Assembly: GCF_020883535.1 (NCBI RefSeq)
Contig: NZ_CP086654.1
Coordinates: 1,488,001-1,552,000 of the forward strand
Origin: Staphylococcus ratti
GTDB taxonomy: Bacteria; Bacillota; Bacilli; Staphylococcales; Staphylococcaceae
Length of the DNA: 64,000 nucleotides
Direction of reading: 5' to 3'
Under the pieces are notes generated by a model. It had not been told where the DNA came from. It worked only from the letters and a program-made list of their open reading frames with translations, and searched no databases. Positions within the stretch are counted from its first letter, which is position 1. Every line of letters begins with the position of its first letter. Made by a program: the position numbers and the translations under genes. Below are positions 1 to 64,000 of this stretch, piece after piece.

Positions 1-185
1 TATTGGTCTTTTGCCACCTGTTTGACACGCTCTCTTAATTCAGGAATGTTGAGCTGGCTTCTATCAAGCCGAATTGTTTGAATACTCACTTCATACATTT
101 CGCTCAAAGCTTGATCTGTTATAAAGGGATTCTGCTGAATGGTCCTCTCAATCATTTCTCGACGTTCATTTTTTGTTCGCTTCAT
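1..185 (-). CDS. fapR: FapR, fatty acid and phospholipid synthesis repressor (partial, N-terminal part)
   Basis: Only the first ~61 codons lie in the window; the gene continues past position 1. The translation opens [19 protein letters not shown] and includes [20 protein letters not shown], the DeoR-like helix-turn-helix of FapR. FapR represses fatty acid and phospholipid synthesis genes and is released by malonyl-CoA bound in its C-terminal hotdog domain, which is outside the window. The start at 185 is chosen because GGAGTGG sits 5-6 bases upstream; an in-frame ATG at 200 would lack a good ribosome site. A FapR-type operator lies directly upstream (201-217), which fits autoregulation. In staphylococci plsX and fabD normally follow. 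Confidence 0.93.
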
Positions 186-200
186 GTTTCGCCACTCCAT

Positions 201-217
201 TTAGTACCAAGTCTTAA
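201..217 (-). promoter_or_regulatory. FapR operator
   Basis: TTAGTACCAAGTCTTAA is an imperfect palindrome that closely matches the FapR box as I remember it from Bacillus and Staphylococcus (TTAGTACCTAGTCTTAA type). It lies between the fapR promoter and the fapR start, so bound FapR would block its own transcription. The sequence is seen directly; the regulator assignment rests on the motif and the adjacent fapR gene. Confidence 0.85.
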
Positions 218-230
218 CGTACTTAATCCC

Positions 231-258
231 ATTCTAACACGCATTTCAAGAAGTTCAA
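231..258 (-). promoter_or_regulatory. Promoter of fapR
   Basis: Reading the minus strand, TTGAAC (253-258), a 16-base spacer and TAGAAT (231-236) preceded by TG form a sigma-A type promoter with an extended -10. The start point would fall just upstream of or within the FapR box. Confidence 0.65.
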
Positions 259-264
259 AATATT

Positions 265-720
265 TTAATGTTTCGAGTTAACCGGATAGATACATTTAAA
301 AGTTTCTAATACAACATCCTCTTCTTCATGAAATTCAAGACCATAATATTGACACGCTTCTTTCAAATAATGATAGTGATCAGAACGCCATTGCTCAATA
401 GATGTATAACCTTCACCCTCGTTTATTATATGTCCGTAACCCACTTGGTTAAATGGCACTACCTTCACATGTGTTGTAATTGTGATACACATCGGTTCAC
501 GGTTTTCATTTAATATCATGTTAAGTTGACCTACAAAAGGTAAAGAATCTTGTTCTACAGTATATAAGACACGGGCACTCGTAGTCGCTTGTTTCTTACC
601 TTCAATGACACGCTGCCCTAAAATAGTCGGATTTTCGCCAAAAGACCATGCTGTATACACTTCATGATCAAATTCAGGATACATTTTTATAAATAAATTC
701 CAAAACGCACGCTGCTTCAT
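265..720 (-). CDS. ASCH domain protein
   Basis: This 151-residue protein has the ASCH fold signature: WSFGENP near residue 25, then GKKQATTSARVLY near residues 40-54, a segment typical of YqfB/ASC-1-like RNA-binding ASCH proteins, and a C-terminal block with YHYLKEACQ. ASCH proteins are thought to bind RNA or nucleosides; some relatives hydrolyse N4-acetylcytidine, but those are shorter (~100 residues), so no enzyme activity is claimed. It sits between recG and fapR, which as I recall are adjacent in S. aureus, so it appears to be an insertion in this lineage. The recG terminator at 812-862 suggests its own transcription. The family call is fairly firm, the function unknown. Confidence 0.8.
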   Translation of the reverse strand: MKQRAFWNLFIKMYPEFDHEVYTAWSFGENPTILGQRVIEGKKQATTSARVLYTVEQDSLPFVGQLNMILNENREPMCITITTHVKVVPFNQVGYGHIINEGEGYTSIEQWRSDHYHYLKEACQYYGLEFHEEEDVVLETFKCIYPVNSKH

Positions 721-890
721 CCTCTATCCCCCAATTGTCTATATTTTCTTTATAAAAAAGTATACAGATAGAATATTAAGACTATGTTAAAACACTATGC
801 ATTTCTGTTATAAAAAAAGCAGTGTAAGAAAATCCAACAACTCGAATTTCTCACACTGCTTTATGATGATTTTCAATAGGGATGATTGTA
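721..890. other. Intergenic region recG to ASCH gene
   Basis: This 170-base gap holds the recG terminator and an AT-rich stretch that should contain the promoter of the ASCH gene. No clear -35/-10 pair stood out. Confidence 0.5.
812..862 (-). terminator. recG terminator
   Basis: AAAGCAGTGTRAGAAA-type arms at 816-831 and 847-862 form a long stem. On the minus strand it is followed by TTTTTTTA, the classic intrinsic terminator layout at the end of the sda-recG group. Confidence 0.85.
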
Positions 891-2936
891 TTAATCAAAA
901 CTTTGATGTAACATATTTTCTTCTATAAAAGTACGCAATTTTTGGTAATCTTCGGTAAAGAAGGCGCCAGATTGTATCAGTTCGGCTGCTTCGTCACGTG
1001 CCACTTCAAGCATCCGATAATCTTCAACGATATTTCCAACTAAGAAGTCCGGCAAGCCGCTTTGTTTCACACCAAAAAAATCACCTGGACCACGCATTTC
1101 TAAGTCGCGTTCACTTAATTCAAAGCCATCTGTCGTTTGTGTCATAATTTGCATCCGTTCTATACCTGTTTCGGTTTTAGGGGAAGCAATTAATACACAA
1201 TAACTTTGATGTTCACTCCGCCCCACACGTCCACGTAATTGGTGAAGCGTTGATAGTCCAAAGCGATCGGCATCATAAATAACCATAAACGTAGCATTAG
1301 GTACATTCACACCCACCTCTACTACAGTTGTAGAAACAAGCACATCAATGTCGTGGTCACTAAATTGGTGCATCACTTGGTCTTTTTCATCTGACGTCAT
1401 TTTTCCGTGTAGTACCCCGATTTTTGCTTCGGGCAATTGGATTTTTAAATTATCGTAAAGCGCCAAAATGTTTTGGACATCTTCCAAATGCTCCGAACTT
1501 TCAATAAGTGGAGAAATGACATAAGCTTGACGTCCTTTTTTCAGTTCGCTTGCTAATTGTTTCAAAACTTGATCGTAAGCTTCATGTTTGACCCAAGTCG
1601 TTTGAATAGGTTTTCTACCTTTAGGTAAATGTTTAATTGATGAAACATCCATCTCTCCAAATACCGATATAGCAAGTGTTCTTGGTATCGGCGTGGCAGT
1701 CATAAATAATACGTTGCTCAACGCACCTTTTTCGCGTAGTTTTTGACGTTGTTCAACGCCAAATCTATGTTGTTCATCCGTAATAACTAAACCTACCTTG
1801 TTAAACGTGACGTCATCTTGTATTAATGCATGTGTCCCTACTAAACAATCGATTTCACCGTTTTGAAGTTGCTCTAGTAACAGGCGACGCTTTTTCCCTT
1901 TAACCGATCCTGTTAACAAAGCAACATGCATGCGGTCGCCAAACAATTGGACCAAACTCTCAGCATGCTGCTCAGCTAAAATTTCAGTGGGCACCATTAA
2001 TGCGGATTGATATCCAGCTGTTTTTAATGCATACATACAAATTGCAGCAACAACCGTTTTACCAGAACCAACATCACCTTGTAGTAATCTGTGCATGCGT
2101 ATCGGTGCCTTTAAATCACGAAAAATCTCATTAACACTCGTCTTTTGTCCTTCAGTTAATTCGAAAGGCAGCGCATCAATAAAAGACTTGACTAAGTCTA
2201 ATTGATAATTCACTTCAACTGCTTGATCAGATGTTTTTTCTAAACGATTCAACCATTGCATGCGCAGTTCAAACATAAAAAATTCAGTAAACGCAAACGT
2301 ACGTCGTGCTTTAATTAAAGTTTGTTTGTCTTTAGCGCTATGTAACGCATGAAGTGTGTCGTTTAAAGACTCTAATTTGTATTTTTGACGTAAATCTAAC
2401 GGCAACCATTCATGAATCGTAACGTCTTTTAATGTTTTTTGAATCATATCTTTAAGTGGCTTTTGTTTTAAACCTTCTTTCACACGATAAATAGATGTAA
2501 ACTGTGCGTCTTCGTGATGTGACAAGTCAAAAATCATTTTCGTTCCATTAATTTCTTGCTTATGTTTTAACCACTTACCTTTAATGATTACCGACTGATG
2601 CAACTGAATATTCTTTTTTAAATAAGGTTGATTGAAATAGATCACTTTCACTGCGATACCGTTAATCATCATATGTACGGTTAACTTTGATTTATTGCGT
2701 CCAAAAAAAGCGACAGTGGGTGAGGAATAGACCTCCCCTTGTACTGTCACTATAGCTTCATCTTCTGCTTCATTAAGGTTAATCAAAGTATTGTCTTCAT
2801 AACGTGTAGGTAAGTGAAGAATCAAATCTTGAATACTCCAAATGTTCATTTCATTTAGGATTTGAAGTCTTTTAGGTCCGAGGCCTTTGATATCCTTTAA
2901 CTCATATGGATTTTCAATAAGATTTATTTTAGTCAT
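891..2936 (-). CDS. recG: ATP-dependent DNA helicase RecG
   Basis: A 681-residue superfamily 2 helicase that remodels stalled forks and Holliday junctions. It shows an N-terminal wedge/OB domain (about 60-160), Walker A GDVGSGKT at 287-294, DEQH box at 387-390, TATPIPRT soon after, and helicase motif VI in QLRGRVGRS. The C-terminal motif [13 protein letters not shown] is characteristic of RecG. Length matches the family. The start at 2936 ([10 protein letters not shown]) is preferred on homology; an upstream TTG at 2948 is in frame but overlaps sdaAA and lacks support. It lies 1 base after sdaAA, so it is probably cotranscribed with the serine dehydratase genes. Confidence 0.97.
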
Positions 2937-2937
2937 G

Positions 2938-3807
2938 TTAATCACCAAAAATTTGTTGTTTTAGGCGCTGTCCAGTAGGTGTACCTGCAAGTCCTCCTCG
3001 TCCAGTTTCACGAAGCGCGGAAGGCATCGTTTGTCCAATGCGATACATCGCGTCGATCACTTCATCTGTCGGAATACGTGATTCAATACCTGCAAGCGCC
3101 ATATCAGCCGAAACGATCGCATTCGAAGCCCCAGCAGCATTACGTTTAACGCACGGCACTTCAACAAGTCCCGCCACAGGATCACACACCAATCCAAGCA
3201 TATTTTTCATACAAATCGCAAATCCTTCTGCAGATTGTTGAGGTGTTCCGCCTGCTGCTTCAACAACCGCAGCCGCTGCCATTGCGGCTGCAGAACCTAC
3301 CTCTGCTTGACAGCCGCCTGCCGCTCCAGAAATTGACGCATTGTTTGCAACAACGAAACCAAATGCACCTGCTGTTAATAAAAAGTTTAACATATCCGTA
3401 CGTGAAAGTTGCAATTTATCTTTAAGCGCAAATAATACCCCCGGTACGACACCGGCAGAACCCGCAGTAGGCGTTGCACAAATTTTACCCATAGCTGCAT
3501 TCACTTCATTGGTTGCGACAGCTTTACTTACCGCATCTAATAACGTATAACCTGCAATAGATTGTCCACTTTCAATATATTGTTTCATTAAAACAGCATC
3601 TCCACCTGTTAAACCTGTTTTAGATGTGACGCCATTTACCCCTTCTTCTACCGCATTTTCCATTGTTTCTAAATTTCGGTTCATATGCGCATAGACTTCT
3701 TCTTTCGACAAGCCAGTTACGGCCATTTCTTGTTCCATCATGATTTCATGAATCGCTTTATTTTCCGCTTCACATTTTGCGATTAATTCTTTAACATTTT
3801 TAAACAT
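2938..3807 (-). CDS. sdaAA: L-serine dehydratase, iron-sulfur dependent, alpha subunit
   Basis: A 289-residue alpha subunit of the oxygen-sensitive [4Fe-4S] L-serine dehydratase that converts serine to pyruvate and ammonia. Three separated cysteine segments, [25 protein letters not shown] and [10 protein letters not shown], supply the cluster ligands, and the Gly/Ala-rich middle is typical. The beta subunit gene lies 18 bases upstream, so the two form an operon as in other Firmicutes with split enzymes. Downstream recG follows directly. Expression may respond to redox state through the Rex-like site upstream of sdaAB, which is an inference. Confidence 0.96.
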
Positions 3808-3825
3808 GCTATCCCCTCCATCATC

Positions 3826-4491
3826 TTACGTGTCCCCCATTAATGAGACTGTTACTACACCAGGAACTTGACGAATTTCATCAAGTATCGCTTCACTCAT
3901 ATCTTCATCTAATTCACACGTCATGAGCGCTTGATCACCTTTTTCTTTGCGCGCTACTTGCATGCTTCCGACGTTAATACCATAGTTCCCGATTATATTC
4001 GCCACTTTTCCAATGGTTCCAAAAGTATCTTGATGAAACACGAGCAATGTAGGATAGTTACCGCTAATCGCAAGTTTGAAGCCATTAATCGCAACAATTT
4101 CAATTTTGCCCCCGCCAATCGAAACCCCTTCAACCGAAATATGATGGTCATCATCTATCATATCGATAATTGCAGTGTTAGGATGCGCACGCTCTTCTGC
4201 CATTTCTATAAATTTGACTTGCAAACCTTTCGTTTTTGCAGTTTCAAGACTCGTTTCAATACGACTATCATCCGTGTCGTATCCAAGAAGCCCACCTACG
4301 AGCGCGACATCTGTGCCATGGCCACGATAAGTTTCCATAAACGAACCATATAAATAAATATCTGCACGTTGAGGCTGCTTGCCAAATAAATCTCTCGCAA
4401 CGAGACCTATGCGCACAGCTCCTGCTGTATGTGAAGACGAAGGCCCTACCATCGTTGGGCCTATAATGTCGAAAACGCTTTTATATTTCAT
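3826..4491 (-). CDS. sdaAB: L-serine dehydratase, iron-sulfur dependent, beta subunit
   Basis: A 221-residue beta subunit. The N-terminal half carries the family signature GPSSSHTAGAVRIG (about residues 15-28), and the C-terminal ~75 residues form an ACT domain (GNYPTLLVFHQDTFGTIGKV...), which binds a regulatory amino acid. The start at 4491 (MKYKSVFDII) is chosen over an upstream in-frame codon at 4548 because GGGGG lies nine bases before it and the protein then matches the family length. It forms an operon with sdaAA and probably recG. The leader holds a palindrome and, further up, a Rex-like box. Confidence 0.96.
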   Translation of the reverse strand: MKYKSVFDIIGPTMVGPSSSHTAGAVRIGLVARDLFGKQPQRADIYLYGSFMETYRGHGTDVALVGGLLGYDTDDSRIETSLETAKTKGLQVKFIEMAEERAHPNTAIIDMIDDDHHISVEGVSIGGGKIEIVAINGFKLAISGNYPTLLVFHQDTFGTIGKVANIIGNYGINVGSMQVARKEKGDQALMTCELDEDMSEAILDEIRQVPGVVTVSLMGDT

Positions 4492-4509
4492 TGTTTCTTT
4501 CCCCCTTGA

Positions 4510-4540
4510 TTGCATATTAATGCAAGACATACACATTATA
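4510..4540 (-). promoter_or_regulatory. sdaAB -10 region and leader palindrome
   Basis: On the minus strand, TGTTATAAT gives an extended -10 (hexamer at 4535-4540) with a poor -35. Between it and the start codon lies TTGCATATTAATGCAA (4510-4525), two 6-base inverted arms that could be an operator. The regulator is not known. Confidence 0.5.
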
Positions 4541-4565
4541 ACAAGCATTCACAAACTTTGAAATA

Positions 4566-4583
4566 TTGTGATATTTGTTACAA
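4566..4583. promoter_or_regulatory. Possible Rex (NADH-sensing repressor) site
   Basis: TTGTGATATTTGTTACAA resembles the Rex consensus (TTGTGAAnnnnTTCACAA), with one arm imperfect. It lies just upstream of the sdaAB promoter. Serine dehydratase feeds pyruvate into fermentation, so Rex control would make sense, but this is only a motif match. Confidence 0.4.
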
Positions 4584-4602
4584 AAAGTGCTTTTTATATT
4601 CC

Positions 4603-4650
4603 TAAAAAAATCACAGGTTAATGGATATGAACCATTTCCTGTGATTTATA
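4603..4650 (-). terminator. fakA terminator
   Basis: AAATCACAGG (4608-4617) pairs with CCTGTGATTT (4638-4647); on the minus strand the second arm runs into TTTTTTTAGG. It closes the asp23-like/fakA transcript before the sda operon. Confidence 0.75.
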
Positions 4651-4653
4651 TTA

Positions 4654-6312
4654 TTATTCAACTGAAAAGAAATACGGATAAATAGGTTGTTCACCTTGTT
4701 GAATTTCAACTTCAACATCTTCGTAATTCGTCTCCATGAACGTTTCTATCCACTCAGTTTGAGCATCCGTCGCTTCTTCTCCAACAATAATTGTTAAAAT
4801 TTCACTATCGTCATCTAACATCGTTTCTAATGTTTTTTGAAGCGTCACATTCACATCTTTATCACTTACTACGATTTTATCTTCAACTAGACCCATAAAT
4901 GCATCTTTTTCAATGTTGATACCGTCAATTTTAGTGTCACGTACCGCATACGTAATCGATCCTGATTTAACTTCTTCTAATGCCGTTGTCATTGCTTCTT
5001 GGTTGTGTTTTAAATCCGCACTACTGTCATAATTGAACATTGCCGTAATACCTTGTGGAATTGTTCTTGTCGGTACAACTACTGCTTCAACTTCTACAAT
5101 TTCTGTAGCTTGTTGGCTTGCCATTTGAATGTTTTTATTGTTTGGTAAAATAATTGCGCGTTTACAACCACTTTGTTCGATTACTTTTACAATATCTTCA
5201 GTGGATGGGTTCATCGTTTGGCCACCACTAATGACGTGTGTGGCACCCATTGATTTGAATAGCTTAGTGATACCATCTCCCATAGAAATCGTGATAATCG
5301 CAGTTTCTACAGTTGCATTGGCATCTTCTTCTGTTTCTTTAGCTTTTTGAGCTTCTTTACGCAACACTTCACGATGTTGCTCACGCATATTTTCAGCTTT
5401 TACTTTTATTAATTCACCATATTTTTGGCCAAATGTGAAAACTTCACCTGGCGTTTCAGTATGCACGTGAACTTTCACAATTTCATCATCACTAATGACA
5501 AGCAACGAATCCCCAAATTGACTCATGTCATCTCTAAATTGTGTTTCATCAAATTTTGCTTTCCCTGGACGGAAACGTACCATCATTTCTGTACAATAGC
5601 CATAAACAATGTCTTCTGTATTAATCACACCATGAAAATCATGTTCATCATTAAAGAATGCTTCTTTGTCTATACTTGGTGCTTTATTTTCGATTTTTTC
5701 ACCTTTCATAGCCTTTAAAAAGCCTTCGTATACTAGTGTTAAACCTTTACCACCACTATCTACGACACCAACTTCTTTTAAAACTGGAAGTAAATTAGGC
5801 GTGTTTTCAAGTGATACTTGCGCTGCTTGATAAACATGTTCCATGATTTCTAAACAATCAACTGTGTCTTGTACTTTTTCTGTTGCCGCTTTTGCAGCAT
5901 CTTTGGCAACAGTTAAAATTGTTCCTTCCACAGGTTTCATAACGGCTTTATAAGCTGTATTCACTCCTGCTTCAAAACTTTTTACGAATTGCTTAGCATC
6001 AATTTCTGTTTCATTTTCTAACGCTTTTGAAAATCCTCTGAAAATTTGCGATAAGATGACACCCGAGTTACCACGTGCTCCCATGAGCAAACCTTTTGAA
6101 AAAGTCTTCCCTAACTCTCCTATATGATGTGTAGGATTGTTTTGAACCTCTTCTTTACCTGATGTCATTGAAAGGTTCATATTTGTTCCAGTATCCCCGT
6201 CTGGAACCGGATACACATTTAATGCATCAACCATATCAGCATGATTAGATAAATTTTGTGCTCCTTGTATAATCATTTCGGCAAATAAATCACCGTTGAT
6301 TTTAGTAACCAT
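4654..6312 (-). CDS. fakA: Fatty acid kinase FakA
   Basis: A 552-residue kinase that phosphorylates fatty acids held by FakB proteins, feeding exogenous fatty acids into phospholipid synthesis; in S. aureus it also affects virulence gene expression. The N-terminal DhaL-like ATP-binding domain opens with [18 protein letters not shown] (about residues 24-41), with Asp residues for Mg-[19 protein letters not shown] near residue 90 and DSGGKGL near residue 186 also belong to this family. The C-terminal DegV-like half ends FSVE. The Asp23/DUF322 gene 12 bases upstream is its usual partner. In this genome an OleT-like fatty acid P450 lies only 4 kb away, so host fatty acids may be handled by two systems. 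Confidence 0.95.
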
Positions 6313-6324
6313 CCGAATGTCCTC

Positions 6325-6699
6325 CTATTTGTCGTTACCGTCGTTATTAAAACGCACACCCTGTACAAAAATATTTACAGAATTCACTTTTAATTTAAGT
6401 GTATGTTCAAGTGTATATTTCACTGTAGCTTGTACATTTTGCGCAACTTCAGAAATTTTCACACCATAGCTCACGATAATATACATATCTATGTCTAAAA
6501 TACCATTGTCCTCTTTCACAACAATGCCTTTAGCGTAGTTTTCATGGCCTAAAATTTCTGCTAATCCATCACGAACTTGTTGACGTGAAGCCATTCCAAC
6601 GATGCCATAACACTCCACCGCTTTACCACCTACGACTGAAGCGATAACCTCGTTTGAAATTTCTATGCTGCCGTAATCATTTGTAATTTCTAATGACAT
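6325..6699 (-). CDS. Asp23/Gls24 family envelope stress response protein (YloU-like)
   Basis: A 124-residue protein of the Asp23/DUF322 family: MSLEITNDYGSIEISNEVIASV, then ECYGIVGMAS, an IDMYIIVSYGVKISEVAQNVQATV segment and a C-terminal VNIFVQGVRF. The start at 6699 is set by GGAGGCG upstream and by family length; an upstream in-frame codon at 6777 would add 26 residues unlike the family. Members associate with the membrane or cell envelope. It is nearly always next to the DAK-like fatty acid kinase gene, as here. Exact role unknown. Confidence 0.92.
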   Translation of the reverse strand: MSLEITNDYGSIEISNEVIASVVGGKAVECYGIVGMASRQQVRDGLAEILGHENYAKGIVVKEDNGILDIDMYIIVSYGVKISEVAQNVQATVKYTLEHTLKLKVNSVNIFVQGVRFNNDGNDK

Positions 6700-7131
6700 A
6701 AATAACGCCTCCTTATCCAACTCGTGTATATATAGTATCATATGAAGCAATAAAGGTTGAACAATAATCTCGCCCACACCCCATTCAACTGAATACCTCT
6801 ATATACGCTTTTATATTTGCAGACGTACATGTAAAATCATATGCACTTAATTCATACTTATTGCTACTTTTTCATTAGTGTTACTTGATATATTTATATC
6901 TATCTTACTAAAATAACTAAAATCTTTCCATGCTGAACTTTCAATTTTAAGATTTTGTTACGATTGTAAAAGTATAATCACAATTTATGATTATAACAGA
7001 AACTATCGAATGCACAAAGGTTTTTCTAATATGTTCCTAAAAGTTTTTATTGCGTTACACATTTGAATATGGTATATTACCTTAGTATGTAGTAGCAAAG
7101 TGTATTTGTATTTCTTAAAGGAGGTACGATG
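6700..7131. other. Divergent control region between the fakA operon and rpmB
   Basis: About 430 bases without a gene, very AT rich. It holds the rpmB promoter near 7050-7078. For the minus-strand operon, TTGTTC with TATGAT 16 bases on (around 6732-6760) is a possible promoter. I see no RNA gene or repeat in the rest. Confidence 0.5.
7050..7078 (+). promoter_or_regulatory. Promoter of rpmB
   Basis: TTGCGT (7050-7055), a 17-base spacer and TATATT (7073-7078) form a good sigma-A promoter about 50 bases before the rpmB start. Confidence 0.75.
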
Positions 7132-7320
7132 ATGGGTAAACAATGTTTCGTAACAGGCCGTAAAGCGTCAACGGGTAACCACCGTTCGCATGCATTAAAC
7201 TCAACTAAACGTCGTTGGAATGCTAACTTACAAAAAGTTAGAATTTTAGTTGATGGTAAACCTAAAAAAGTTTGGGTTTCAGCACGTGCTTTAAAATCTG
7301 GTAAAGTTACTCGCGTGTAA
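7132..7320 (+). CDS. rpmB: 50S ribosomal protein L28
   Basis: A 62-residue ribosomal protein with the full L28 pattern: [16 protein letters not shown] at the start, [15 protein letters not shown] in the middle and [17 protein letters not shown] at the end. By recall it is almost the same as the S. aureus protein. Two ATG codons lie side by side at 7129 and 7132; the second is chosen because GGAGG at 7120-7124 is then seven bases away. It is a single-gene transcript with its own promoter and a strong terminator, between two minus-strand groups. Confidence 0.98.
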
Positions 7321-7371
7321 TTATCAGTAGCACGTCTCTCAATAGAGACAAATCAAAATAATATCATATCA

Positions 7372-7405
7372 CCCCGAGTCTTTATGTGGAAGACTCGGGG
7401 TTTTA
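7372..7405 (+). terminator. rpmB terminator
   Basis: CCCCGAGTCT (7372-7381) and AGACTCGGGG (7391-7400) form a 10-bp GC-rich stem with a 9-base loop, followed by TTTTAT. Confidence 0.93.
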
Positions 7406-7444
7406 TAATACTTTCAATAATGAGCGACGCATACTTTATTCAAA

Positions 7445-7486
7445 TAATAAAATAGACGAGTGAAGCCATCTTTCTGCACACTCGTC
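7445..7486 (-). terminator. thiN terminator
   Basis: GACGAGTG (7455-7462) pairs with CACTCGTC (7479-7486). On the minus strand the stem is followed by TATTTTATT, so it should end the rsgA-rpe-thiN transcript. Confidence 0.7.
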
Positions 7487-7507
7487 CGATTATTATAACG
7501 ACTGCAT

Positions 7508-8146
7508 TTAGTCGTCTCTACTACGTATTTGATAAATCATACCTTCATGAATATTGATTTGAGCATATTTATCGACAAATTCATTTGATATTGTCAAAGT
7601 TGAACCTTGCTCTAAACGCTTTTCGCTTAATTCGTATTTAAATCCTTCTAAAGATAAAGTCACTTCGTCTGTGGCAGGAATAAATGAAATATAGTCATAT
7701 TGCGTTTTATTTCTTTTCGTATATGCTCCCACCGTTAACAATTCTATTATATTATTTTTATCAATAAGTTGTATCTTTTTATTTTGAAAATCACGATGCT
7801 TTAAAATCTGCATTGCGCCCATAAAGTGATCTAAACGTCCACCCGTTGCACCGTAAATTTTAATTTTTTTATATCCCATTTGAATGGCTTTTTGAATCGC
7901 ATAAGCAAGATCTGTAACATCTTTTTCTTTAGGCATTTTTTCAATATCCATTCGCGCCTCTATCCAACGTCTTTCTTGATTGGAAACAGAATCAAAATCT
8001 CCTACCGCAAAAACAGGTTGAATCTTTGCTTGTAATAGATTTAAAGTGCCACGGTCTACACCAACCCAATCTTCATTTTTCTTTTTTTCTAATAAGCGAT
8101 TCGGTATATCCCTATTACTACATAATAAATGAACGCGCTTTTTCAT
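7508..8146 (-). CDS. thiN: Thiamine diphosphokinase
   Basis: A 212-residue enzyme that transfers diphosphate from ATP to thiamine to make thiamine diphosphate. The N-terminal domain holds VGVDRGTLNLL and VFAVGDFDSVS, whose acidic residues bind Mg-ATP, then EKDVTDLAYAIQKAI; KIYGATGGRLDH near residue 105 is the family signature. The C-terminal beta domain that binds thiamine follows. It lies 3 bases after rpe, the last gene of the rsgA-rpe-thiN group, which as I recall has the same order in other staphylococci. Confidence 0.94.
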   Translation of the reverse strand: MKKRVHLLCSNRDIPNRLLEKKKNEDWVGVDRGTLNLLQAKIQPVFAVGDFDSVSNQERRWIEARMDIEKMPKEKDVTDLAYAIQKAIQMGYKKIKIYGATGGRLDHFMGAMQILKHRDFQNKKIQLIDKNNIIELLTVGAYTKRNKTQYDYISFIPATDEVTLSLEGFKYELSEKRLEQGSTLTISNEFVDKYAQINIHEGMIYQIRSRDD

Positions 8147-8149
8147 TAA

Positions 8150-8800
8150 TTATCCCTCACTTTTTAAGTGTTGTAGTGCTTCGTGATATGAATCAAATTT
8201 AAAAAAATAAGAACCTGCCACAAGCCAATCTGCACCTGCTTTGATGACTGATGGTGCAGTTTGATCATTTACGCCACCGTCTACTTCAATTTTAAAATTT
8301 AAACCGTGTTGGTGTCGATATTCATTTAACGCTTTAATTTTGTCGACTGATTGAGGAATGAAAGCTTGACCCCCAAACCCTGGATTGACAGACATAACAA
8401 GTACAAAATCGATATCCTGTAAAAGACTTTCAAGTTGTGATACCGCAGTTCCAGGGTTGATGACAACACCTACTTCTTTACCGTGCGCTTTAATTTTTTG
8501 AATCGCACGATGAATGTGCGGCGTCGCTTCGATATGCACAGAAACTTTATCTGCACCTTTTTCACAAAATGCATCAATGTAATTTTCAGGATTATCAATC
8601 ATCAAATGCACATCAATGGGCAACGTCGTTTTTTTGCGTAACGCTTCTAGAATCGGAAAGCCGATGGAAATATTAGGGACAAATTGGCCATCCATGACAT
8701 CAAAATGCAAGCCATCTACTCCTGCTTCAGTAAGGTGTTGAACTTCCTTTTCGAGGTTCATAAAATCTGCTGATAATAAAGAAGGAAAAATTTTTGTCAT
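8150..8800 (-). CDS. rpe: Ribulose-phosphate 3-epimerase
   Basis: A 216-residue TIM-barrel enzyme of the pentose phosphate pathway that interconverts ribulose 5-phosphate and xylulose 5-phosphate. Family motifs are visible in order: PSLLSADF at the N terminus, VDGLHFDVMDGQFVPN (metal-binding His and Asp), DVHLMI, VLVMSVNPGFGGQ, and KIEVDGGVN with the second catalytic Asp. Its start overlaps the rsgA stop by one base, so the two are translationally coupled. The length is normal for the family. Confidence 0.96.
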   Translation of the reverse strand: MTKIFPSLLSADFMNLEKEVQHLTEAGVDGLHFDVMDGQFVPNISIGFPILEALRKKTTLPIDVHLMIDNPENYIDAFCEKGADKVSVHIEATPHIHRAIQKIKAHGKEVGVVINPGTAVSQLESLLQDIDFVLVMSVNPGFGGQAFIPQSVDKIKALNEYRHQHGLNFKIEVDGGVNDQTAPSVIKAGADWLVAGSYFFKFDSYHEALQHLKSEG

Positions 8801-9675
8801 TAGTACTTCACCTTTCGATTTGAAATTTCATTGAGTAATTGAACATAATGTTGATATCTGAATTCTGGAATTTTGCCTTCTTCAACCATGGCTTTCACCT
8901 GACATTTCGGCTCGTTGAGATGATAGCAATCACGAAATTTACACGACGCACCATAATGACTGATTTCAATAAAATTATCTCGCAACGCTTCTTTATCAAT
9001 ATGGTCAAAATCTAGCGCACTAAAGCCAGGCGTATCAGCAATAAATCCTTCATGGCGCGGGTACAATTCTACGTGTCGTGTTGTATGCTTACCACGGTTG
9101 AGTGCAGATGATATTTCATTCGTTTCGATATTAAAGTTAGGTTGATATTTATTCAACAAACTCGATTTCCCGACACCGGATTGACCACTTAAAACAGCCA
9201 AACCTGGTTCCCATACGTCAAATATAGAGGCTGCACTATCTTCTATACCAACAAATTGCGTTTCGTAACCTATTTCTTCATAAATCGCTAGGCTTTTTTC
9301 AATGGTTGCAATTTCTGTTTCAGAAGCCAAATCTTTTTTTGTAATGACGATGCGCGGCTTTAATCCGTAAGAATGACCAATTACAAGAAAGCGATCAAGT
9401 AATTGCGTGGAAAAGCTAGGCGAAACTGCGCTCATAACAATGACTAACAAATCAATATTACTGACCGGCGGACGCTTCAACTCATTTTTGCGTTGATGAA
9501 TATGCTGAATATATCCTGAAGCATGTGTTTCATCATCAATATCCACTATGTCACCGACAATAGGTGAGACTTGTTTTTTTCTAAATAATCCTCTTGGCTT
9601 TGCATCGTATAGCGTTCCATCTACATCTACGCGATAAACGCCACTGAGCGATCTAATAACACGACCTGTTTTCAA
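8800..9675 (-). CDS. rsgA: Ribosome small subunit-dependent GTPase RsgA
   Basis: A 291-residue circularly permuted GTPase that helps mature the 30S subunit; in S. aureus it is one of the GTPases bound by (p)ppGpp. An N-terminal OB fold (to about residue 65) is followed by G4-like ITKKDL, G1 [12 protein letters not shown], and G3 DTPGFSAL, the permuted order typical of the family. A C-terminal zinc knuckle [14 protein letters not shown] follows. Upstream neighbours differ from other staphylococci: prkC should lie directly ahead, but a P450/lipoprotein module has been placed between. Confidence 0.96.
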
Positions 9676-9887
9676 TTTTGCACCTCATTTGTGTGATGTT
9701 TTCAAACTTATTATAGCAAAGGTTTGACTGAATTCACATCATTGTAAATGATGCCTGTGAATTACAATATGCTACAATTCAAAATGCACCACACAAAATA
9801 AGAGGCTAGAACATATAATGTTCTAACCCCTCAATATGGATAACATGAAGTTATATCTTGACGTACGTTCGCCATCGATTACTATTT
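9676..9887. other. Intergenic region rsgA to P450
   Basis: It holds the hairpin at 9802-9832 that ends the P450 transcript and an unassigned stretch in front of rsgA where the rsgA promoter should lie. No small ORF with a ribosome site was seen. Confidence 0.5.
9802..9832 (-). terminator. Terminator hairpin of the TAGAACAT family, after the P450 gene
   Basis: The arms GAGGCTAGAACAT (9802-9814) and ATGTTCTAACCCCTC (9818-9832) form a stem with a very short loop. A TTTT-containing tract follows on the minus strand. This is one of six related hairpins in the window (see findings). Confidence 0.75.
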
Positions 9888-11165
9888 TTAATGGACACGA
9901 CGTGGTCGCACATTTTTAATTATCGTACCGCTCGTTACTTTACCTGGGAATTGATCTAATTTTACAGATAAATCTTGCTCTGGCGCATCAAAGTCAATTT
10001 TATTCGCAAAGTATTTAATCGTTTCTTCCATTACAATAATCGTCATCCATTCTCCCGCGCAACGATGATTTGTATAAAAATCTCCGCCACCTTGAGGAAT
10101 TAAATCGAATGGGCTGCCATCCCATTTTCCAAAACGATCTGGGTTAAATTGATATGGATTTTCAAACAATTCCGGATCGTGTGTTGTTCCAAAGACATCT
10201 AATAAAGTAAATGTACCTTTTTTGATTTCATATCCATCAAATTCTACGGTTTTCTTAAATTTACCTGGTAGAAATGGTACAAATGGGAAAATACGACGGA
10301 CTTCTTGTGCAAATTTATACGCATAGTTCGGGTCATCCGAAATTTGAAGTTTCTTGCGTTCTTGATCAAATTCAATCATCGCCTTAACTGCGTAACTTAC
10401 AAAACGGTTGACTGCCGCTAAAGGACGTACAACATTCATTAAATCAATCGCACATAAACGCGCTTCCATTGGATTGCCTTTATAATCTTTCCAATGCGCA
10501 AATTCATACAGTGCTGTTCCAGGGTCTACTTTAATGTGACCTTTACGAACAGCTACGATTTGATCTTCTAAAAATTGTTCTACTCTCGCACGTGCTTTTT
10601 TCGCTTTACGGTACCCGCCACCGATCGTTTGGCCGAGCCCTTTAAAAGAATCAATCATAATATCCATATCACGCGCATTACGTTCTGCTTCTTCAGTTGT
10701 TTGTTGAATACCTGCCCATCTAAAACCGATTTTAGTTAACACATAGATTGACTCTTTATAAATATTTACTTCTTTTTTATTTTGCATGGCTTCCGTGTGA
10801 ATAAACCAATAATTGCGTGCCAGTTCACGCAAATACGTTAAATTTTCTTCAGTCATTAATGACATAAATAACGCTTTACGATCAACATGTACTTTCCCTT
10901 TTGTCGTATGGATTGCCCCTTTACCAAATAATGTGTTTACGACACGTTTTGGCAATGTCTTTTCACGCTGCATCACATCATTATCATAAAATAGCTCAGC
11001 AGCTTTTTTACCGCTAATGACTGCAATAGGTTTCATTCCCATTCCAGACGTTTGGAATGCTTTTGTATTAAATTTTTCTAAGCGGCATGGTACGTATGTA
11101 TATGCCTCTTTTAAAACTTTAAATGTATTATCCAATCCTGGATCTTTTGGTAATTTTTTAGCCAC
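9888..11165 (-). CDS. Cytochrome P450 of the CYP152 peroxygenase family, OleT-like fatty acid decarboxylase or hydroxylase
   Basis: A 425-residue P450 that by recall aligns along its whole length with OleT of Jeotgalicoccus and with B. subtilis P450-BSbeta. CYP152 enzymes use H2O2 to hydroxylate fatty acids at the alpha or beta carbon or to decarboxylate them to terminal alkenes. The heme loop is PQGGGDFYTNHRCAGEW with Cys369. Arg247-Pro248 (RPLAAVNRF) matches the carboxylate-binding Arg that replaces the usual acid-alcohol pair. His86 in LFGKGAIH sits where OleT has His85 and the BSbeta hydroxylase has Gln, and Phe80 matches OleT Phe79. A GTG start at 11165 is chosen because GGGGGGAC lies eight bases upstream and the N terminus then matches OleT; the longer frame from 11198 does not. 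It interrupts the conserved prkC-rsgA junction, suggesting lineage-specific gain. Family firm; the reaction product is an inference. Confidence 0.93.
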   Translation of the reverse strand: MAKKLPKDPGLDNTFKVLKEAYTYVPCRLEKFNTKAFQTSGMGMKPIAVISGKKAAELFYDNDVMQREKTLPKRVVNTLFGKGAIHTTKGKVHVDRKALFMSLMTEENLTYLRELARNYWFIHTEAMQNKKEVNIYKESIYVLTKIGFRWAGIQQTTEEAERNARDMDIMIDSFKGLGQTIGGGYRKAKKARARVEQFLEDQIVAVRKGHIKVDPGTALYEFAHWKDYKGNPMEARLCAIDLMNVVRPLAAVNRFVSYAVKAMIEFDQERKKLQISDDPNYAYKFAQEVRRIFPFVPFLPGKFKKTVEFDGYEIKKGTFTLLDVFGTTHDPELFENPYQFNPDRFGKWDGSPFDLIPQGGGDFYTNHRCAGEWMTIIVMEETIKYFANKIDFDAPEQDLSVKLDQFPGKVTSGTIIKNVRPRRVH

Positions 11166-11506
11166 TTCTATGTCCCCCCGACATTTATTTTCTATCATTT
11201 TACCCTATTATATCGCGTATTAATCTTAATAATCTAATAAAAAAGATAACGCTTTTCTTTGATTTAACGCTACTCCACTCACTTGAATGAATGCCATTCA
11301 ACTACAAGTTAGATATCGTTTTAGATATAGTTTATTATAAATAATGTTTATAGACTTATTTTAATTACACACGCTTAGTTATGCAATATTAAAGAATGTT
11401 ATTTATATATCGCTTTACGTACGTATAATAGTGATATACGTATATAATATCTAATAATACTTAAAAATATACGCGCACGGACTGCAAAGTGAAAGGGGTT
11501 CTAAAA
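11166..11506. other. Divergent control region between the P450 and the lipoprotein gene
   Basis: About 340 very AT-rich bases. A TATAAT -10 for the P450 lies at 11207-11212 (minus strand) with a weak -35. TTGAATGaatgcCATTCAA at 11283-11301 is a 7-base inverted repeat that could be an operator. Towards the lipoprotein, TATAAT occurs near 11425 and again about 20 bases further on. Confidence 0.5.
11283..11301. promoter_or_regulatory. Inverted repeat, possible operator
   Basis: Seven-base arms TTGAATG and CATTCAA are separated by five bases, placed upstream of the P450 -10 and between the two divergent genes. No regulator gene is adjacent. Seen in sequence; the role is a guess. Confidence 0.35.
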
Positions 11507-12011
11507 GTGAAAATTAAATATTTAACTGTACCAACTTTAGCGCTTGCTTTATTATTAGCTGGTTGTGGCAATGACGCTAATAACGATGAAAAAAGTAAGA
11601 AGAACGAAAGTAAACAAGAGCAAAGTAAGAAAGAGAAAGAAGAGAAAAAGAAAAAGGAAGAAAAAGGAAGAAAAAGCAGAGAAAGAAACTAATGAAAATG
11701 AGGTTTCTAACGAGACCGATAATCAACAAACTAACAACGAAACCAATGTGAATGTACAAGATAACCAACAATATTCTGAACAAAATAACACTACAAACCA
11801 GCCTCAAGTCAATGATAATTCTTATAACAATGAAGAACATCAAGAATACTTAAAAATTAAACAAAATACCGAAGACCTTAAAACTGCAGAAAGACCACCA
11901 GGTGCTGGCGGTGGCGGCGCGAGTTGGAACTATACCCTTGATGGCGAAAGTTTTGAAGAATTTAAAGCACGCACAGATAGAGAGAAAGCAGCGGCAGGCA
12001 TTACCGATTAA
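11507..12011 (+). pseudogene. Frameshifted lipoprotein gene
   Basis: Translation from a GTG at 11507 (AAAGGGG eight bases upstream) gives a type II signal peptide, VKIKYLTVPTLALALLLAGC, with lipobox LAGC and Cys20, then a Lys/Glu-rich stretch that stops at 11692. The +1 frame continues from the same Lys/Glu region to 12011 with an Asn/Gln-rich linker and the C-terminal block PPGAGGGGASWNYTLDGES...AAAGITD. Removing one A from the A5 run at 11661-11665 joins both halves into a ~167-residue lipoprotein. The break lies in a repeated GAAGAAAAAG unit, so slippage, phase variation or a sequencing error could each explain it. The C-terminal block looks conserved, but I do not recognise the family. 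Confidence 0.75.
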
Positions 12012-12041
12012 TCGCTTTTCAATATCTTTTACACCACATTG

Positions 12042-12080
12042 AAAAAGCAATACCACTCATTACAGTGGTATTGCTTTTTT
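12042..12080. terminator. Bidirectional terminator between the lipoprotein gene and prkC
   Basis: AAAAAGCAATACCACT (12042-12057) and AGTGGTATTGCTTTTTT (12064-12080) form a 16-bp stem with a six-base loop. Each strand ends in a T run, so it can stop the lipoprotein transcript and the prkC operon. Confidence 0.92.
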
Positions 12081-12345
12081 AGTTTGTATATTATCTCAAA
12101 AATTCAAAGAATGGGATTAGTCACACAAAATTAGTATGCAGAAACATTTGAACTATTGAATTTCAATACACTCACCTAGCCTCACTACTTCAAGCGTATA
12201 AATCAACGTCCTTCATATAAAGTGAATGACTGCTGTTCTAACTGTGCATACATCGTCTAAAAAGTAGGTTTTCTTTTACTTTTCTTCAATCATTTTACAA
12301 GTTATATAAAACAATAGATGATTTCAATTCATTCCGTATGACACT
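12081..12345. other. Intergenic region downstream of prkC
   Basis: About 265 bases after the terminator with no ORF carrying a ribosome site, no strong hairpin and no repeat seen on either strand. It may be the scar of whatever event placed the P450/lipoprotein module here. Confidence 0.4.
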
Positions 12346-14331
12346 TTAAATATCATCATATTGAATTGTTTTATCTTTTACTGTCTTGCCATCAACTTTT
12401 ACGGTATAACTTGCCTCACCATCTTCTTCGACCACAAAACTTAAGTTTTGAGATGTTGAACGCGTCATTGTAAACGACGCCACTGGCGATTTACCGTCGT
12501 CGTTTTTATCCTTTTTAAAGATTTCTACTTTTTGAGCCTTACCATCTTTTCCAGTATAAGGTACTGTAAAGCTTTCATCGTAGGTTTTATCTTCATGAGT
12601 GGCTTCTTCATCTTTGTCGTCAGAATCGTCCCCTTTAGAAACAATAAAGTCGACAGTACTTCCTTCATCTACTTCAGTCTTACGTGGAGAATGGCTAATG
12701 ATATGACCTTCTTTGAATTTATGATCTGCACGTTCTGATTTCACGTTGACAGTTAAGCCTTTATCTTCTAAGTCCTTTTTAACTGTATCAAACTTTTCGT
12801 CCGTATAATCGTCTACATAGACTTGACGTTTACCTAGCGACTCTGTGATATCTACCCTTGTTTTAGTAACCGCAACTTTTTCCCCTGGAGCAATACTTTG
12901 TCCTTCAATATTCCCTTTGGCAATGTCGTGTTGGGTATAAGCAGTAGTGAATTGTACATTTTCAAATCCTAACGCTTCTAGCGTTTTTTCCGCTTCTTCT
13001 TTCGTTTGACCAACAAGATTAGGCATTTCTTCAATATGTTGTCCTTTAGAAACTACAATGTTAATTTTAGTTTTTTGTTCCACTTTTTCGCCTTCACCAG
13101 GTTCAAGTTTCATAATCTGATTTTTAGCATACTTATCGCTATAATCTTGTGTAATGTGTCCAACTTCTAACTTGTTATCTTTTAAGATTTTTTCAGCTTG
13201 CTTTTCTGTTTTTCCGAGCAAATTAGGTACTTGGCTATATTTGTTTCCCATCATTGCAGCGGCAACAAAAATAAACAGACTGAAAAATAGCAGTATAAAA
13301 ATGCATGCAAAAATAATTTTCTTCCATTTGGATCGTTTCTTAGGCGCATATTCAGTCATATTAGATTCCGCACTTGCTTGAGCGACTACAGGAATTTGCG
13401 TTGTTTGTTTCACTGATGTTGTGGATGTCGGCTCATTTTTAATTGTATTTTTATCCAACATAATCGTCTTTGTCGCACTTGAATCTGTTTGATATGGGGT
13501 TTCATTTTTTCTCGTCTCTGAAAGTGTAGAAGACAAATCGTGTCGCATCTCAGCTACAGAACTATAACGATGCGATTGTTCCTTTTCTGTCGCTTTTAAA
13601 ATTACATTGCTTAGAGGTTGTGGCACATCGTGTCGCTTTTCAGATACATTCGGTACAGCATCTTGAATTTGTTTAATCGCAATGCTGACAGGCGTCTCAC
13701 CATTAAATGGCGGCTGTCCTATTAACATTTCATACAGTACAATCCCTAATGAGTAGATATCAGATTGCTCTCCAGTTTTTTGGCCTTTGGCTTGTTCTGG
13801 AGATAAATATTGAACTGTGCCTACAACATGGTTCGTCTGTGTCATTGCTGTTTCACTTAATGCTTTTGCAATACCAAAGTCCACTATTTTCAAAGTTTGA
13901 TTACGGTCGATAATAATATTTTGTGGTTTGATATCACGATGCACGATACCTTTTTCATGCGCATGTTGTATCCCTTTAAATATTTGTTCTGCAAACTTAA
14001 CCGCTTTTTCTGGCGCTAATCGGCCATGGGATTTGATATAGTCAGAAAGTGTCGGTCCTTCAATGTATTCCATCACTAAAAAGAAACAATCGTCTTCTTC
14101 CCCAACGTCTAGCACGCTAACAATGTTTTCATGGGATAGCAATGTCGTATTTTGTACTTCTCTTTCAAATCGTGCAACCGTTTCATGTTTCTCATTAGGA
14201 GGAACATGAATCATTTTGACTGCAACTTGGCGATTTAAAATGCGGTCCCAAGCCACATAAACATTACTCATGCCGCCGCCACCTAAAATATGTTTTAATT
14301 CATAGCGTTCATCAATGATGCGGCCAATCAT
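12346..14331 (-). CDS. prkC: PASTA-domain Ser/Thr protein kinase PrkC (Stk1/PknB)
   Basis: A 661-residue membrane kinase that senses muropeptides or lipid II and phosphorylates cell-wall and regulatory proteins. The kinase domain fills residues 1-270: glycine loop GGGGMSNVY (17-25), Lys39, catalytic HRDIKPQN with Asp133, and DFG at 151-153. A Thr-rich linker leads to one membrane segment (about 339-361), then three extracellular PASTA repeats starting near residues 366, 435 and 505 (VPNLLGKTEKQAEKILK, MPNLVGQTKEEAEKTLE, YVDDYTDEKFDTVKKDLE), and a C-terminal domain of about 80 residues. It overlaps the phosphatase gene stp by four bases. Confidence 0.97.
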   Translation of the reverse strand: MIGRIIDERYELKHILGGGGMSNVYVAWDRILNRQVAVKMIHVPPNEKHETVARFEREVQNTTLLSHENIVSVLDVGEEDDCFFLVMEYIEGPTLSDYIKSHGRLAPEKAVKFAEQIFKGIQHAHEKGIVHRDIKPQNIIIDRNQTLKIVDFGIAKALSETAMTQTNHVVGTVQYLSPEQAKGQKTGEQSDIYSLGIVLYEMLIGQPPFNGETPVSIAIKQIQDAVPNVSEKRHDVPQPLSNVILKATEKEQSHRYSSVAEMRHDLSSTLSETRKNETPYQTDSSATKTIMLDKNTIKNEPTSTTSVKQTTQIPVVAQASAESNMTEYAPKKRSKWKKIIFACIFILLFFSLFIFVAAAMMGNKYSQVPNLLGKTEKQAEKILKDNKLEVGHITQDYSDKYAKNQIMKLEPGEGEKVEQKTKINIVVSKGQHIEEMPNLVGQTKEEAEKTLEALGFENVQFTTAYTQHDIAKGNIEGQSIAPGEKVAVTKTRVDITESLGKRQVYVDDYTDEKFDTVKKDLEDKGLTVNVKSERADHKFKEGHIISHSPRKTEVDEGSTVDFIVSKGDDSDDKDEEATHEDKTYDESFTVPYTGKDGKAQKVEIFKKDKNDDGKSPVASFTMTRSTSQNLSFVVEEDGEASYTVKVDGKTVKDKTIQYDDI

Positions 14332-15071
14332 ACTGGATCACCTGCAATTTCCGCCAAAATAATAGAAGTATTATCTTTAGCTTCGTATTCTGTTGCAAGG
14401 GCCATAAGCGCATCACCCGCTTCAGTAAGCGTATCATTTGATTGCAGTACGTCATGAATCGCTTTTAAAGGGACGTAATCTGTTAAACCATCAGAATTAA
14501 GTAGCAAGTACTGGTAAAATTGAATACGCTTCGTAAAAACATCCGATGTCACACGACGATCTGTTCCCATCACTTTCGTAATGATATTACGTCGTGGATG
14601 ACGGAGAGCTTCTTCTTCTGTAATTTGGCCTAACATGACAAGCTGATTCACAAAAGTGTGATCGATTGTAACTTGATCAAATTGACGGCTATTCACTAAA
14701 TACGCCCTTGAATCACCAATATTGGCAACTACAATATGGTGGTCATAGATTAATGCACACACACATGTTGTTCCCATTCCGTGATAAGACGTTTGACTTT
14801 CTGCTAACTGAAATAAGTCGTGATTTACATTTTGGAGCGTTTGTTTTAACCACATTTCTGCATGTTCTTGCTCGATATAATTTTCTGCTTCAAAACGTTT
14901 TTGAAGTTCATCGACAACAAATTGTGATGCGACTTCACCTGCTTGGTGCCCTCCCATACCATCACAAATCACCAATAATTGTTGATCTGTTTGATTAAAG
15001 AAAATGCCCCCTGCGTCTTCATTTTGTTCTCGATAATATCCAGCATCTGAGAATATTTCTGCGTTTAACAT
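14328..15071 (-). CDS. stp: PP2C-type protein phosphatase Stp
   Basis: A 247-residue metal-dependent Ser/Thr phosphatase that reverses PrkC phosphorylation. PPM family motifs: the N-terminal NEDAGG segment, CDGMGGHQAGEVAS with the metal-binding Asp and Gly, GTTCVCALI, VANIGDSRAYL, LLLNSDGLTDYV and KDNTSIILAEI with the last metal-binding Asp. The ATG at 15071 is chosen (GAGGT upstream, family N terminus MLNAEIF); the TTG just before it is not needed. Its stop overlaps the prkC start (ATGA), the usual kinase/phosphatase pair layout. Confidence 0.96.
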   Translation of the reverse strand: MLNAEIFSDAGYYREQNEDAGGIFFNQTDQQLLVICDGMGGHQAGEVASQFVVDELQKRFEAENYIEQEHAEMWLKQTLQNVNHDLFQLAESQTSYHGMGTTCVCALIYDHHIVVANIGDSRAYLVNSRQFDQVTIDHTFVNQLVMLGQITEEEALRHPRRNIITKVMGTDRRVTSDVFTKRIQFYQYLLLNSDGLTDYVPLKAIHDVLQSNDTLTEAGDALMALATEYEAKDNTSIILAEIAGDPV

Positions 15072-15076
15072 CAATT

Positions 15077-16171
15077 CTACCTCGTTTCTGCTTCACGTTC
15101 TTTAGCACGTAGTTGTCCACATGCCGCATCGATATCTGAACCTTGCTCTCGTCTAATTGTAGCATTGATACCCAGTCGCTTTAATTCTTTTTCGAATTTG
15201 AAAATATCATTTTTCGGCGTTTTAACATAATTACGTTCTGGTACATGGTTAACTGGGATTAAGTTGACATGACAGTTCAATGTTTTAATTAAAGCCGCTA
15301 ATTCTCGAGCGTGCTCTAATTGGTCATTGACACCACCAAACAAACCATATTCAAACGTAATACGTCGATTTGTTTTTTCTTGATAATATTGTAAGGCTTC
15401 CATCAGTTTATTCACATCATATGCTCTGTTAATCGGCATCAGTTTTGAACGAATGTCATTATTCGCAGCATGCAAACTCACCGCAAAATTAATCTGTAAC
15501 GTTTCGTCTGCAAAATCATAAATTCTTGGAATAATCCCTGATGTTGATACTGTTATATGACGTGCACCAATATTTAAACCTTCATCATGATTTACAATTT
15601 TAAGAAAATCCATCATCTCATCATAGTTTTCAAATGGTTCCCCAATACCCATAATTACAATAGAAGATACGCGCTCTTCTGTTTCATCAAGCGCTTTTTG
15701 TACGGTTAATACTTGAGATACGATCTCCCCAGCCTCTAAATTACGTTTTAAACCTCCTAAAGTTGATGCACAAAACGTACATCCAATACGGCAACCTACT
15801 TGTGTCGTCACACATACCGAATTACCATAATCATGACGCATTAAAACCGTTTCAATCGTATAGCCATCTTGTAATTGGAATAAAAATTTAATCGTGCCAT
15901 CACGACTTTCTTGCTTAACAACCGTTTCCAACGTTGTAATCACAAAATGATCCGCTAAAAGTTGACGCAACGCTTTGGATAAGTTTGTCATCTCTTCAAA
16001 TGAATCGACGCGTTTCGTATAAAGCCATTCAAAAATTTGCTTCGCACGAAAACTTTGTTGACCATGTTCAGCTAACCACTGTTTCATTTCATCATAGCGC
16101 AAAGAATAAATCGATTGCTTGTCAAAATTAGGTAAAAACTTATTTTTCTTTTTCTTATCTGCAGTGATCAT
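15077..16171 (-). CDS. rlmN: Dual-specificity RNA methyltransferase RlmN
   Basis: A 364-residue radical SAM enzyme that methylates C2 of A2503 in 23S rRNA and A37 in some tRNAs. The radical SAM cluster motif is visible as [10 protein letters not shown] (CxxxCxxC). [13 protein letters not shown]-like HITVSTSG and SLHAANND follow in family order, and the C-terminal [15 protein letters not shown] contains the conserved second catalytic cysteine. Its start overlaps the rsmB stop (ATGA). It lies in the def-fmt-rsmB-rlmN-stp-prkC operon; a role in translation fits its neighbours. Confidence 0.97.
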
Positions 16172-17478
16172 CGCGAATGTTCCTTTCTTTTAATTTTAGT
16201 AATAAAAAAGCCATCTGTATTTAAATCTTGAGGTAGAAGTTGTAACGTTTTAACCATTTTACCATCAATTGGACTTTGAAACGGTTCGAAGTCATATTCT
16301 GGATGTGCTTTTAAAAATGTATAGATTACATTTTCATTTTCCATTTGTTCTATCGTACATGTCGAATACACAAGTGTGCCACCTTCTTTTAAATGTTGGG
16401 CGACGTTATTCAAAATTTGAAGTTGTATGTCGACGATTGCAGTTACTTGCTTTTCAGACATCATATATTTGATTTCAGGTTTATGTCTCAGTACACCTAA
16501 GCCACTACAAGGCGCATCAACTATAATTTTGTCATACATTTTATCATAAGGCTTCGTGGCATCATGCTCTGAAGCAACCATGTTTACAAGTCCTAATTTA
16601 TCTATATTGTGCTGTATCAATTCTATTTTGTGCGCATGTATATCCGTTGCATCAACATGGCCTGTATTTCCCAATATTTCAGCTGTATGGCATGCTTTGC
16701 CACCAGGTGCACTACAACTGTCCAATATGACATCGTTTTGTTTTGGTGCTAAAATTTCAGCTACAAACATAGAACTTTTATCTTGAATGCTTATTTTTCC
16801 GTCTTTAAATAAAGTAGTCTGTAAAATTGACCCATTGGAGACGTGTAAACATACATCGATATGCGCATCTTGTCTGACATGAAAGCCTTCACTTTCAAGC
16901 TGTTGTCTTACCTCTTGTACCGTCGCTTTCGTACGATTGACACGCACAGTTTGGGGGACTGGCATAAGCATTTCTTTTGCGATGATTTCTGCAGTTTCTA
17001 AGCCAAAATGTGTTTTCCAATGTTTAATAATCCATAATGGCATGCTGTATTGAATTGAAATACGCTCTAACTCATTTTTAATATGGCTTATTTGGGGTAA
17101 AGGTTCTGTCGTCATACGTCTAAGAATAGCATTGACCGTATTACCAGTTTGTTGGCCTCCCCGTTTTTTAGCTATCGTTACTGCTTCATTAATAATGGCG
17201 TGTGTTGGAATCTTGTCCATATAAAGGAATTGATACAGACTCATCCATAATAAACGTCTTACCCATCCTTTAATTTTCGTTTTCACAAAAGGCTTTAAAT
17301 AATAATCCAATGTCATTTTTCGTTGAATCGTTCCATATACTAAAGCCGTGTATAATCCTCTATCGCTTATGCTAAGTGTCTCTCGATTCAACACTTCATT
17401 GATTTTCAAATTACTGTAAGCGCCATCTTTAAATACCGCTTCTATCGTTTCTAGACTTAATGCACGTACTGTAGTCAT
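16168..17478 (-). CDS. rsmB: 16S rRNA (cytosine-967-C5) methyltransferase RsmB
   Basis: A 436-residue methyltransferase with an N-terminal NusB-like RNA-binding domain (residues ~1-130, including [13 protein letters not shown]) and a C-terminal Rossmann SAM domain. [13 protein letters not shown] is the SAM motif, [20 protein letters not shown] holds the first catalytic Cys, and [12 protein letters not shown] the second. Length is typical. It starts one base after the fmt stop and overlaps rlmN, so it is translated from the same message as both. Confidence 0.96.
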
Positions 17479-18411
17479 TTATCCTAAGTCCTTCCCAATC
17501 AGCGTTTCGTGATAGCCACTTAAGAAGTTTGCAGTCGGCATACGTTTTTTTCCTGCTACCTGAATTTCCGTTAAAGCGATACTTTCTTCAGAGCCTGTGC
17601 CTACAATAATATGTTTTTTCGTCGTTTGAACAATCTGACCTGGAGGCCCTGTAACATCCGTGTTGATTTCCGCTTGGTACACTTTCATTACTTTATTTTC
17701 TAATTGCGTAGACGCCACCGGCCAAGGCGATAGACCTCGAATGTGATTAAAAATAGTGCGTGCATCTTTCGTCCAATCTATCCATTCATCTTCACGTTGT
17801 ATATTTGAAGCAAACGAAACTTTTGAGGCGTCTTGTGGCGTACGTGAATTCGTCCCGTTTAAAATGGATGGCAACGTTTGCTGTAACAATTGCGTTCCTA
17901 ATTCACTTAATTTGTCATGCATTGAGCCCACATTATCACTATCTTCAATAGGAATCGCACTTTGTGAAATAATATCTCCCGCATCTAATTGTTGGACCAT
18001 ATACATAATGGTTACACCTGTTTCACTCTCCCCATCAATAATCGCTTGGTGAATAGGTGCACCTCCACGATATTTCGGTAATAAAGAAGCGTGGACATTC
18101 ACTGCCCCATATTTTGGGTGTTCCAATAGTGCTGTTGGTAACAATTGGCCAAATGCTGCTGTAACAATGAGATCACATTCCATATTCAATAATGTTTGTA
18201 ATTCTGTTGAATTTGTAAGCTTCTCAGGTTGATACACAGGAATCGCATGTGCTAATGCTACTTTTTTAACCGGTGGTGGCGTTAAAGTACGTTTACGCCC
18301 AACAGGTCTGTCTGGTTGTGTAACGACTGCAATCACTTCATGCGTTTCAATTAACATTTCCAACACCGATGTTGAAAAATCTGGGGTACCCATAAAAATA
18401 ATTTTACTCAT
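17479..18411 (-). CDS. fmt: Methionyl-tRNA formyltransferase
   Basis: A 310-residue enzyme that formylates initiator Met-tRNA. It starts [18 protein letters not shown] (MGTPDFs is the family N terminus), then [20 protein letters not shown]. The catalytic region [21 protein letters not shown] contains the Asn and His residues and the family signature [12 protein letters not shown]. The C-terminal OB-like domain follows from about residue 205. It overlaps def by eight bases, and their products act at the two ends of the same formyl cycle. Confidence 0.97.
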
Positions 18412-18892
18412 TTTCGTAATATGCCTCCAATTCTGCTTCTGTTATTTCTCTGTCCATTTTGTCTGTAAAAAGAACGCCATTCAGATTATCAATTTCATGT
18501 AATATCATACGTGCAATATCATCATATGCAGTAAGTTCGATTTCTCGTCCGTGGATGTCTTGACTTTTTACCGTTATCATTTGACTGCGTGTCACTTCTC
18601 CAAAACGATTCGGCACACTCAAACATCCTTCAAGCTCTGTCGTTTTCGTTTCTGATTCAGCCGTGACAACTGGATTAATTAATTGTAAAATGCCATCTTG
18701 TTCCATATCCACAATTGCGATTTGCTGTGAAATACCTATTTGTGGAGCGCTCAATGCTTGTCCCCCAGCATCATACATCGTGTCTTCAATATCTTGGATG
18801 ATTCGAGTTAAAGTAGCATCAAATGTTGTGACACGCGCAGCTTTTTTTCGAATAGTCGGATCCGGATCTGTTAAAATTTTCTTAATCGCCAT
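18404..18892 (-). CDS. def: Peptide deformylase
   Basis: A 162-residue metal hydrolase that removes the formyl group from new proteins. Motif 1 is seen as [14 protein letters not shown] (normally GxGLAAxQ), motif 2 as EGCLSVPN (EGCLS) and motif 3 as [10 protein letters not shown] (HExxD), with Cys and the two His as metal ligands. Motif 1 reads GGQALSAPQ, close to the type seen in the shorter staphylococcal Def encoded next to fmt. In that protein the gene product has been described as less active than the second deformylase; whether that holds here is open. It is the first gene of the operon, with a TATAAT -10 upstream. Confidence 0.92.
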
Positions 18893-19200
18893 CTGTATTA
18901 CTCCTATTAAAATTCATCATTATATTATAGCTTAAATTAATAGAAAATGCGATGTGTGACACACCTTTACATATTAAGTTTATGTTAGTCGTTCATTAAA
19001 ATTCAAATTAAAAGCGCATATTCTCCAGGACACGCCTACACTTTCTAACATCGTCTTATTATTTTAGTATCAATTAGAAAAAAGGAACAAACGGCTCACA
19101 GATAAAAGGAAAATTATCTTATTCAACCGTTTGTTCTTTATTAATATCCAAAACCTAGCATTTCTGTTAAACAGTACGCTGAATGTATTTAAATTTTATA
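18893..19200. other. Intergenic region def to priA
   Basis: About 310 bases holding the promoter region for the def operon (GCTATAATATAATG close to the def start, -35 unclear) and the priA terminator. No small ORF seen. Confidence 0.5.
19085..19136 (-). terminator. priA terminator
   Basis: GAACAAACGG (19085-19094) pairs with CCGTTTGTTC (19127-19136), with an inner AGATAA/TTATCT pairing. On the minus strand CTTTTTTC follows. The plus strand is followed by TTTATT, so it may act both ways. Confidence 0.75.
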
Positions 19201-21612
19201 CTACATCATCATGTGTGGATTAATATCTATTTTTAAAGCCAGTTTATCATTAACGTATTGTTCATGATAATAATCATCTAAATACGTTAATGCATGTATC
19301 AATGATGGCTCACTTTTATATTTCACAAGAACTTGAAAACGATATTCGTTGTTAATCCTTGGAAGTGCTGCAGGTGATGGCCCTAATATAAATGCTTTAT
19401 CAGACAAATGTTGGATTAAAATCTGATGCACATGTGTAGCGGCTTGCAATACTTTTTTCATATTTTCATGTGTAATCGTAAAATTAATTAAATAATAGTA
19501 CGGTGGGTATTGCCCTAATTGTCTGTAGCGCATTTCTTTTTGATAAAAATTCAAATAATCTCCATTTTTAACATCTTGTATCGCATAATGATCAGGGTTA
19601 TACGTCTGAATAATAACTTCACCCGTTTTTTCATGTCGGCCTGCGCGACCGGCAACTTGCGTTAACAATTGGAACGTACGTTCACTCGAACGAAAGTCTG
19701 GTAAATTGAGCAGTGTATCCGCATTTAAAACACCGACTAGCGTAATATTCGGGAAATCTAAACCTTTCGCAATCATTTGTGTGCCGAGTAATATATCGCC
19801 TTTACCGTCACCAAATTGTTGTAGCAATTTTTCATGACTTCCCTTTTGTGTTGTCGTATCCACATCCATTCGAATGATACGTGCTTCTGGAAATGCTTTT
19901 TCCAACAACTCTTCTACTTTCTGTGTGCCTGTTCCCATTTGACGGATGTGTTCACTTTCACAACTTGGACATTGAAAAGGTGCTGGCGTTTGGTAACCAC
20001 AGTAATGACATTTCAACTGGGCTGTTGATTTATGATAGGTTAATGAAATGTCGCAATTGGGACATTGAGGCACATGCCCACAATCTCTACATAGCATAAA
20101 TGAAGCATAGCCGCGTCGATTTAAAAATAAGACGACTTGTTCTTCACGTTCTAATCGAGTTTCAATGGCCGTCTTTAATTTTTCCGAAAACATGGAACGG
20201 TTCCCATGTGCAAGTTCCTCGCGCATATCGCATATCTCTATATCAGGCAATGGTTGTTGATTCACTCTTGAAGGCATAGATAACAACTGATAAACGCCTT
20301 TTTCCGCACGCGCATAACTTTCTAAACTTGGTGTCGCACTCCCCAGTACTAATGGACAACCATGAAAATTTGCACGCCATGTAGCAATATCACGTACATG
20401 GTACCTCGGATAATCTTCTTGTTTGTACGTCGCTTCATGTTCTTCATCGATAATGATAATACCTAACTTTTTAAAGGGCGCAAAAATACTAGAACGTGCA
20501 CCGACGCTTACTTGTGCGCGGCCATCTCTTATTTTTTGCCATTCGTCATAGCGCTCCCCTTTAGATAAGGCTGAGTGAAGTACCGCTACTTCATCACCAA
20601 ATCGACGTTTAAAGCGATTAACCATTTGGGGTGTTAAAGCAATTTCTGGTACTAACATCATCGCACTCTTATTTTGTTTCAATACTTGTTCAATGATTTG
20701 AAGGTAAACTTCAGTTTTACCAGAACCCGTCACACCATGTAGCAAAAACGTTTGCGCTTTTTCATCATGAAGTGCTTGATTTAATTGTTCGAACGCTTTT
20801 TGTTGCTCAGCCGTTAACTTGCGTGCAGCTTCTGCTTCAAACACACGTCCTGCATAAGGGTCACGTTCTACAATCGCATCATATTTTTCAAGAATACCTT
20901 TTTGAGTCAACGTCGTTATAGAGGAGTTAGAAAAAGACATTTCTAACAATTCTTGTAAAAAGACATCTCGATGGTGTTCATCAAGTAAAAAAGCAACAAG
21001 TTCGTATTGTTTAGGTTTTTTTTCTAAATCAGACAGAAGTGTGTCACCATTTTCAACATCAACTAAACGTACGGCTTTTTGTGTTTTGCGCGTAGTATTT
21101 TGGTTCAATAATGTCATTTCCTTGATTGAACCATCTAACAAATAAGGCCGTAGTTCATGCACCATATGATCTTTTTGTGCTTTTTGATAATGATATTGGC
21201 CTTGTGCATCAAAATATTTGGCAATTGCTTGAGGCAACTCGATTTCTGGTTGAATTTGAAATACTTTTGTATATTTCGCCTTTATCGCACTTGGGAGCAT
21301 CGCTTCTAATATGGAAATGCGCTTCGATACAAAATATCGGCTAAACCACTCACTCAAATGTACTAACTCTTCTGTAAGTTCTGGTTGTATATCTTTAACT
21401 TCTATAATGGATTTCAATTGAGCTAAGTCATATTCTGCTTCCTCTTCAGAAATACAAGCCATAACAAAACCTTGTATTTTTCGAGGACCAAATGGCACAA
21501 TGACCCTTACGCCAGGTTGAACAACCGTACTTAAATATTCAGGAATGCGATAGTCGAATGTTCTGTCAACACTTTTAGAATCTACATCAACAATCACTTG
21601 GGCAATCGTCAT
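19201..21612 (-). CDS. priA: Primosomal replication restart helicase PriA
   Basis: An 803-residue helicase that reloads the replisome at collapsed forks. An N-terminal DNA-binding part is followed by Walker A GVTGSGKTEVYL, DEEH box IIIDEEHEATYKQ, and a zinc-binding insert with paired cysteines (CRDCGHVPQCPNCDISLT, CHYCG, FQCPSC). GTQMIAKGLDFPN and QVAGRAGRHEKTGEV are late helicase motifs. The start at 21612 overlaps the coaBC stop as ATGA and has AGGTG seven bases upstream; an ATG six bases earlier would be too close to the ribosome site. Cotranscribed with coaBC. Confidence 0.96.
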   Translation of the reverse strand: MTIAQVIVDVDSKSVDRTFDYRIPEYLSTVVQPGVRVIVPFGPRKIQGFVMACISEEEAEYDLAQLKSIIEVKDIQPELTEELVHLSEWFSRYFVSKRISILEAMLPSAIKAKYTKVFQIQPEIELPQAIAKYFDAQGQYHYQKAQKDHMVHELRPYLLDGSIKEMTLLNQNTTRKTQKAVRLVDVENGDTLLSDLEKKPKQYELVAFLLDEHHRDVFLQELLEMSFSNSSITTLTQKGILEKYDAIVERDPYAGRVFEAEAARKLTAEQQKAFEQLNQALHDEKAQTFLLHGVTGSGKTEVYLQIIEQVLKQNKSAMMLVPEIALTPQMVNRFKRRFGDEVAVLHSALSKGERYDEWQKIRDGRAQVSVGARSSIFAPFKKLGIIIIDEEHEATYKQEDYPRYHVRDIATWRANFHGCPLVLGSATPSLESYARAEKGVYQLLSMPSRVNQQPLPDIEICDMREELAHGNRSMFSEKLKTAIETRLEREEQVVLFLNRRGYASFMLCRDCGHVPQCPNCDISLTYHKSTAQLKCHYCGYQTPAPFQCPSCESEHIRQMGTGTQKVEELLEKAFPEARIIRMDVDTTTQKGSHEKLLQQFGDGKGDILLGTQMIAKGLDFPNITLVGVLNADTLLNLPDFRSSERTFQLLTQVAGRAGRHEKTGEVIIQTYNPDHYAIQDVKNGDYLNFYQKEMRYRQLGQYPPYYYLINFTITHENMKKVLQAATHVHQILIQHLSDKAFILGPSPAALPRINNEYRFQVLVKYKSEPSLIHALTYLDDYYHEQYVNDKLALKIDINPHMMM

Positions 21613-22820
21613 TCCCATTCACCTACTAAAGCGCTTAAGATTTGACGCGCCACTTCAATTTTTGCACTTTTAGGTATTGAAACCGCTTTGCCATTTTTAA
21701 AATACATCGTCACTTCGTTTTCTTCTGAACTAAAGCCAATCGAAGTGTCACCTACATTGTTTGCGATTATCACATCTGCATTTTTTCGTTGAAGTTTATC
21801 TTGAGCATACATTGCTACATTTTGTGTTTCCGCAGCAAATCCTACAAGTTTTTGATGTGTTTTTTGTTCACCTAAATATTTCAAAATGTCTACGGTTCTT
21901 TTAAATTCCACCGTTACATTACCATCTTGTTTTTTCATTTTATGTGCTAGTGGTGAAATCGGCGTATAATCTGACACAGCCGCTGTTTTAAACACAATGT
22001 CCATATTTTGATAATAGCTTTTTACAGCTTCAAACATCTCTTCAGCACTTTGCACCGAAACAAAATGGACCCCTTCAGGCGATGCAAGTGAGGTCGGTCC
22101 AGAAATTAAAGTCACTTCAGCTCCTATATCTACAAGCGCCTCTGCAAGCGCATACCCCATCTTCCCAGATGCTCGATTAGAAACGTAGCGAACCGGATCA
22201 ATAACTTCAACTGTTGGACCCGCTGTTATTAAAACACGCTGTCCTTTGAAATATGATGATTCGTGTCGAACATTTTGCTTATCATTCGTTTGGATGCGTT
22301 GTTCAACAGCTAATACAATGTCCATTGGTTCTGCCATGCGACCTTTTGCTACATAGCCACAAGCTAAAAAGCCTTCTCCTGGTTCAATAAAATGATATCC
22401 GTCTTCTTCTAAAATGCGCATATTTTGTTGCGTTCTAGGATTTTCATACATATGAACATTCATTGCAGGTGCGATGAACTTAGGTTTTGTAGATGCCAGT
22501 AATGTCGAAGTCACCATGTCATCGGCAAAGCCATGTGCAAGTTTTGATATAGTGTTAGCTGTAGCCGGTGCTACAATAATCGCATCCGCCCAATCACCCA
22601 AGGCGATATGTTGTATCTCTGCGGGATTTTCTTCAACAAAGGTATCTGTATAAACAGGATGACGACTAATCGCTTGAAATGATAATGGCGTTACAAATTG
22701 TTGTGCATGTTTTGTCATCATCACACGCACTTGATACCCTGCTTGTGTCAACTTACTTGTTAAATCGATCGCTTTATAAGCTGCAATACCGCCTGTCACT
22801 GCGAGTAATATATTTTTCAT
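21609..22820 (-). CDS. coaBC: Bifunctional phosphopantothenoylcysteine decarboxylase/synthetase CoaBC
   Basis: A 403-residue two-domain enzyme that makes 4-phosphopantetheine for coenzyme A. The N-terminal flavin-dependent CoaC part begins MKNILLAVTGGIAAYKAID, with PATANTISKLAHG and PAMNVHMYENP (catalytic His and Asn). The C-terminal CoaB part begins near residue 190 with LITAGPTVEVIDPVRYVSNRASGKMG and later has VIIANNVGDTSIGF. The start at 22820 follows GGAGTGGAAGAA and matches the family N terminus; the longer open frame is upstream sequence. It overlaps priA by four bases. Confidence 0.96.
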   Translation of the reverse strand: MKNILLAVTGGIAAYKAIDLTSKLTQAGYQVRVMMTKHAQQFVTPLSFQAISRHPVYTDTFVEENPAEIQHIALGDWADAIIVAPATANTISKLAHGFADDMVTSTLLASTKPKFIAPAMNVHMYENPRTQQNMRILEEDGYHFIEPGEGFLACGYVAKGRMAEPMDIVLAVEQRIQTNDKQNVRHESSYFKGQRVLITAGPTVEVIDPVRYVSNRASGKMGYALAEALVDIGAEVTLISGPTSLASPEGVHFVSVQSAEEMFEAVKSYYQNMDIVFKTAAVSDYTPISPLAHKMKKQDGNVTVEFKRTVDILKYLGEQKTHQKLVGFAAETQNVAMYAQDKLQRKNADVIIANNVGDTSIGFSSEENEVTMYFKNGKAVSIPKSAKIEVARQILSALVGEWE

Positions 22821-22936
22821 TTCTTCCACTCCTGTCAGAACTCTTGTTTCGATTATAATATAGGATGTATAGGATTTACATAAAAATCCTCTTATACGTG
22901 TGTATCTTCCGTTCAAGTACCCTTTGATACAACAAA

Positions 22937-22972
22937 AGGCTAAGACATCTAATCGTGTAGCTGTCCTAGCCT
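22937..22972 (-). terminator. rpoZ terminator, TAGAACAT-family hairpin
   Basis: AGGCTAAGACA (22937-22947) pairs with TGTCCTAGCCT (22962-22972); TTTTGTTG follows on the minus strand. It separates rpoZ from the coaBC promoter region. Confidence 0.75.
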
Positions 22973-23009
22973 CAATGTTTTAATTTATCGGTCATCCTTT
23001 ATAGGAAGT

Positions 23010-23218
23010 TTAGAAATTTTTTGGATCTACGTAAGGATGTACTCTGTTTGCAGCGATTTCTTCTAAAGCACGTCCTACTGTTTTTTTGCTCGTATAATCA
23101 TTCAATAATAAATGCTCTGGATCCGCTTGAATTTCACGTGCACGTTTTGCGGCAGTAGTCGCAATTAAATATTTAGAACTAATTTTATCTTGCAATTGAT
23201 GAATAGGTGGGTATAACA

Positions 23219-23219
<1 letters not shown>
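23010..23219 (-). CDS. rpoZ: DNA-directed RNA polymerase omega subunit
   Basis: A 69-residue subunit that helps fold the beta' subunit and assemble RNA polymerase. MLYPPIHQLQDKISSKYLIATTAAKRAREIQ is the typical N terminus, with the conserved ATTAAKRAREI helix, followed by VGRALEEIAANRV. It overlaps the gmk stop by one base and shares its transcript. Length is close to that of the S. aureus protein (72 by recall). Confidence 0.95.
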
Positions 23220-23845
<626 letters not shown>

Positions 23846-24004
23846 TTACGACCTTTCCTTCACTATTCTCTAGTTATTAACATATCTTACCACAATTCTA
23901 ATTCTATTGTATAGAGCTGACTCTGAGAAATGTTCCAATCTGCACATTATGACCGTGCATGTTATAATGAAGCAATGAATTTTAATAAAGGTGGCACGTA
24001 AATT

Positions 24005-25714
24005 ATGGCATTCGACGGACTTTTCACACGTAAAATGGTTGAATCGCTTCAACCTCTCGTATCAGGACGTATTCACAAAATTAATCAACCGGAAAACGAC
24101 ACGATTATTATCGTAGTGCGTCAAAATCGTAAAAATCATCAATTATTACTGTCTATTCACCCTAATTTTGCTCGATTACATTTGACCGAAAAAAAATACG
24201 ATAATCCATTTGAACCACCAATGTTTGCCCGTGTATTCCGGAAACATTTAGAAGGTGGTTTTATCCAAGCTATACGTCAAGTAGACAATGATCGTCGTGT
24301 TGAAATTGATGTGATGAGCAAAGACGAAATTGGTGACACGATTCATCGCACCGTGATTTTAGAAATTATGGGCAAACATAGTAATTTAATTTTAGTTAAT
24401 GAAAATCGAAAAATTATTGAAGGCTTTAAACATTTAACGCCAAACACGAATCAGTATCGTACAGTGATGCCAGGCTTTGAATACGAAGCGCCTCCAACAC
24501 AAAATAAGTACAATCCATTTGAATATCGTGGTGAAGCAATTTTACGCTTTATAGATTTTAACGCAGGCCGCATCGATCGCCAATTATTACAAACATTTGA
24601 AGGCTTCTCCCCATTAATTACAAAAGAAATTACAGCACGTCGTCAATTTATGACAGCTCAAACGCTCCCTGAAGCGTTTGATGAAGTGCTAGCTGAAATC
24701 GATCAAACGCCACACCCAATTTTCCATAAAAATCACGAGACTGGTAAAGAAGATTTTTATTTTATGGATTTAGAACAGTTTTATGATGACAAAGTGGAAT
24801 TCGATTCTTTACACCAATTGTTAGACCGCTTTTATGAAGCACGTGGTGAACGAGAACGTGTTAAACAACGCGCCAATGATTTAGTAAAATTGGTTCATCA
24901 GTTGCTTCAAAAAAACCAAAATAAGCTAAGCAAGTTGATCGATGAACAAGAAGGAACTGAAAATAAGGAACAACAGCAATTATTTGGCGAGTTAATTACT
25001 GCGAACATTTATCAACTTAAAACAGGCGATAAAAGCTTAACAACCGTTAACTACTATACTGGAGAGAATGTAACCATTCCATTAGACCCGACACGCTCAC
25101 CTTCAGACAACGCACAATATTATTACAAACAATACAATCGTTTAAAAACACGTGCACGTGAGCTAAAACATCAAATTCAACTTACGAAGTCCAATATTGC
25201 TTATTTTGAAAATATAGAGCAACAGCTAGCGCATATTACAGTTAATGAAATTGATGATATTCGAGAAGAATTGGCGGAGCAAGGCTTTATAAAACAACGC
25301 AAACAGCACAAGAAAAAGAAGAATCAACCTATTCAACTTCAAACGTTTATTTCGTCTGATGGGGATACCATTTATGTCGGTAAAAATAATAAACAAAACG
25401 ATTATTTAACGAACAAACTCGCTAAAAAATCACAATTATGGTTTCATACGAAAGACATACCTGGTAGCCATGTTGTAATTATGTCTGATGCACCAAGTAT
25501 GCAAACGATAGAAGAAGCGGCAATGATAGCCGCATACTTTTCAAAAGCAGGACAATCTGGCCAAATCCCAGTAGACTATACAGAAATCAAACATGTGCAT
25601 AAACCAAGCGGCGCAAAGCCTGGATTTGTCACATATGATAATCAGAAAACACTGTATGCAACACCTGATTACGATAAAATCAAATCTTTAGAACAAAAAG
25701 CGAAACAACCTTAA
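24005..25714 (+). CDS. rqcH: Ribosome quality control protein RqcH (NFACT family, FbpA-like)
   Basis: A 569-residue NFACT protein. In Bacillus RqcH binds the split 50S subunit carrying a stalled chain and drives addition of alanine tails; older annotations call it fibronectin-binding protein A. The NFACT-N domain covers about 1-240, with Asp96-Arg97 (VDNDRRVEID) matching the DR pair needed for tailing. A helix-hairpin-helix part and coiled coil (about 280-440) follow, then NFACT-R with YVGKNNKQNDYLTNK and LWFHTKDIPGSHVVI. It is a single plus-strand gene with GGTGG ahead of the start and a strong hairpin after it. Confidence 0.95.
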   Translation: MAFDGLFTRKMVESLQPLVSGRIHKINQPENDTIIIVVRQNRKNHQLLLSIHPNFARLHLTEKKYDNPFEPPMFARVFRKHLEGGFIQAIRQVDNDRRVEIDVMSKDEIGDTIHRTVILEIMGKHSNLILVNENRKIIEGFKHLTPNTNQYRTVMPGFEYEAPPTQNKYNPFEYRGEAILRFIDFNAGRIDRQLLQTFEGFSPLITKEITARRQFMTAQTLPEAFDEVLAEIDQTPHPIFHKNHETGKEDFYFMDLEQFYDDKVEFDSLHQLLDRFYEARGERERVKQRANDLVKLVHQLLQKNQNKLSKLIDEQEGTENKEQQQLFGELITANIYQLKTGDKSLTTVNYYTGENVTIPLDPTRSPSDNAQYYYKQYNRLKTRARELKHQIQLTKSNIAYFENIEQQLAHITVNEIDDIREELAEQGFIKQRKQHKKKKNQPIQLQTFISSDGDTIYVGKNNKQNDYLTNKLAKKSQLWFHTKDIPGSHVVIMSDAPSMQTIEEAAMIAAYFSKAGQSGQIPVDYTEIKHVHKPSGAKPGFVTYDNQKTLYATPDYDKIKSLEQKAKQP

Positions 25715-25720
25715 TAAAAA

Positions 25721-25794
25721 AGGCTAGAACATCACATATAATAACTTAGAGAAATTGTTGACCCCTCTCCCTAAGTTACGTGTTGTTCTAGCCT
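25721..25794. terminator. rqcH terminator, TAGAACAT-family hairpin
   Basis: Outer arms AGGCTAGAACA (25721-25731) and TGTTCTAGCCT (25784-25794), with an inner TAACTTAG/CTAAGTTA stem, make a long nested hairpin. It can end rqcH and, with the A/T runs around it, the opposite-strand VOC gene. Confidence 0.7.
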
Positions 25795-25888
25795 CAAAAC
25801 TTTATACAGTAGCGTCCTCATTATTTATATAGCTTTGCTTCATTAAAAAGCAATCGTCATATCAATAATCGCGCACGAATCCTATACC

Positions 25889-26302
25889 TTATTTCGAAGA
25901 TTCTGGTAATGCGAGTTGAAAGTTCACGCCATACTTATCTTGTACCCATGCAAACTCACGATATTGGGGTGGCATTTCAGTTTTTGGCATTAAAATCGCA
26001 CCATCTTCTTTCAAACCATTGTAAAGTACATCCATTTCATACTGATCTTTCACCGTGACAAACAGTGACATTGCTGGATTCATCTCAATTGATGTGCCAT
26101 TCATATTATCAATAGCCATGAATACTTGACCGTTAAGCTTGAAAATCGTATGTTGTACTTTTCCCGCTTGTTCCGGCACCGTTTCATCGTATTTGACCAT
26201 CGTAATAATTTCACTATCTTCAAAAAGCGTCGTATATAATTGTACCGCTTCTTCTGCCTCTCCATTAAACATTAAAAACGTTGTGATTTTAGGTATTTTC
26301 AT
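25889..26302 (-). CDS. VOC superfamily protein, PhnB/glyoxalase-like
   Basis: A 137-residue single-domain protein of the PhnB-like VOC branch (often labelled 3-demethylubiquinone methyltransferase-like). KITTFLMFNGEAEEAVQLYTTLF at the N terminus and YGVNFQLALPESS at the C terminus are the usual ends, with FKLNGQVFMAIDNM between. The start at 26302 has AGGAGG upstream; the longer frame does not match the family. Biochemical function of this branch is not established. It stands between rqcH and a tiny membrane ORF and is probably transcribed alone. Confidence 0.85.
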   Translation of the reverse strand: MKIPKITTFLMFNGEAEEAVQLYTTLFEDSEIITMVKYDETVPEQAGKVQHTIFKLNGQVFMAIDNMNGTSIEMNPAMSLFVTVKDQYEMDVLYNGLKEDGAILMPKTEMPPQYREFAWVQDKYGVNFQLALPESSK

Positions 26303-26427
26303 CTTTGTTTCCTCCTTAATATTAAGGGGTCTTACGCGCACACCTTAATATTATATTCTGTTTAGCTTTCACTTATTAGTATAACCCGTTACAATAGAAT
26401 TAAATCATGATTGGAGGCAAATTCACG

Positions 26428-26517
26428 ATGATAAGCAGTCATTTAATTATTCCTGTTATAGTCTTATTACTTATAATGCTCATTGGCTATGCGTTTACAC
26501 GCTGGTTTTTAAGATAA
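26428..26517 (+). CDS. Putative 29-residue membrane peptide
   Basis: An ATG with TTGGAGG ten bases upstream opens a 29-codon frame: MISSHLIIPVIVLLLIMLIG followed by YAFTRWFLR. One hydrophobic segment (about residues 5-22) ends in an aromatic and positively charged tail, as in small single-pass membrane proteins. A strong terminator starts four bases after the stop. The strong ribosome site, the membrane-like composition and the closely placed terminator support a real gene. It could be a membrane regulator peptide or a type I toxin; no antitoxin RNA was recognised. Confidence 0.6.
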   Translation: MISSHLIIPVIVLLLIMLIGYAFTRWFLR

Positions 26518-26520
26518 ATA

Positions 26521-26566
26521 AACCTAAAAAGATGCGCCCAAATTTTTGAGCGCATCTTTTTAGGTT
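26521..26566. terminator. Bidirectional terminator, small ORF and pyrE
   Basis: AACCTAAAAAGATGCGC (26521-26537) and GCGCATCTTTTTAGGTT (26550-26566) are perfect 17-base inverted arms. T-rich arm ends on both strands let it end the small membrane ORF and the pyr operon. Confidence 0.93.
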
Positions 26567-27173
26567 ATAATGCGTTTCGCCATTGTACGAGTGTATCAAT
26601 ATCGTCTTGTGCGATTTTCCCTTGTTCAGCAGCTACTGAAATCAACTCATCAAAATGACTTAATGTATGAAAAGGCACTTTTGCTTTACCAAACATGTCA
26701 TCTGCTTTTGATAGGCCATATGTAAAAATAGCAACTACACCTAAAACTTCTGCGCCAGCTTCACGTAAAGCCTCAACAGCATTAATAGAAGAGCCACCCG
26801 TAGAAATTAAATCTTCAACGACGACCACTTTTTTGCCATTACTATTAGCGCCTTCAATTTGATTTTGTTTACCATGACTTTTACTTTTTGAACGCACATA
26901 ATTCATTGGTAAATTCATTTTATCTGAAATGTAAGCCGCATGCGGAATGCCTGCCGTTGCTGTTCCAGAGATAATTTCAACATCTCCAAAATGTTCATTG
27001 ATACATTGAATTAAACCATCTCGAATCGCTTCACGTACTTTTGGATAACCTAAAGTGACGCGATTGTCACAATAAATCGGAGATTGAATACCAGAGCTCC
27101 AAGTAAACATATCATTTGGTGACAACGAAACTGCTTCAATATCAAGTAATGCTTGTGCAATTGCTTTTGTCAT
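26565..27173 (-). CDS. pyrE: Orotate phosphoribosyltransferase
   Basis: A 202-residue enzyme that joins orotate and PRPP to give OMP. The N-terminal [16 protein letters not shown] loop and the PRPP motif [22 protein letters not shown] (about residues 112-133) are intact. The ATG at 27173 overlaps the pyrF stop (TAATG) and matches the family N terminus; the upstream in-frame codon at 27185 is inside pyrF. It is the last gene of the operon. Confidence 0.96.
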
Positions 27174-27865
27174 TAGCGTAACCAACTTTCTTTAATTTGA
27201 TGATAACTTTCAACTGGGTTTGAACTTTGCGTAATTGGACGCCCTACAACAATATGCGTTGAGCCAAGTTGTTTAGCTTGTTCTGGTGTCGTTACGCGCT
27301 TCTGATCATTATTCTCATTTTGTTTTGGACGAATGCCAGGTGTCACTTTTAGAAAATCTTTTCCACAGTGTTCTGTAATTAACGCGGTTTCTAGCGGTGA
27401 ACAAACCACACCATCTAATCCTGAATTTTGAGCAAGTTGTGCATAATGCAACACTGCGTCCTCAATAGAAGTTTGGATGTTTTGTTCTTTATGTAACATC
27501 GCTTCAGTTGTGGATGTTAATTGTGTTACAGCAATGATTTTAATATTTGAGTTATATTTTTTTAATCCTTCTACAGCACGTTGCATCATTTCAGTTCCAC
27601 CTGCTGCGTGTACATTGACAAGGTCAACATCTAATTGAGCCAACCCTTCCATTGCTTTACCCACTGTATTCGGTATATCGTGGAGCTTTAAATCTAGGAA
27701 AATATCATGTCCTAAAGCTTTAATTTCTTGTATTAAAGAGGGCCCTGTTTGATAAAAGAGTTCCATACCTACTTTTACAAAAAGCGGTTCATCGAATAAC
27801 GCTAAAAATTGCATGACCTCTTCTTGCGAGGCAAAATCTAAAGCGATGATGGGTGTATTTTTCAT
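27173..27865 (-). CDS. pyrF: Orotidine 5'-phosphate decarboxylase
   Basis: A 230-residue TIM-barrel enzyme that decarboxylates OMP to UMP. It begins [16 protein letters not shown] with the first substrate Asp, has the catalytic [16 protein letters not shown] (Asp-Lys-x-x-Asp) and [11 protein letters not shown], and ends with [12 protein letters not shown] for phosphate binding. Family positions are intact. It lies three bases after pyrD and overlaps pyrE by one base. Confidence 0.97.
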
Positions 27866-27868
27866 ACG

Positions 27869-29547
<1,679 letters not shown>

Positions 29548-29559
29548 CGCTTTTACCTC

Positions 29560-32500
29560 CTACATATTTCTCATTGAGAAAGTCATACTTTCAATCACAT
29601 TTGTTAATGCATTTGCTGTATCTAATGATGTGAGACATGGTACACCATTTTCTACAGATGTACGTCTAATCTGAAAACCATCACGTTCAATTGTTTTCCC
29701 TTTGGTCATCGTATTAATAACGATTTGTACATCGCCATCTTGGATTTTGGTCAACAAATCATCTTGACCTCCAATTTTCCCTACCGTTTCGACTTTAATC
29801 TCATTTTGAGATAAGACGTTTGCTGTACCTTCAGTCGCTATAATTTTATAGCCCACTTCATTCAAACGTTGTGCAATTTTAACCATTTCTTGTTTGTCTT
29901 TGTCACTTACTGTAATCAATACTGTCCCATAGTCTTTGACTTCCATCCCTGAAGCCGTTAATCCTTTGTATAGCGCCTTTTCTAATGTAAGGTCGCGTCC
30001 CATCACTTCACCTGTAGACTTCATTTCAGGTCCAAGTGTAATGTCTACATTTTTCAATTTGTTAAAACTGAAAACTGGTGCTTTTACAAACACACCTTCT
30101 TTATAGGGTTGAACGCCCTGTTCAAAGCCCATGTCATTAAGTTTTTCGCCCATAATGACACGCATTGCAAGTTGTGCCATCTGGATTTCAGTGATTTTAC
30201 TTAAGAATGGTACAGTACGACTTGAACGCGGATTCACCTCTAATACGTAAACACCGTCATGAGCTAACACAAATTGAATATTAATTAATCCAATAACATT
30301 TAAACCTTTGGCCAATTTGACAGTATAGGCCTCTAATGTGTCGATATCTTCTTGACTTAACGTTTGTGGCGGATATACAGCAATAGAATCTCCAGAATGG
30401 ACGCCTGCACGTTCAATGTGTTCCATAATACCCGGTATAATTACCGTATTACCATCACAAATGGCATCTACTTCTATTTCTTTACCCGTTAAATAACGAT
30501 CTACTAATACAGGATGTTCTGGACTGGCTTTCACCGCTTCATTCATATAGTTTTCCAGTTCGGCGTCACTATTTACAATCTCCATTGCACGACCACCTAA
30601 AACATATGAAGGACGCACCACAACAGGATACCCAATATCACGCGCATTATCTAACGCCTCTTTCGCAGAAGTCGCTGTTTTCCCTTTAGGCTGTGGCACA
30701 TTAATTTGATTGAGTAATGCTTCGAACTCTTTACGGTCTTCGGCACGATTCAAATCTTCTAGTGTTGTCCCTAAAATTTTCACGCCATATTTCGCAAGTT
30801 TATCTGCAAGATTGATTGCCGTTTGCCCTCCGAACTGAACGACTACACCTTTAGGCTGCTCAAGATTGATAATATTCATCACATCTTCTTCTGTTAAAGG
30901 TTCAAAATACAATTTATCCGAAATTGAGAAGTCTGTAGAAACCGTTTCTGGGTTATTGTTAACAATAATCGCTTCGTAACCTGCATTTTGAATCGCCCAA
31001 ACTGCATGTACTGTGGCGTAGTCAAATTCAACCCCTTGTCCAATGCGAATAGGTCCTGATCCAAGCACGATAATCTTTTCTTTATCTGTTACGATGGACT
31101 CATTTTCTGACTCATATGTGCCATAGAAGTAAGGTGTTGCAGATTCAAATTCAGCTGCACACGTATCTACCATTTTGTACACTGGGAAAATGTTATGCGC
31201 TTTTCTTAAGTTGTATACTTCGTCTTCTGTCATTTCAAAGCGATGGGCAATCGTACGGTCACTAAATCCAAAACGTTTAGCAAATTCAAGATACTCAATA
31301 TCTCCCTTATTTGCTTTTAATGCATGCTCTATATCAATAATATTTTTAAATTTATTTAAGAAGAAGTAATCAATTTTAGTCATTTCATGTAGTTCTTCTA
31401 ATGTTGTACCTCGACGAATCGCCTCACCAATAAAGAACAAGCGCTCATCATCTTGTGCTTTAATACGCGCTTTAATGTAATCTAAATCAAATGATTCTCC
31501 ATTTGGTAATCCTAAATGATGGACCCCATACTCCAATGAGCGAATCGCTTTTAATAAAGATTCTTCGTAAGTACGGCCAATAGACATGACTTCTCCAGTC
31601 GCCTTCATTTGAGTACCCAGTTCACGTTCACCTTTTTCAAATTTATCAAAAGGAAAACGTGGAATTTTAGAAACGATATAGTCTAAACTTGGTTCAAATG
31701 CTGCGTAAGAAGTACCTGTTACTGGATTTTTCATTTCATCTAAGGTTAAACCTACAGCTATTTTTGCCGCTAATTTTGCAATTGGATAACCTGTCGCTTT
31801 AGACGCTAACGCCGATGAACGTGAAACACGTGGGTTCACTTCAATGATGTAATAATTCATCGAATGTGGATTCAGTGCGAGTTGAACATTACAACCCCCT
31901 TCAATCCCTAAAGCACGGATAACTTTTAAAGAGACATCGCGTAACATTTGATATTCAACATCTGACAATGTTTGGCTTGGTGCTACTACTACAGAATCTC
32001 CCGTGTGAATACCAACAGGGTCAATGTTTTCCATGTTACACACTACAATCGCATTGTCATTTTTGTCTCGCATCACTTCGTATTCTATTTCTTTATAACC
32101 TGCGATAGATTTTTCTATTAAACATTGCGTTGCAGGACTGTATTTCAAGCCGTTAGATACGACTTCTTTTAATTCTTCATCATTATGACAAATACCGCCG
32201 CCTGTACCACCCATCGTAAACGCAGGTCGTACAATAAGCGGATAACCCACTTCTTCTTTAAATTGGAACGCTTGTTCTAACGTATTTACAATGTCACTTT
32301 CAGGAACTGGAACATTCAATTCATTCATAAGTGTACGAAAGCGTTCGCGGTCTTCGGCACATTCGATGGAATCGAGTTCGGTGCCTAGTAGTTTTACGTT
32401 ATTAGACGCTAAAACACCACTATTGTGCAATTCAATCGCCATATTGAGTCCTGTTTGTCCACCTAGCGTTGGTAGCAATGCGTCAGGTTGTTCTTTTCGA

Positions 32501-32733
32501 ATGATGCGCGCAATAAAATCATGCTTCAACGGCTCAATATATACTTTATCTGCGATTTCTTTATCCGTCATAATCGTTGCTGGGTTTGAATTTACTAAAA
32601 TGACACGGTAGCCTTCTTCTTTCAGAGCCAAACACGCTTGTGTACCAGCATAGTCAAATTCTGCAGCTTGTCCAATGATGATTGGACCCGAGCCAATAAC
32701 AAGGATAGATTGAATATCGTTTCTTTTAGGCAT
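29560..32733 (-). CDS. carB: Carbamoyl phosphate synthase large subunit
   Basis: A 1057-residue synthetase that makes carbamoyl phosphate from bicarbonate, ATP and ammonia handed over by CarA. Two homologous ATP-grasp halves are visible: [19 protein letters not shown] near the start and its copy [19 protein letters not shown] near residue 555. Each half has a [16 protein letters not shown] loop and an EVNPR(V/S)SRS motif. The C-terminal MGS-like domain (after ~930, with [10 protein letters not shown]) is the allosteric site. It overlaps carA by eight bases. Confidence 0.98.
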
Positions 32734-33826
32734 GATTAACGCGCTCCTTCTTTTTATGGTCTAACATTAATTCTATAAATCGATCAAACAAATAGTTGGA
32801 ATCGGTAGGTCCCGGACAAGCTTCTGGGTGATATTGTACAGAGAAAGCAGGTTTTGATTTATGACGTAGCCCTTCAACTGTTCCGTCATTTAACGCAATG
32901 TGCGTTACTTCTAACTCCGTATTTTTTAATGACGCTTCATCTATCGCATAACCATGGTTTTGGCTTGTAAGCGCAATCTTGCCTGTACTTAAATCTTTTA
33001 CTGGATGGTTGGCGCCACGATGACCAAATTTCATTTTAAATGATGTCGCGCCTTGTGATAATGCGAACAATTGATGTCCTAGACAAATGCCAAAAAATGG
33101 AATTTTGCCGATAATGCCTTGAATCATCTCCACCGCCACTTGTACGTCTTGCGGATCACCAGGTCCATTGGATAACATCACACCATCTGGAGACATTTTA
33201 ATGATGTCTTCTGCAGAGGTATCATATGGGACGACCGTCACTTCACATCCACGTGCATTTAACTCCCGTACAATATTTTGTTTCTTACCAAAATCTACAA
33301 GTACAACACGCAAGTCAAATCCTGTTGATACATATGGCGTTTTAGTAGAAACAGTGGGTACTTCAGTACGCGGGAGTTCCACACTTTTTAATGTTTGAAT
33401 CGTCGTTTCAATGTCTTCTTTGTCATCAACAAAAGCTGCTTTTAAAACGCCATGCTGACGAATTTTTTTCGTGATACTTCGCGTATCAACACCACTAATA
33501 CCTGGGATATTAAATTCTTTAAGCATTTCGTCTAACGACTTTTGTGAACGGAAGTTACTCGGCGTTTGACATGCTTCTTTTACGACAACACCATTAAGTG
33601 TTGGCACCAATGATTCAAAATCTTCACGATTGATGCCGTAATTGCCAATTAAAGGATATGTGAAAGTAATAATTTGTCCTGTATATGACGGATCAGAAAT
33701 CGTTTCTTGATAGCCAGTCATAGCCGTATTAAAAACGATTTCTCCTTTTGTTAGAACATCTGACCCCAATTTAAATCCCATATAAAATGTACCATCCTCT
33801 AGTACTAGATAGCGTTTTTCAAACAT
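32726..33826 (-). CDS. carA: Carbamoyl phosphate synthase small subunit
   Basis: A 366-residue glutamine amidotransferase that supplies ammonia to CarB. The N-terminal domain has [14 protein letters not shown] and [12 protein letters not shown], the class I amidotransferase domain has MLSNGPGDP and FFGICLGHQ with the nucleophilic Cys, and [13 protein letters not shown] has the catalytic His and Glu. Its start overlaps the pyrC stop by one base. It is the only carA in the window and serves the pyrimidine operon. Confidence 0.97.
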
Positions 33827-35100
33827 TATTTTGCCTCCTCATAGCAAATCTCTCCGTCAACCATTGTGAATAACGTTTTACCGTAAACACGTTCTCCTAA
33901 AAATGGCGTATTTGAAGATTTTGACAAAAAGTCTTCCTCTTTTATTTCGTAAGCTGTCTCCAAGTCAATTAACGTTAAATCTGCCGGTGCACCTTCTTCT
34001 AACACTCCGTATGGTAAATCAAAAACTTTTGCTGGCTTAATCGTGATATAGTCCACTAATTGTTGCAGTGTCCATTCACCTGTCATTACAAAATGCGTGT
34101 ATAGTAACGGGAAAGCTGTTTCGCTACCTACAATACCAAATGGCGCACGTGTCATAGATTGGTTTTTTTCTTCTTTTGCGTGAGGGGCGTGATCTGTTGC
34201 AATTAAATCTATAGTCCCGTCCAGCAAACCTTCAAGTAATGCTTGGCGATCTTCGTCACTTCTTAATGGTGGGTTCATTTTATAAGTGGCGTTATCTCCA
34301 GGGATATCATTTTCAGTTAATAGTAAATGGTGTGGCGTGACTTCAGCTGTTACTGGAATACCAGCTTTTTTAGCATCGCGAATGACACGGACACTTTCTT
34401 TCGTAGAGACATGACAAACATGATAATGGCACCCTGTCGCTTCACTTAATAGTACGTCACGTGCAATTTGCACCGCTTCACAAATACTTGGTATACCAGG
34501 AATGCCTAGCGCTTCACTTCTTTTCCCTTCATGCATTGCGCCACCGTAAATTAAACTATTGTCTTCACAATGTGCAACGATAGCTTTATTTACTGCTTTT
34601 GCTTTTTGCATTGCTTCGTACATTTTTGCAGCTTCTTGAACCCCTACACCATCATCCGTAAATGCAAATGCGCCCGCTTTTTCTAATGCCTCAAAATCAA
34701 CGTGATTCTTTCCAGCTTGTCGTTCTGTAATTGCTGCATAAGGTAATACACGTACAGAAGCATTCGCTTTAATAAGCTGATTTAAGCGCTCCATGTTTTC
34801 AATAGAATCTGGAACAGGTTTTGTGTTAGGCATTGGACATACCGTTGTAAAGCCACCGCGAGCTGCTGCTTTAGTCCCTGTTTCAATGGTCTCTTTATGT
34901 TCGCCACCTGGCTCTCTTAAGTGCACGTGCACATCTATAAATCCAGCTGATAAAAAATGACCATGTGCATCCATTACTTGCATATTTGTTTCAGGTTCAA
35001 TCTGAGAAGCGATTGATTTAATCTTCCCATTCTCAATCAATACATCTACACGTTTTAACGTTCCAGCTTCTAACATTTTTGCATTTTGAATTAATATCAC
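33826..35100 (-). CDS. pyrC: Dihydroorotase
   Basis: A 424-residue class I dihydroorotase that closes carbamoyl-aspartate to dihydroorotate. The metal motif [14 protein letters not shown] is near residue 60 and VCPMPNTKP follows. KMNPPLRS and [15 protein letters not shown] hold further ligands and the catalytic Asp. Amidohydrolase fold and length are typical. It lies 13 bases after pyrB and overlaps carA, so it is translated as part of one message. Confidence 0.97.
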
Positions 35101-35113
35101 TTTAATCTCTCCC

Positions 35114-36007
<894 letters not shown>

Positions 36008-37300
36008 TTAGCGTTTTGGTAATAAGAGATTTAAGATAATACCTGCTGTTGCTGATAGTGCCATACCTTCAATTGTTAATTTCACACCTAAATCAGATAA
36101 ATTTAGCATCATATTACCAATGCCTATCACTAAGATGACAGACGCGATAACAAGATTTCGATTTTGTGCGAAATCAACTTGACTCTCAACAATCATGCGT
36201 AAACCACTTGCTGCAATTGTTCCAAAGAGGAGAATTGAGACCCCTCCCATCACTGGTGTTGGAATAGAAGAAATGAGTGCTGTGAATTTCCCGACAAACC
36301 CTAGCGTAATCGCTATTACCGCTGCACCCGCAATAACATAAATACTATAAATTTTCGTTATCGCAAGTACACCAATATTTTCACCATATGTCGTACTTGG
36401 CGGCCCTCCAATTATGCTTGAAAACATTGTTGAAACCCCGTCTCCGATAATAGAGCGATGTAATCCTGGGTCTTCGAAGAAATTACGACCTACAATTTTG
36501 TTAATGACCATTTGATGACCGATATGTTCACTTACTGTTACGAAAACGATCGGTAGCATAATTGCAATTAAACCTAGATGAATCGAAGGTTGATAATTAG
36601 CAAAGGGAATATAAATGTCTGGAAACTGTAGCCAAGAAGCTTTCTCAACTTTGCTAAAGTCAACAATGCCAAATGCAATTGCAGTAATGTAACCAACAAT
36701 AATACCAATTAACACAGGGATAAGCGAAAAGAATCTTTTGGCAAATCCTTGTACGAGTAAAGTTACGAAAAGTGTAATACTTGCGACGGTGACATAAGTT
36801 AAGTTGTACCCTTTCATTTCACCCGCGTTATCGAACATTGCCATATTCACTGCTGTAGGTGCGAGACTTAATCCGATTACCATGATGACTGGTCCAACTA
36901 CAACGGGTGGCAATATTTCCATCAACCAATTTGTTCCGCTTATTTTGATTGCTATTCCAATAATGATGTACATCACCCCGCTCATAAATAATGCAACGAG
37001 CATGTCACCTAAACTATTGGTACTTAATCCTGTAATGATTGGAGTAATAAAGGCGAAACTTGAACCTAAATAAGCAGGGATTTTACCTTTCGTTATGAAT
37101 ATGTATAATAACGTCCCGATACCGGACGCTAACAATGCTGATGATACAGGTAAACCTGTCAAAAACGGAACAAGTACTGTAGCACCAAACATTGCAAACA
37201 AATGCTGCAGACTTAAAAAGGCCCACTGTGCCGGCTTTGGTTTTTCATGTACATCTAATACAGGTTGTACTGTACGTTTAAACATTTCTTCATTTGGCAT
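36008..37300 (-). CDS. pyrP: Uracil permease
   Basis: A 430-residue NCS2 family uracil:proton symporter with about 14 membrane segments. QHLFAMFGATVLVPFLTGLP is the typical first helix, FVTVSEHIGHQMVINKIVGR holds the family Glu-His region, and GPPSTTYGENIG in the loop after it is the NCS2 signature. It is the second gene of the operon behind its own PyrR-type attenuator, so uracil import is shut off when UMP is plentiful. Length is normal. Confidence 0.96.
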   Translation of the reverse strand: MPNEEMFKRTVQPVLDVHEKPKPAQWAFLSLQHLFAMFGATVLVPFLTGLPVSSALLASGIGTLLYIFITKGKIPAYLGSSFAFITPIITGLSTNSLGDMLVALFMSGVMYIIIGIAIKISGTNWLMEILPPVVVGPVIMVIGLSLAPTAVNMAMFDNAGEMKGYNLTYVTVASITLFVTLLVQGFAKRFFSLIPVLIGIIVGYITAIAFGIVDFSKVEKASWLQFPDIYIPFANYQPSIHLGLIAIMLPIVFVTVSEHIGHQMVINKIVGRNFFEDPGLHRSIIGDGVSTMFSSIIGGPPSTTYGENIGVLAITKIYSIYVIAGAAVIAITLGFVGKFTALISSIPTPVMGGVSILLFGTIAASGLRMIVESQVDFAQNRNLVIASVILVIGIGNMMLNLSDLGVKLTIEGMALSATAGIILNLLLPKR

Positions 37301-37465
37301 TTTTTATATCTCCTTTAATAAAAAAATCTCTTAACTGCATTCAGTTAAGAGACTTAGGCTATCATAATAATGTAGCTATGCTAAACACAAGCGTATTACG
37401 CCCTAACATACTACACTCCTTATGATGTTACCTTTGTCAGTCTCTCGTACTGAATTAAAAGGTAG
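37301..37465 (-). promoter_or_regulatory. PyrR-dependent attenuator between pyrR and pyrP
   Basis: On the minus strand, TTTAATTCAGTACGAGAGACTG (about 37439-37459 region) fits the PyrR-binding hairpin with its GAGAG loop. Further on, CTCTTAACTG and CAGTTAAGAG (37327-37352) form a terminator stem followed by TTTTTTTATT. With high UMP, PyrR would hold the first hairpin and let the terminator form. Mechanism by analogy with B. subtilis. Confidence 0.88.
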
Positions 37466-37990
37466 TTATTTAATTACAACGGCATTACGTTCATCAATTT
37501 CAGATAAGTATACTTCTACTGATTCTTCATGCGACGTTGGTATGTTCTTTCCGACAAAGTCGGCGCGAATCGGTAACTCTCGGTGACCTCGATCCACTAA
37601 TGTTGCTAATCCAATTTTTTTGGGGCGGCGATGTAATAAGATTGCATCTAATGATGCTCGAACTGTACGCCCTGTATAAAGTACGTCATCGACAATAATG
37701 ACGATGCGATTATTTAAATCAATGTCAATATCAAAGGATTGTGCTAATTGTGCATCACGCATTTCAACGTCATCTCGAAATTGTGTAATGTCAATTGTCC
37801 CCGTCGGTACCGAGACATTTTCAATTTGTTGAATTTTTTGCTGTATGCGTTTGGCAAGGTATTCACCTCGTGTTTTGATACCAAGTAGCGCTAAATTTTC
37901 AGATCCTTTATTATATTCCAGAATTTCATGTGCAATTCGCGTCAACGTACGATTAATTGCTGATTCATCTAAAATGATTCGTTCTGTCAT
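37466..37990 (-). CDS. pyrR: Bifunctional pyr operon attenuation protein / uracil phosphoribosyltransferase PyrR
   Basis: A 174-residue protein that binds pyr mRNA when UMP or UTP is high and also has some uracil phosphoribosyltransferase activity. The PRPP motif [16 protein letters not shown] is near residues 95-110, and [23 protein letters not shown] is a strongly conserved PyrR segment with RNA-binding basic residues. The start at 37990 is chosen because AAAGGA lies eight bases upstream; ATGs at 37999 and earlier are too close to it. It heads the operon behind its own attenuator. Confidence 0.96.
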
Positions 37991-38231
37991 ATGAGACATC
38001 CTTTCACAAGTCATTTAAATTGCATACATGATTGCTTAAAAACAATAATTCAGGTATATAAAAAACTCATGCCTTCAATAAGACATGAGTTCGCCTGTTA
38101 AAACTGTGTTCAACCCTTGTAACGCTCAAATAAGCATATGGAGGAAACACACTTCAATTTATACGTATCATGTCTTTTAAGCCTCACGGGACTTCTATTT
38201 AAAGACTTAGGTTCTTTATTTACTGTGTCTT
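37991..38231 (-). promoter_or_regulatory. PyrR-dependent leader of the pyr operon
   Basis: The minus strand shows TTTAAATAGAAGTCCCGTGAGG (within 38179-38204), a good PyrR-binding loop (AGUCCnGnGAGGCU type). A terminator follows: AACTCATG and CATGAGTT arms (38064-38091) and TTTTTTAT. The leader lies between the promoter and pyrR. Confidence 0.9.
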
Positions 38232-38260
38232 ATCATAACTCTTTTTTTATAAAAAGTCAA
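38232..38260 (-). promoter_or_regulatory. Promoter of the pyr operon
   Basis: TTGACT (38255-38260), a 17-base spacer and TATGAT (38232-38237) on the minus strand form a strong sigma-A promoter right after the rluD stop. Confidence 0.88.
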
Positions 38261-38288
38261 AGTAAGATTTATAACAATTTACCTTTAA

Positions 38289-39206
38289 TTAAGCTTCTTC
38301 TTTTCGAATTTGTTCAATTAGTGTTTCGAAGTCTTCAGGTAAAGGCGCTGTACGTTCAATATACTCACCTGTACGCGGATGTGTAAAACCAATTAATCCT
38401 GCATGTAATGCTTGGCCGCCAATATTTAAAGTTTTCTTCGGACCATATTTCGGATCTCCAACGAGTGGAAAACCGATATATTTCATATGAACACGGATTT
38501 GGTGTGTACGACCGGTTTCAAGTTGACATTCTACGAGCGTATGATTTTTAAAGTTTTCAATTACATTGAAATGCGTAATTGCTTCTTTGCCATTATCTAC
38601 AACATCCATAGATTGACGATCGTTTTGATTACGTCCAATCGGTGCGTCAATCGTACCAAATTCATGAGGAATGTGCCCATGAACTAAAGCAGTATATTTA
38701 CGCGTTACCGTTTTAGCCATAAGTTGCTCAACAAGGTCTCGATGGGCAACATCATTTTTGGCTACCATCAATAAACCAGACGTATCTTTATCTATACGAT
38801 GGACGATACCCGGACGTATTTCGCCATTGATTCCTGATAAATCTTTAATTTGATACATTAAACCATTAACTAACGTACCTGAATAGTGGCCAGCAGAAGG
38901 ATGCACAACCATTCCTTTCGGTTTGTACACCACCGCTACGTCTTCATCTTCATAATAAATTTCTAAATTTAAATTTTCAGGCTTGATATCTGCTTCAATC
39001 GCTTCAACTTCCGTCACTACGATTTGATCATTTAATTTTACTTTATAATTCGATTTAACTTTTTTACCGTTGACTTCAACTTGTCCGTCCTTTATCCAAT
39101 CTTGGATTTGACTACGCGACCAAGCTTCATTCAAAGTAGGCAACACTTTATCAATACGTTGTAAATCTAATAATGCATCTTCAATTTTAAATTCATGTTT
39201 TTGCAT
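38289..39206 (-). CDS. rluD: Pseudouridine synthase, RluD family
   Basis: A 305-residue 23S rRNA pseudouridine synthase of the RluA/RluD family. An N-terminal S4 domain (SRSQIQDWIKDGQVEVNGKKVKSNYKV, about 25-55) precedes the catalytic domain, where GIVHRIDKDTSGLLMVAKN contains the catalytic Asp in the HRxDxxTSGLL motif. ETGRTHQIRVHM and LVGDPKYG follow. The ATG at 39206 is chosen with AGGTG six bases upstream; a GTG three codons earlier is less likely. It lies 9 bases after lspA. The exact target uridines are inferred from the family. Confidence 0.94.
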   Translation of the reverse strand: MQKHEFKIEDALLDLQRIDKVLPTLNEAWSRSQIQDWIKDGQVEVNGKKVKSNYKVKLNDQIVVTEVEAIEADIKPENLNLEIYYEDEDVAVVYKPKGMVVHPSAGHYSGTLVNGLMYQIKDLSGINGEIRPGIVHRIDKDTSGLLMVAKNDVAHRDLVEQLMAKTVTRKYTALVHGHIPHEFGTIDAPIGRNQNDRQSMDVVDNGKEAITHFNVIENFKNHTLVECQLETGRTHQIRVHMKYIGFPLVGDPKYGPKKTLNIGGQALHAGLIGFTHPRTGEYIERTAPLPEDFETLIEQIRKEEA

Positions 39207-39215
39207 GACATTCAC

Positions 39216-39695
39216 CTATCCTTTTTCGTGTTGCGATGTGAACACTAACACAATAATTAACAAAACAACACCCACTGACAGACTTGAATCTGCAATGTTA
39301 AAAATTGGAAAATCATATCCAAAAATTGTTGTATCAATAAAATCGACCACTTCTCCATTGAAAATACGGTCAACGAAATTTCCTAAAGCCCCTGCGATAA
39401 GTAAGCTCACAGATAATTGCATCATAAATTGCCCTTGGGCTTCTTTAATATAAAAATAAACAAGCGCGATCAGTATAACAATCGTAATAATATAGAAAAA
39501 TGGCATATGTCCGCTTAAAATTCCCCAAGCAGCTCCATCATTACGATGTGATGTAATGGCTAGAAAATTTGGAATCACTGTAAAAGATTCTCCCAGTGTC
39601 ATCTGAGTTACAATCAGCCATTTCGTCAGCTGGTCAGCAATGAAAACAATCACGACTGTGAAGATGGATAATCCTAAAAAGTATTTTTTCTTCAT
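39216..39695 (-). CDS. lspA: Lipoprotein signal peptidase (SPase II)
   Basis: A 159-residue membrane aspartyl protease that cleaves prolipoproteins before the lipidated Cys. Four hydrophobic segments are visible. The two catalytic Asp residues lie in GALGNFVDRIFNGEVVDFID, and VIADQLTKWL near the N terminus is the conserved D/K region. It would process the lipoprotein encoded at 11.5 kb if that gene were intact. It is cotranscribed with rluD, the usual order. Confidence 0.96.
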   Translation of the reverse strand: MKKKYFLGLSIFTVVIVFIADQLTKWLIVTQMTLGESFTVIPNFLAITSHRNDGAAWGILSGHMPFFYIITIVILIALVYFYIKEAQGQFMMQLSVSLLIAGALGNFVDRIFNGEVVDFIDTTIFGYDFPIFNIADSSLSVGVVLLIIVLVFTSQHEKG

Positions 39696-39798
39696 CTTTT
39701 TAAACCCTTTCTATTTACATTACTATATTATAACACGAAACTCACACCACGTTTTATAGATATTTTCTTCAATACATTTTAAACAGCTACGCCTTCAA

Positions 39799-40005
39799 TT
39801 ACTCTTTAGTTTTTTTTATATTTAACGCAAATGCCATTAGCACACCAAATACATAACCTAAAACAGTAGTAACTAAAACATCTAGAAAATTTGAAAATCC
39901 TAGCATATTGCCGTAATAAATTTGGTTAAACGTCAAATGTTTAACTGTTTCTGCTAAAAATACGACAATCGCAAATATAAGTCCGAATAATAATTTATTA
40001 TCCAC
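39799..40005 (-). CDS. Small two-segment membrane protein, unknown
   Basis: A 68-residue protein with AAAGGGGTG upstream of the ATG. Two hydrophobic segments (about 4-20 and 41-62: MDNKLLFGLIFAIVVFLAE and VLVTTVLGYVFGVLMAFAL) flank a polar loop, and the tail is NIKKTKE. I do not recognise the family. A small hypothetical gene at this spot, between ileS and lspA, also occurs in other staphylococci as I recall, so it is probably real. It may be transcribed with lspA-rluD. Confidence 0.75.
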   Translation of the reverse strand: MDNKLLFGLIFAIVVFLAETVKHLTFNQIYYGNMLGFSNFLDVLVTTVLGYVFGVLMAFALNIKKTKE

Positions 40006-40444
40006 TGTGTCACCCCTTTAAAACTTACAATCAAGTTGGTTTATAATCGTTGATAGCGATTAACGATAAAAGCGTACCATAAATAAGCACCAAAAAAGCT
40101 AAATTATATATTATATTACTTTAATATTACCTTAAATCTTTATTTCACGTTGTAAAAATTCGTACGTATCACAGTGTGTTCACAATCTATTCTAAAATAA
40201 CAAAACAATAAAACGTTAACATTTTAAATTATATTTATTTCAATCATTTATGGAGAACCTCAAGTTTACAAGGTATATCAATATCACCGTGCACCTTTAT
40301 CATTTTGGACATTCCATACTTTTTCTTTCGTAGGTTTATGTATGTTACAATAATCAAAATAATACGATTTATGTTTAAAACAAATATGTCAAAATAAAAA
40401 CTACCATTCTATATGAAACACTTATTATACAAAGGAGTAAAAAG
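40006..40444. other. Divergent intergenic region ahead of speG
   Basis: About 440 AT-rich bases between the small membrane gene and speG. AAAGGAG at 40432-40438 is the speG ribosome site. An inverted ATCGTT/AACGAT pair lies near 40048-40069. Promoters for both sides must be here, but no pair was convincing. No small ORF or ncRNA was recognised. Confidence 0.4.
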
Positions 40445-40942
40445 ATGAAACTACGAGCTCTAGAAGAAAAAGATTTATCATTTGTCCATGAGTTAAATAA
40501 TACACAGTCTATTATGTCTTATTGGTTTGAAGAGCCTTACCAGTCCCTTAGTGAACTCAAATACTTATTTAACAAGCACGTGTTAGATGAAGCCGAACGC
40601 CGTTTTATCATTGAAGATGACGATAAAACAGTTGCAGGTATTGTTGAATTAGTAGAAATTAATTATATTCATCGCAACTGCGAAATCCAAATTATTGTTA
40701 AACCTGAATTTAGTGGTAAAGGATTTGCTCAATTTGGTTTTAAAGAAGCGATAGATTACGCTTTCAACATTTTAAATATGCATAAAATCTATTTATATGT
40801 CGATGTTGATAACAAAAAAGCTACACATATCTATGAAAAGCTAGGCTTTGAGATTGAGGGTTTGTTAAAAGAACACTTTTATACTAAAGGGCAATACAAA
40901 AGCGCTTATCTCATGTCTTTACTAAAAACGAATCATAGCTGA
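40445..40942 (+). CDS. speG: Spermidine N1-acetyltransferase SpeG
   Basis: A 165-residue GNAT enzyme. By recall it is very close to the SpeG carried by the ACME element of S. aureus USA300: MKLRALEEKDLSFVHELNN, IMSYWFEEPY, ERRFIIEDD, VELVEINYIHRNCEIQI and IYLYVDVDNKKATHIYEKLGF all match that protein's pattern. It acetylates spermidine and spermine, protecting against polyamines made by host tissue. Acetyl-CoA is bound by the PEFSGKGFAQFGF segment. No mobile-element hallmarks surround it here, so it looks like a resident chromosomal copy. It is a single gene convergent with ileS. Confidence 0.92.
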   Translation: MKLRALEEKDLSFVHELNNTQSIMSYWFEEPYQSLSELKYLFNKHVLDEAERRFIIEDDDKTVAGIVELVEINYIHRNCEIQIIVKPEFSGKGFAQFGFKEAIDYAFNILNMHKIYLYVDVDNKKATHIYEKLGFEIEGLLKEHFYTKGQYKSAYLMSLLKTNHS

Positions 40943-41037
40943 TCATTTATCTATTCTATACACTGTCTTACGTTATCCGTTCGTTTTTAGACTACAATCT
41001 AGAAATGTTAAATTAATCTATACTTTTAAACACATGA

Positions 41038-41078
41038 ACAAGGGTCAAGGACGCTTTTACGTCTTTGACCCTTGTTTG
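41038..41078. terminator. Bidirectional terminator, speG and ileS
   Basis: ACAAGGGTCAAGGACG (41038-41053) and CGTCTTTGACCCTTGTTT (41060-41077) form a long stem with one mismatch. The plus strand ends in TTGTTT. It is placed between the two convergent genes, slightly nearer ileS. Confidence 0.85.
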
Positions 41079-41142
41079 ATGATTGATCAATATTCAATTG
41101 GTACTAAAAGTTCCATTCGCGATTTGAATCATCTAAACTCAT

Positions 41143-43890
41143 TTAGTTTAAAGTTTTAACGACTTCTTGACAACGTGGGCATAGCTCTGTAAGTTCACCT
41201 ACTGAACCCAATGCTGTTGCGTAGTTCCAACAACGCGCACATTGTTCGCCTTCCGCATGTTCAATTTCAACATTTGCATATTGATACTCTTGACCGTTTG
41301 GTGCATCCACAATTTCAACTTGTGACACAATGAATAATTGTGGTAAGTTGTCAAATTGCGCTAAGAAAGCCGTTGTGTCAAAATCAGCGCTATTACCAAT
41401 TTTCACTTTAGCTTGAAGCGATTTACCAATTGTTTTTTCATTACGTGCATGTTCTAATGCACGGTTTACGTCATCGCGTAAATGCATGAATGTTGACCAT
41501 TTTTCAACCAATTGATGATCTACTTCATGACGCTCTGGTAAGTTTGACAAATGAACGCTTTCTTCGTCTTGATGTTCAATATATGACCAAACTTCGTCTG
41601 CCGTATGCGGAATAATTGGCGCTAATAATTTCGTCATATCAATTAAAATTTCATAAAGTACCGTTTGCATGCTACGGCGTTTATGCGCATCTTTTGCTTC
41701 AATATATAAAATATCTTTACCATAATCTAAATAGAAGTTACTAAGTTCTACATTAATGAAGTTCTGAACTTCTTGATAAATATCTAAATAATCAAATTGA
41801 TCGTAATGATCTAATGTACTTTTCGAAAATTCTCTAAAGCGATTTAAAATATAACGGTCCACTTCTAACAAGTCAGATTCAGCAATTTTATCTGTGTGTG
41901 GATTATAGTCACTTACATTTCCAAGTAAGAAACGTAACGTATTACGAATTTTACGATAAACGTCTGCCACTTGTTTCAAGATTTCTTCAGAAATACGCAC
42001 GTCAGCTAAATAGTCTACTGAGCTCACCCATAAACGTGCAATATCTGCACCTTTTTGTTTAACAATCGTATCAGGTACAATGACATTACCTAAAGATTTA
42101 CTCATTTTCTTACCTTCACCGTCCATTACGAAACCGTGAGATAACAACATTTTGTAAGGTGACACACCGCGTGTCGCCACAGATGTTGTAATTGAAGAGT
42201 TGAACCAACCACGATATTGGTCACTGCCCTCTAAATACATGTCCGCTGGGAAGTTTAATTCCGAACGACCTTCAAGCACACCACGGTGTGAAGAACCTGA
42301 ATCGAACCAAACGTCCATAATGTCGTCTTCCTTAGTAAATGTTCCGTTAGGGCTACCTTCATGTGTAAATCCTTCTGGCAATAAATCTTTCGCTTCACGT
42401 TCAAACCAGACATTTGAGCCATATTTCTCGAATAAATCTGCAACATGGTTCACTGTTTCTTTTGTCATAATGGTATCGCCATTTTCAGCATAAAAAACTG
42501 GTAGCGGGACACCCCAAACACGTTGACGTGAAATCACCCATTCACCACGATCACGAATCATGTTGTAAATACGTGTTTTACCCCAATCTACTTTAAATTT
42601 TGTTTGGTCAATTGCATTTAAAATATCTTCGCGCACTTTAGAAATTGACGCAAACCATTGTGGTGTCGCACGGAAAATAACTGGCTTTTTCGTACGCCAA
42701 TCATGTGGGTAACTGTGGGTAATAAAGTTAAGTTTAAGCAATGCGCCTTTTTCAGTTAATACTTCTGTAATTGCCTTATTCGCTTTATCATAGAACATGC
42801 CTGCAAATTGTCCAGCTTCTTCAGTGAAAACGCCTTTATCATCTACGGGACTTATCACGTCAAGGCCGTATTTTTGACCTACAATATAGTCATCTTCACC
42901 GTGACCTGGTGCTGTGTGTACACAACCTGTACCTGCATCCGTCGTAACATGATCACCATTAATAACAAGGGATACACGATCAATAAATGGGTGTGCTGCT
43001 TCTACATATTCTAACTCTGAACCTTTAAATTCTTTTTCACGAACAACCGTCTCTTTATTCCATTCAAGCATTTCTGCCACTGTGTCCACTAATGCCTCAG
43101 CGATAACATATTTCTCGCCATCAACATTCATCTGAACGTAAGTTAATTCAGGGTGGACCGTAATGGCTACGTTCGCAGGTAATGTCCAAGGTGTTGTTGT
43201 CCAAATAATAAATTTAGCATCTTCGTCTACTGTACCTTTCGCATCTTTCACGTCAAAAGCAACATAAATAGAAGCTGAACGTTTGTCATGGTATTCAATT
43301 TCTGCTTCCGCAAGTGAAGATTCACTTGAAGGCGACCAATAAACTGGTTTTTTCCCTTTATAAATTAATCCTTTGTCCGCCATTTCACCAAACAAACGAA
43401 TTTGTGCCGCTTCATATTCTGGTTTTAATGTAATGTATGGATGATCAAAATCGCCATTTACACCGAGACGTTTAAAATCTTTTTTCTGTAATTCAATTTG
43501 TTCTAATGCGAAAGCTTCACATTTTTTGCGAAAATCCGCAATAGACATTTCTTTACGTTTAACACCTTTTTTCGTTAACGCTTGCTCAATTGGTAAACCA
43601 TGTGTATCCCAACCTGGTACATAAGGAGCGTAAAAACCTTGCATCGTTTTATGTCGAACGATAAAATCTTTTAAAATTTTGTTTAAAGCATGCCCCATAT
43701 GTAAATTACCATTTGCGTATGGTGGCCCATCATGCAAAATGAAAGGGGTATTGCCTTCATTTTTCTTTAACATCTTTTCATATAAACGTTGTTCTTCCCA
43801 TTGAGCTTGGATTTGAGGCTCCTTATTAGGTAACCCACCACGCATAGGAAACTTAGTTTTGGGCATGAGTAACGTCTCTTTATAATCCAT
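41143..43890 (-). CDS. ileS: Isoleucyl-tRNA synthetase
   Basis: A 915-residue class I synthetase. The HIGH motif is HMGH (64-67), the KMSKS motif is [10 protein letters not shown] near residue 600, and the editing domain lies between them ([24 protein letters not shown] segment [12 protein letters not shown]). A C-terminal zinc finger (CARCWNYA and LCPRC) marks the eubacterial, mupirocin-sensitive class rather than the resistant MupA type. It is controlled by an Ile T-box in its leader and follows divIVA, the normal staphylococcal order. Confidence 0.98.
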
Positions 43891-44079
43891 AATTTATTCA
43901 CTCCTTTAAAATATAAAAAGAACTCTAAGCTCAACTAAAGGGACGGCTATGCCGCGGTACCACCCTGATTAACTCAGCTTAGAGTTCTCTTTTAAAACAT
44001 ATTTATACCACGATGTGAGTGATACAAGTAAAGTGTCTACGCTAGGCTCTCACCTTCCCTAACTCGCTGTGAGTATGAC
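43891..44079 (-). promoter_or_regulatory. T-box riboswitch of ileS
   Basis: On the minus strand the T-box core AGGGTGGTACCGCG (43953-43966) lies inside terminator arms GAACTCTAAGCT and AGCTTAGAGTTC (43976-43987 and 43920-43931), followed by TTTTTAT. Upstream GGTGAGAGCC (44045-44054) is the Stem I AG-bulge/distal region, and an ATC (44021-44023) is a likely isoleucine specifier. Uncharged tRNA-Ile would favour antitermination. Stem I reaches to the divIVA stop. Confidence 0.92.
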
Positions 44080-44700
44080 TTACTTCTCTTGCTTGTCTCC
44101 ATCATTCTCTTTATTTGATGCTTCTGTATGATTCTCAACCGTATTTTCTTTTTCTGTTTGTTGTTGTTCTTCAGGAGTTAAGTCTTGTTTGCTTAAATGC
44201 TGAACATTTTCTTCTGTCACATGTTGTGCATCTAAGTCATAATTAAGTAAATACTCCCAATCATCACTTTTAAGCAAATCTAATTGTGCCTCAACTAACA
44301 TTTTAAAACGTGAACGGAAAATTTTAGATTGTCGTTTCATATCCTCTGTTTGGAATGAAAGACGACGTGATTTTTCAATGCCGTCATTGACAATGCGATT
44401 GGCTTCAGCATGTGCTTTTTGAATGATTGCATCGTGCTCTTTTTGTGCCGCTGCTTTTGTTTCATCTGCCGCACGTTGTGCACTTACAATTGCTTCACCA
44501 ACTGATTTTTCAACATCTTTAAATGATTGAATATGTGTGTCTCTTTCTTGCAATACATTTTCGAGTTGCTTCTTGTCTTCTTTTAAACGCTCAATTTCCT
44601 TACTTAATTGCTCTAAATATTGTTCAACCTCAACCGGTTCGAAACCATTTTTAGTACGTGTAAAAGACTTGTTTTTTATCTCACTTGGTGTGAAAGCCAT
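44080..44700 (-). CDS. divIVA: Cell division initiation protein DivIVA
   Basis: A 206-residue coiled-coil protein that marks curved membrane at the septum. The N-terminal lipid-binding domain is MAFTPSEIKNKSFTRTKNGFEPVEVEQYLE, followed by coiled coil (about 30-150, rich in Glu, Lys, Gln and Ala) and an acidic Gln/Glu-rich tail. The start at 44700 has AGGAGG upstream and matches the family; upstream residues in the open frame do not. It lies 23 bases after ylmH. The ileS T-box starts at its stop codon. Confidence 0.95.
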   Translation of the reverse strand: MAFTPSEIKNKSFTRTKNGFEPVEVEQYLEQLSKEIERLKEDKKQLENVLQERDTHIQSFKDVEKSVGEAIVSAQRAADETKAAAQKEHDAIIQKAHAEANRIVNDGIEKSRRLSFQTEDMKRQSKIFRSRFKMLVEAQLDLLKSDDWEYLLNYDLDAQHVTEENVQHLSKQDLTPEEQQQTEKENTVENHTEASNKENDGDKQEK

Positions 44701-44723
44701 GTCATTTCCTCCTTCATAATACA

Positions 44724-45494
44724 CTATTTAAATAAAGTTTGATAGGCTAATCTCAATTTATCTTTTTTTGTACGTTCACCAATTTCTGTGATTTTTGCTC
44801 TACCATATCCTTGAATCGATATGACGTCACCTTCAGCAAGTTGAAAATCAACAGATTCTACAATTGAATGATTGACCTTCACGCGTTTACGTTGTATCAA
44901 TGTTTGCGCAATACCTCGTGATTTTCGAATCATCTCTTTAATAACAACGTCTAATCGTAACGCACTTACCGTCGCATTATGCATTTGCCATTGCTCTTTA
45001 GATTCTATCATATTTTCGATAGATAAGGTATTGAGTTTAACTGTTGCGCCTTTTATTTGTGTTAATTCCATCATGATATAGGATTTAATTTGATTTGTCA
45101 AAACGAACTGTAATCGCTCTCCTACTATAATATCACCAATTTGTTCACGTTCAATGCCTAACGACATTAAAGTGCCCAAAACATGTTGATGTTTGATTGA
45201 AACAAATTTCTCAGGATACGCTATGTCAATTAAACTTAGGTCGAAATCATTTGCCATTGGCTCAAAATAATCCGGAGCAATGATAGCACGACGTCGTTCG
45301 CAATGGGGACCCCCATAAAAATGACAATTCAAGTCTGGGAAACTGCCGACGATAACTTTTAAAATATATTGTCCTCGTGGATCTAAAAAATAAGTCAAGA
45401 CTGGGCTATACTGTGTTTCAGCTTGTCTTACTTTATCTGTTAATGCGTCAATCATCGGTCGTTCTTCTGGTCTGAAGTGTTGATAAAGCTCCAT
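44724..45494 (-). CDS. ylmH: YlmH-type S4 RNA-binding protein
   Basis: A 256-residue protein with a C-terminal S4 domain (about 175-235: RLDVVIKEMIRKSRGIAQTLIQRKRVKVNHSIV) behind a folded N-terminal part. In Bacillus YlmH acts on stalled 50S-peptidyl-tRNA complexes and supports rescue, related to the RqcH pathway, and RqcH is also encoded in this window (24.0 kb). The start at 45494 (MELYQHFRPEE) has GGAG upstream. Position between yggT and divIVA is the normal one. Confidence 0.93.
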   Translation of the reverse strand: MELYQHFRPEERPMIDALTDKVRQAETQYSPVLTYFLDPRGQYILKVIVGSFPDLNCHFYGGPHCERRRAIIAPDYFEPMANDFDLSLIDIAYPEKFVSIKHQHVLGTLMSLGIEREQIGDIIVGERLQFVLTNQIKSYIMMELTQIKGATVKLNTLSIENMIESKEQWQMHNATVSALRLDVVIKEMIRKSRGIAQTLIQRKRVKVNHSIVESVDFQLAEGDVISIQGYGRAKITEIGERTKKDKLRLAYQTLFK

Positions 45495-45615
45495 TTTCTT
45501 ATGCTCCTTCACATATTTAAACACATCGTAAGCGCGGATGACGTGGTTGAAAAGCTCAAAAAGCGTCTTTTTAAACGAGCCATCTACTACACTTTTAAAC
45601 GCTGCCTATGAAATA

Positions 45616-45647
45616 AGGGGCTAGAACATCTCTATGTCCCAACCCCT
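45616..45647. repeat. TAGAACAT-family hairpin inside the dcw group
   Basis: AGGGGCTAGAACAT (45616-45629) and ATGTCCCAACCCCT (45634-45647) form a stem with a four-base loop between yggT and ylmH. No long T run follows on the minus strand beyond TTATTTC, so it may weaken rather than fully stop reading. Confidence 0.7.
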
Positions 45648-45664
45648 ATAGTAAAATCATACGA

Positions 45665-45955
45665 TTAATAAAATTGCGTCACGATTAATTGGTATATTGC
45701 CACTAGACCTCTTTGGAACAAATTAAGTACAATAAATGCCACAATTGGTGATAAATCAATCATTCCTAAAGGTGGGATAATGCGTCTAAAAGGCTCTAAA
45801 TAAGGTTCGTAAATTTTAGCCATAAATTGTCCGATGGCACTTTCACGAGCACCAGGTAGCCATGACATAAAAATGTAGACAATCATACCATACGTATAGA
45901 TTCTAACTGCAAATAACAAAAATTCAAAAATCATTCCTACTGTTTGTTCTGCCAT
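45665..45955 (-). CDS. yggT: YggT family membrane protein (YlmG)
   Basis: A 96-residue protein with two hydrophobic segments (FEFLLFAVRIYTYGMIVYIFMSW and IVAFIVLNLFQRGLVAIYQLI) and the YggT loop YEPYLEPFRRIIPPLGMIDLSPI between them, the family signature. In other bacteria and plastids YggT/YlmG affects envelope organisation and nucleoid or septum placement. It lies 11 bases after sepF. Exact function unknown. Confidence 0.93.
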   Translation of the reverse strand: MAEQTVGMIFEFLLFAVRIYTYGMIVYIFMSWLPGARESAIGQFMAKIYEPYLEPFRRIIPPLGMIDLSPIVAFIVLNLFQRGLVAIYQLIVTQFY

Positions 45956-45966
45956 AGATGTCTCCC

Positions 45967-46581
45967 TTATTCGTATTGATTTTCCATCGCATCAATGTGC
46001 TCTGAAATACTACCAGCGACTTCTACATTGTCTGGAGTACATAAGAAAATATCCGCACCGACACGTTGAATATCTCCACCAATTGCATATACAGTTCCAC
46101 TTAAGAAATCGATAATGCGCTTTGCTGATACTGCATCGATTTGTTGTAAATTTACGAGGGTTGCACGACGATTTTTTAGTTCGTCAGCAATATCTTGTGT
46201 ATCAGAGAATACTCTAGGTTCAAATAAGCACATTTTAGAACTGCCATTTGTAAATGCATCCTGTGTTTGAGTCATACTTACCACATTCCCTTGCTGTGTC
46301 GCTGATTCTTTCGCGATTTGATATTTACGTTCGTTATGTGTTGATTTATTTCTAGAAGATTGTTTTTTAGGGACAGATTGTAACGCTCTAGGACGTTCTG
46401 TCGTCTGCGTAGATTGTGTAAATCCTTGTTTAGAAGATGCACTTTGGTTTTTGTCAGCTTCTCTTTGCATTTCTCTTTCTCGTGCTCTTTCACGACGCTC
46501 TTCTTCCTCGATGAAATCATCATCTTCCTCTTCGAATGTGAAAAAGCCATTGAATAGGTCTTTTATAGCCAATACCCTCAC
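45967..46581 (-). CDS. sepF: Cell division protein SepF
   Basis: A 204-residue FtsZ-binding protein that tethers FtsZ to the membrane. The N-terminal amphipathic helix ([13 protein letters not shown]) is followed by a long acidic and Gln/Ser-rich linker (about 18-100), and the C-terminal SepF fold carries [29 protein letters not shown] and [21 protein letters not shown]. The GTG start overlaps the yggS stop as GTGA, the likely coupled start; a TTG three codons later is eight bases from GAGGAG and is an alternative. The linker is longer than in S. aureus by recall. Confidence 0.93.
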
Positions 46582-47252
46582 TCCTCTTTTCCTACTAAAC
46601 TTGTACCAATACGCACATATGTCGCACCCATTTCAGTTGCTATAGCGTAATCATTACTCATCCCCATAGATAATTCCGTACATGGGGCATAATCTAAGTT
46701 TAAAGCTTGAACGTCATCACGTTTCAGTTTCAATTGTTTAAATATATCTTTTAATTGTGCTTCATCATCTGTATAAGGTGCCATGGTCATGAGGCCTACC
46801 ACTTGAATATGATCGTAATGCCCAAGTTGTTGAATGAATGGTATTACCTCTTCTAAAGTTAATCCATGTTTAGATTGTTCCTCAGAAACATTGACTTGCA
46901 CAAAACATTTAATTGTGTGCGTTGCACGTTTGCTGATTTCTTTTGCTAAACTCTCACGATCCAACGCATGAAGATAGTCGATTTCATTGATGACTTCTTT
47001 TACTTTTCGAGATTGTAGCGAACCAATAAAATGCATCGTCACATCATCTGGTAACGCTGCTTTTTTATCTCGAAACCCTTCAATTCGGTTCTCTCCAAAA
47101 TCACGAATGCCCACATCATAAGCTTCTTTGGCTCGCTCTATTGTAACATATTTCGTCACTGCAATCACGCGAGGAATAGACGTTAATTCTGATTCACTTA
47201 CATGCTTTTTTATTTCAGATTGTATATGATTATAATTTTCTTGAACTGACAT
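46578..47252 (-). CDS. yggS: YggS family pyridoxal phosphate homeostasis protein
   Basis: A 224-residue PLP-binding protein (PLPBP/YlmE). [18 protein letters not shown] contains the PLP-binding Lys, [12 protein letters not shown] is the family signature, and [35 protein letters not shown] and LSMGMSNDY follow in normal order. It keeps free PLP balanced and has no known enzyme activity. It lies 27 bases after pgeF and overlaps sepF. The division-cluster position is conserved in Firmicutes. Confidence 0.95.
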
Positions 47253-47279
47253 CCTTATTTGTCCTTTCCATACAATACG

Positions 47280-48071
47280 TTAATGTTGACCAATAAAAGC
47301 TAACATTCTTCCTGTCTTTCCTTTTTCTACCCGATAGGAGAAAAATAATTCTAAGTTTTCAGAGGTTGCGTGCGTCGTTCTGTAAATATTCTCATGAGGT
47401 ACACCCTTATTCTCACACAATAATTGATTGGCTAACTTTAAATCAATACCATGTCGATTGTCTCCTCTAGTTTCAATGTACTTTGTATCATCAATCGGCA
47501 ATTTTTTAAATTGCGCCAAAATATCATCATTGATTTCGTAAGTGTTAGACGTTGAAGGTCCGATAACAACATACATATCTTCATATGGGTATGGAAATTG
47601 ATTTAATAATTCCTCTACAATACACTTTACAGTTCCCCGCCATCCAGCATGAACCAATCCAATAAAATGATGTTTAGGGCTATAGAAATAGATTGGCACA
47701 CAATCCGCATAGCACATCGTTAAGAGTATGTCTTTATCATATGAATACAGACCATCCACACCAAACAAACAATCATTGGACAATGCATCAATATTTGACC
47801 CTTTATCTTTCGAACTAACTTCAACCACTTTAGCCTCATGCGTTTGAATAGGAAAAACCCATTGCGATGTAGGAAATCCTATTTCGTGCGCTAAAATATT
47901 TTGATGTTTTGTAATATTTTCAGATGTATCATCGATGTAACGCGCCATATTAAATGCATGATTAGGAAAAGGACTCACGCCACCTTGACGCGTTGTCATG
48001 CCAATCGATATTTCATGCTTTTGGCTCGGTACGTAATTCAAATAGTGTCCTACAGGTATGAAAGCTTTCAT
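47280..48071 (-). CDS. pgeF: Purine nucleoside phosphorylase PgeF (YlmD, laccase domain)
   Basis: A 263-residue protein of the YlmD/YfiH family, which has been shown in relatives to cleave purine nucleosides. The family pattern is present: [34 protein letters not shown] and [11 protein letters not shown] (metal-binding Cys and His), and the C-terminal [21 protein letters not shown]. The ATG at 48071 has GGAGG seven bases upstream. It lies just downstream of ftsZ but behind a hairpin (48127-48160), so it may have a separate transcript. Confidence 0.92.
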
Positions 48072-48126
48072 CAAATAGCCTCCTAATCATATCCAAGTCT
48101 TAATATTGAATTCATAAAAGCAAAAA

Positions 48127-48160
48127 GCTAGGACAATGAACGATTCACCTTTGTCCTAGC
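48127..48160. terminator. Terminator hairpin of the TAGAACAT family after ftsZ
   Basis: GCTAGGACAA (48127-48136) and TTGTCCTAGC (48151-48160) are perfect arms. On the minus strand TTTTTG follows, so it should end or reduce transcription from ftsZ into pgeF. Confidence 0.75.
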
Positions 48161-48272
48161 AACAATCTATCTACTTTGGGAGCACATTCATCAATTTATC
48201 AAACCCTTAATCATCAAGTCATGTGCTCTTTTATATCATATCTTCTTATGCTGTGATGATATTTGAAGAGAA

Positions 48273-49454
48273 TTAACGACGTGTTCTTCTTGAACGACGT
48301 TCTTCTCTGTTACGGATAAAGCTTGGGATATCATCATCATTTGTACTATGGCCACGGCCATTATCCACTTCTCTATCATCTTGTAATGAAGAAGTTGACG
48401 GTGAATGGTTACCGTTAAAACCAGATTCTCTAGTTGTTGTATTTTGAGCACTGCTTCCAAATCCAGAAGTGGCTGGCTGTTTGCGCGCTTGTGATGAAGG
48501 CTTATCTTCAAAACCAGTTGCAATCACTGTTACAACGATTTCATCTTGTAATTCCGGATTAATCACTGTACCGAAAATCATATTCACATCTTCATCAGCA
48601 GCATCTTGCACAATATCCGCAGCTTCTTGTGCTTCGAATAATGATAATGATTCGCCACCAGTGATGTTCATTAACACACCTTGTGCACCAACAATCGACG
48701 TTTCAAGTAGTGGAGATGAAATCGCCTTTTTAGCTGCTTCAACTGCTCTATTTTCACCAGAAGAAACACCAATACCCATTAATGCTGAACCTTGGTTAGA
48801 CATAATTGTTTTAACGTCAGCAAAATCTAAGTTCACTTCACCTGATACAGCGATAAGGTCTGAAATACCTTGTACACCTTGACGTAAAACGTTATCAGCT
48901 TCTTTGAACGCTTCCATCATTGATGTAGATTTATCAACGATATCTAATAAACGATCGTTAGGAATTACAATTAATGTGTCTACAGCAGCTTTCATTGACT
49001 CAACACCAGCAGCTGCTTGTGTTTGACGTTTGCGTCCTTCGAAACTAAATGGACGTGTAACAACACCTACAGTAAGTGCACCCATTTCTTTAGCAATTTT
49101 GGCTACAACTGGTGCTGCACCTGTACCTGTACCGCCGCCCATTCCAGCAGTAACGAATACCATGTCTGCACCTTGAATTGCATCTTCAATTTGTTCGCGT
49201 GATTCTTCAGCAGCTTTTTTACCAATTTCTGGATTAGCGCCGGCACCTAGACCACGTGTTAATTTTTCACCAATTTGAATTTTTGATTCTGCTTTAGATA
49301 AGTTTAACGCTTGCCCATCTGTATTAATTGCAATAAATTCAACATTATTCATTCCATGGTCAATCATTCGATTCACGGCATTGTTACCACCGCCGCCGAC
49401 ACCGATGACTTTAAGTGTCGCTAAATGATTAAATCCTTGTTCAAATTCTAACAT
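48273..49454 (-). CDS. ftsZ: Cell division protein FtsZ
   Basis: A 393-residue tubulin-like GTPase that forms the division ring. [15 protein letters not shown] (about 17-31) and the tubulin motif [13 protein letters not shown] (about 104-116) bind GTP, and FADVKTIM with NLDFAD gives the synergy-loop region. The C-terminal linker is Gln/Ser/Asn rich, followed by the conserved tail [13 protein letters not shown] that binds FtsA and SepF, and ends in an Arg-rich stretch. It lies 29 bases after ftsA with AGGAGG ahead of its start. Confidence 0.98.
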
Positions 49455-49483
49455 TTACAATTCCTCCTAATCTTTGTAGCCAA

Positions 49484-50944
<1,461 letters not shown>

Positions 50945-51006
50945 TTACAATAACAAACTTTCAATGTGAACTATAAACACGTTGATTTTAGAACTTTTTT
51001 GACATT

Positions 51007-51894
51007 TTATTCTTTTTCGTTCTCTTTAATTTTATTCAGTGCTTTTTGTAAGTCATCTTTCGCTTTATCTTCAGTTGCTGTACCTGATTTAAGCTCTTTT
51101 GAACTTGCTGATCCATTATCGCCATTTTTATCATTCTCATATGGAATGAAAGTAGCGCCAACAGACAAGTCAATGTATCCTGATTTTTTTAATTTTCCAG
51201 TTTCATCTTTTTCTAAAGCTTGTGACATGCTCGGATAATATGTCAATTTTTTAGCAATAGTTGTAGTTTTCCCTAACACTTCTATGCCATCTCTCATATA
51301 GAGTCTAATTAAATTAGGTTGATCTTTTTCCGGTGCATAATTAATTTCAGAAATTTGCGCTCGTGTCGTTCCGTCCATCTTTTGTAACGCTTCAACAACT
51401 TTACGCTTTTCCGTCCCTTTAAAACCATTCAAATATGGCACTTCGTTAGGGACTGTACCTTTAAAATCTTTTAGTACTTTTCCTGTTTCTATGATTGGAA
51501 CGTTCTTATCTTTTTCTTCTGTAACCCCCACAACGTCATGCTCGTTCACATCCACAATGAGTTGGTTAGGAAATGCTTTATGAATATCCACGGATTTAAC
51601 TAATGGGTTTTCTTCGATACGCTCTATTGCCGCTTTAGAATCATAAGCATATATTCTAGGCGTATTATCAATGCGCAGTTGCTTTTTCACTTCTTCTTTT
51701 GATACGAAATGCGTGCCATTGATTTCTGCGTTATGTACTTTGCTTATTGGCGTAAACATAAACAATGCAATGAGTACAAAAATCACTACTAACCCTAAAA
51801 CTAAATTGCGCTGAAAACGACGTCGTTTTTTCAATTGTTTGCGTCGCTTTTCTTTAATGTACTCATTATCTATTTTTTTAACAGGTTCACTCAT
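51007..51894 (-). CDS. divIB: Cell division protein DivIB (FtsQ)
   Basis: A 295-residue type II membrane protein of the divisome. A basic cytoplasmic head (KEKRRKQLKKRRRFQR) leads to one membrane segment (LVLGLVVIFVLIALFMF, about 31-47), then the POTRA domain (VHNAEINGTHFVSKEEVKKQLRID, about 53-76) and beta domain, and a charged C-terminal tail rich in Lys, Asp and Glu. It lies 14 bases after murD. It pairs with DivIC and FtsL. Confidence 0.95.
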   Translation of the reverse strand: MSEPVKKIDNEYIKEKRRKQLKKRRRFQRNLVLGLVVIFVLIALFMFTPISKVHNAEINGTHFVSKEEVKKQLRIDNTPRIYAYDSKAAIERIEENPLVKSVDIHKAFPNQLIVDVNEHDVVGVTEEKDKNVPIIETGKVLKDFKGTVPNEVPYLNGFKGTEKRKVVEALQKMDGTTRAQISEINYAPEKDQPNLIRLYMRDGIEVLGKTTTIAKKLTYYPSMSQALEKDETGKLKKSGYIDLSVGATFIPYENDKNGDNGSASSKELKSGTATEDKAKDDLQKALNKIKENEKE

Positions 51895-51908
51895 TTAAGT
51901 CACATCCT

Positions 51909-53258
51909 TTAATGTGATGGTAAGTGTTTACGGAAGGCGTTGATAAAGGCTTCCCCACGTTGTTCAAATGTATCATATTGATCCCAGCTTGCACACGCAG
52001 GTGAAAGTAACACAACATCATTAGGTTCAATCACATCTTGGACTAAATCAACTGCTTCAGCAACGTCTTTTGCTCTTAATACATATTTCCCTTGACTTTC
52101 ACCTAATTTAACAAATTTATTTTGAGTTTCTCCAAATGTAACCATTACGCGTACATTATTCATGTACGGCGTAAGCTCATCAAATTGATTTCCTCGATCA
52201 AGTCCACCGCACAACCAAACGATAGACTGTTTAAACGAATTTAAAGCAAATTGTGTTGCAAGTGTATTTGTTGCTTTCGAATCATTGTAATATTTATTCG
52301 TTTTATTGTTACCGATATATTGAAGTCGATGCTCGATGCCAGAGAATGTCGTTAATGATTGGATAATAGCAGAAATTGACACACCTGCAAGAATTGCCGC
52401 CATCACTGCCGCTAAAATATTCTCTAAATTATGTTCCCCTGGTAATACGATGTCATCTAAGTGGATAAGACGCATTCCTTGATAAACGATGTAATTATTT
52501 TCAACGTAAATGCCATCTACAGGTTGTTGTGTTGAGAAATAAATGATTTTTGATTTTACTTGTGCTGTATCAATCAAATGTCTTTGATGGTAATTGAATA
52601 TTAAGTAATCACTTTCTGTTTGATTCTCAAAAATACGCTTTTTCGCATTTTGATAATTTTCCAAAGTGTCGTGATAATCAAGGTGTGCAGAATAAATATT
52701 TGTAATGATAGCAATGTGTGGTCGATATTTTTCAATTCCTAAAAGTTGGAATGAAGATAATTCTGTAATAAGATGCTCATCAGCACGTACATCTTGCGCA
52801 ACTTTCGAAGCAACATATCCTATATTCCCTGCTAAACGTCCTGATTCGCGACTTTTACTGAACATGTCACCAATAAGTGACGTTACTGTCGTTTTACCGT
52901 TTGTTCCTGTAATACCAATTATCGGTGCTTCTGATACTAAATAACTTAATTCGACTTCCGTCAAAATTTTTAGTCCGCGCTTTTTAGCTTCTTCTAATAT
53001 TGGTACAGTGTACGGAATGCCTGGATTTTTAAAAATTATAGGAGATTCATCTAATAATGCTAGTGGATGTGAACCACTTACAACGCTAATTCCCATAGCC
53101 TCTAAGTCATGCGCATGCGCATCCTGTGTTAAATCTTTACCATCATTGACTGTGACATCCGCGCCTAACAAATGTAGCAATTTGGCACATTCATAGCCAC
53201 TTTTAGCTAATCCAAGGACTAATGCTTTCTTCCCTTTTAATCCTGTATAGTTTAGCAA
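51909..53258 (-). CDS. murD: UDP-N-acetylmuramoyl-L-alanine:D-glutamate ligase MurD
   Basis: A 449-residue Mur ligase that adds D-Glu to UDP-MurNAc-L-Ala in the cytoplasm. The N-terminal Rossmann part starts [17 protein letters not shown], the ATP motif is [18 protein letters not shown] (about 112-128), [12 protein letters not shown] and [14 protein letters not shown] are the ligase midsection, and [10 protein letters not shown] with [19 protein letters not shown] marks the C-terminal domain. It starts right after the mraY stop and is cotranscribed with it. Confidence 0.97.
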
Positions 53259-54224
53259 TTAGCTCACTCCCATCCATAAGCCTATAAGGCCAGAAATTAA
53301 TCCTACTGTCCAAAATACCCCAACTACTTTCCATTCACTCCATCCTTTAAGCTCAAAATGATGATGTAATGGGCTCATCTTAAAAATTCGTTTGCCTGTT
53401 AATTTGAAAGATGCTACTTGCAACATTACGGAAAGTGTTTCCAACACAAACACAAGACCAATAAATAACAATGATAATTCTTGATTCAGCATAATTGAAA
53501 GTGTTGCAAAAATACCACCTAAGGCAAGGCTTCCTGTATCTCCCATGAATACTTTTGCTGGATTAATATTATATGGAAGAAACCCAGCTAACGCTGCCAC
53601 CATAATAATACAAAATAGGCCAATTGCTGGCTCTCCTAACACAAAACTCATAATGGCATACATTGAGAAACCAATAATAGACAATCCTGTTGCCAAGCCA
53701 TCTAAACCGTCAGTTAAATTAACCGCATTAGAAAAACCAACTTGCCAAAAAATAATAAAAATAACATATGCAAATGATAAAGGAATACTGAAATCTGTAA
53801 AAGGCAAATTAATATTTGTTGAAAAATCAAATGCATTCATCCCTTTTGCAACGATAAAGAAAATGACTGCAATGGCAATTTGTGCGATAAATTTTTGTTT
53901 ACTTGTCAAACCTTGGTTGTTCTTCTTAACAACAATAATATAGTCATCGATAAATCCAATCAAACCAAACCCTAACGTAACAAATACAAGCAACAATAAT
54001 GGGCTTGCTTCATCTACGAAAATGCTAGCAATCAACGTTGTAACTAACACACTGATTAAGAATGTTAAACCTCCCATCGTAGGTGTACCCGTCTTTTTCA
54101 TGTGACTTTCAGGGCCTTCTTCACGAATGCTTTGTCCAAATTTCATCCTTTTTAATGTTGGTATCAATACTGGTACTAAAACGGCAGTAATGATAAATGC
54201 AATGATCGCAATGATAAAACTCAT
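53259..54224 (-). CDS. mraY: Phospho-N-acetylmuramoyl-pentapeptide transferase MraY
   Basis: A 321-residue membrane enzyme that forms lipid I, with about ten hydrophobic segments. Family motifs: KKTGTPTMGGLTFL near residue 40, GFIDDYIIVVKKNNQGLT with the catalytic Asp residues, NAVNLTDGLDGLATG, and MGDTGSLALGG. PLHHHFELKGWSEWKVV is the conserved late loop. The start at 54224 has AAGGAG nine bases upstream and restores the family length; the longer frame adds unrelated residues. Confidence 0.97.
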   Translation of the reverse strand: MSFIIAIIAFIITAVLVPVLIPTLKRMKFGQSIREEGPESHMKKTGTPTMGGLTFLISVLVTTLIASIFVDEASPLLLLVFVTLGFGLIGFIDDYIIVVKKNNQGLTSKQKFIAQIAIAVIFFIVAKGMNAFDFSTNINLPFTDFSIPLSFAYVIFIIFWQVGFSNAVNLTDGLDGLATGLSIIGFSMYAIMSFVLGEPAIGLFCIIMVAALAGFLPYNINPAKVFMGDTGSLALGGIFATLSIMLNQELSLLFIGLVFVLETLSVMLQVASFKLTGKRIFKMSPLHHHFELKGWSEWKVVGVFWTVGLISGLIGLWMGVS

Positions 54225-54280
54225 AATAGTTCTCCTTTTTATTAACTCTAAAATTAATCTAATTTTACTCACATATAATT

Positions 54281-54330
54281 GGGAGTGAAACTGATATCAA
54301 ACTTTCATTTGAGCCCATCGTTTCACCCCC
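54281..54330. other. Stem-loop between pbp1 and mraY
   Basis: GGGAGTGAAAC (54281-54291) pairs with GTTTCACCCCC (54320-54330) around a loop of about 28 bases. No T run follows on the minus strand, so it is not a standard terminator. It lies in a 175-base gap between two essential genes and may affect mRNA processing or stability. Confidence 0.45.
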
Positions 54331-54399
54331 AAGTGTCAACCGTATTTTTCACGCCGTAAATCTAATAATCTTATGCTTCTAATATATCAAACTTTTAAT

Positions 54400-56541
54400 T
54401 TATTGCGCTTTTAATTCTACTTCAACTTGTTGTTTTTTATTAATTGTAGCTTGTGGTGAGATAGATTGCGATTTCACAAATCCACTCCCTTTCACTTTTA
54501 CTTTTATGCCTGTAAGAGATTGAAAAGCGATGATATCATCACGTGTCCACCCTGTCATATCTGGCATTGTAAGATCTCCATCCGTCATAATCAATACGTT
54601 GCTGTTTGGTAGTAATTTCACTTTATTATCTGGACTTTGATTTACAACTTTATCACCTTTACCAATAACAACAGGATTAAATGATTTACCTTTAAGTGTG
54701 TCTTCTGCTCTTTGAACAGATTGATTTGTGACATCAGGCACTTCATTTAATTTCCCATTATTTTTCACTTCGTCGTTACCAACGTTTAAATATTGCAGAG
54801 AATTTTGCATGATAGGCACAAATGCACGGCTCACACCCATTTCATAGGCTTCTTGGTCACGTTTTTGTGCTAAACTCATGCCTGCATAAACGACGATACG
54901 CGGATCTTTACTTGGCGCATGTCCCATAAAGCTTACAAAATATGGATTTGGACCTTGTACATAACCACCATTTTTTTCGTCAGCAACTTGAGCAGTCCCT
55001 GTCTTACCACCGATATGATAGCCATCTACACGATAGTTTTTAGCATGACTGTCTTTGCTATTTACAACTTCATCTAGCTGCTTTTTAACTTTTTCTGCAG
55101 TGTCATTGGTAATGGGTTTGCCGGTTTCTTGACGTTCGCCTTTATAAAATGTTTTATCTTCAACCGGATTCATGATCGATTGAATAAAGTAAGGTCTTAT
55201 CATATTTCCTTTATTAAAGAAGGCCGATTGCGCCTGTAACATCTGAGCCGGTGTAACTGTTGTAGACTGTCCAAAAGCAGATGTTTTTTGCATCAATTCG
55301 TTATCCCACGCAATGTGGCCGCTTGCTTCGCCATCATACAAGCTGTCTGTTGATTTGCCAAAGCCAAATTTTTCATACCAGGATTGCATTTTATCTGCAC
55401 CGACTAAATCTTGCAATTTCATCATTAAAGTGTTGGAAGAATATGTGAAACCTAGTCCCATATTAATTTCTCCCCAACCTTTTTTATTCCAGTCGTAAAT
55501 ACGTGAACCTTGAATGTCTCTATGCCCAGATTCATACTTTTTCTTTGGATCAAATTCACCTTCTTGAATCGCAGCCGCTAATCCAAAACTTTTAAACGTT
55601 GATCCTGGTTCATACGTATTTTGGTACAGGTCGTTTGCCCATTTCTTTCCAAAACCTTCACCTGTCTCAGGGTTAAATGTAGGTCTTTGGCTGAAGGCTA
55701 AAATCTCACCTGTTTTAGCATCCATCACAACTGCGAAAATATCTTTAGGTTCATAACGTTTAACCATATCATCTAAAGCTTCTTCGACAAACACTTGCAT
55801 ATTAGAATCAATCGTTAAATGTACGTCGTCACCACGCTCTGGCGCAATTTCATTTTTTGAATTTGGTGTGATGTAGCCCCAAATATCCGTTGAAAATGAC
55901 GCGTGACCTTTTTTTCCAGACAAATAGCTGTCGAATATTTTTTCGACCCCTAATGCTCCTTTCAACTCTCCAGTATCTGGATTTTTTTGGGCTAAACCAA
56001 CTAAGTGAGAGGCAAAGTTGCCATTAGGATAAAAACGCTCTACTTCTGGATATAACGTAATACCGGGTAGTTTCATTTTTTCTATTTTTTCTTTATCTTG
56101 ATAAGTTAAGCCTTGACCTGCTTTCCCAAACTCAACTTGAAACGCTTTTTTGACATTTAAACGTTTCTCGATTTCTTTTTCAGGCATATCAATAATCTTA
56201 GCTAACTTTTTAGCTGTATCTTTTTTATCTTTGACATGACGTATTTTATCAGAATCTTTACTCGCTTTAGGGTCTACTACTGCAGCCAATTTAAAACGGT
56301 CTACATCTTCTGCTAAAATTTTTCCATTTCTGTCGTAAATTTTACCTCGTTCAGCTTGTTCATCGAGCTTAGCTAAGTATTTGTGGTTTGCTTTTGCAAT
56401 TAAATCTTCTCCAGATGAGTGGCCTGTTAACATTACGAAACTATATCTTAAAACCAATAGAAAAAAGAGCAGTCCAAAAAAACCAATCAGGAGGACTGCT
56501 CCTAGCTTATTTTTTTTTATCTTAATTTTGCGTTTCGGCAT
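54400..56541 (-). CDS. pbp1: Penicillin-binding protein 1 (class B, FtsI-like)
   Basis: A 713-residue septal transpeptidase. After a short basic head there is one membrane segment (about 14-33), a pedestal domain, then the transpeptidase with STFK (Ser314 and Lys317), SSN (368-370) and KTG (513-515), the same motif spacing I recall for S. aureus PBP1. Two C-terminal PASTA domains follow (VPDVTNQSVQRAEDTLKGK near 604 and MPDMTGWTRDDIIAFQ near 660). It overlaps ftsL by 20 bases. All catalytic residues look intact. Confidence 0.96.
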   Translation of the reverse strand: MPKRKIKIKKNKLGAVLLIGFFGLLFFLLVLRYSFVMLTGHSSGEDLIAKANHKYLAKLDEQAERGKIYDRNGKILAEDVDRFKLAAVVDPKASKDSDKIRHVKDKKDTAKKLAKIIDMPEKEIEKRLNVKKAFQVEFGKAGQGLTYQDKEKIEKMKLPGITLYPEVERFYPNGNFASHLVGLAQKNPDTGELKGALGVEKIFDSYLSGKKGHASFSTDIWGYITPNSKNEIAPERGDDVHLTIDSNMQVFVEEALDDMVKRYEPKDIFAVVMDAKTGEILAFSQRPTFNPETGEGFGKKWANDLYQNTYEPGSTFKSFGLAAAIQEGEFDPKKKYESGHRDIQGSRIYDWNKKGWGEINMGLGFTYSSNTLMMKLQDLVGADKMQSWYEKFGFGKSTDSLYDGEASGHIAWDNELMQKTSAFGQSTTVTPAQMLQAQSAFFNKGNMIRPYFIQSIMNPVEDKTFYKGERQETGKPITNDTAEKVKKQLDEVVNSKDSHAKNYRVDGYHIGGKTGTAQVADEKNGGYVQGPNPYFVSFMGHAPSKDPRIVVYAGMSLAQKRDQEAYEMGVSRAFVPIMQNSLQYLNVGNDEVKNNGKLNEVPDVTNQSVQRAEDTLKGKSFNPVVIGKGDKVVNQSPDNKVKLLPNSNVLIMTDGDLTMPDMTGWTRDDIIAFQSLTGIKVKVKGSGFVKSQSISPQATINKKQQVEVELKAQ

Positions 56542-56941
56542 TTTTACGCACTACCTTTACATTGTCATTCTTAAGGCTCATACCCTGTTCGTGGGCTTTA
56601 TCATAGATGCGTTTATATGAGGCGTTTTGTTTAGTTTCTGCTTCCAATGCGCTATTTTGACTTGTTTGCTTTTCAATTTTTTGTTCTAAACTTGCTACCT
56701 TGCCATTTGTATCATATGCATCCATTTTCAACGATAGCATATAGATACTAATCACTGCAATGATAGTTACTAATGATATGTATAACATTTTCTCAAATCT
56801 TGTTAACCCAACAACGATTGTCTTTTTGGCTTGTTGTTTTCGCGTTTCGGGTTGCGGTGTTACTTTACGTTTTGGATTAGGTGTTACTTGTGGTTGTGCT
56901 GCCTCTTGATGATACGCTTCGTATACTCTTTCTACTGCCAT
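56522..56941 (-). CDS. ftsL: Cell division protein FtsL
   Basis: A 139-residue bitopic protein of the divisome. A Pro/Gln/Lys-rich cytoplasmic part (to about residue 45) precedes one membrane segment (MLYISLVTIIAVISIYMLSL, about 51-70) and an external coiled coil (VASLEQKIEKQTSQNSALEAE) followed by the MSLKNDNVKVVRK tail. Sequence is weakly conserved in this family; position between rsmH and pbp1 and the topology make the call. It overlaps pbp1. Confidence 0.92.
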   Translation of the reverse strand: MAVERVYEAYHQEAAQPQVTPNPKRKVTPQPETRKQQAKKTIVVGLTRFEKMLYISLVTIIAVISIYMLSLKMDAYDTNGKVASLEQKIEKQTSQNSALEAETKQNASYKRIYDKAHEQGMSLKNDNVKVVRKNAETQN

Positions 56942-56958
56942 CTGATTGTTTCGCCCCT

Positions 56959-57894
56959 TTATTTCAATATTTCGGCCACTCTAAGCTTTGCGCTTCTTGC
57001 ACGATTATTTGCTTCTAAATCTGAATCACTTGCAACAATGGGTTTGCGATTTACACGTTTTAATTTTGGCGTGTAAGCTTCTGGAACAACCGGTAGTCCC
57101 CTTGGTACATCCGGTCCTTTTTCGTACTCTTGAAACATTTGTTTACATAAACGATCTTCTAATGAATGGAATGTAATGACTGAAATGCGACCGTTCACTT
57201 TCACATGATCAATTGCTTGTTCTAGAGAATCTTCGAATGCAGACAATTCATCGTTTACTGCAATACGAATCGCCTGAAACACGCGCTTTGCAGGATGCCC
57301 ACCTTTACGTCTCGCTTTTGCTGGGATGCCTTCTTTGATCAGTTCGACAAGTTCTAATGTTGTTTCAATTGGCTGTGTTTGGCGTCTCGTTTCGATTTTA
57401 CGAGCGATTTGCTTAGAAAATTTCTCCTCTCCATAACGGAAAAATATTTTAACCAAACCTTCATAAGACCATTCATTTACTACTTCATATGCTGAAAGCG
57501 CTTGTGTTTGATCCATTCTCATATCTAGTCTCGCATCATGATGGTAACTAAATCCCCGTTCTGGGACGTCAAGTTGAGGACTCGATACACCAAGGTCATA
57601 TAAAATGCCATCCACTTTTTCTATCCCAAGCTCATCTAATACTTGAGCCAAATTTCTAAAGTTGTCATGGACAAAGGTGACTTTATGAAGTTCATCTTTC
57701 AACTTTTCCTTCGCGTTGTTAATTGCTGTCATATCTTGATCTATTGCGATGAGTCGACCTTCATCAGATAACTGACTAAGCAAATACGCTGAGTGTCCTG
57801 CGCCACCTAACGTGCAATCCACGTAGACACCATTTGCCTTAATATTAAGTTGGTCTACCGTTTCTTTTAATAACACGCTAATGTGATGAAACAC
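56959..57894 (-). CDS. rsmH: 16S rRNA (cytosine-1402-N4) methyltransferase RsmH (MraW)
   Basis: A 311-residue SAM enzyme. [14 protein letters not shown] at the start, [15 protein letters not shown] (SAM motif), [29 protein letters not shown], and [23 protein letters not shown] are all family signatures. The C-terminal [13 protein letters not shown] is typical. A GTG start at 57894 is chosen because GGAGGG lies seven bases ahead and the protein then aligns with the S. aureus N terminus (recall); the ATG at 57909 overlaps that ribosome site. Second gene of the cluster. Confidence 0.95.
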
Positions 57895-57933
57895 AGTGAA
57901 ACCCTCCATTTTCGTTTTGCTTTCCAGCTATTT

Positions 57934-58365
57934 TTAAAAATCAAAATCAATTAAATCTTCGGCAATCTCTTCAAAACTGTCTTCAGATTCGTCATAAAAA
58001 TCATTCCATGTTTGACGGTCCCAAATTTCAATACGATTTGATACGCCAATCACCGTACAGTCTTTATCAAGATTTGCATATTCCCTTAATTTAGCAGGGA
58101 TGTTAATTCTGCCTTGTTTGTCAATTTCCACTTCGACAGCACCAGAGAAAAACATACGCATAAACTTTCTTGCGTCTTTTTTGGTCATAGGTAAGGTTTT
58201 CATTTTCTCTTCTATGGTTTGCCATTCATCAAGTGTATATCCAAACAAGCATTTATCTAGGCCTCTAGTGATAATAAAACGCTCATTCAGGTCATAGCGA
58301 AACTTGGACGGTACTATCATACGTCCTTTGATATCTAATTTATTTTCGAATTCACCCATGAACAT
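57934..58365 (-). CDS. mraZ: Transcriptional regulator MraZ
   Basis: A 143-residue protein with two MraZ/AbrB-like folds: [21 protein letters not shown] (about 3-23) and [20 protein letters not shown] (about 77-96), each with the DxxGR motif. MraZ binds repeated sites in its own promoter and controls the dcw operon. The ATG at 58365 has AGGTGA six bases upstream; the next ATG at 58359 is less well placed. Its operator is visible just upstream, which supports autoregulation. Confidence 0.96.
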
Positions 58366-58393
58366 CTTATCTCACCTCACCTTATCTATAATT

Positions 58394-58419
58394 TACCACA
58401 TCTCCCCACTATCCTCCAC
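58394..58419 (-). promoter_or_regulatory. MraZ operator, three repeats with 10-bp spacing
   Basis: On the minus strand GTGGAG, GTGGGG and GTGGTA start exactly 10 bases apart (58414-58419, 58404-58409, 58394-58399). MraZ is known to bind several TGGG-type repeats with 10-bp spacing. They lie immediately downstream of the -10. Confidence 0.88.
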
Positions 58420-58421
58420 TA

Positions 58422-58450
58422 ATTATGTAAAAATCTCCAAACTTTATCAA
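58422..58450 (-). promoter_or_regulatory. Promoter of mraZ and the division cluster
   Basis: TTGATA (58445-58450), a 17-base spacer and CATAAT (58422-58427) on the minus strand form a good sigma-A promoter, directly followed by the MraZ repeats. Confidence 0.85.
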
Positions 58451-58460
58451 AATGGACATA

Positions 58461-58492
58461 AAAAAAAGAGATTCGAAACGCTTCGAATCTCT
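58461..58492 (-). terminator. bshC terminator
   Basis: AGAGATTCGAA (58467-58477) and TTCGAATCTCT (58482-58492) are perfect arms, followed on the minus strand by TTTTTTTATG. It insulates bshC from the mraZ promoter. Confidence 0.9.
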
Positions 58493-58510
58493 CTTAAACC
58501 CTTGGTATTA

Positions 58511-60124
58511 CTAGGTTTCTATAATCAATTGTTCAAATGTGTAATCAAGTGGAGGGAAAGTGGAGGACGTGTACATATCCCACCCAAAAATATTTAAAAA
58601 TTGTAATGGATTTAATATTCGTTCTTGTAAGCCACCCATTGGATGGAGAGCCGATGTTAATTGATTAAAATGACGCATGCTTATATCATTTTCTCTTTCA
58701 ATATTTGTAAGATAACGTTGTTTTAAATACTGATACTGATGTAACTGTATTTGGTGATTTTTCCTCAAAAGCTTCTGATTATCTTCTGTTTTTGACATCT
58801 CGTTGGCCAACCGCTCATAAAAAGCTTCTTGTTGTTTTATCATAGCATCAATCTCTTCAATCACTTCGTTAGAGGCTTTCGCCCGTATAAATTTTTCTTG
58901 CGCTTCATACGTCCCATTAGCAATTACTTCAGAAACATTTAATTGGTACTGTGCTAATAATTTTTTAGTTTTAGCTGTAAGATACGTCAATCTTAAGCGA
59001 GGCAAAACAATTGGCATTTCAATGTCAAAGTTCTGAAAAACTTGATGTAGTTCAGCCCAATATTTTATTTCACTTGGCCCTCCTACAAAGGCCACTGTAT
59101 TAAATAACCATTCTTGCATCAATGGACGTGTGACAACATTATTAGAAAATCGCTCTGGAGATTGATCGATTAACTTTAAAATTTCTTCTGTCGTCATACT
59201 ATTCGTTGATTTGCTCAGTTCATACTTACCTTCTTCATATTTAAGTAACTGGCGCTGTCCCTCATATTCTAAAAACAGATGCACATTAGAATCTGTTTCT
59301 ATCATTTTAGAAAGACCGCCCTGTTGCGTTTTGTTTTGACCATTTTTAAACGCCTTATCTACTTCTAAATGTTCCTTAAATAACGCTTTTAAAAATGGAA
59401 GTTCCAATTTTCTAAGTTCAGAATGACTAGCATCGATCATTAATAATCCCTGATCGCTAAAGCAACTTTGAATAATTTGTTTAAATAAATCAGTCCAATG
59501 ATTACTCTGTTGAATCATTTTTTTTAAATCGCAGATTAATGTTTTAGTATGCACCGTCTCTGGAAGCTGAGCAAAATATTGTTCAACCACTTCCATTAAA
59601 GCATTACTTTCCGGCTCAAAATGAGATACCGACGTTTCTGGCGGCGTTAAAGTATGATACTTTACCTTTTTCAACTGACCTTTTTCTTCATTATAGACAT
59701 AGGTATGATTCACTTCGTCGAAATCATGGTCCTCACCCGCTATCCAAAATACGGGTACTACAAATTGTTGATACGTTTCGGATAATTGTGAAGCTTGAAC
59801 AATAATAGATAATATTTTGTGAAAAGTATATAAAGGGCCTGTTAAAATACCTGCTTGCTGACCACCTATAACCACTTTTGCGCCTTGAGCAAGCTGATTT
59901 AAAGCATGTTCTTGCGCACTTGATAGCTTTAAATCTGACATATATTGGCGAATCACTTGCGCAAGTTGTTGCTCTCTCCCATTATTCGGTCGTGCCATGC
60001 GTGTCGCAAAACTTTCCTCTTTATTAGGATCAAAGTCATAAAATTGAATCAACTCTTGATTGTGATTCGTATACTTTGGAATAAATTGATCCTTTTCATT
60101 GACTGTGACGTTATAACACTCCAT
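58511..60124 (-). CDS. bshC: Putative cysteine ligase BshC (bacillithiol synthesis)
   Basis: A 537-residue enzyme that adds cysteine to glucosaminyl-malate in the last step of bacillithiol synthesis, the main thiol of many Firmicutes. GAKVVIGGQQAGILTGPLYTFHKI (about 85-108) and VPVFWIAGEDHDFDEVNHTY are the nucleotide-binding Rossmann signatures, followed by a coiled-coil middle (about 420-490). The start at 60124 has AAGGAG upstream and gives the exact family length; earlier in-frame residues are not conserved. Adjacent to mraZ as in other staphylococci. Confidence 0.95.
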   Translation of the reverse strand: MECYNVTVNEKDQFIPKYTNHNQELIQFYDFDPNKEESFATRMARPNNGREQQLAQVIRQYMSDLKLSSAQEHALNQLAQGAKVVIGGQQAGILTGPLYTFHKILSIIVQASQLSETYQQFVVPVFWIAGEDHDFDEVNHTYVYNEEKGQLKKVKYHTLTPPETSVSHFEPESNALMEVVEQYFAQLPETVHTKTLICDLKKMIQQSNHWTDLFKQIIQSCFSDQGLLMIDASHSELRKLELPFLKALFKEHLEVDKAFKNGQNKTQQGGLSKMIETDSNVHLFLEYEGQRQLLKYEEGKYELSKSTNSMTTEEILKLIDQSPERFSNNVVTRPLMQEWLFNTVAFVGGPSEIKYWAELHQVFQNFDIEMPIVLPRLRLTYLTAKTKKLLAQYQLNVSEVIANGTYEAQEKFIRAKASNEVIEEIDAMIKQQEAFYERLANEMSKTEDNQKLLRKNHQIQLHQYQYLKQRYLTNIERENDISMRHFNQLTSALHPMGGLQERILNPLQFLNIFGWDMYTSSTFPPLDYTFEQLIIET

Positions 60125-60331
60125 GCTCGGTCTCCTTATATCGTATTCTTTAACAGTATAATCTTTAACAAACGCGATGACAATTTTACGGCTTATATCT
60201 TTCAACAGTGAGGCATCCATTTCGTTATTATTTTTTCTATTATTAACACCTTAGCACAAAATATGATAATTCAAGCAACAATCCCCCAATACATATTGGC
60301 TCGCGTTACATTATAAGTGGAGGTGATTCTA

Positions 60332-60409
60332 ATGGGAATCATAATTGAATTAATTAAACAAATCATCGCAATCTTCACTTCAGGTGGTAAACAACCTATC
60401 GGCAAATAA
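60332..60409 (+). CDS. Putative phenol-soluble modulin-like peptide, 25 residues
   Basis: An ATG with GGAGGTGA six bases upstream opens a 25-codon frame. It starts MGIIIELIKQIIAIF, a hydrophobic stretch with charged residues spaced so that they fall on one side of a helix, followed by a polar tail TSGGKQPIGK. The MGII start recalls PSM-alpha1 of S. aureus. It lies near known-type PSM genes and near bshC. The strong ribosome site supports translation. No confident AgrA box was found upstream, so it may be regulated differently or be a non-PSM small peptide. Confidence 0.62.
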   Translation: MGIIIELIKQIIAIFTSGGKQPIGK

Positions 60410-60553
60410 GCCTAAAAAAGCCTAAAAACAAAATCCATTTTCTTTCACGAAATCAACAGGTTCGACGTCTATCGTTTGAATCTGTTGATTTTGCTTTTCA
60501 ATATATAAATAAGTACGCTATAATTGAGGAAACAAACGCAAGGGGGCATTTTG

Positions 60554-61006
60554 ATGACAAAGGTGGAACATCTAGATATCAACTATCGTACTGAGAAACT
60601 TTTTGAGGAATTTCGAAACTTCGGCAACAAAGACCTCTATATGGTCGATGAATTTCACGGTGAAATGATTGATGCGAGTTCAGATTCACCATTTTACGGT
60701 ATCTATGTTGGCGAAAAGATTGGAGCCCGAATGGCGCTTTATCGTAAAGGTGAAGTTGAAGAAACGTACTTTCCAGATTATGATGATTACCTTGTTGTGT
60801 GGAAATTAGAAGTATTAAAGGCCTATCAAGGAAAAGGTTACGGTTCAAAATTATTAGATTTTGCAAAGTCATTTAATGAACCTATTAAAGCCATTGCAAG
60901 ATTTGAATCAAAATCATTCTTTATTGATAATGGCTTTACAGATCTCGAAGCTAAAAATGATGCAGGGCATGATATTTTAATTTGGGATCCTAAAAAACAA
61001 AAATAA
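60554..61006 (+). CDS. GNAT family N-acetyltransferase
   Basis: A 150-residue GNAT protein. The acetyl-CoA motif is LEVLKAYQGKGYGSKLLDFAK (about 92-112, with the Q/RxxGxG/A loop), preceded by a beta strand DDYLVVWKLEV and followed by ARFESKSFFIDNGF. It resembles the YlbP-like acetyltransferase found in the same place, between the psm-beta genes and bshC, in S. aureus as I recall. The start at 60554 has AGGGGG seven bases upstream. Substrate unknown. Confidence 0.88.
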   Translation: MTKVEHLDINYRTEKLFEEFRNFGNKDLYMVDEFHGEMIDASSDSPFYGIYVGEKIGARMALYRKGEVEETYFPDYDDYLVVWKLEVLKAYQGKGYGSKLLDFAKSFNEPIKAIARFESKSFFIDNGFTDLEAKNDAGHDILIWDPKKQK

Positions 61007-61163
61007 CTTTTTAATTAATTAAATTGAGCTTATCTCAAGTAAGCCACATTCTTTTGACAGTTAAGTTCTTACTCTTCCCAAACATGTCATTTCAATTTAT
61101 TTGAATGCTAAGCCTTAAAAATTAAATATGCACGCTATTAAGAGAGTAGGATTAAGTGACTGC

Positions 61164-61202
61164 TTGCTTTGATAAGTCGAGTAATGCGACCTATCAAAGC
61201 AA
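61164..61202 (+). other. Strong hairpin, probable end of the GNAT transcript
   Basis: TTGCTTTGATA (61164-61174) and TATCAAAGCAA (61192-61202), with inner GTCG/CGAC pairing, make a ~15-bp stem. A TTTTTTT run lies 16 bases further on (61218-61224), which is too far for a textbook terminator, so the stem may instead stabilise an RNA end. Confidence 0.5.
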
Positions 61203-61238
61203 CACATTGTCCTCCTCTTTTTTTAAACTGCAAAGGAA

Positions 61239-61270
61239 CCCCCCATCCTCTAGTTCTCGAGAATGGGGGG
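61239..61270 (-). terminator. Probable terminator of the PSM-beta transcript
   Basis: CCCCCCATCCTC (61239-61250) and GAGAATGGGGGG (61259-61270) form a very GC-rich stem downstream of the last PSM-beta stop. On the minus strand TTCCTTTGC follows, a broken T tract. Confidence 0.65.
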
Positions 61271-61344
61271 TATAATGTTGAGTCATTAAGCACAATTATT
61301 CTGGCAAACCAATCGGTAATGACTCAACTTATTTAGTATATGAA

Positions 61345-61476
61345 TTAGCCAAAGAAACCTGAGATTACATCGATACCTTTAGCAACGATATCAGCGATGC
61401 CTGTACCCATTGTTACCCAATCATGGTCAATACCTGCTTGTACTGTATCTTTAATTGCTTTGATTAAATCTGACAT
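61345..61476 (-). CDS. PSM-beta type phenol-soluble modulin, copy 1 (promoter-distal)
   Basis: A 43-residue peptide, [19 protein letters not shown] then [20 protein letters not shown] and GFFG. Length, the N-terminal [10 protein letters not shown] segment and the hydrophobic C terminus match PSM-beta of S. aureus/S. epidermidis and the SLUSH peptides of S. lugdunensis. Such peptides are surfactant-like, affect biofilm structure and can be haemolytic. Its protein is identical to the two upstream copies, but the DNA differs at several silent sites near the 3' end. GGAG lies about ten bases upstream. Confidence 0.93.
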
Positions 61477-61535
61477 TTATTATACACTCCAATTCTTATT
61501 TTAATTTAATATCAATCAACAAAGTAAACTAATAA

Positions 61536-61667
61536 TTAACCGAAGAAACCTGAAATTACGTCAATACCTTTAGCAACGATGTCAGCGATGCCTGTACCCA
61601 TTGTTACCCAATCATGGTCAATACCTGCTTGTACTGTATCTTTAATTGCTTTGATTAAATCTGACAT
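61536..61667 (-). CDS. PSM-beta type phenol-soluble modulin, copy 2
   Basis: The middle gene of the tandem array, encoding the same 43 residues. Its coding DNA is identical to copy 3 by direct reading. The 59-base spacer to copy 1 is also the same as the spacer between copies 2 and 3, giving an exact 191-base period. No own promoter is evident; GGAGTG ahead of the ATG serves translation. Probably cotranscribed from the promoter upstream of copy 3. Confidence 0.93.
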
Positions 61668-61726
61668 TTATTATACACTCCAATTCTTATTTTAATTTAA
61701 TATCAATCAACAAAGTAAACTAATAA

Positions 61727-61858
61727 TTAACCGAAGAAACCTGAAATTACGTCAATACCTTTAGCAACGATGTCAGCGATGCCTGTACCCATTGTTACCC
61801 AATCATGGTCAATACCTGCTTGTACTGTATCTTTAATTGCTTTGATTAAATCTGACAT
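61727..61858 (-). CDS. PSM-beta type phenol-soluble modulin, copy 3 (promoter-proximal)
   Basis: The first gene in the transcript, encoding the same 43-residue peptide. Unlike the other copies it has a unique leader with TTGAGGAGTG nine bases before the ATG and, about 80 bases further up, a TATAGT -10. An AgrA-like box lies 61 bases ahead of that -10. PSM-beta genes are known AgrA targets in staphylococci. Confidence 0.93.
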
Positions 61859-61935
61859 AAAACAACACTCCTCAATAGTAGATTTTCCAAAACAAAGTTA
61901 CATTTGATTAAATTGTGTTTTGTTTTGTTACTCAC

Positions 61936-62002
61936 ACTATAACTAATCCATTAATTAAATTGCGCTTGATTTCAAAACTCGTCATTTTTTCTACTTAAGT
62001 GT
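61936..62002 (-). promoter_or_regulatory. PSM-beta promoter with AgrA-like box
   Basis: TATAGT (61936-61941) is the -10; the -35 is poor, as in activator-dependent promoters. ACACTTAAG (61994-62002 on the minus strand) differs by one base from the AgrA half-site ACAGTTAAG and begins 61 bases before the -10. CGAGTT sits 21 bases after it, where a second, weaker half-site would be. Confidence 0.6.
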
Positions 62003-62021
62003 CAAAAATAAAAAGCTTCAA

Positions 62022-62043
62022 AACATTTAGGATGCCTAGGTGT
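62022..62043. repeat. 22-base direct repeat, copy A
   Basis: Matches 62198-62219 at 19 of 22 positions in the same orientation. On the minus strand it begins ACACCTAGGCA, similar to the AgrA half-site ACAGTTAGGCA. Confidence 0.6.
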
Positions 62044-62197
62044 AGCTATTTCTTTACACACAATTTACAATGCTACTTAATTTTAAAATTCGTCTACCCT
62101 TTTATATTCGCATATCAAAATCAAATTAATCCTATTGCTTAATAAATCTGTTGCAGCCATTAAAACGCAAAACTTGCTCAATATATGTCGAAAAAAT

Positions 62198-62219
62198 AAC
62201 ATTTAGAGTGCCTAAGTGT
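62198..62219. repeat. 22-base direct repeat, copy B
   Basis: Partner of 62022-62043, 176 bases away. On the minus strand it begins ACACTTAGGCA, closer to the AgrA half-site. It may be a remnant of a duplicated psm promoter. Confidence 0.6.
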
Positions 62220-62240
62220 CTTGCCTTGAAAAATGTGATG

Positions 62241-62307
62241 ACAGTTACGCAGTAAATCCACATTTGTAGGAATTATAACCTAAAAAACTCCTTAAATTTA
62301 TTATACT
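62241..62307 (+). promoter_or_regulatory. PSM-alpha-like promoter with AgrA-like box
   Basis: ACAGTTACGC (62241-62250) differs by one base from the AgrA half-site ACAGTTAGGC and starts 61 bases ahead of the -10 TATACT (62302-62307), the same spacing as at the divergent PSM-beta promoter. There is no good -35. Confidence 0.6.
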
Positions 62308-62339
62308 GAAAGTGTAAAAAATAAGAGGAGGTTATCAAC

Positions 62340-62414
62340 ATGTTCTGGGCTGATATCATTCTTGGAATCATTAAATTAATCAAAGGTTTAATTGACACAT
62401 TCAAAAAGAAATAA
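62340..62414 (+). CDS. PSM-alpha-like phenol-soluble modulin, 24 residues
   Basis: An ATG with GAGGAGGTT eight bases upstream encodes MFWADIILGIIKLIKGLI followed by DTFKKK. The pattern of Ile/Leu with Lys and Asp every three to four residues makes an amphipathic helix with net positive charge, as in the PSM-alpha peptides of S. aureus and PSM-delta/epsilon of S. epidermidis. These are exported by the Pmt ABC transporter without a signal peptide and can lyse host cells. It is divergent from the PSM-beta array and ends just before a terminator hairpin. Confidence 0.88.
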   Translation: MFWADIILGIIKLIKGLIDTFKKK

Positions 62415-62425
62415 TGTAATGATAT

Positions 62426-62462
62426 AAGGGGTTAGGACGAACTACATCGTTCTAACCCCTTT
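62426..62462. terminator. Terminator hairpin of the TAGAACAT family after the PSM-alpha-like gene
   Basis: AAGGGGTTAGGACGA (62426-62440) and TCGTTCTAACCCCTT (62447-62461) form a ~15-bp stem with a short loop. A TTTAAA tract follows on the plus strand, so it should end the small psm transcript. Confidence 0.8.
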
Positions 62463-62604
62463 AAAGCTTGAAAGTAATAGCACTACACGTATAAAATCGC
62501 ATTTCAATTTTTGGTAATGTACCTTTATTTTCTCATAAGTGTATCTTATCTTCATTTTAATGCAGTGTTATATTCCAATAAATTTTAGTATGTGAATAAT
62601 TTGG

Positions 62605-62738
62605 TATAATTCATAATCAAAGACATGTTTAGCAATCATCGTTAAAAGCACATGCTTGAGACTTGTCATATTCATATTTTTCAACGGTATGGAATTATGA
62701 AATCAGTTAGATTTCTAATCTATCACCGTTTTTTTATG
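62605..62738 (+). ncRNA. Candidate small RNA or leader upstream of the transporter gene
   Basis: TGGTATAAT (hexamer 62605-62610) is a perfect extended -10. The RNA would start near 62617 and end at AACGGT...ACCGTT arms with an inner TTAGATT/AATCTA stem and TTTTTTTA (62678-62738), about 120 nt. There is no ORF with a ribosome site in it. A separate promoter for the transporter follows, which favours a free RNA over a riboswitch. No known family recognised. Confidence 0.45.
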
Positions 62739-62749
62739 CAAAATTTTAC

Positions 62750-62777
62750 TTGCTTATCATAATAATCATGGTATGAT
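62750..62777 (+). promoter_or_regulatory. Promoter of the ktr-type transporter gene
   Basis: TTGCTT (62750-62755), a 16-base spacer ending in TGG, and TATGAT (62772-62777) form an extended -10 promoter about 28 bases ahead of the start codon. Confidence 0.7.
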
Positions 62778-62805
62778 ATTCCCAAAAAGAACTGAGGTCC
62801 AAGTG

Positions 62806-64000
62806 ATGCAGAGTAGGAAACAACCCATATTATTATATTTGTCATTATTTTTGTCGACAACTTTAATTGGTAGTGTGTTATTGTACCTTCCATGGACAGG
62901 ACAAAAACCCATTTCCTTTTTAGATGCTATGTATGTAGCAACAAGTGCGTTTACTGTTACAGGTTTGTCTACCGTCGACGTGACAAAACAATTCAACATA
63001 CTTGGAGATATTGTTATTATGTTGCTTATTCAAATTGGAGGAATGGGTATCGTTGCCGTTTCAATGCTCGCATTGAAATTCACTCAAAAATCTCTATCTG
63101 TAAGAGAAAATATCCTATTCCAATTAGAGCTCAACACAGAAGACGCACGTAATTACACATTCTTTATGAAATATATTTTATTATTTAATATTATTCTCGA
63201 AAGCTTAGGTACTTTATTTTTATCTTTCGTCTTTGTTCCCCAGTACGGATGGGACCGAGGGATTTTTATAAGTTTATTCACATCCATTTCCTCTTTGAAT
63301 AACGCAGGATTTTCTCTATTTTCAGACAACCTAGCTTCATATGCAACAAATCCGATCGTAAATTTTACAGTTGCTTTATTAATTGTTTTTGGTGGTCTTG
63401 GTTATATTGTCCTTCTAGATTTGGTTACTTTAAAAAGAGGTAGACGCTTACAATTTCATTCGAAAATCACGATTATTATGACATTAATTCTTATTATTGT
63501 TGGTGCGATTTCTTTTTGGATACTAGAGTGTAATGGTGTATTGAAATCCATGACACTTCCTGAACAACTTCAGGCTTCAGTTTTCCAATCTGTCACAACA
63601 AGAACTGCTGGTTTTAACACGGTAGATATGACTCACCTCGCTCCTGGAACGATGTTGTTAATGATGGTATTTATGTACATCGGTGCAGGACCTATGAGTG
63701 CTGCAGGTGGGATTAAAGTTACAACTTTCGCTTTAGTCATTGCGTTTATCATTACAATTTTAAAAGGTCATCAACATGCGCGTATCTTTAATCGAACGGT
63801 CGTGCGTAGACAAATGGAAAAAGCACTCGCTATCGCCATTTCTACAGGTGTATTTGTCATTTTAATGATTTTACTCATATCTATAGCTCAGCCAAATTTA
63901 AATTTTGAAGATCTCGCATTTGAAGTCGTCTCCGCATTTGGGACGGTCGGGCTATCAACGGGTATTTCTACAGAGTATGGTGCTATCGCTAAGATGATTA
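62806..64000 (+). CDS. TrkH/KtrB-type potassium transporter membrane subunit (partial, C terminus beyond window)
   Basis: The open frame runs from the ATG at 62806 (GAGG eight bases upstream) to the window edge, about 398 codons, so only the last part is missing. It is a membrane protein with the four-fold pore repeats of the SKT family. Selectivity-filter segments are visible in order: TVTGLSTVD, SLNNAGFSLF, TTRTAGFNTVD and FGTVGLST, plus GGMGIVAVS and GAGPMSAAGG. KtrB-type subunits take up K+ (or Na+ with it) with a cytosolic KtrA/KtrC regulator that binds ATP and c-di-AMP. Whether this is the KtrB or KtrD form cannot be told here. It does not appear in the usual closed-ORF search because it has no stop in the window. 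Confidence 0.9.
   Translation, partial: MQSRKQPILLYLSLFLSTTLIGSVLLYLPWTGQKPISFLDAMYVATSAFTVTGLSTVDVTKQFNILGDIVIMLLIQIGGMGIVAVSMLALKFTQKSLSVRENILFQLELNTEDARNYTFFMKYILLFNIILESLGTLFLSFVFVPQYGWDRGIFISLFTSISSLNNAGFSLFSDNLASYATNPIVNFTVALLIVFGGLGYIVLLDLVTLKRGRRLQFHSKITIIMTLILIIVGAISFWILECNGVLKSMTLPEQLQASVFQSVTTRTAGFNTVDMTHLAPGTMLLMMVFMYIGAGPMSAAGGIKVTTFALVIAFIITILKGHQHARIFNRTVVRRQMEKALAIAISTGVFVILMILLISIAQPNLNFEDLAFEVVSAFGTVGLSTGISTEYGAIAKMI

Follow-up and report, generated by a model that had tools for sequence, protein, structure and literature searches.

The OleT (CYP152L) cytochromes P450 are treated as biofuel enzymes in the literature consulted, as far as available, and the word 'physiological' does not occur in the available portion of PMC12284513. 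Described members include OleTJE (CYP152L1, PDB 4L40), the published decarboxylases OleT_SA, OleT_JH and OleT_SQ (PMC6452516) and OleT_LA (PMC12284513), and CYP152L2 of Staphylococcus massiliensis (also CYP-Sm46 or OleTSM), an assayed decarboxylase (PMC5588734). An OleT-type enzyme in a staphylococcus is not new, as CYP152L2 was described in 2017. According to the available part of that study, CYP-Sm46d29 yielded 1-tridecene as 78% of C14 products, Sm46 converted C18 and C20 acids mainly to hydroxy acids, and soluble, active protein was obtained from a shorter form beginning at a GTG (PMC5588734).

Here we describe an OleT-type gene of Staphylococcus ratti, located in a 64,000-nucleotide stretch of contig NZ_CP086654.1 (the window). 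CYP152L2 is its nearest characterised relative (70–71% identity, on a sister branch) and has the same key residues, a GTG start after a G-rich ribosome site and a locus between pknB and rsgA. Unlike the assayed CYP152L2, the window protein is known from its sequence, and it carries one additional residue in the FG loop and Leu321 in place of Ala. Identity is 62% to OleTJE and 62–63% to OleT_Sa (CYP152L7, PDB 9rxh). The hydroxylases P450BSbeta (CYP152A1; 36–37% identity) and SPalpha (CYP152B1; 30–31%) have the same CYP152 fold, and BSbeta has the Arg-Pro pair and the heme cysteine in common with the window protein but Gln at position 85.

Results

The P450 gene occupies positions 9888..11165 on the minus strand and encodes 425 residues from a GTG start at 11165, with the codons for His86 at 10910–10908, Arg247 at 10427–10425 and Cys369 at 10061–10059. 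An earlier reading of the sequence without database searches (the sequence-only reading) had the gene fill this interval, which is borne out, and the strand it had left unstated is minus; the ORF reading of the plus strand across 9888–11165 is interrupted by numerous stops. An in-frame ATG upstream of the GTG would add 11 residues. A Shine-Dalgarno-like run, GGGGGG (11174..11179, minus strand), lies 8 nt before the GTG, and the combination of G-run and GTG recurs in most, though not all, of the hyicus- and intermedius-type loci compared. Farther upstream, a −10-like TATAAT (11207..11212, minus strand) was read by eye within the block CRCGWTATAATRGGG, which is common, again by eye, to all four hyicus-clade loci; inspection of the same clade revealed no canonical −35 element upstream of the P450. 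The element was not among the matches of an automated promoter scan, the total of which was at chance (12 found, 12.0 expected), and no shared regulator site was seen by eye in the promoter region of the relatives' loci. Behind the P450 stop is a terminator-like hairpin of 16 pairs (9799..9833, minus strand). With a promoter-like block on one side and this hairpin on the other, the P450 is predicted to be transcribed as a separate unit. Positions 9000–12400 returned no Rfam match at the gathering score. Within its own genome the P450 matched itself alone at E up to 0.001, and the nearest named record is a P450 of S. agnetis (91% identical).

Profile and structure-database searches placed the protein with the decarboxylases. 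It matched the Pfam p450 family (E = 1.4e-15), while its score against the NCBIfam CypC equivalog (NF053744), 455.5 bits, fell below the curated cutoff of 600 and left it outside the CypC-type hydroxylases. The sequence search of the PDB returned OleT_Sa (9rxh, 619 bits), OleT_LA (9jqm, 592 bits) and OleTJE (4L40, 590 bits) ahead of 6fyj (352 bits), BSbeta (1izo, 304 bits) and SPalpha (248 bits), a drop of more than 230 bits from the OleT trio to the hydroxylases; homology at 590 bits to OleTJE excludes a chance resemblance. A quick 80-row tree gave the OleT clade an SH-aLRT of 100 on a branch of 0.88, and a more careful tree of 31 rows separated 20 OleT rows, the window P450 among them, from 11 others at 100/100. 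The trees included BSbeta, which fell outside the OleT clade, and left out SPalpha. Forcing three hyicus-clade rows (window included) together with the 11 others cost 47 log units (p-AU 0.0002), and placement among the hydroxylases is rejected. The OleT-like call of the sequence-only reading is upheld, and the family tree it had proposed as a check places the P450 with assayed decarboxylases. Its closest neighbours are S. agnetis and two relatives, followed by an intermedius/canis group and then S. massiliensis. Judged by sequence and gene order, the gene belongs to the OleT (CYP152L) group, which was known before, and is the Staphylococcus positional orthologue of oleT.

Alignment to OleTJE pairs Phe80 with F79, His86 with H85, Ile171 with I170, Leu177 with L176, Arg247 with R245, Pro248 with P246 and Cys369 with C365. 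Phe80, His86, Arg247 and Cys369 had been named correctly beforehand; Ile171, Leu177 and an extra residue in the FG loop are additional. The P450 fold with the heme ligand Cys369 and the Arg247-Pro248 pair in the I helix are those of CYP152 enzymes, and Phe80, His86, Ile171 and Arg247 reproduce the set Phe79, His85, Ile170 and Arg245 used for decarboxylases by PMC6452516. The BSbeta-type Gln at position 85 is replaced by His86. Among 181 aligned rows, which were not de-duplicated and draw on overlapping sets of loci, database proteins and typed references, those more than 52% identical to the window P450 had His at position 85 in all 81 cases and Ile at 170 in 77 (Val in 4), and the remaining 100 had Gln at position 85 in 96 and His in 4. 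His at this position marks the OleT clade yet occurs outside it too; L147 is one such row. The sequence-only reading had called His86 decarboxylase-type: the residue is present, but its diagnostic weight is not decisive, because two papers, in the parts available, disagree on the H85Q variant of OleTJE, for which alkene was still the dominant product in one (PMC5377825) and decarboxylation was lost in the other (PMC5343568).

Besides Ile47 for F46, two features set the window protein apart from OleTJE. Position 317 is Ala in OleTJE and in S. massiliensis, and Leu in three aligned hydroxylases and in the window (Leu321). The FG loop (residues about 178–184) is one residue longer in all four hyicus-clade rows (the window, L002, L014 and L015), whereas the 13 other OleT rows compared all lack the extra residue; in the available text of the OleT_LA study this loop is tied to selectivity (PMC12284513). 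The AlphaFold model had a mean pLDDT of 89.5, with 64–75 in the FG loop, and its best Foldseek matches were OleT_Sa (first), OleTJE and OleT_LA at TM 0.93–0.95. CYP152 structures were matched first, and decarboxylases and hydroxylases were not separated by the fold search.

Family, clade, residues, predicted fold, locus and selection are established for the window gene, and its product is suggested by analogy with the chemistry shown for orthologues. The gene very probably encodes an H2O2-driven CYP152L P450 that converts fatty acids mostly to terminal alkenes, with beta-hydroxy acids on the side. Arg247 would hold the fatty-acid carboxylate over the heme, with Cys369 as the heme ligand, and H2O2 would produce compound I, which would take the C-beta hydrogen. 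With His86, Ile171 and Leu177 surrounding the carboxylate and the FG loop, the substrate radical would mostly lose CO2 to leave a terminal alkene; beta-hydroxy acid would be the side product, and hydroxylation would gain with C18–C20 chains, a shift also seen in CYP152L2, the nearest relative with an assay. The preference of CYP152L2 for hydroxylating C18 and C20 acids, the hydroxylase-like Leu321 and the FG-loop insertion leave some room for a cellular role that is chiefly the alpha/beta-hydroxylation of long or branched fatty acids, alkene being a by-product. We regard this as possible but not likely, since clade, His86, Ile171 and Leu177 all agree with the decarboxylases and a leucine at the FG-loop position increased decarboxylation in the available part of the OleT_LA study (PMC12284513).

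Downstream of the P450 lies what we take to be rsgA, for a ribosome GTPase (8800..9675, minus strand), and upstream what we take to be pknB/prkC, for a PASTA Ser/Thr kinase (12346..14331, minus strand), the names being assigned from sequence and gene order. A divergent lipoprotein-like gene sits between pknB and the P450 (about 11505–12011, plus strand); it has a signal with an LAGC box and shifts frame in a Lys/Glu-rich A/G tract, with signal and C-terminal part in different frames, and among the compared loci it was found in its own genome only, plus one 35-base match in L011.

All 13 Staphylococcus carriers have the OleT-type gene between pknB and rsgA, in one case with an N run inside the gene. 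Among the P450-less Staphylococcus genomes, 68 have both neighbours on one contig, separated by a gap of 136 bp to 5.1 kb with no P450; pknB and rsgA are on separate contigs in 3 of the 84 genomes. In four P450-less genomes (G002, G044, G074 and G054) the gap, of 1.7–5.1 kb, is filled by other material. The arrangement extends beyond the genus: pknB is upstream on the same strand in all 19 OleT loci outside Staphylococcus (nine from the same family, one from f2 and nine from f4), and rsgA is downstream in 15 of them. One of the four misses is cut by a contig end (L065), and L064, L143 and L151 show no rsgA within about 6.0, 3.9 and 5.8 kb, respectively, so that either the downstream side is not kept in these three or rsgA lies farther away. 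Measured between aligned ends, pknB and the P450 are 1.0–2.7 kb apart in the nine same-family loci and 1.3 kb apart in f2, where other genes may intervene, as in the window, and just 73–86 bp apart in eight of the nine f4 loci. For Jeotgalicoccus/Salinicoccus the separation of pknB and oleT is about 70–110 bp in most loci. Both genes flank the P450 in six of six contigs with a Salinicoccus or Lacicoccus name, a set that could share members with the genomes counted above. In L141, the P450 of which is near-identical to OleTJE, the order is pknB-oleT-rsgA, and therefore the founding OleT very likely lies at the same place. Five hydroxylase-type loci (L059, L060, L146, L147 and L148) had pknB or rsgA as neighbours in no case. 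No description of a conserved OleT locus behind pknB was found among the open-licence papers listed, going by their titles and the starts of their abstracts, and 'pknB', 'operon' and 'synten' are absent from the available texts of PMC6452516 and PMC12284513.

The proximity of fakA had been taken as a hint that the P450 may take part in a fatty-acid defence, detoxifying host skin fatty acids together with fakA. This reading is quite unlikely, even though the named carriers include animal-associated species and the orthologues' substrates include C12–C16 acids in the reports as available. The gene fakA was found in 82 of 84 Staphylococcus genomes and holds the same position in species without the P450: its median distance to rsgA was 2.37 kb in 12 P450-bearing genomes and 2.24 kb in 68 P450-less ones, and the interval was 2.0–4.4 kb in 79 of the 80 measurable genomes (9.5 kb in one). 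Because the spacing is similar with and without the P450, the nearness of fakA is ordinary gene order, and the proposed link is rejected. Also against a joint defence are the predicted separate transcription unit of the P450 and the presence of an OleT-type gene in all 33 f4 genomes, as opposed to its absence from 71 of 84 Staphylococcus genomes. We take f4 to be the Salinicoccus/Lacicoccus/Jeotgalicoccus-type family, many members of which are presumably environmental.

Of the 157 genomes of the order, 71 carry an OleT-type gene: 13 of the 84 from Staphylococcus, all 24 from the rest of its family, all 33 of f4 (G124–G156) and one of f2. The automatic tally of 73 adds two Staphylococcus genomes with hydroxylase-type matches only, outside the locus; one has a match of 37% identity and the other a match split into pieces of 34 and 39%. 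Fifteen genomes from outside Staphylococcus had no match and, going by their numbers (G109–G123), were taken for families f2/f3. When mapped onto a tree built from PknB and RsgA of 93 genomes (12 from outside Staphylococcus and 81 of the 84 within it), presence and absence require three changes, a count that alone cannot separate loss from gain and comes from a tree with a warning of long branches meeting. The P450-less groups are the stem of 59 Staphylococcus, a clade of seven and one pair. An ancestral gene lost three times is the simplest reading, because the place is shared across carriers. No P450 relics were detected in the gaps of the 68 P450-less loci (tblastn, E up to 1; the search set of 69 loci included one carrier, L097).

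The patchy presence within Staphylococcus (13 of 84) might suggest a recent horizontal acquisition in this lineage, which we consider very improbable. The gene keeps the pknB-rsgA place in all 13 carriers and lies behind pknB in all 19 other loci, rows of the P450 tree cluster by genus (the order among genera is not resolved), and all matches were below 60% identity in 110 plasmid records and likewise in two phage records. Recent transfer is rejected on these grounds of place, genus-wise tree and lack of a close plasmid or phage match. The CYP152-like plasmid matches, in the best 20 of the 110 records, have 34.8 to 39.4% identity; S. saprophyticus plasmid NZ_CP120074.1 carries a hydroxylase-type CYP152 (35.7%). 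Hydroxylase-type copies (35–37% identity) also occur elsewhere, in one Staphylococcus genome (L025/L059, G059) and in many f4 genomes (L146–L148). The P450 is under strong purifying selection, with dN/dS of 0.036–0.067 over six pairs from four hyicus-clade genomes and 0.015–0.087 for the neighbours, all rough values as most dS exceed 1.

It should be noted that the S. aureus label of OleT_Sa looks doubtful, the sequence appearing to be Mammaliicoccus-type, from another genus, and lying in a branch apart from that of the window P450. The title of PDB 9rxh assigns OleT_Sa to S. aureus, but its chain differs at 1 of 429 positions (alignment read by eye) from the P450 of a genome in genus g4 (G102, locus L038). 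The same genus holds G106, the P450 of which is identical, over the columns used for the tree, to a protein recorded under the name Mammaliicoccus vitulinus. The OleTSA pocket residues T47, I177, V319 and L405 given in PMC6452516, in the part available, were found in six of eight g4 rows. The same source puts OleTSA at 69% identity with OleTJE and at 64% with Sm46, at odds with the values of the g4 proteins (about 65% to OleTJE and 67–69% to Sm46). The sequence would be explained either by a wrong strain label or by passage of the gene into S. aureus, and S. aureus itself probably lacks an OleT gene. Caution is warranted in citing S. aureus as a source of OleT.

Discussion

The sequence-only reading is partly supported: its observation was correct and its family call mostly correct, while its physiological inference was weak. 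The conserved place behind a signalling kinase gene, and the apparent loss by most Staphylococcus species, seem to be less known than the enzyme group. One may speculate that oleT is an ancestral core gene of the Staphylococcus-Salinicoccus order behind stp-pknB, a cell-wall signalling pair, and that its membrane-borne terminal alkenes or hydroxy acids would act in envelope or peroxide physiology in connection with the PASTA kinase, with three independent losses in Staphylococcus, though as a whole this proposal is rather unlikely. The evolutionary pattern is of more interest than the enzyme itself. The kept place combined with the nested presence and absence of the gene offers a direct comparative test, in which hyicus- and intermedius-type carriers can be set against their P450-less sister species.
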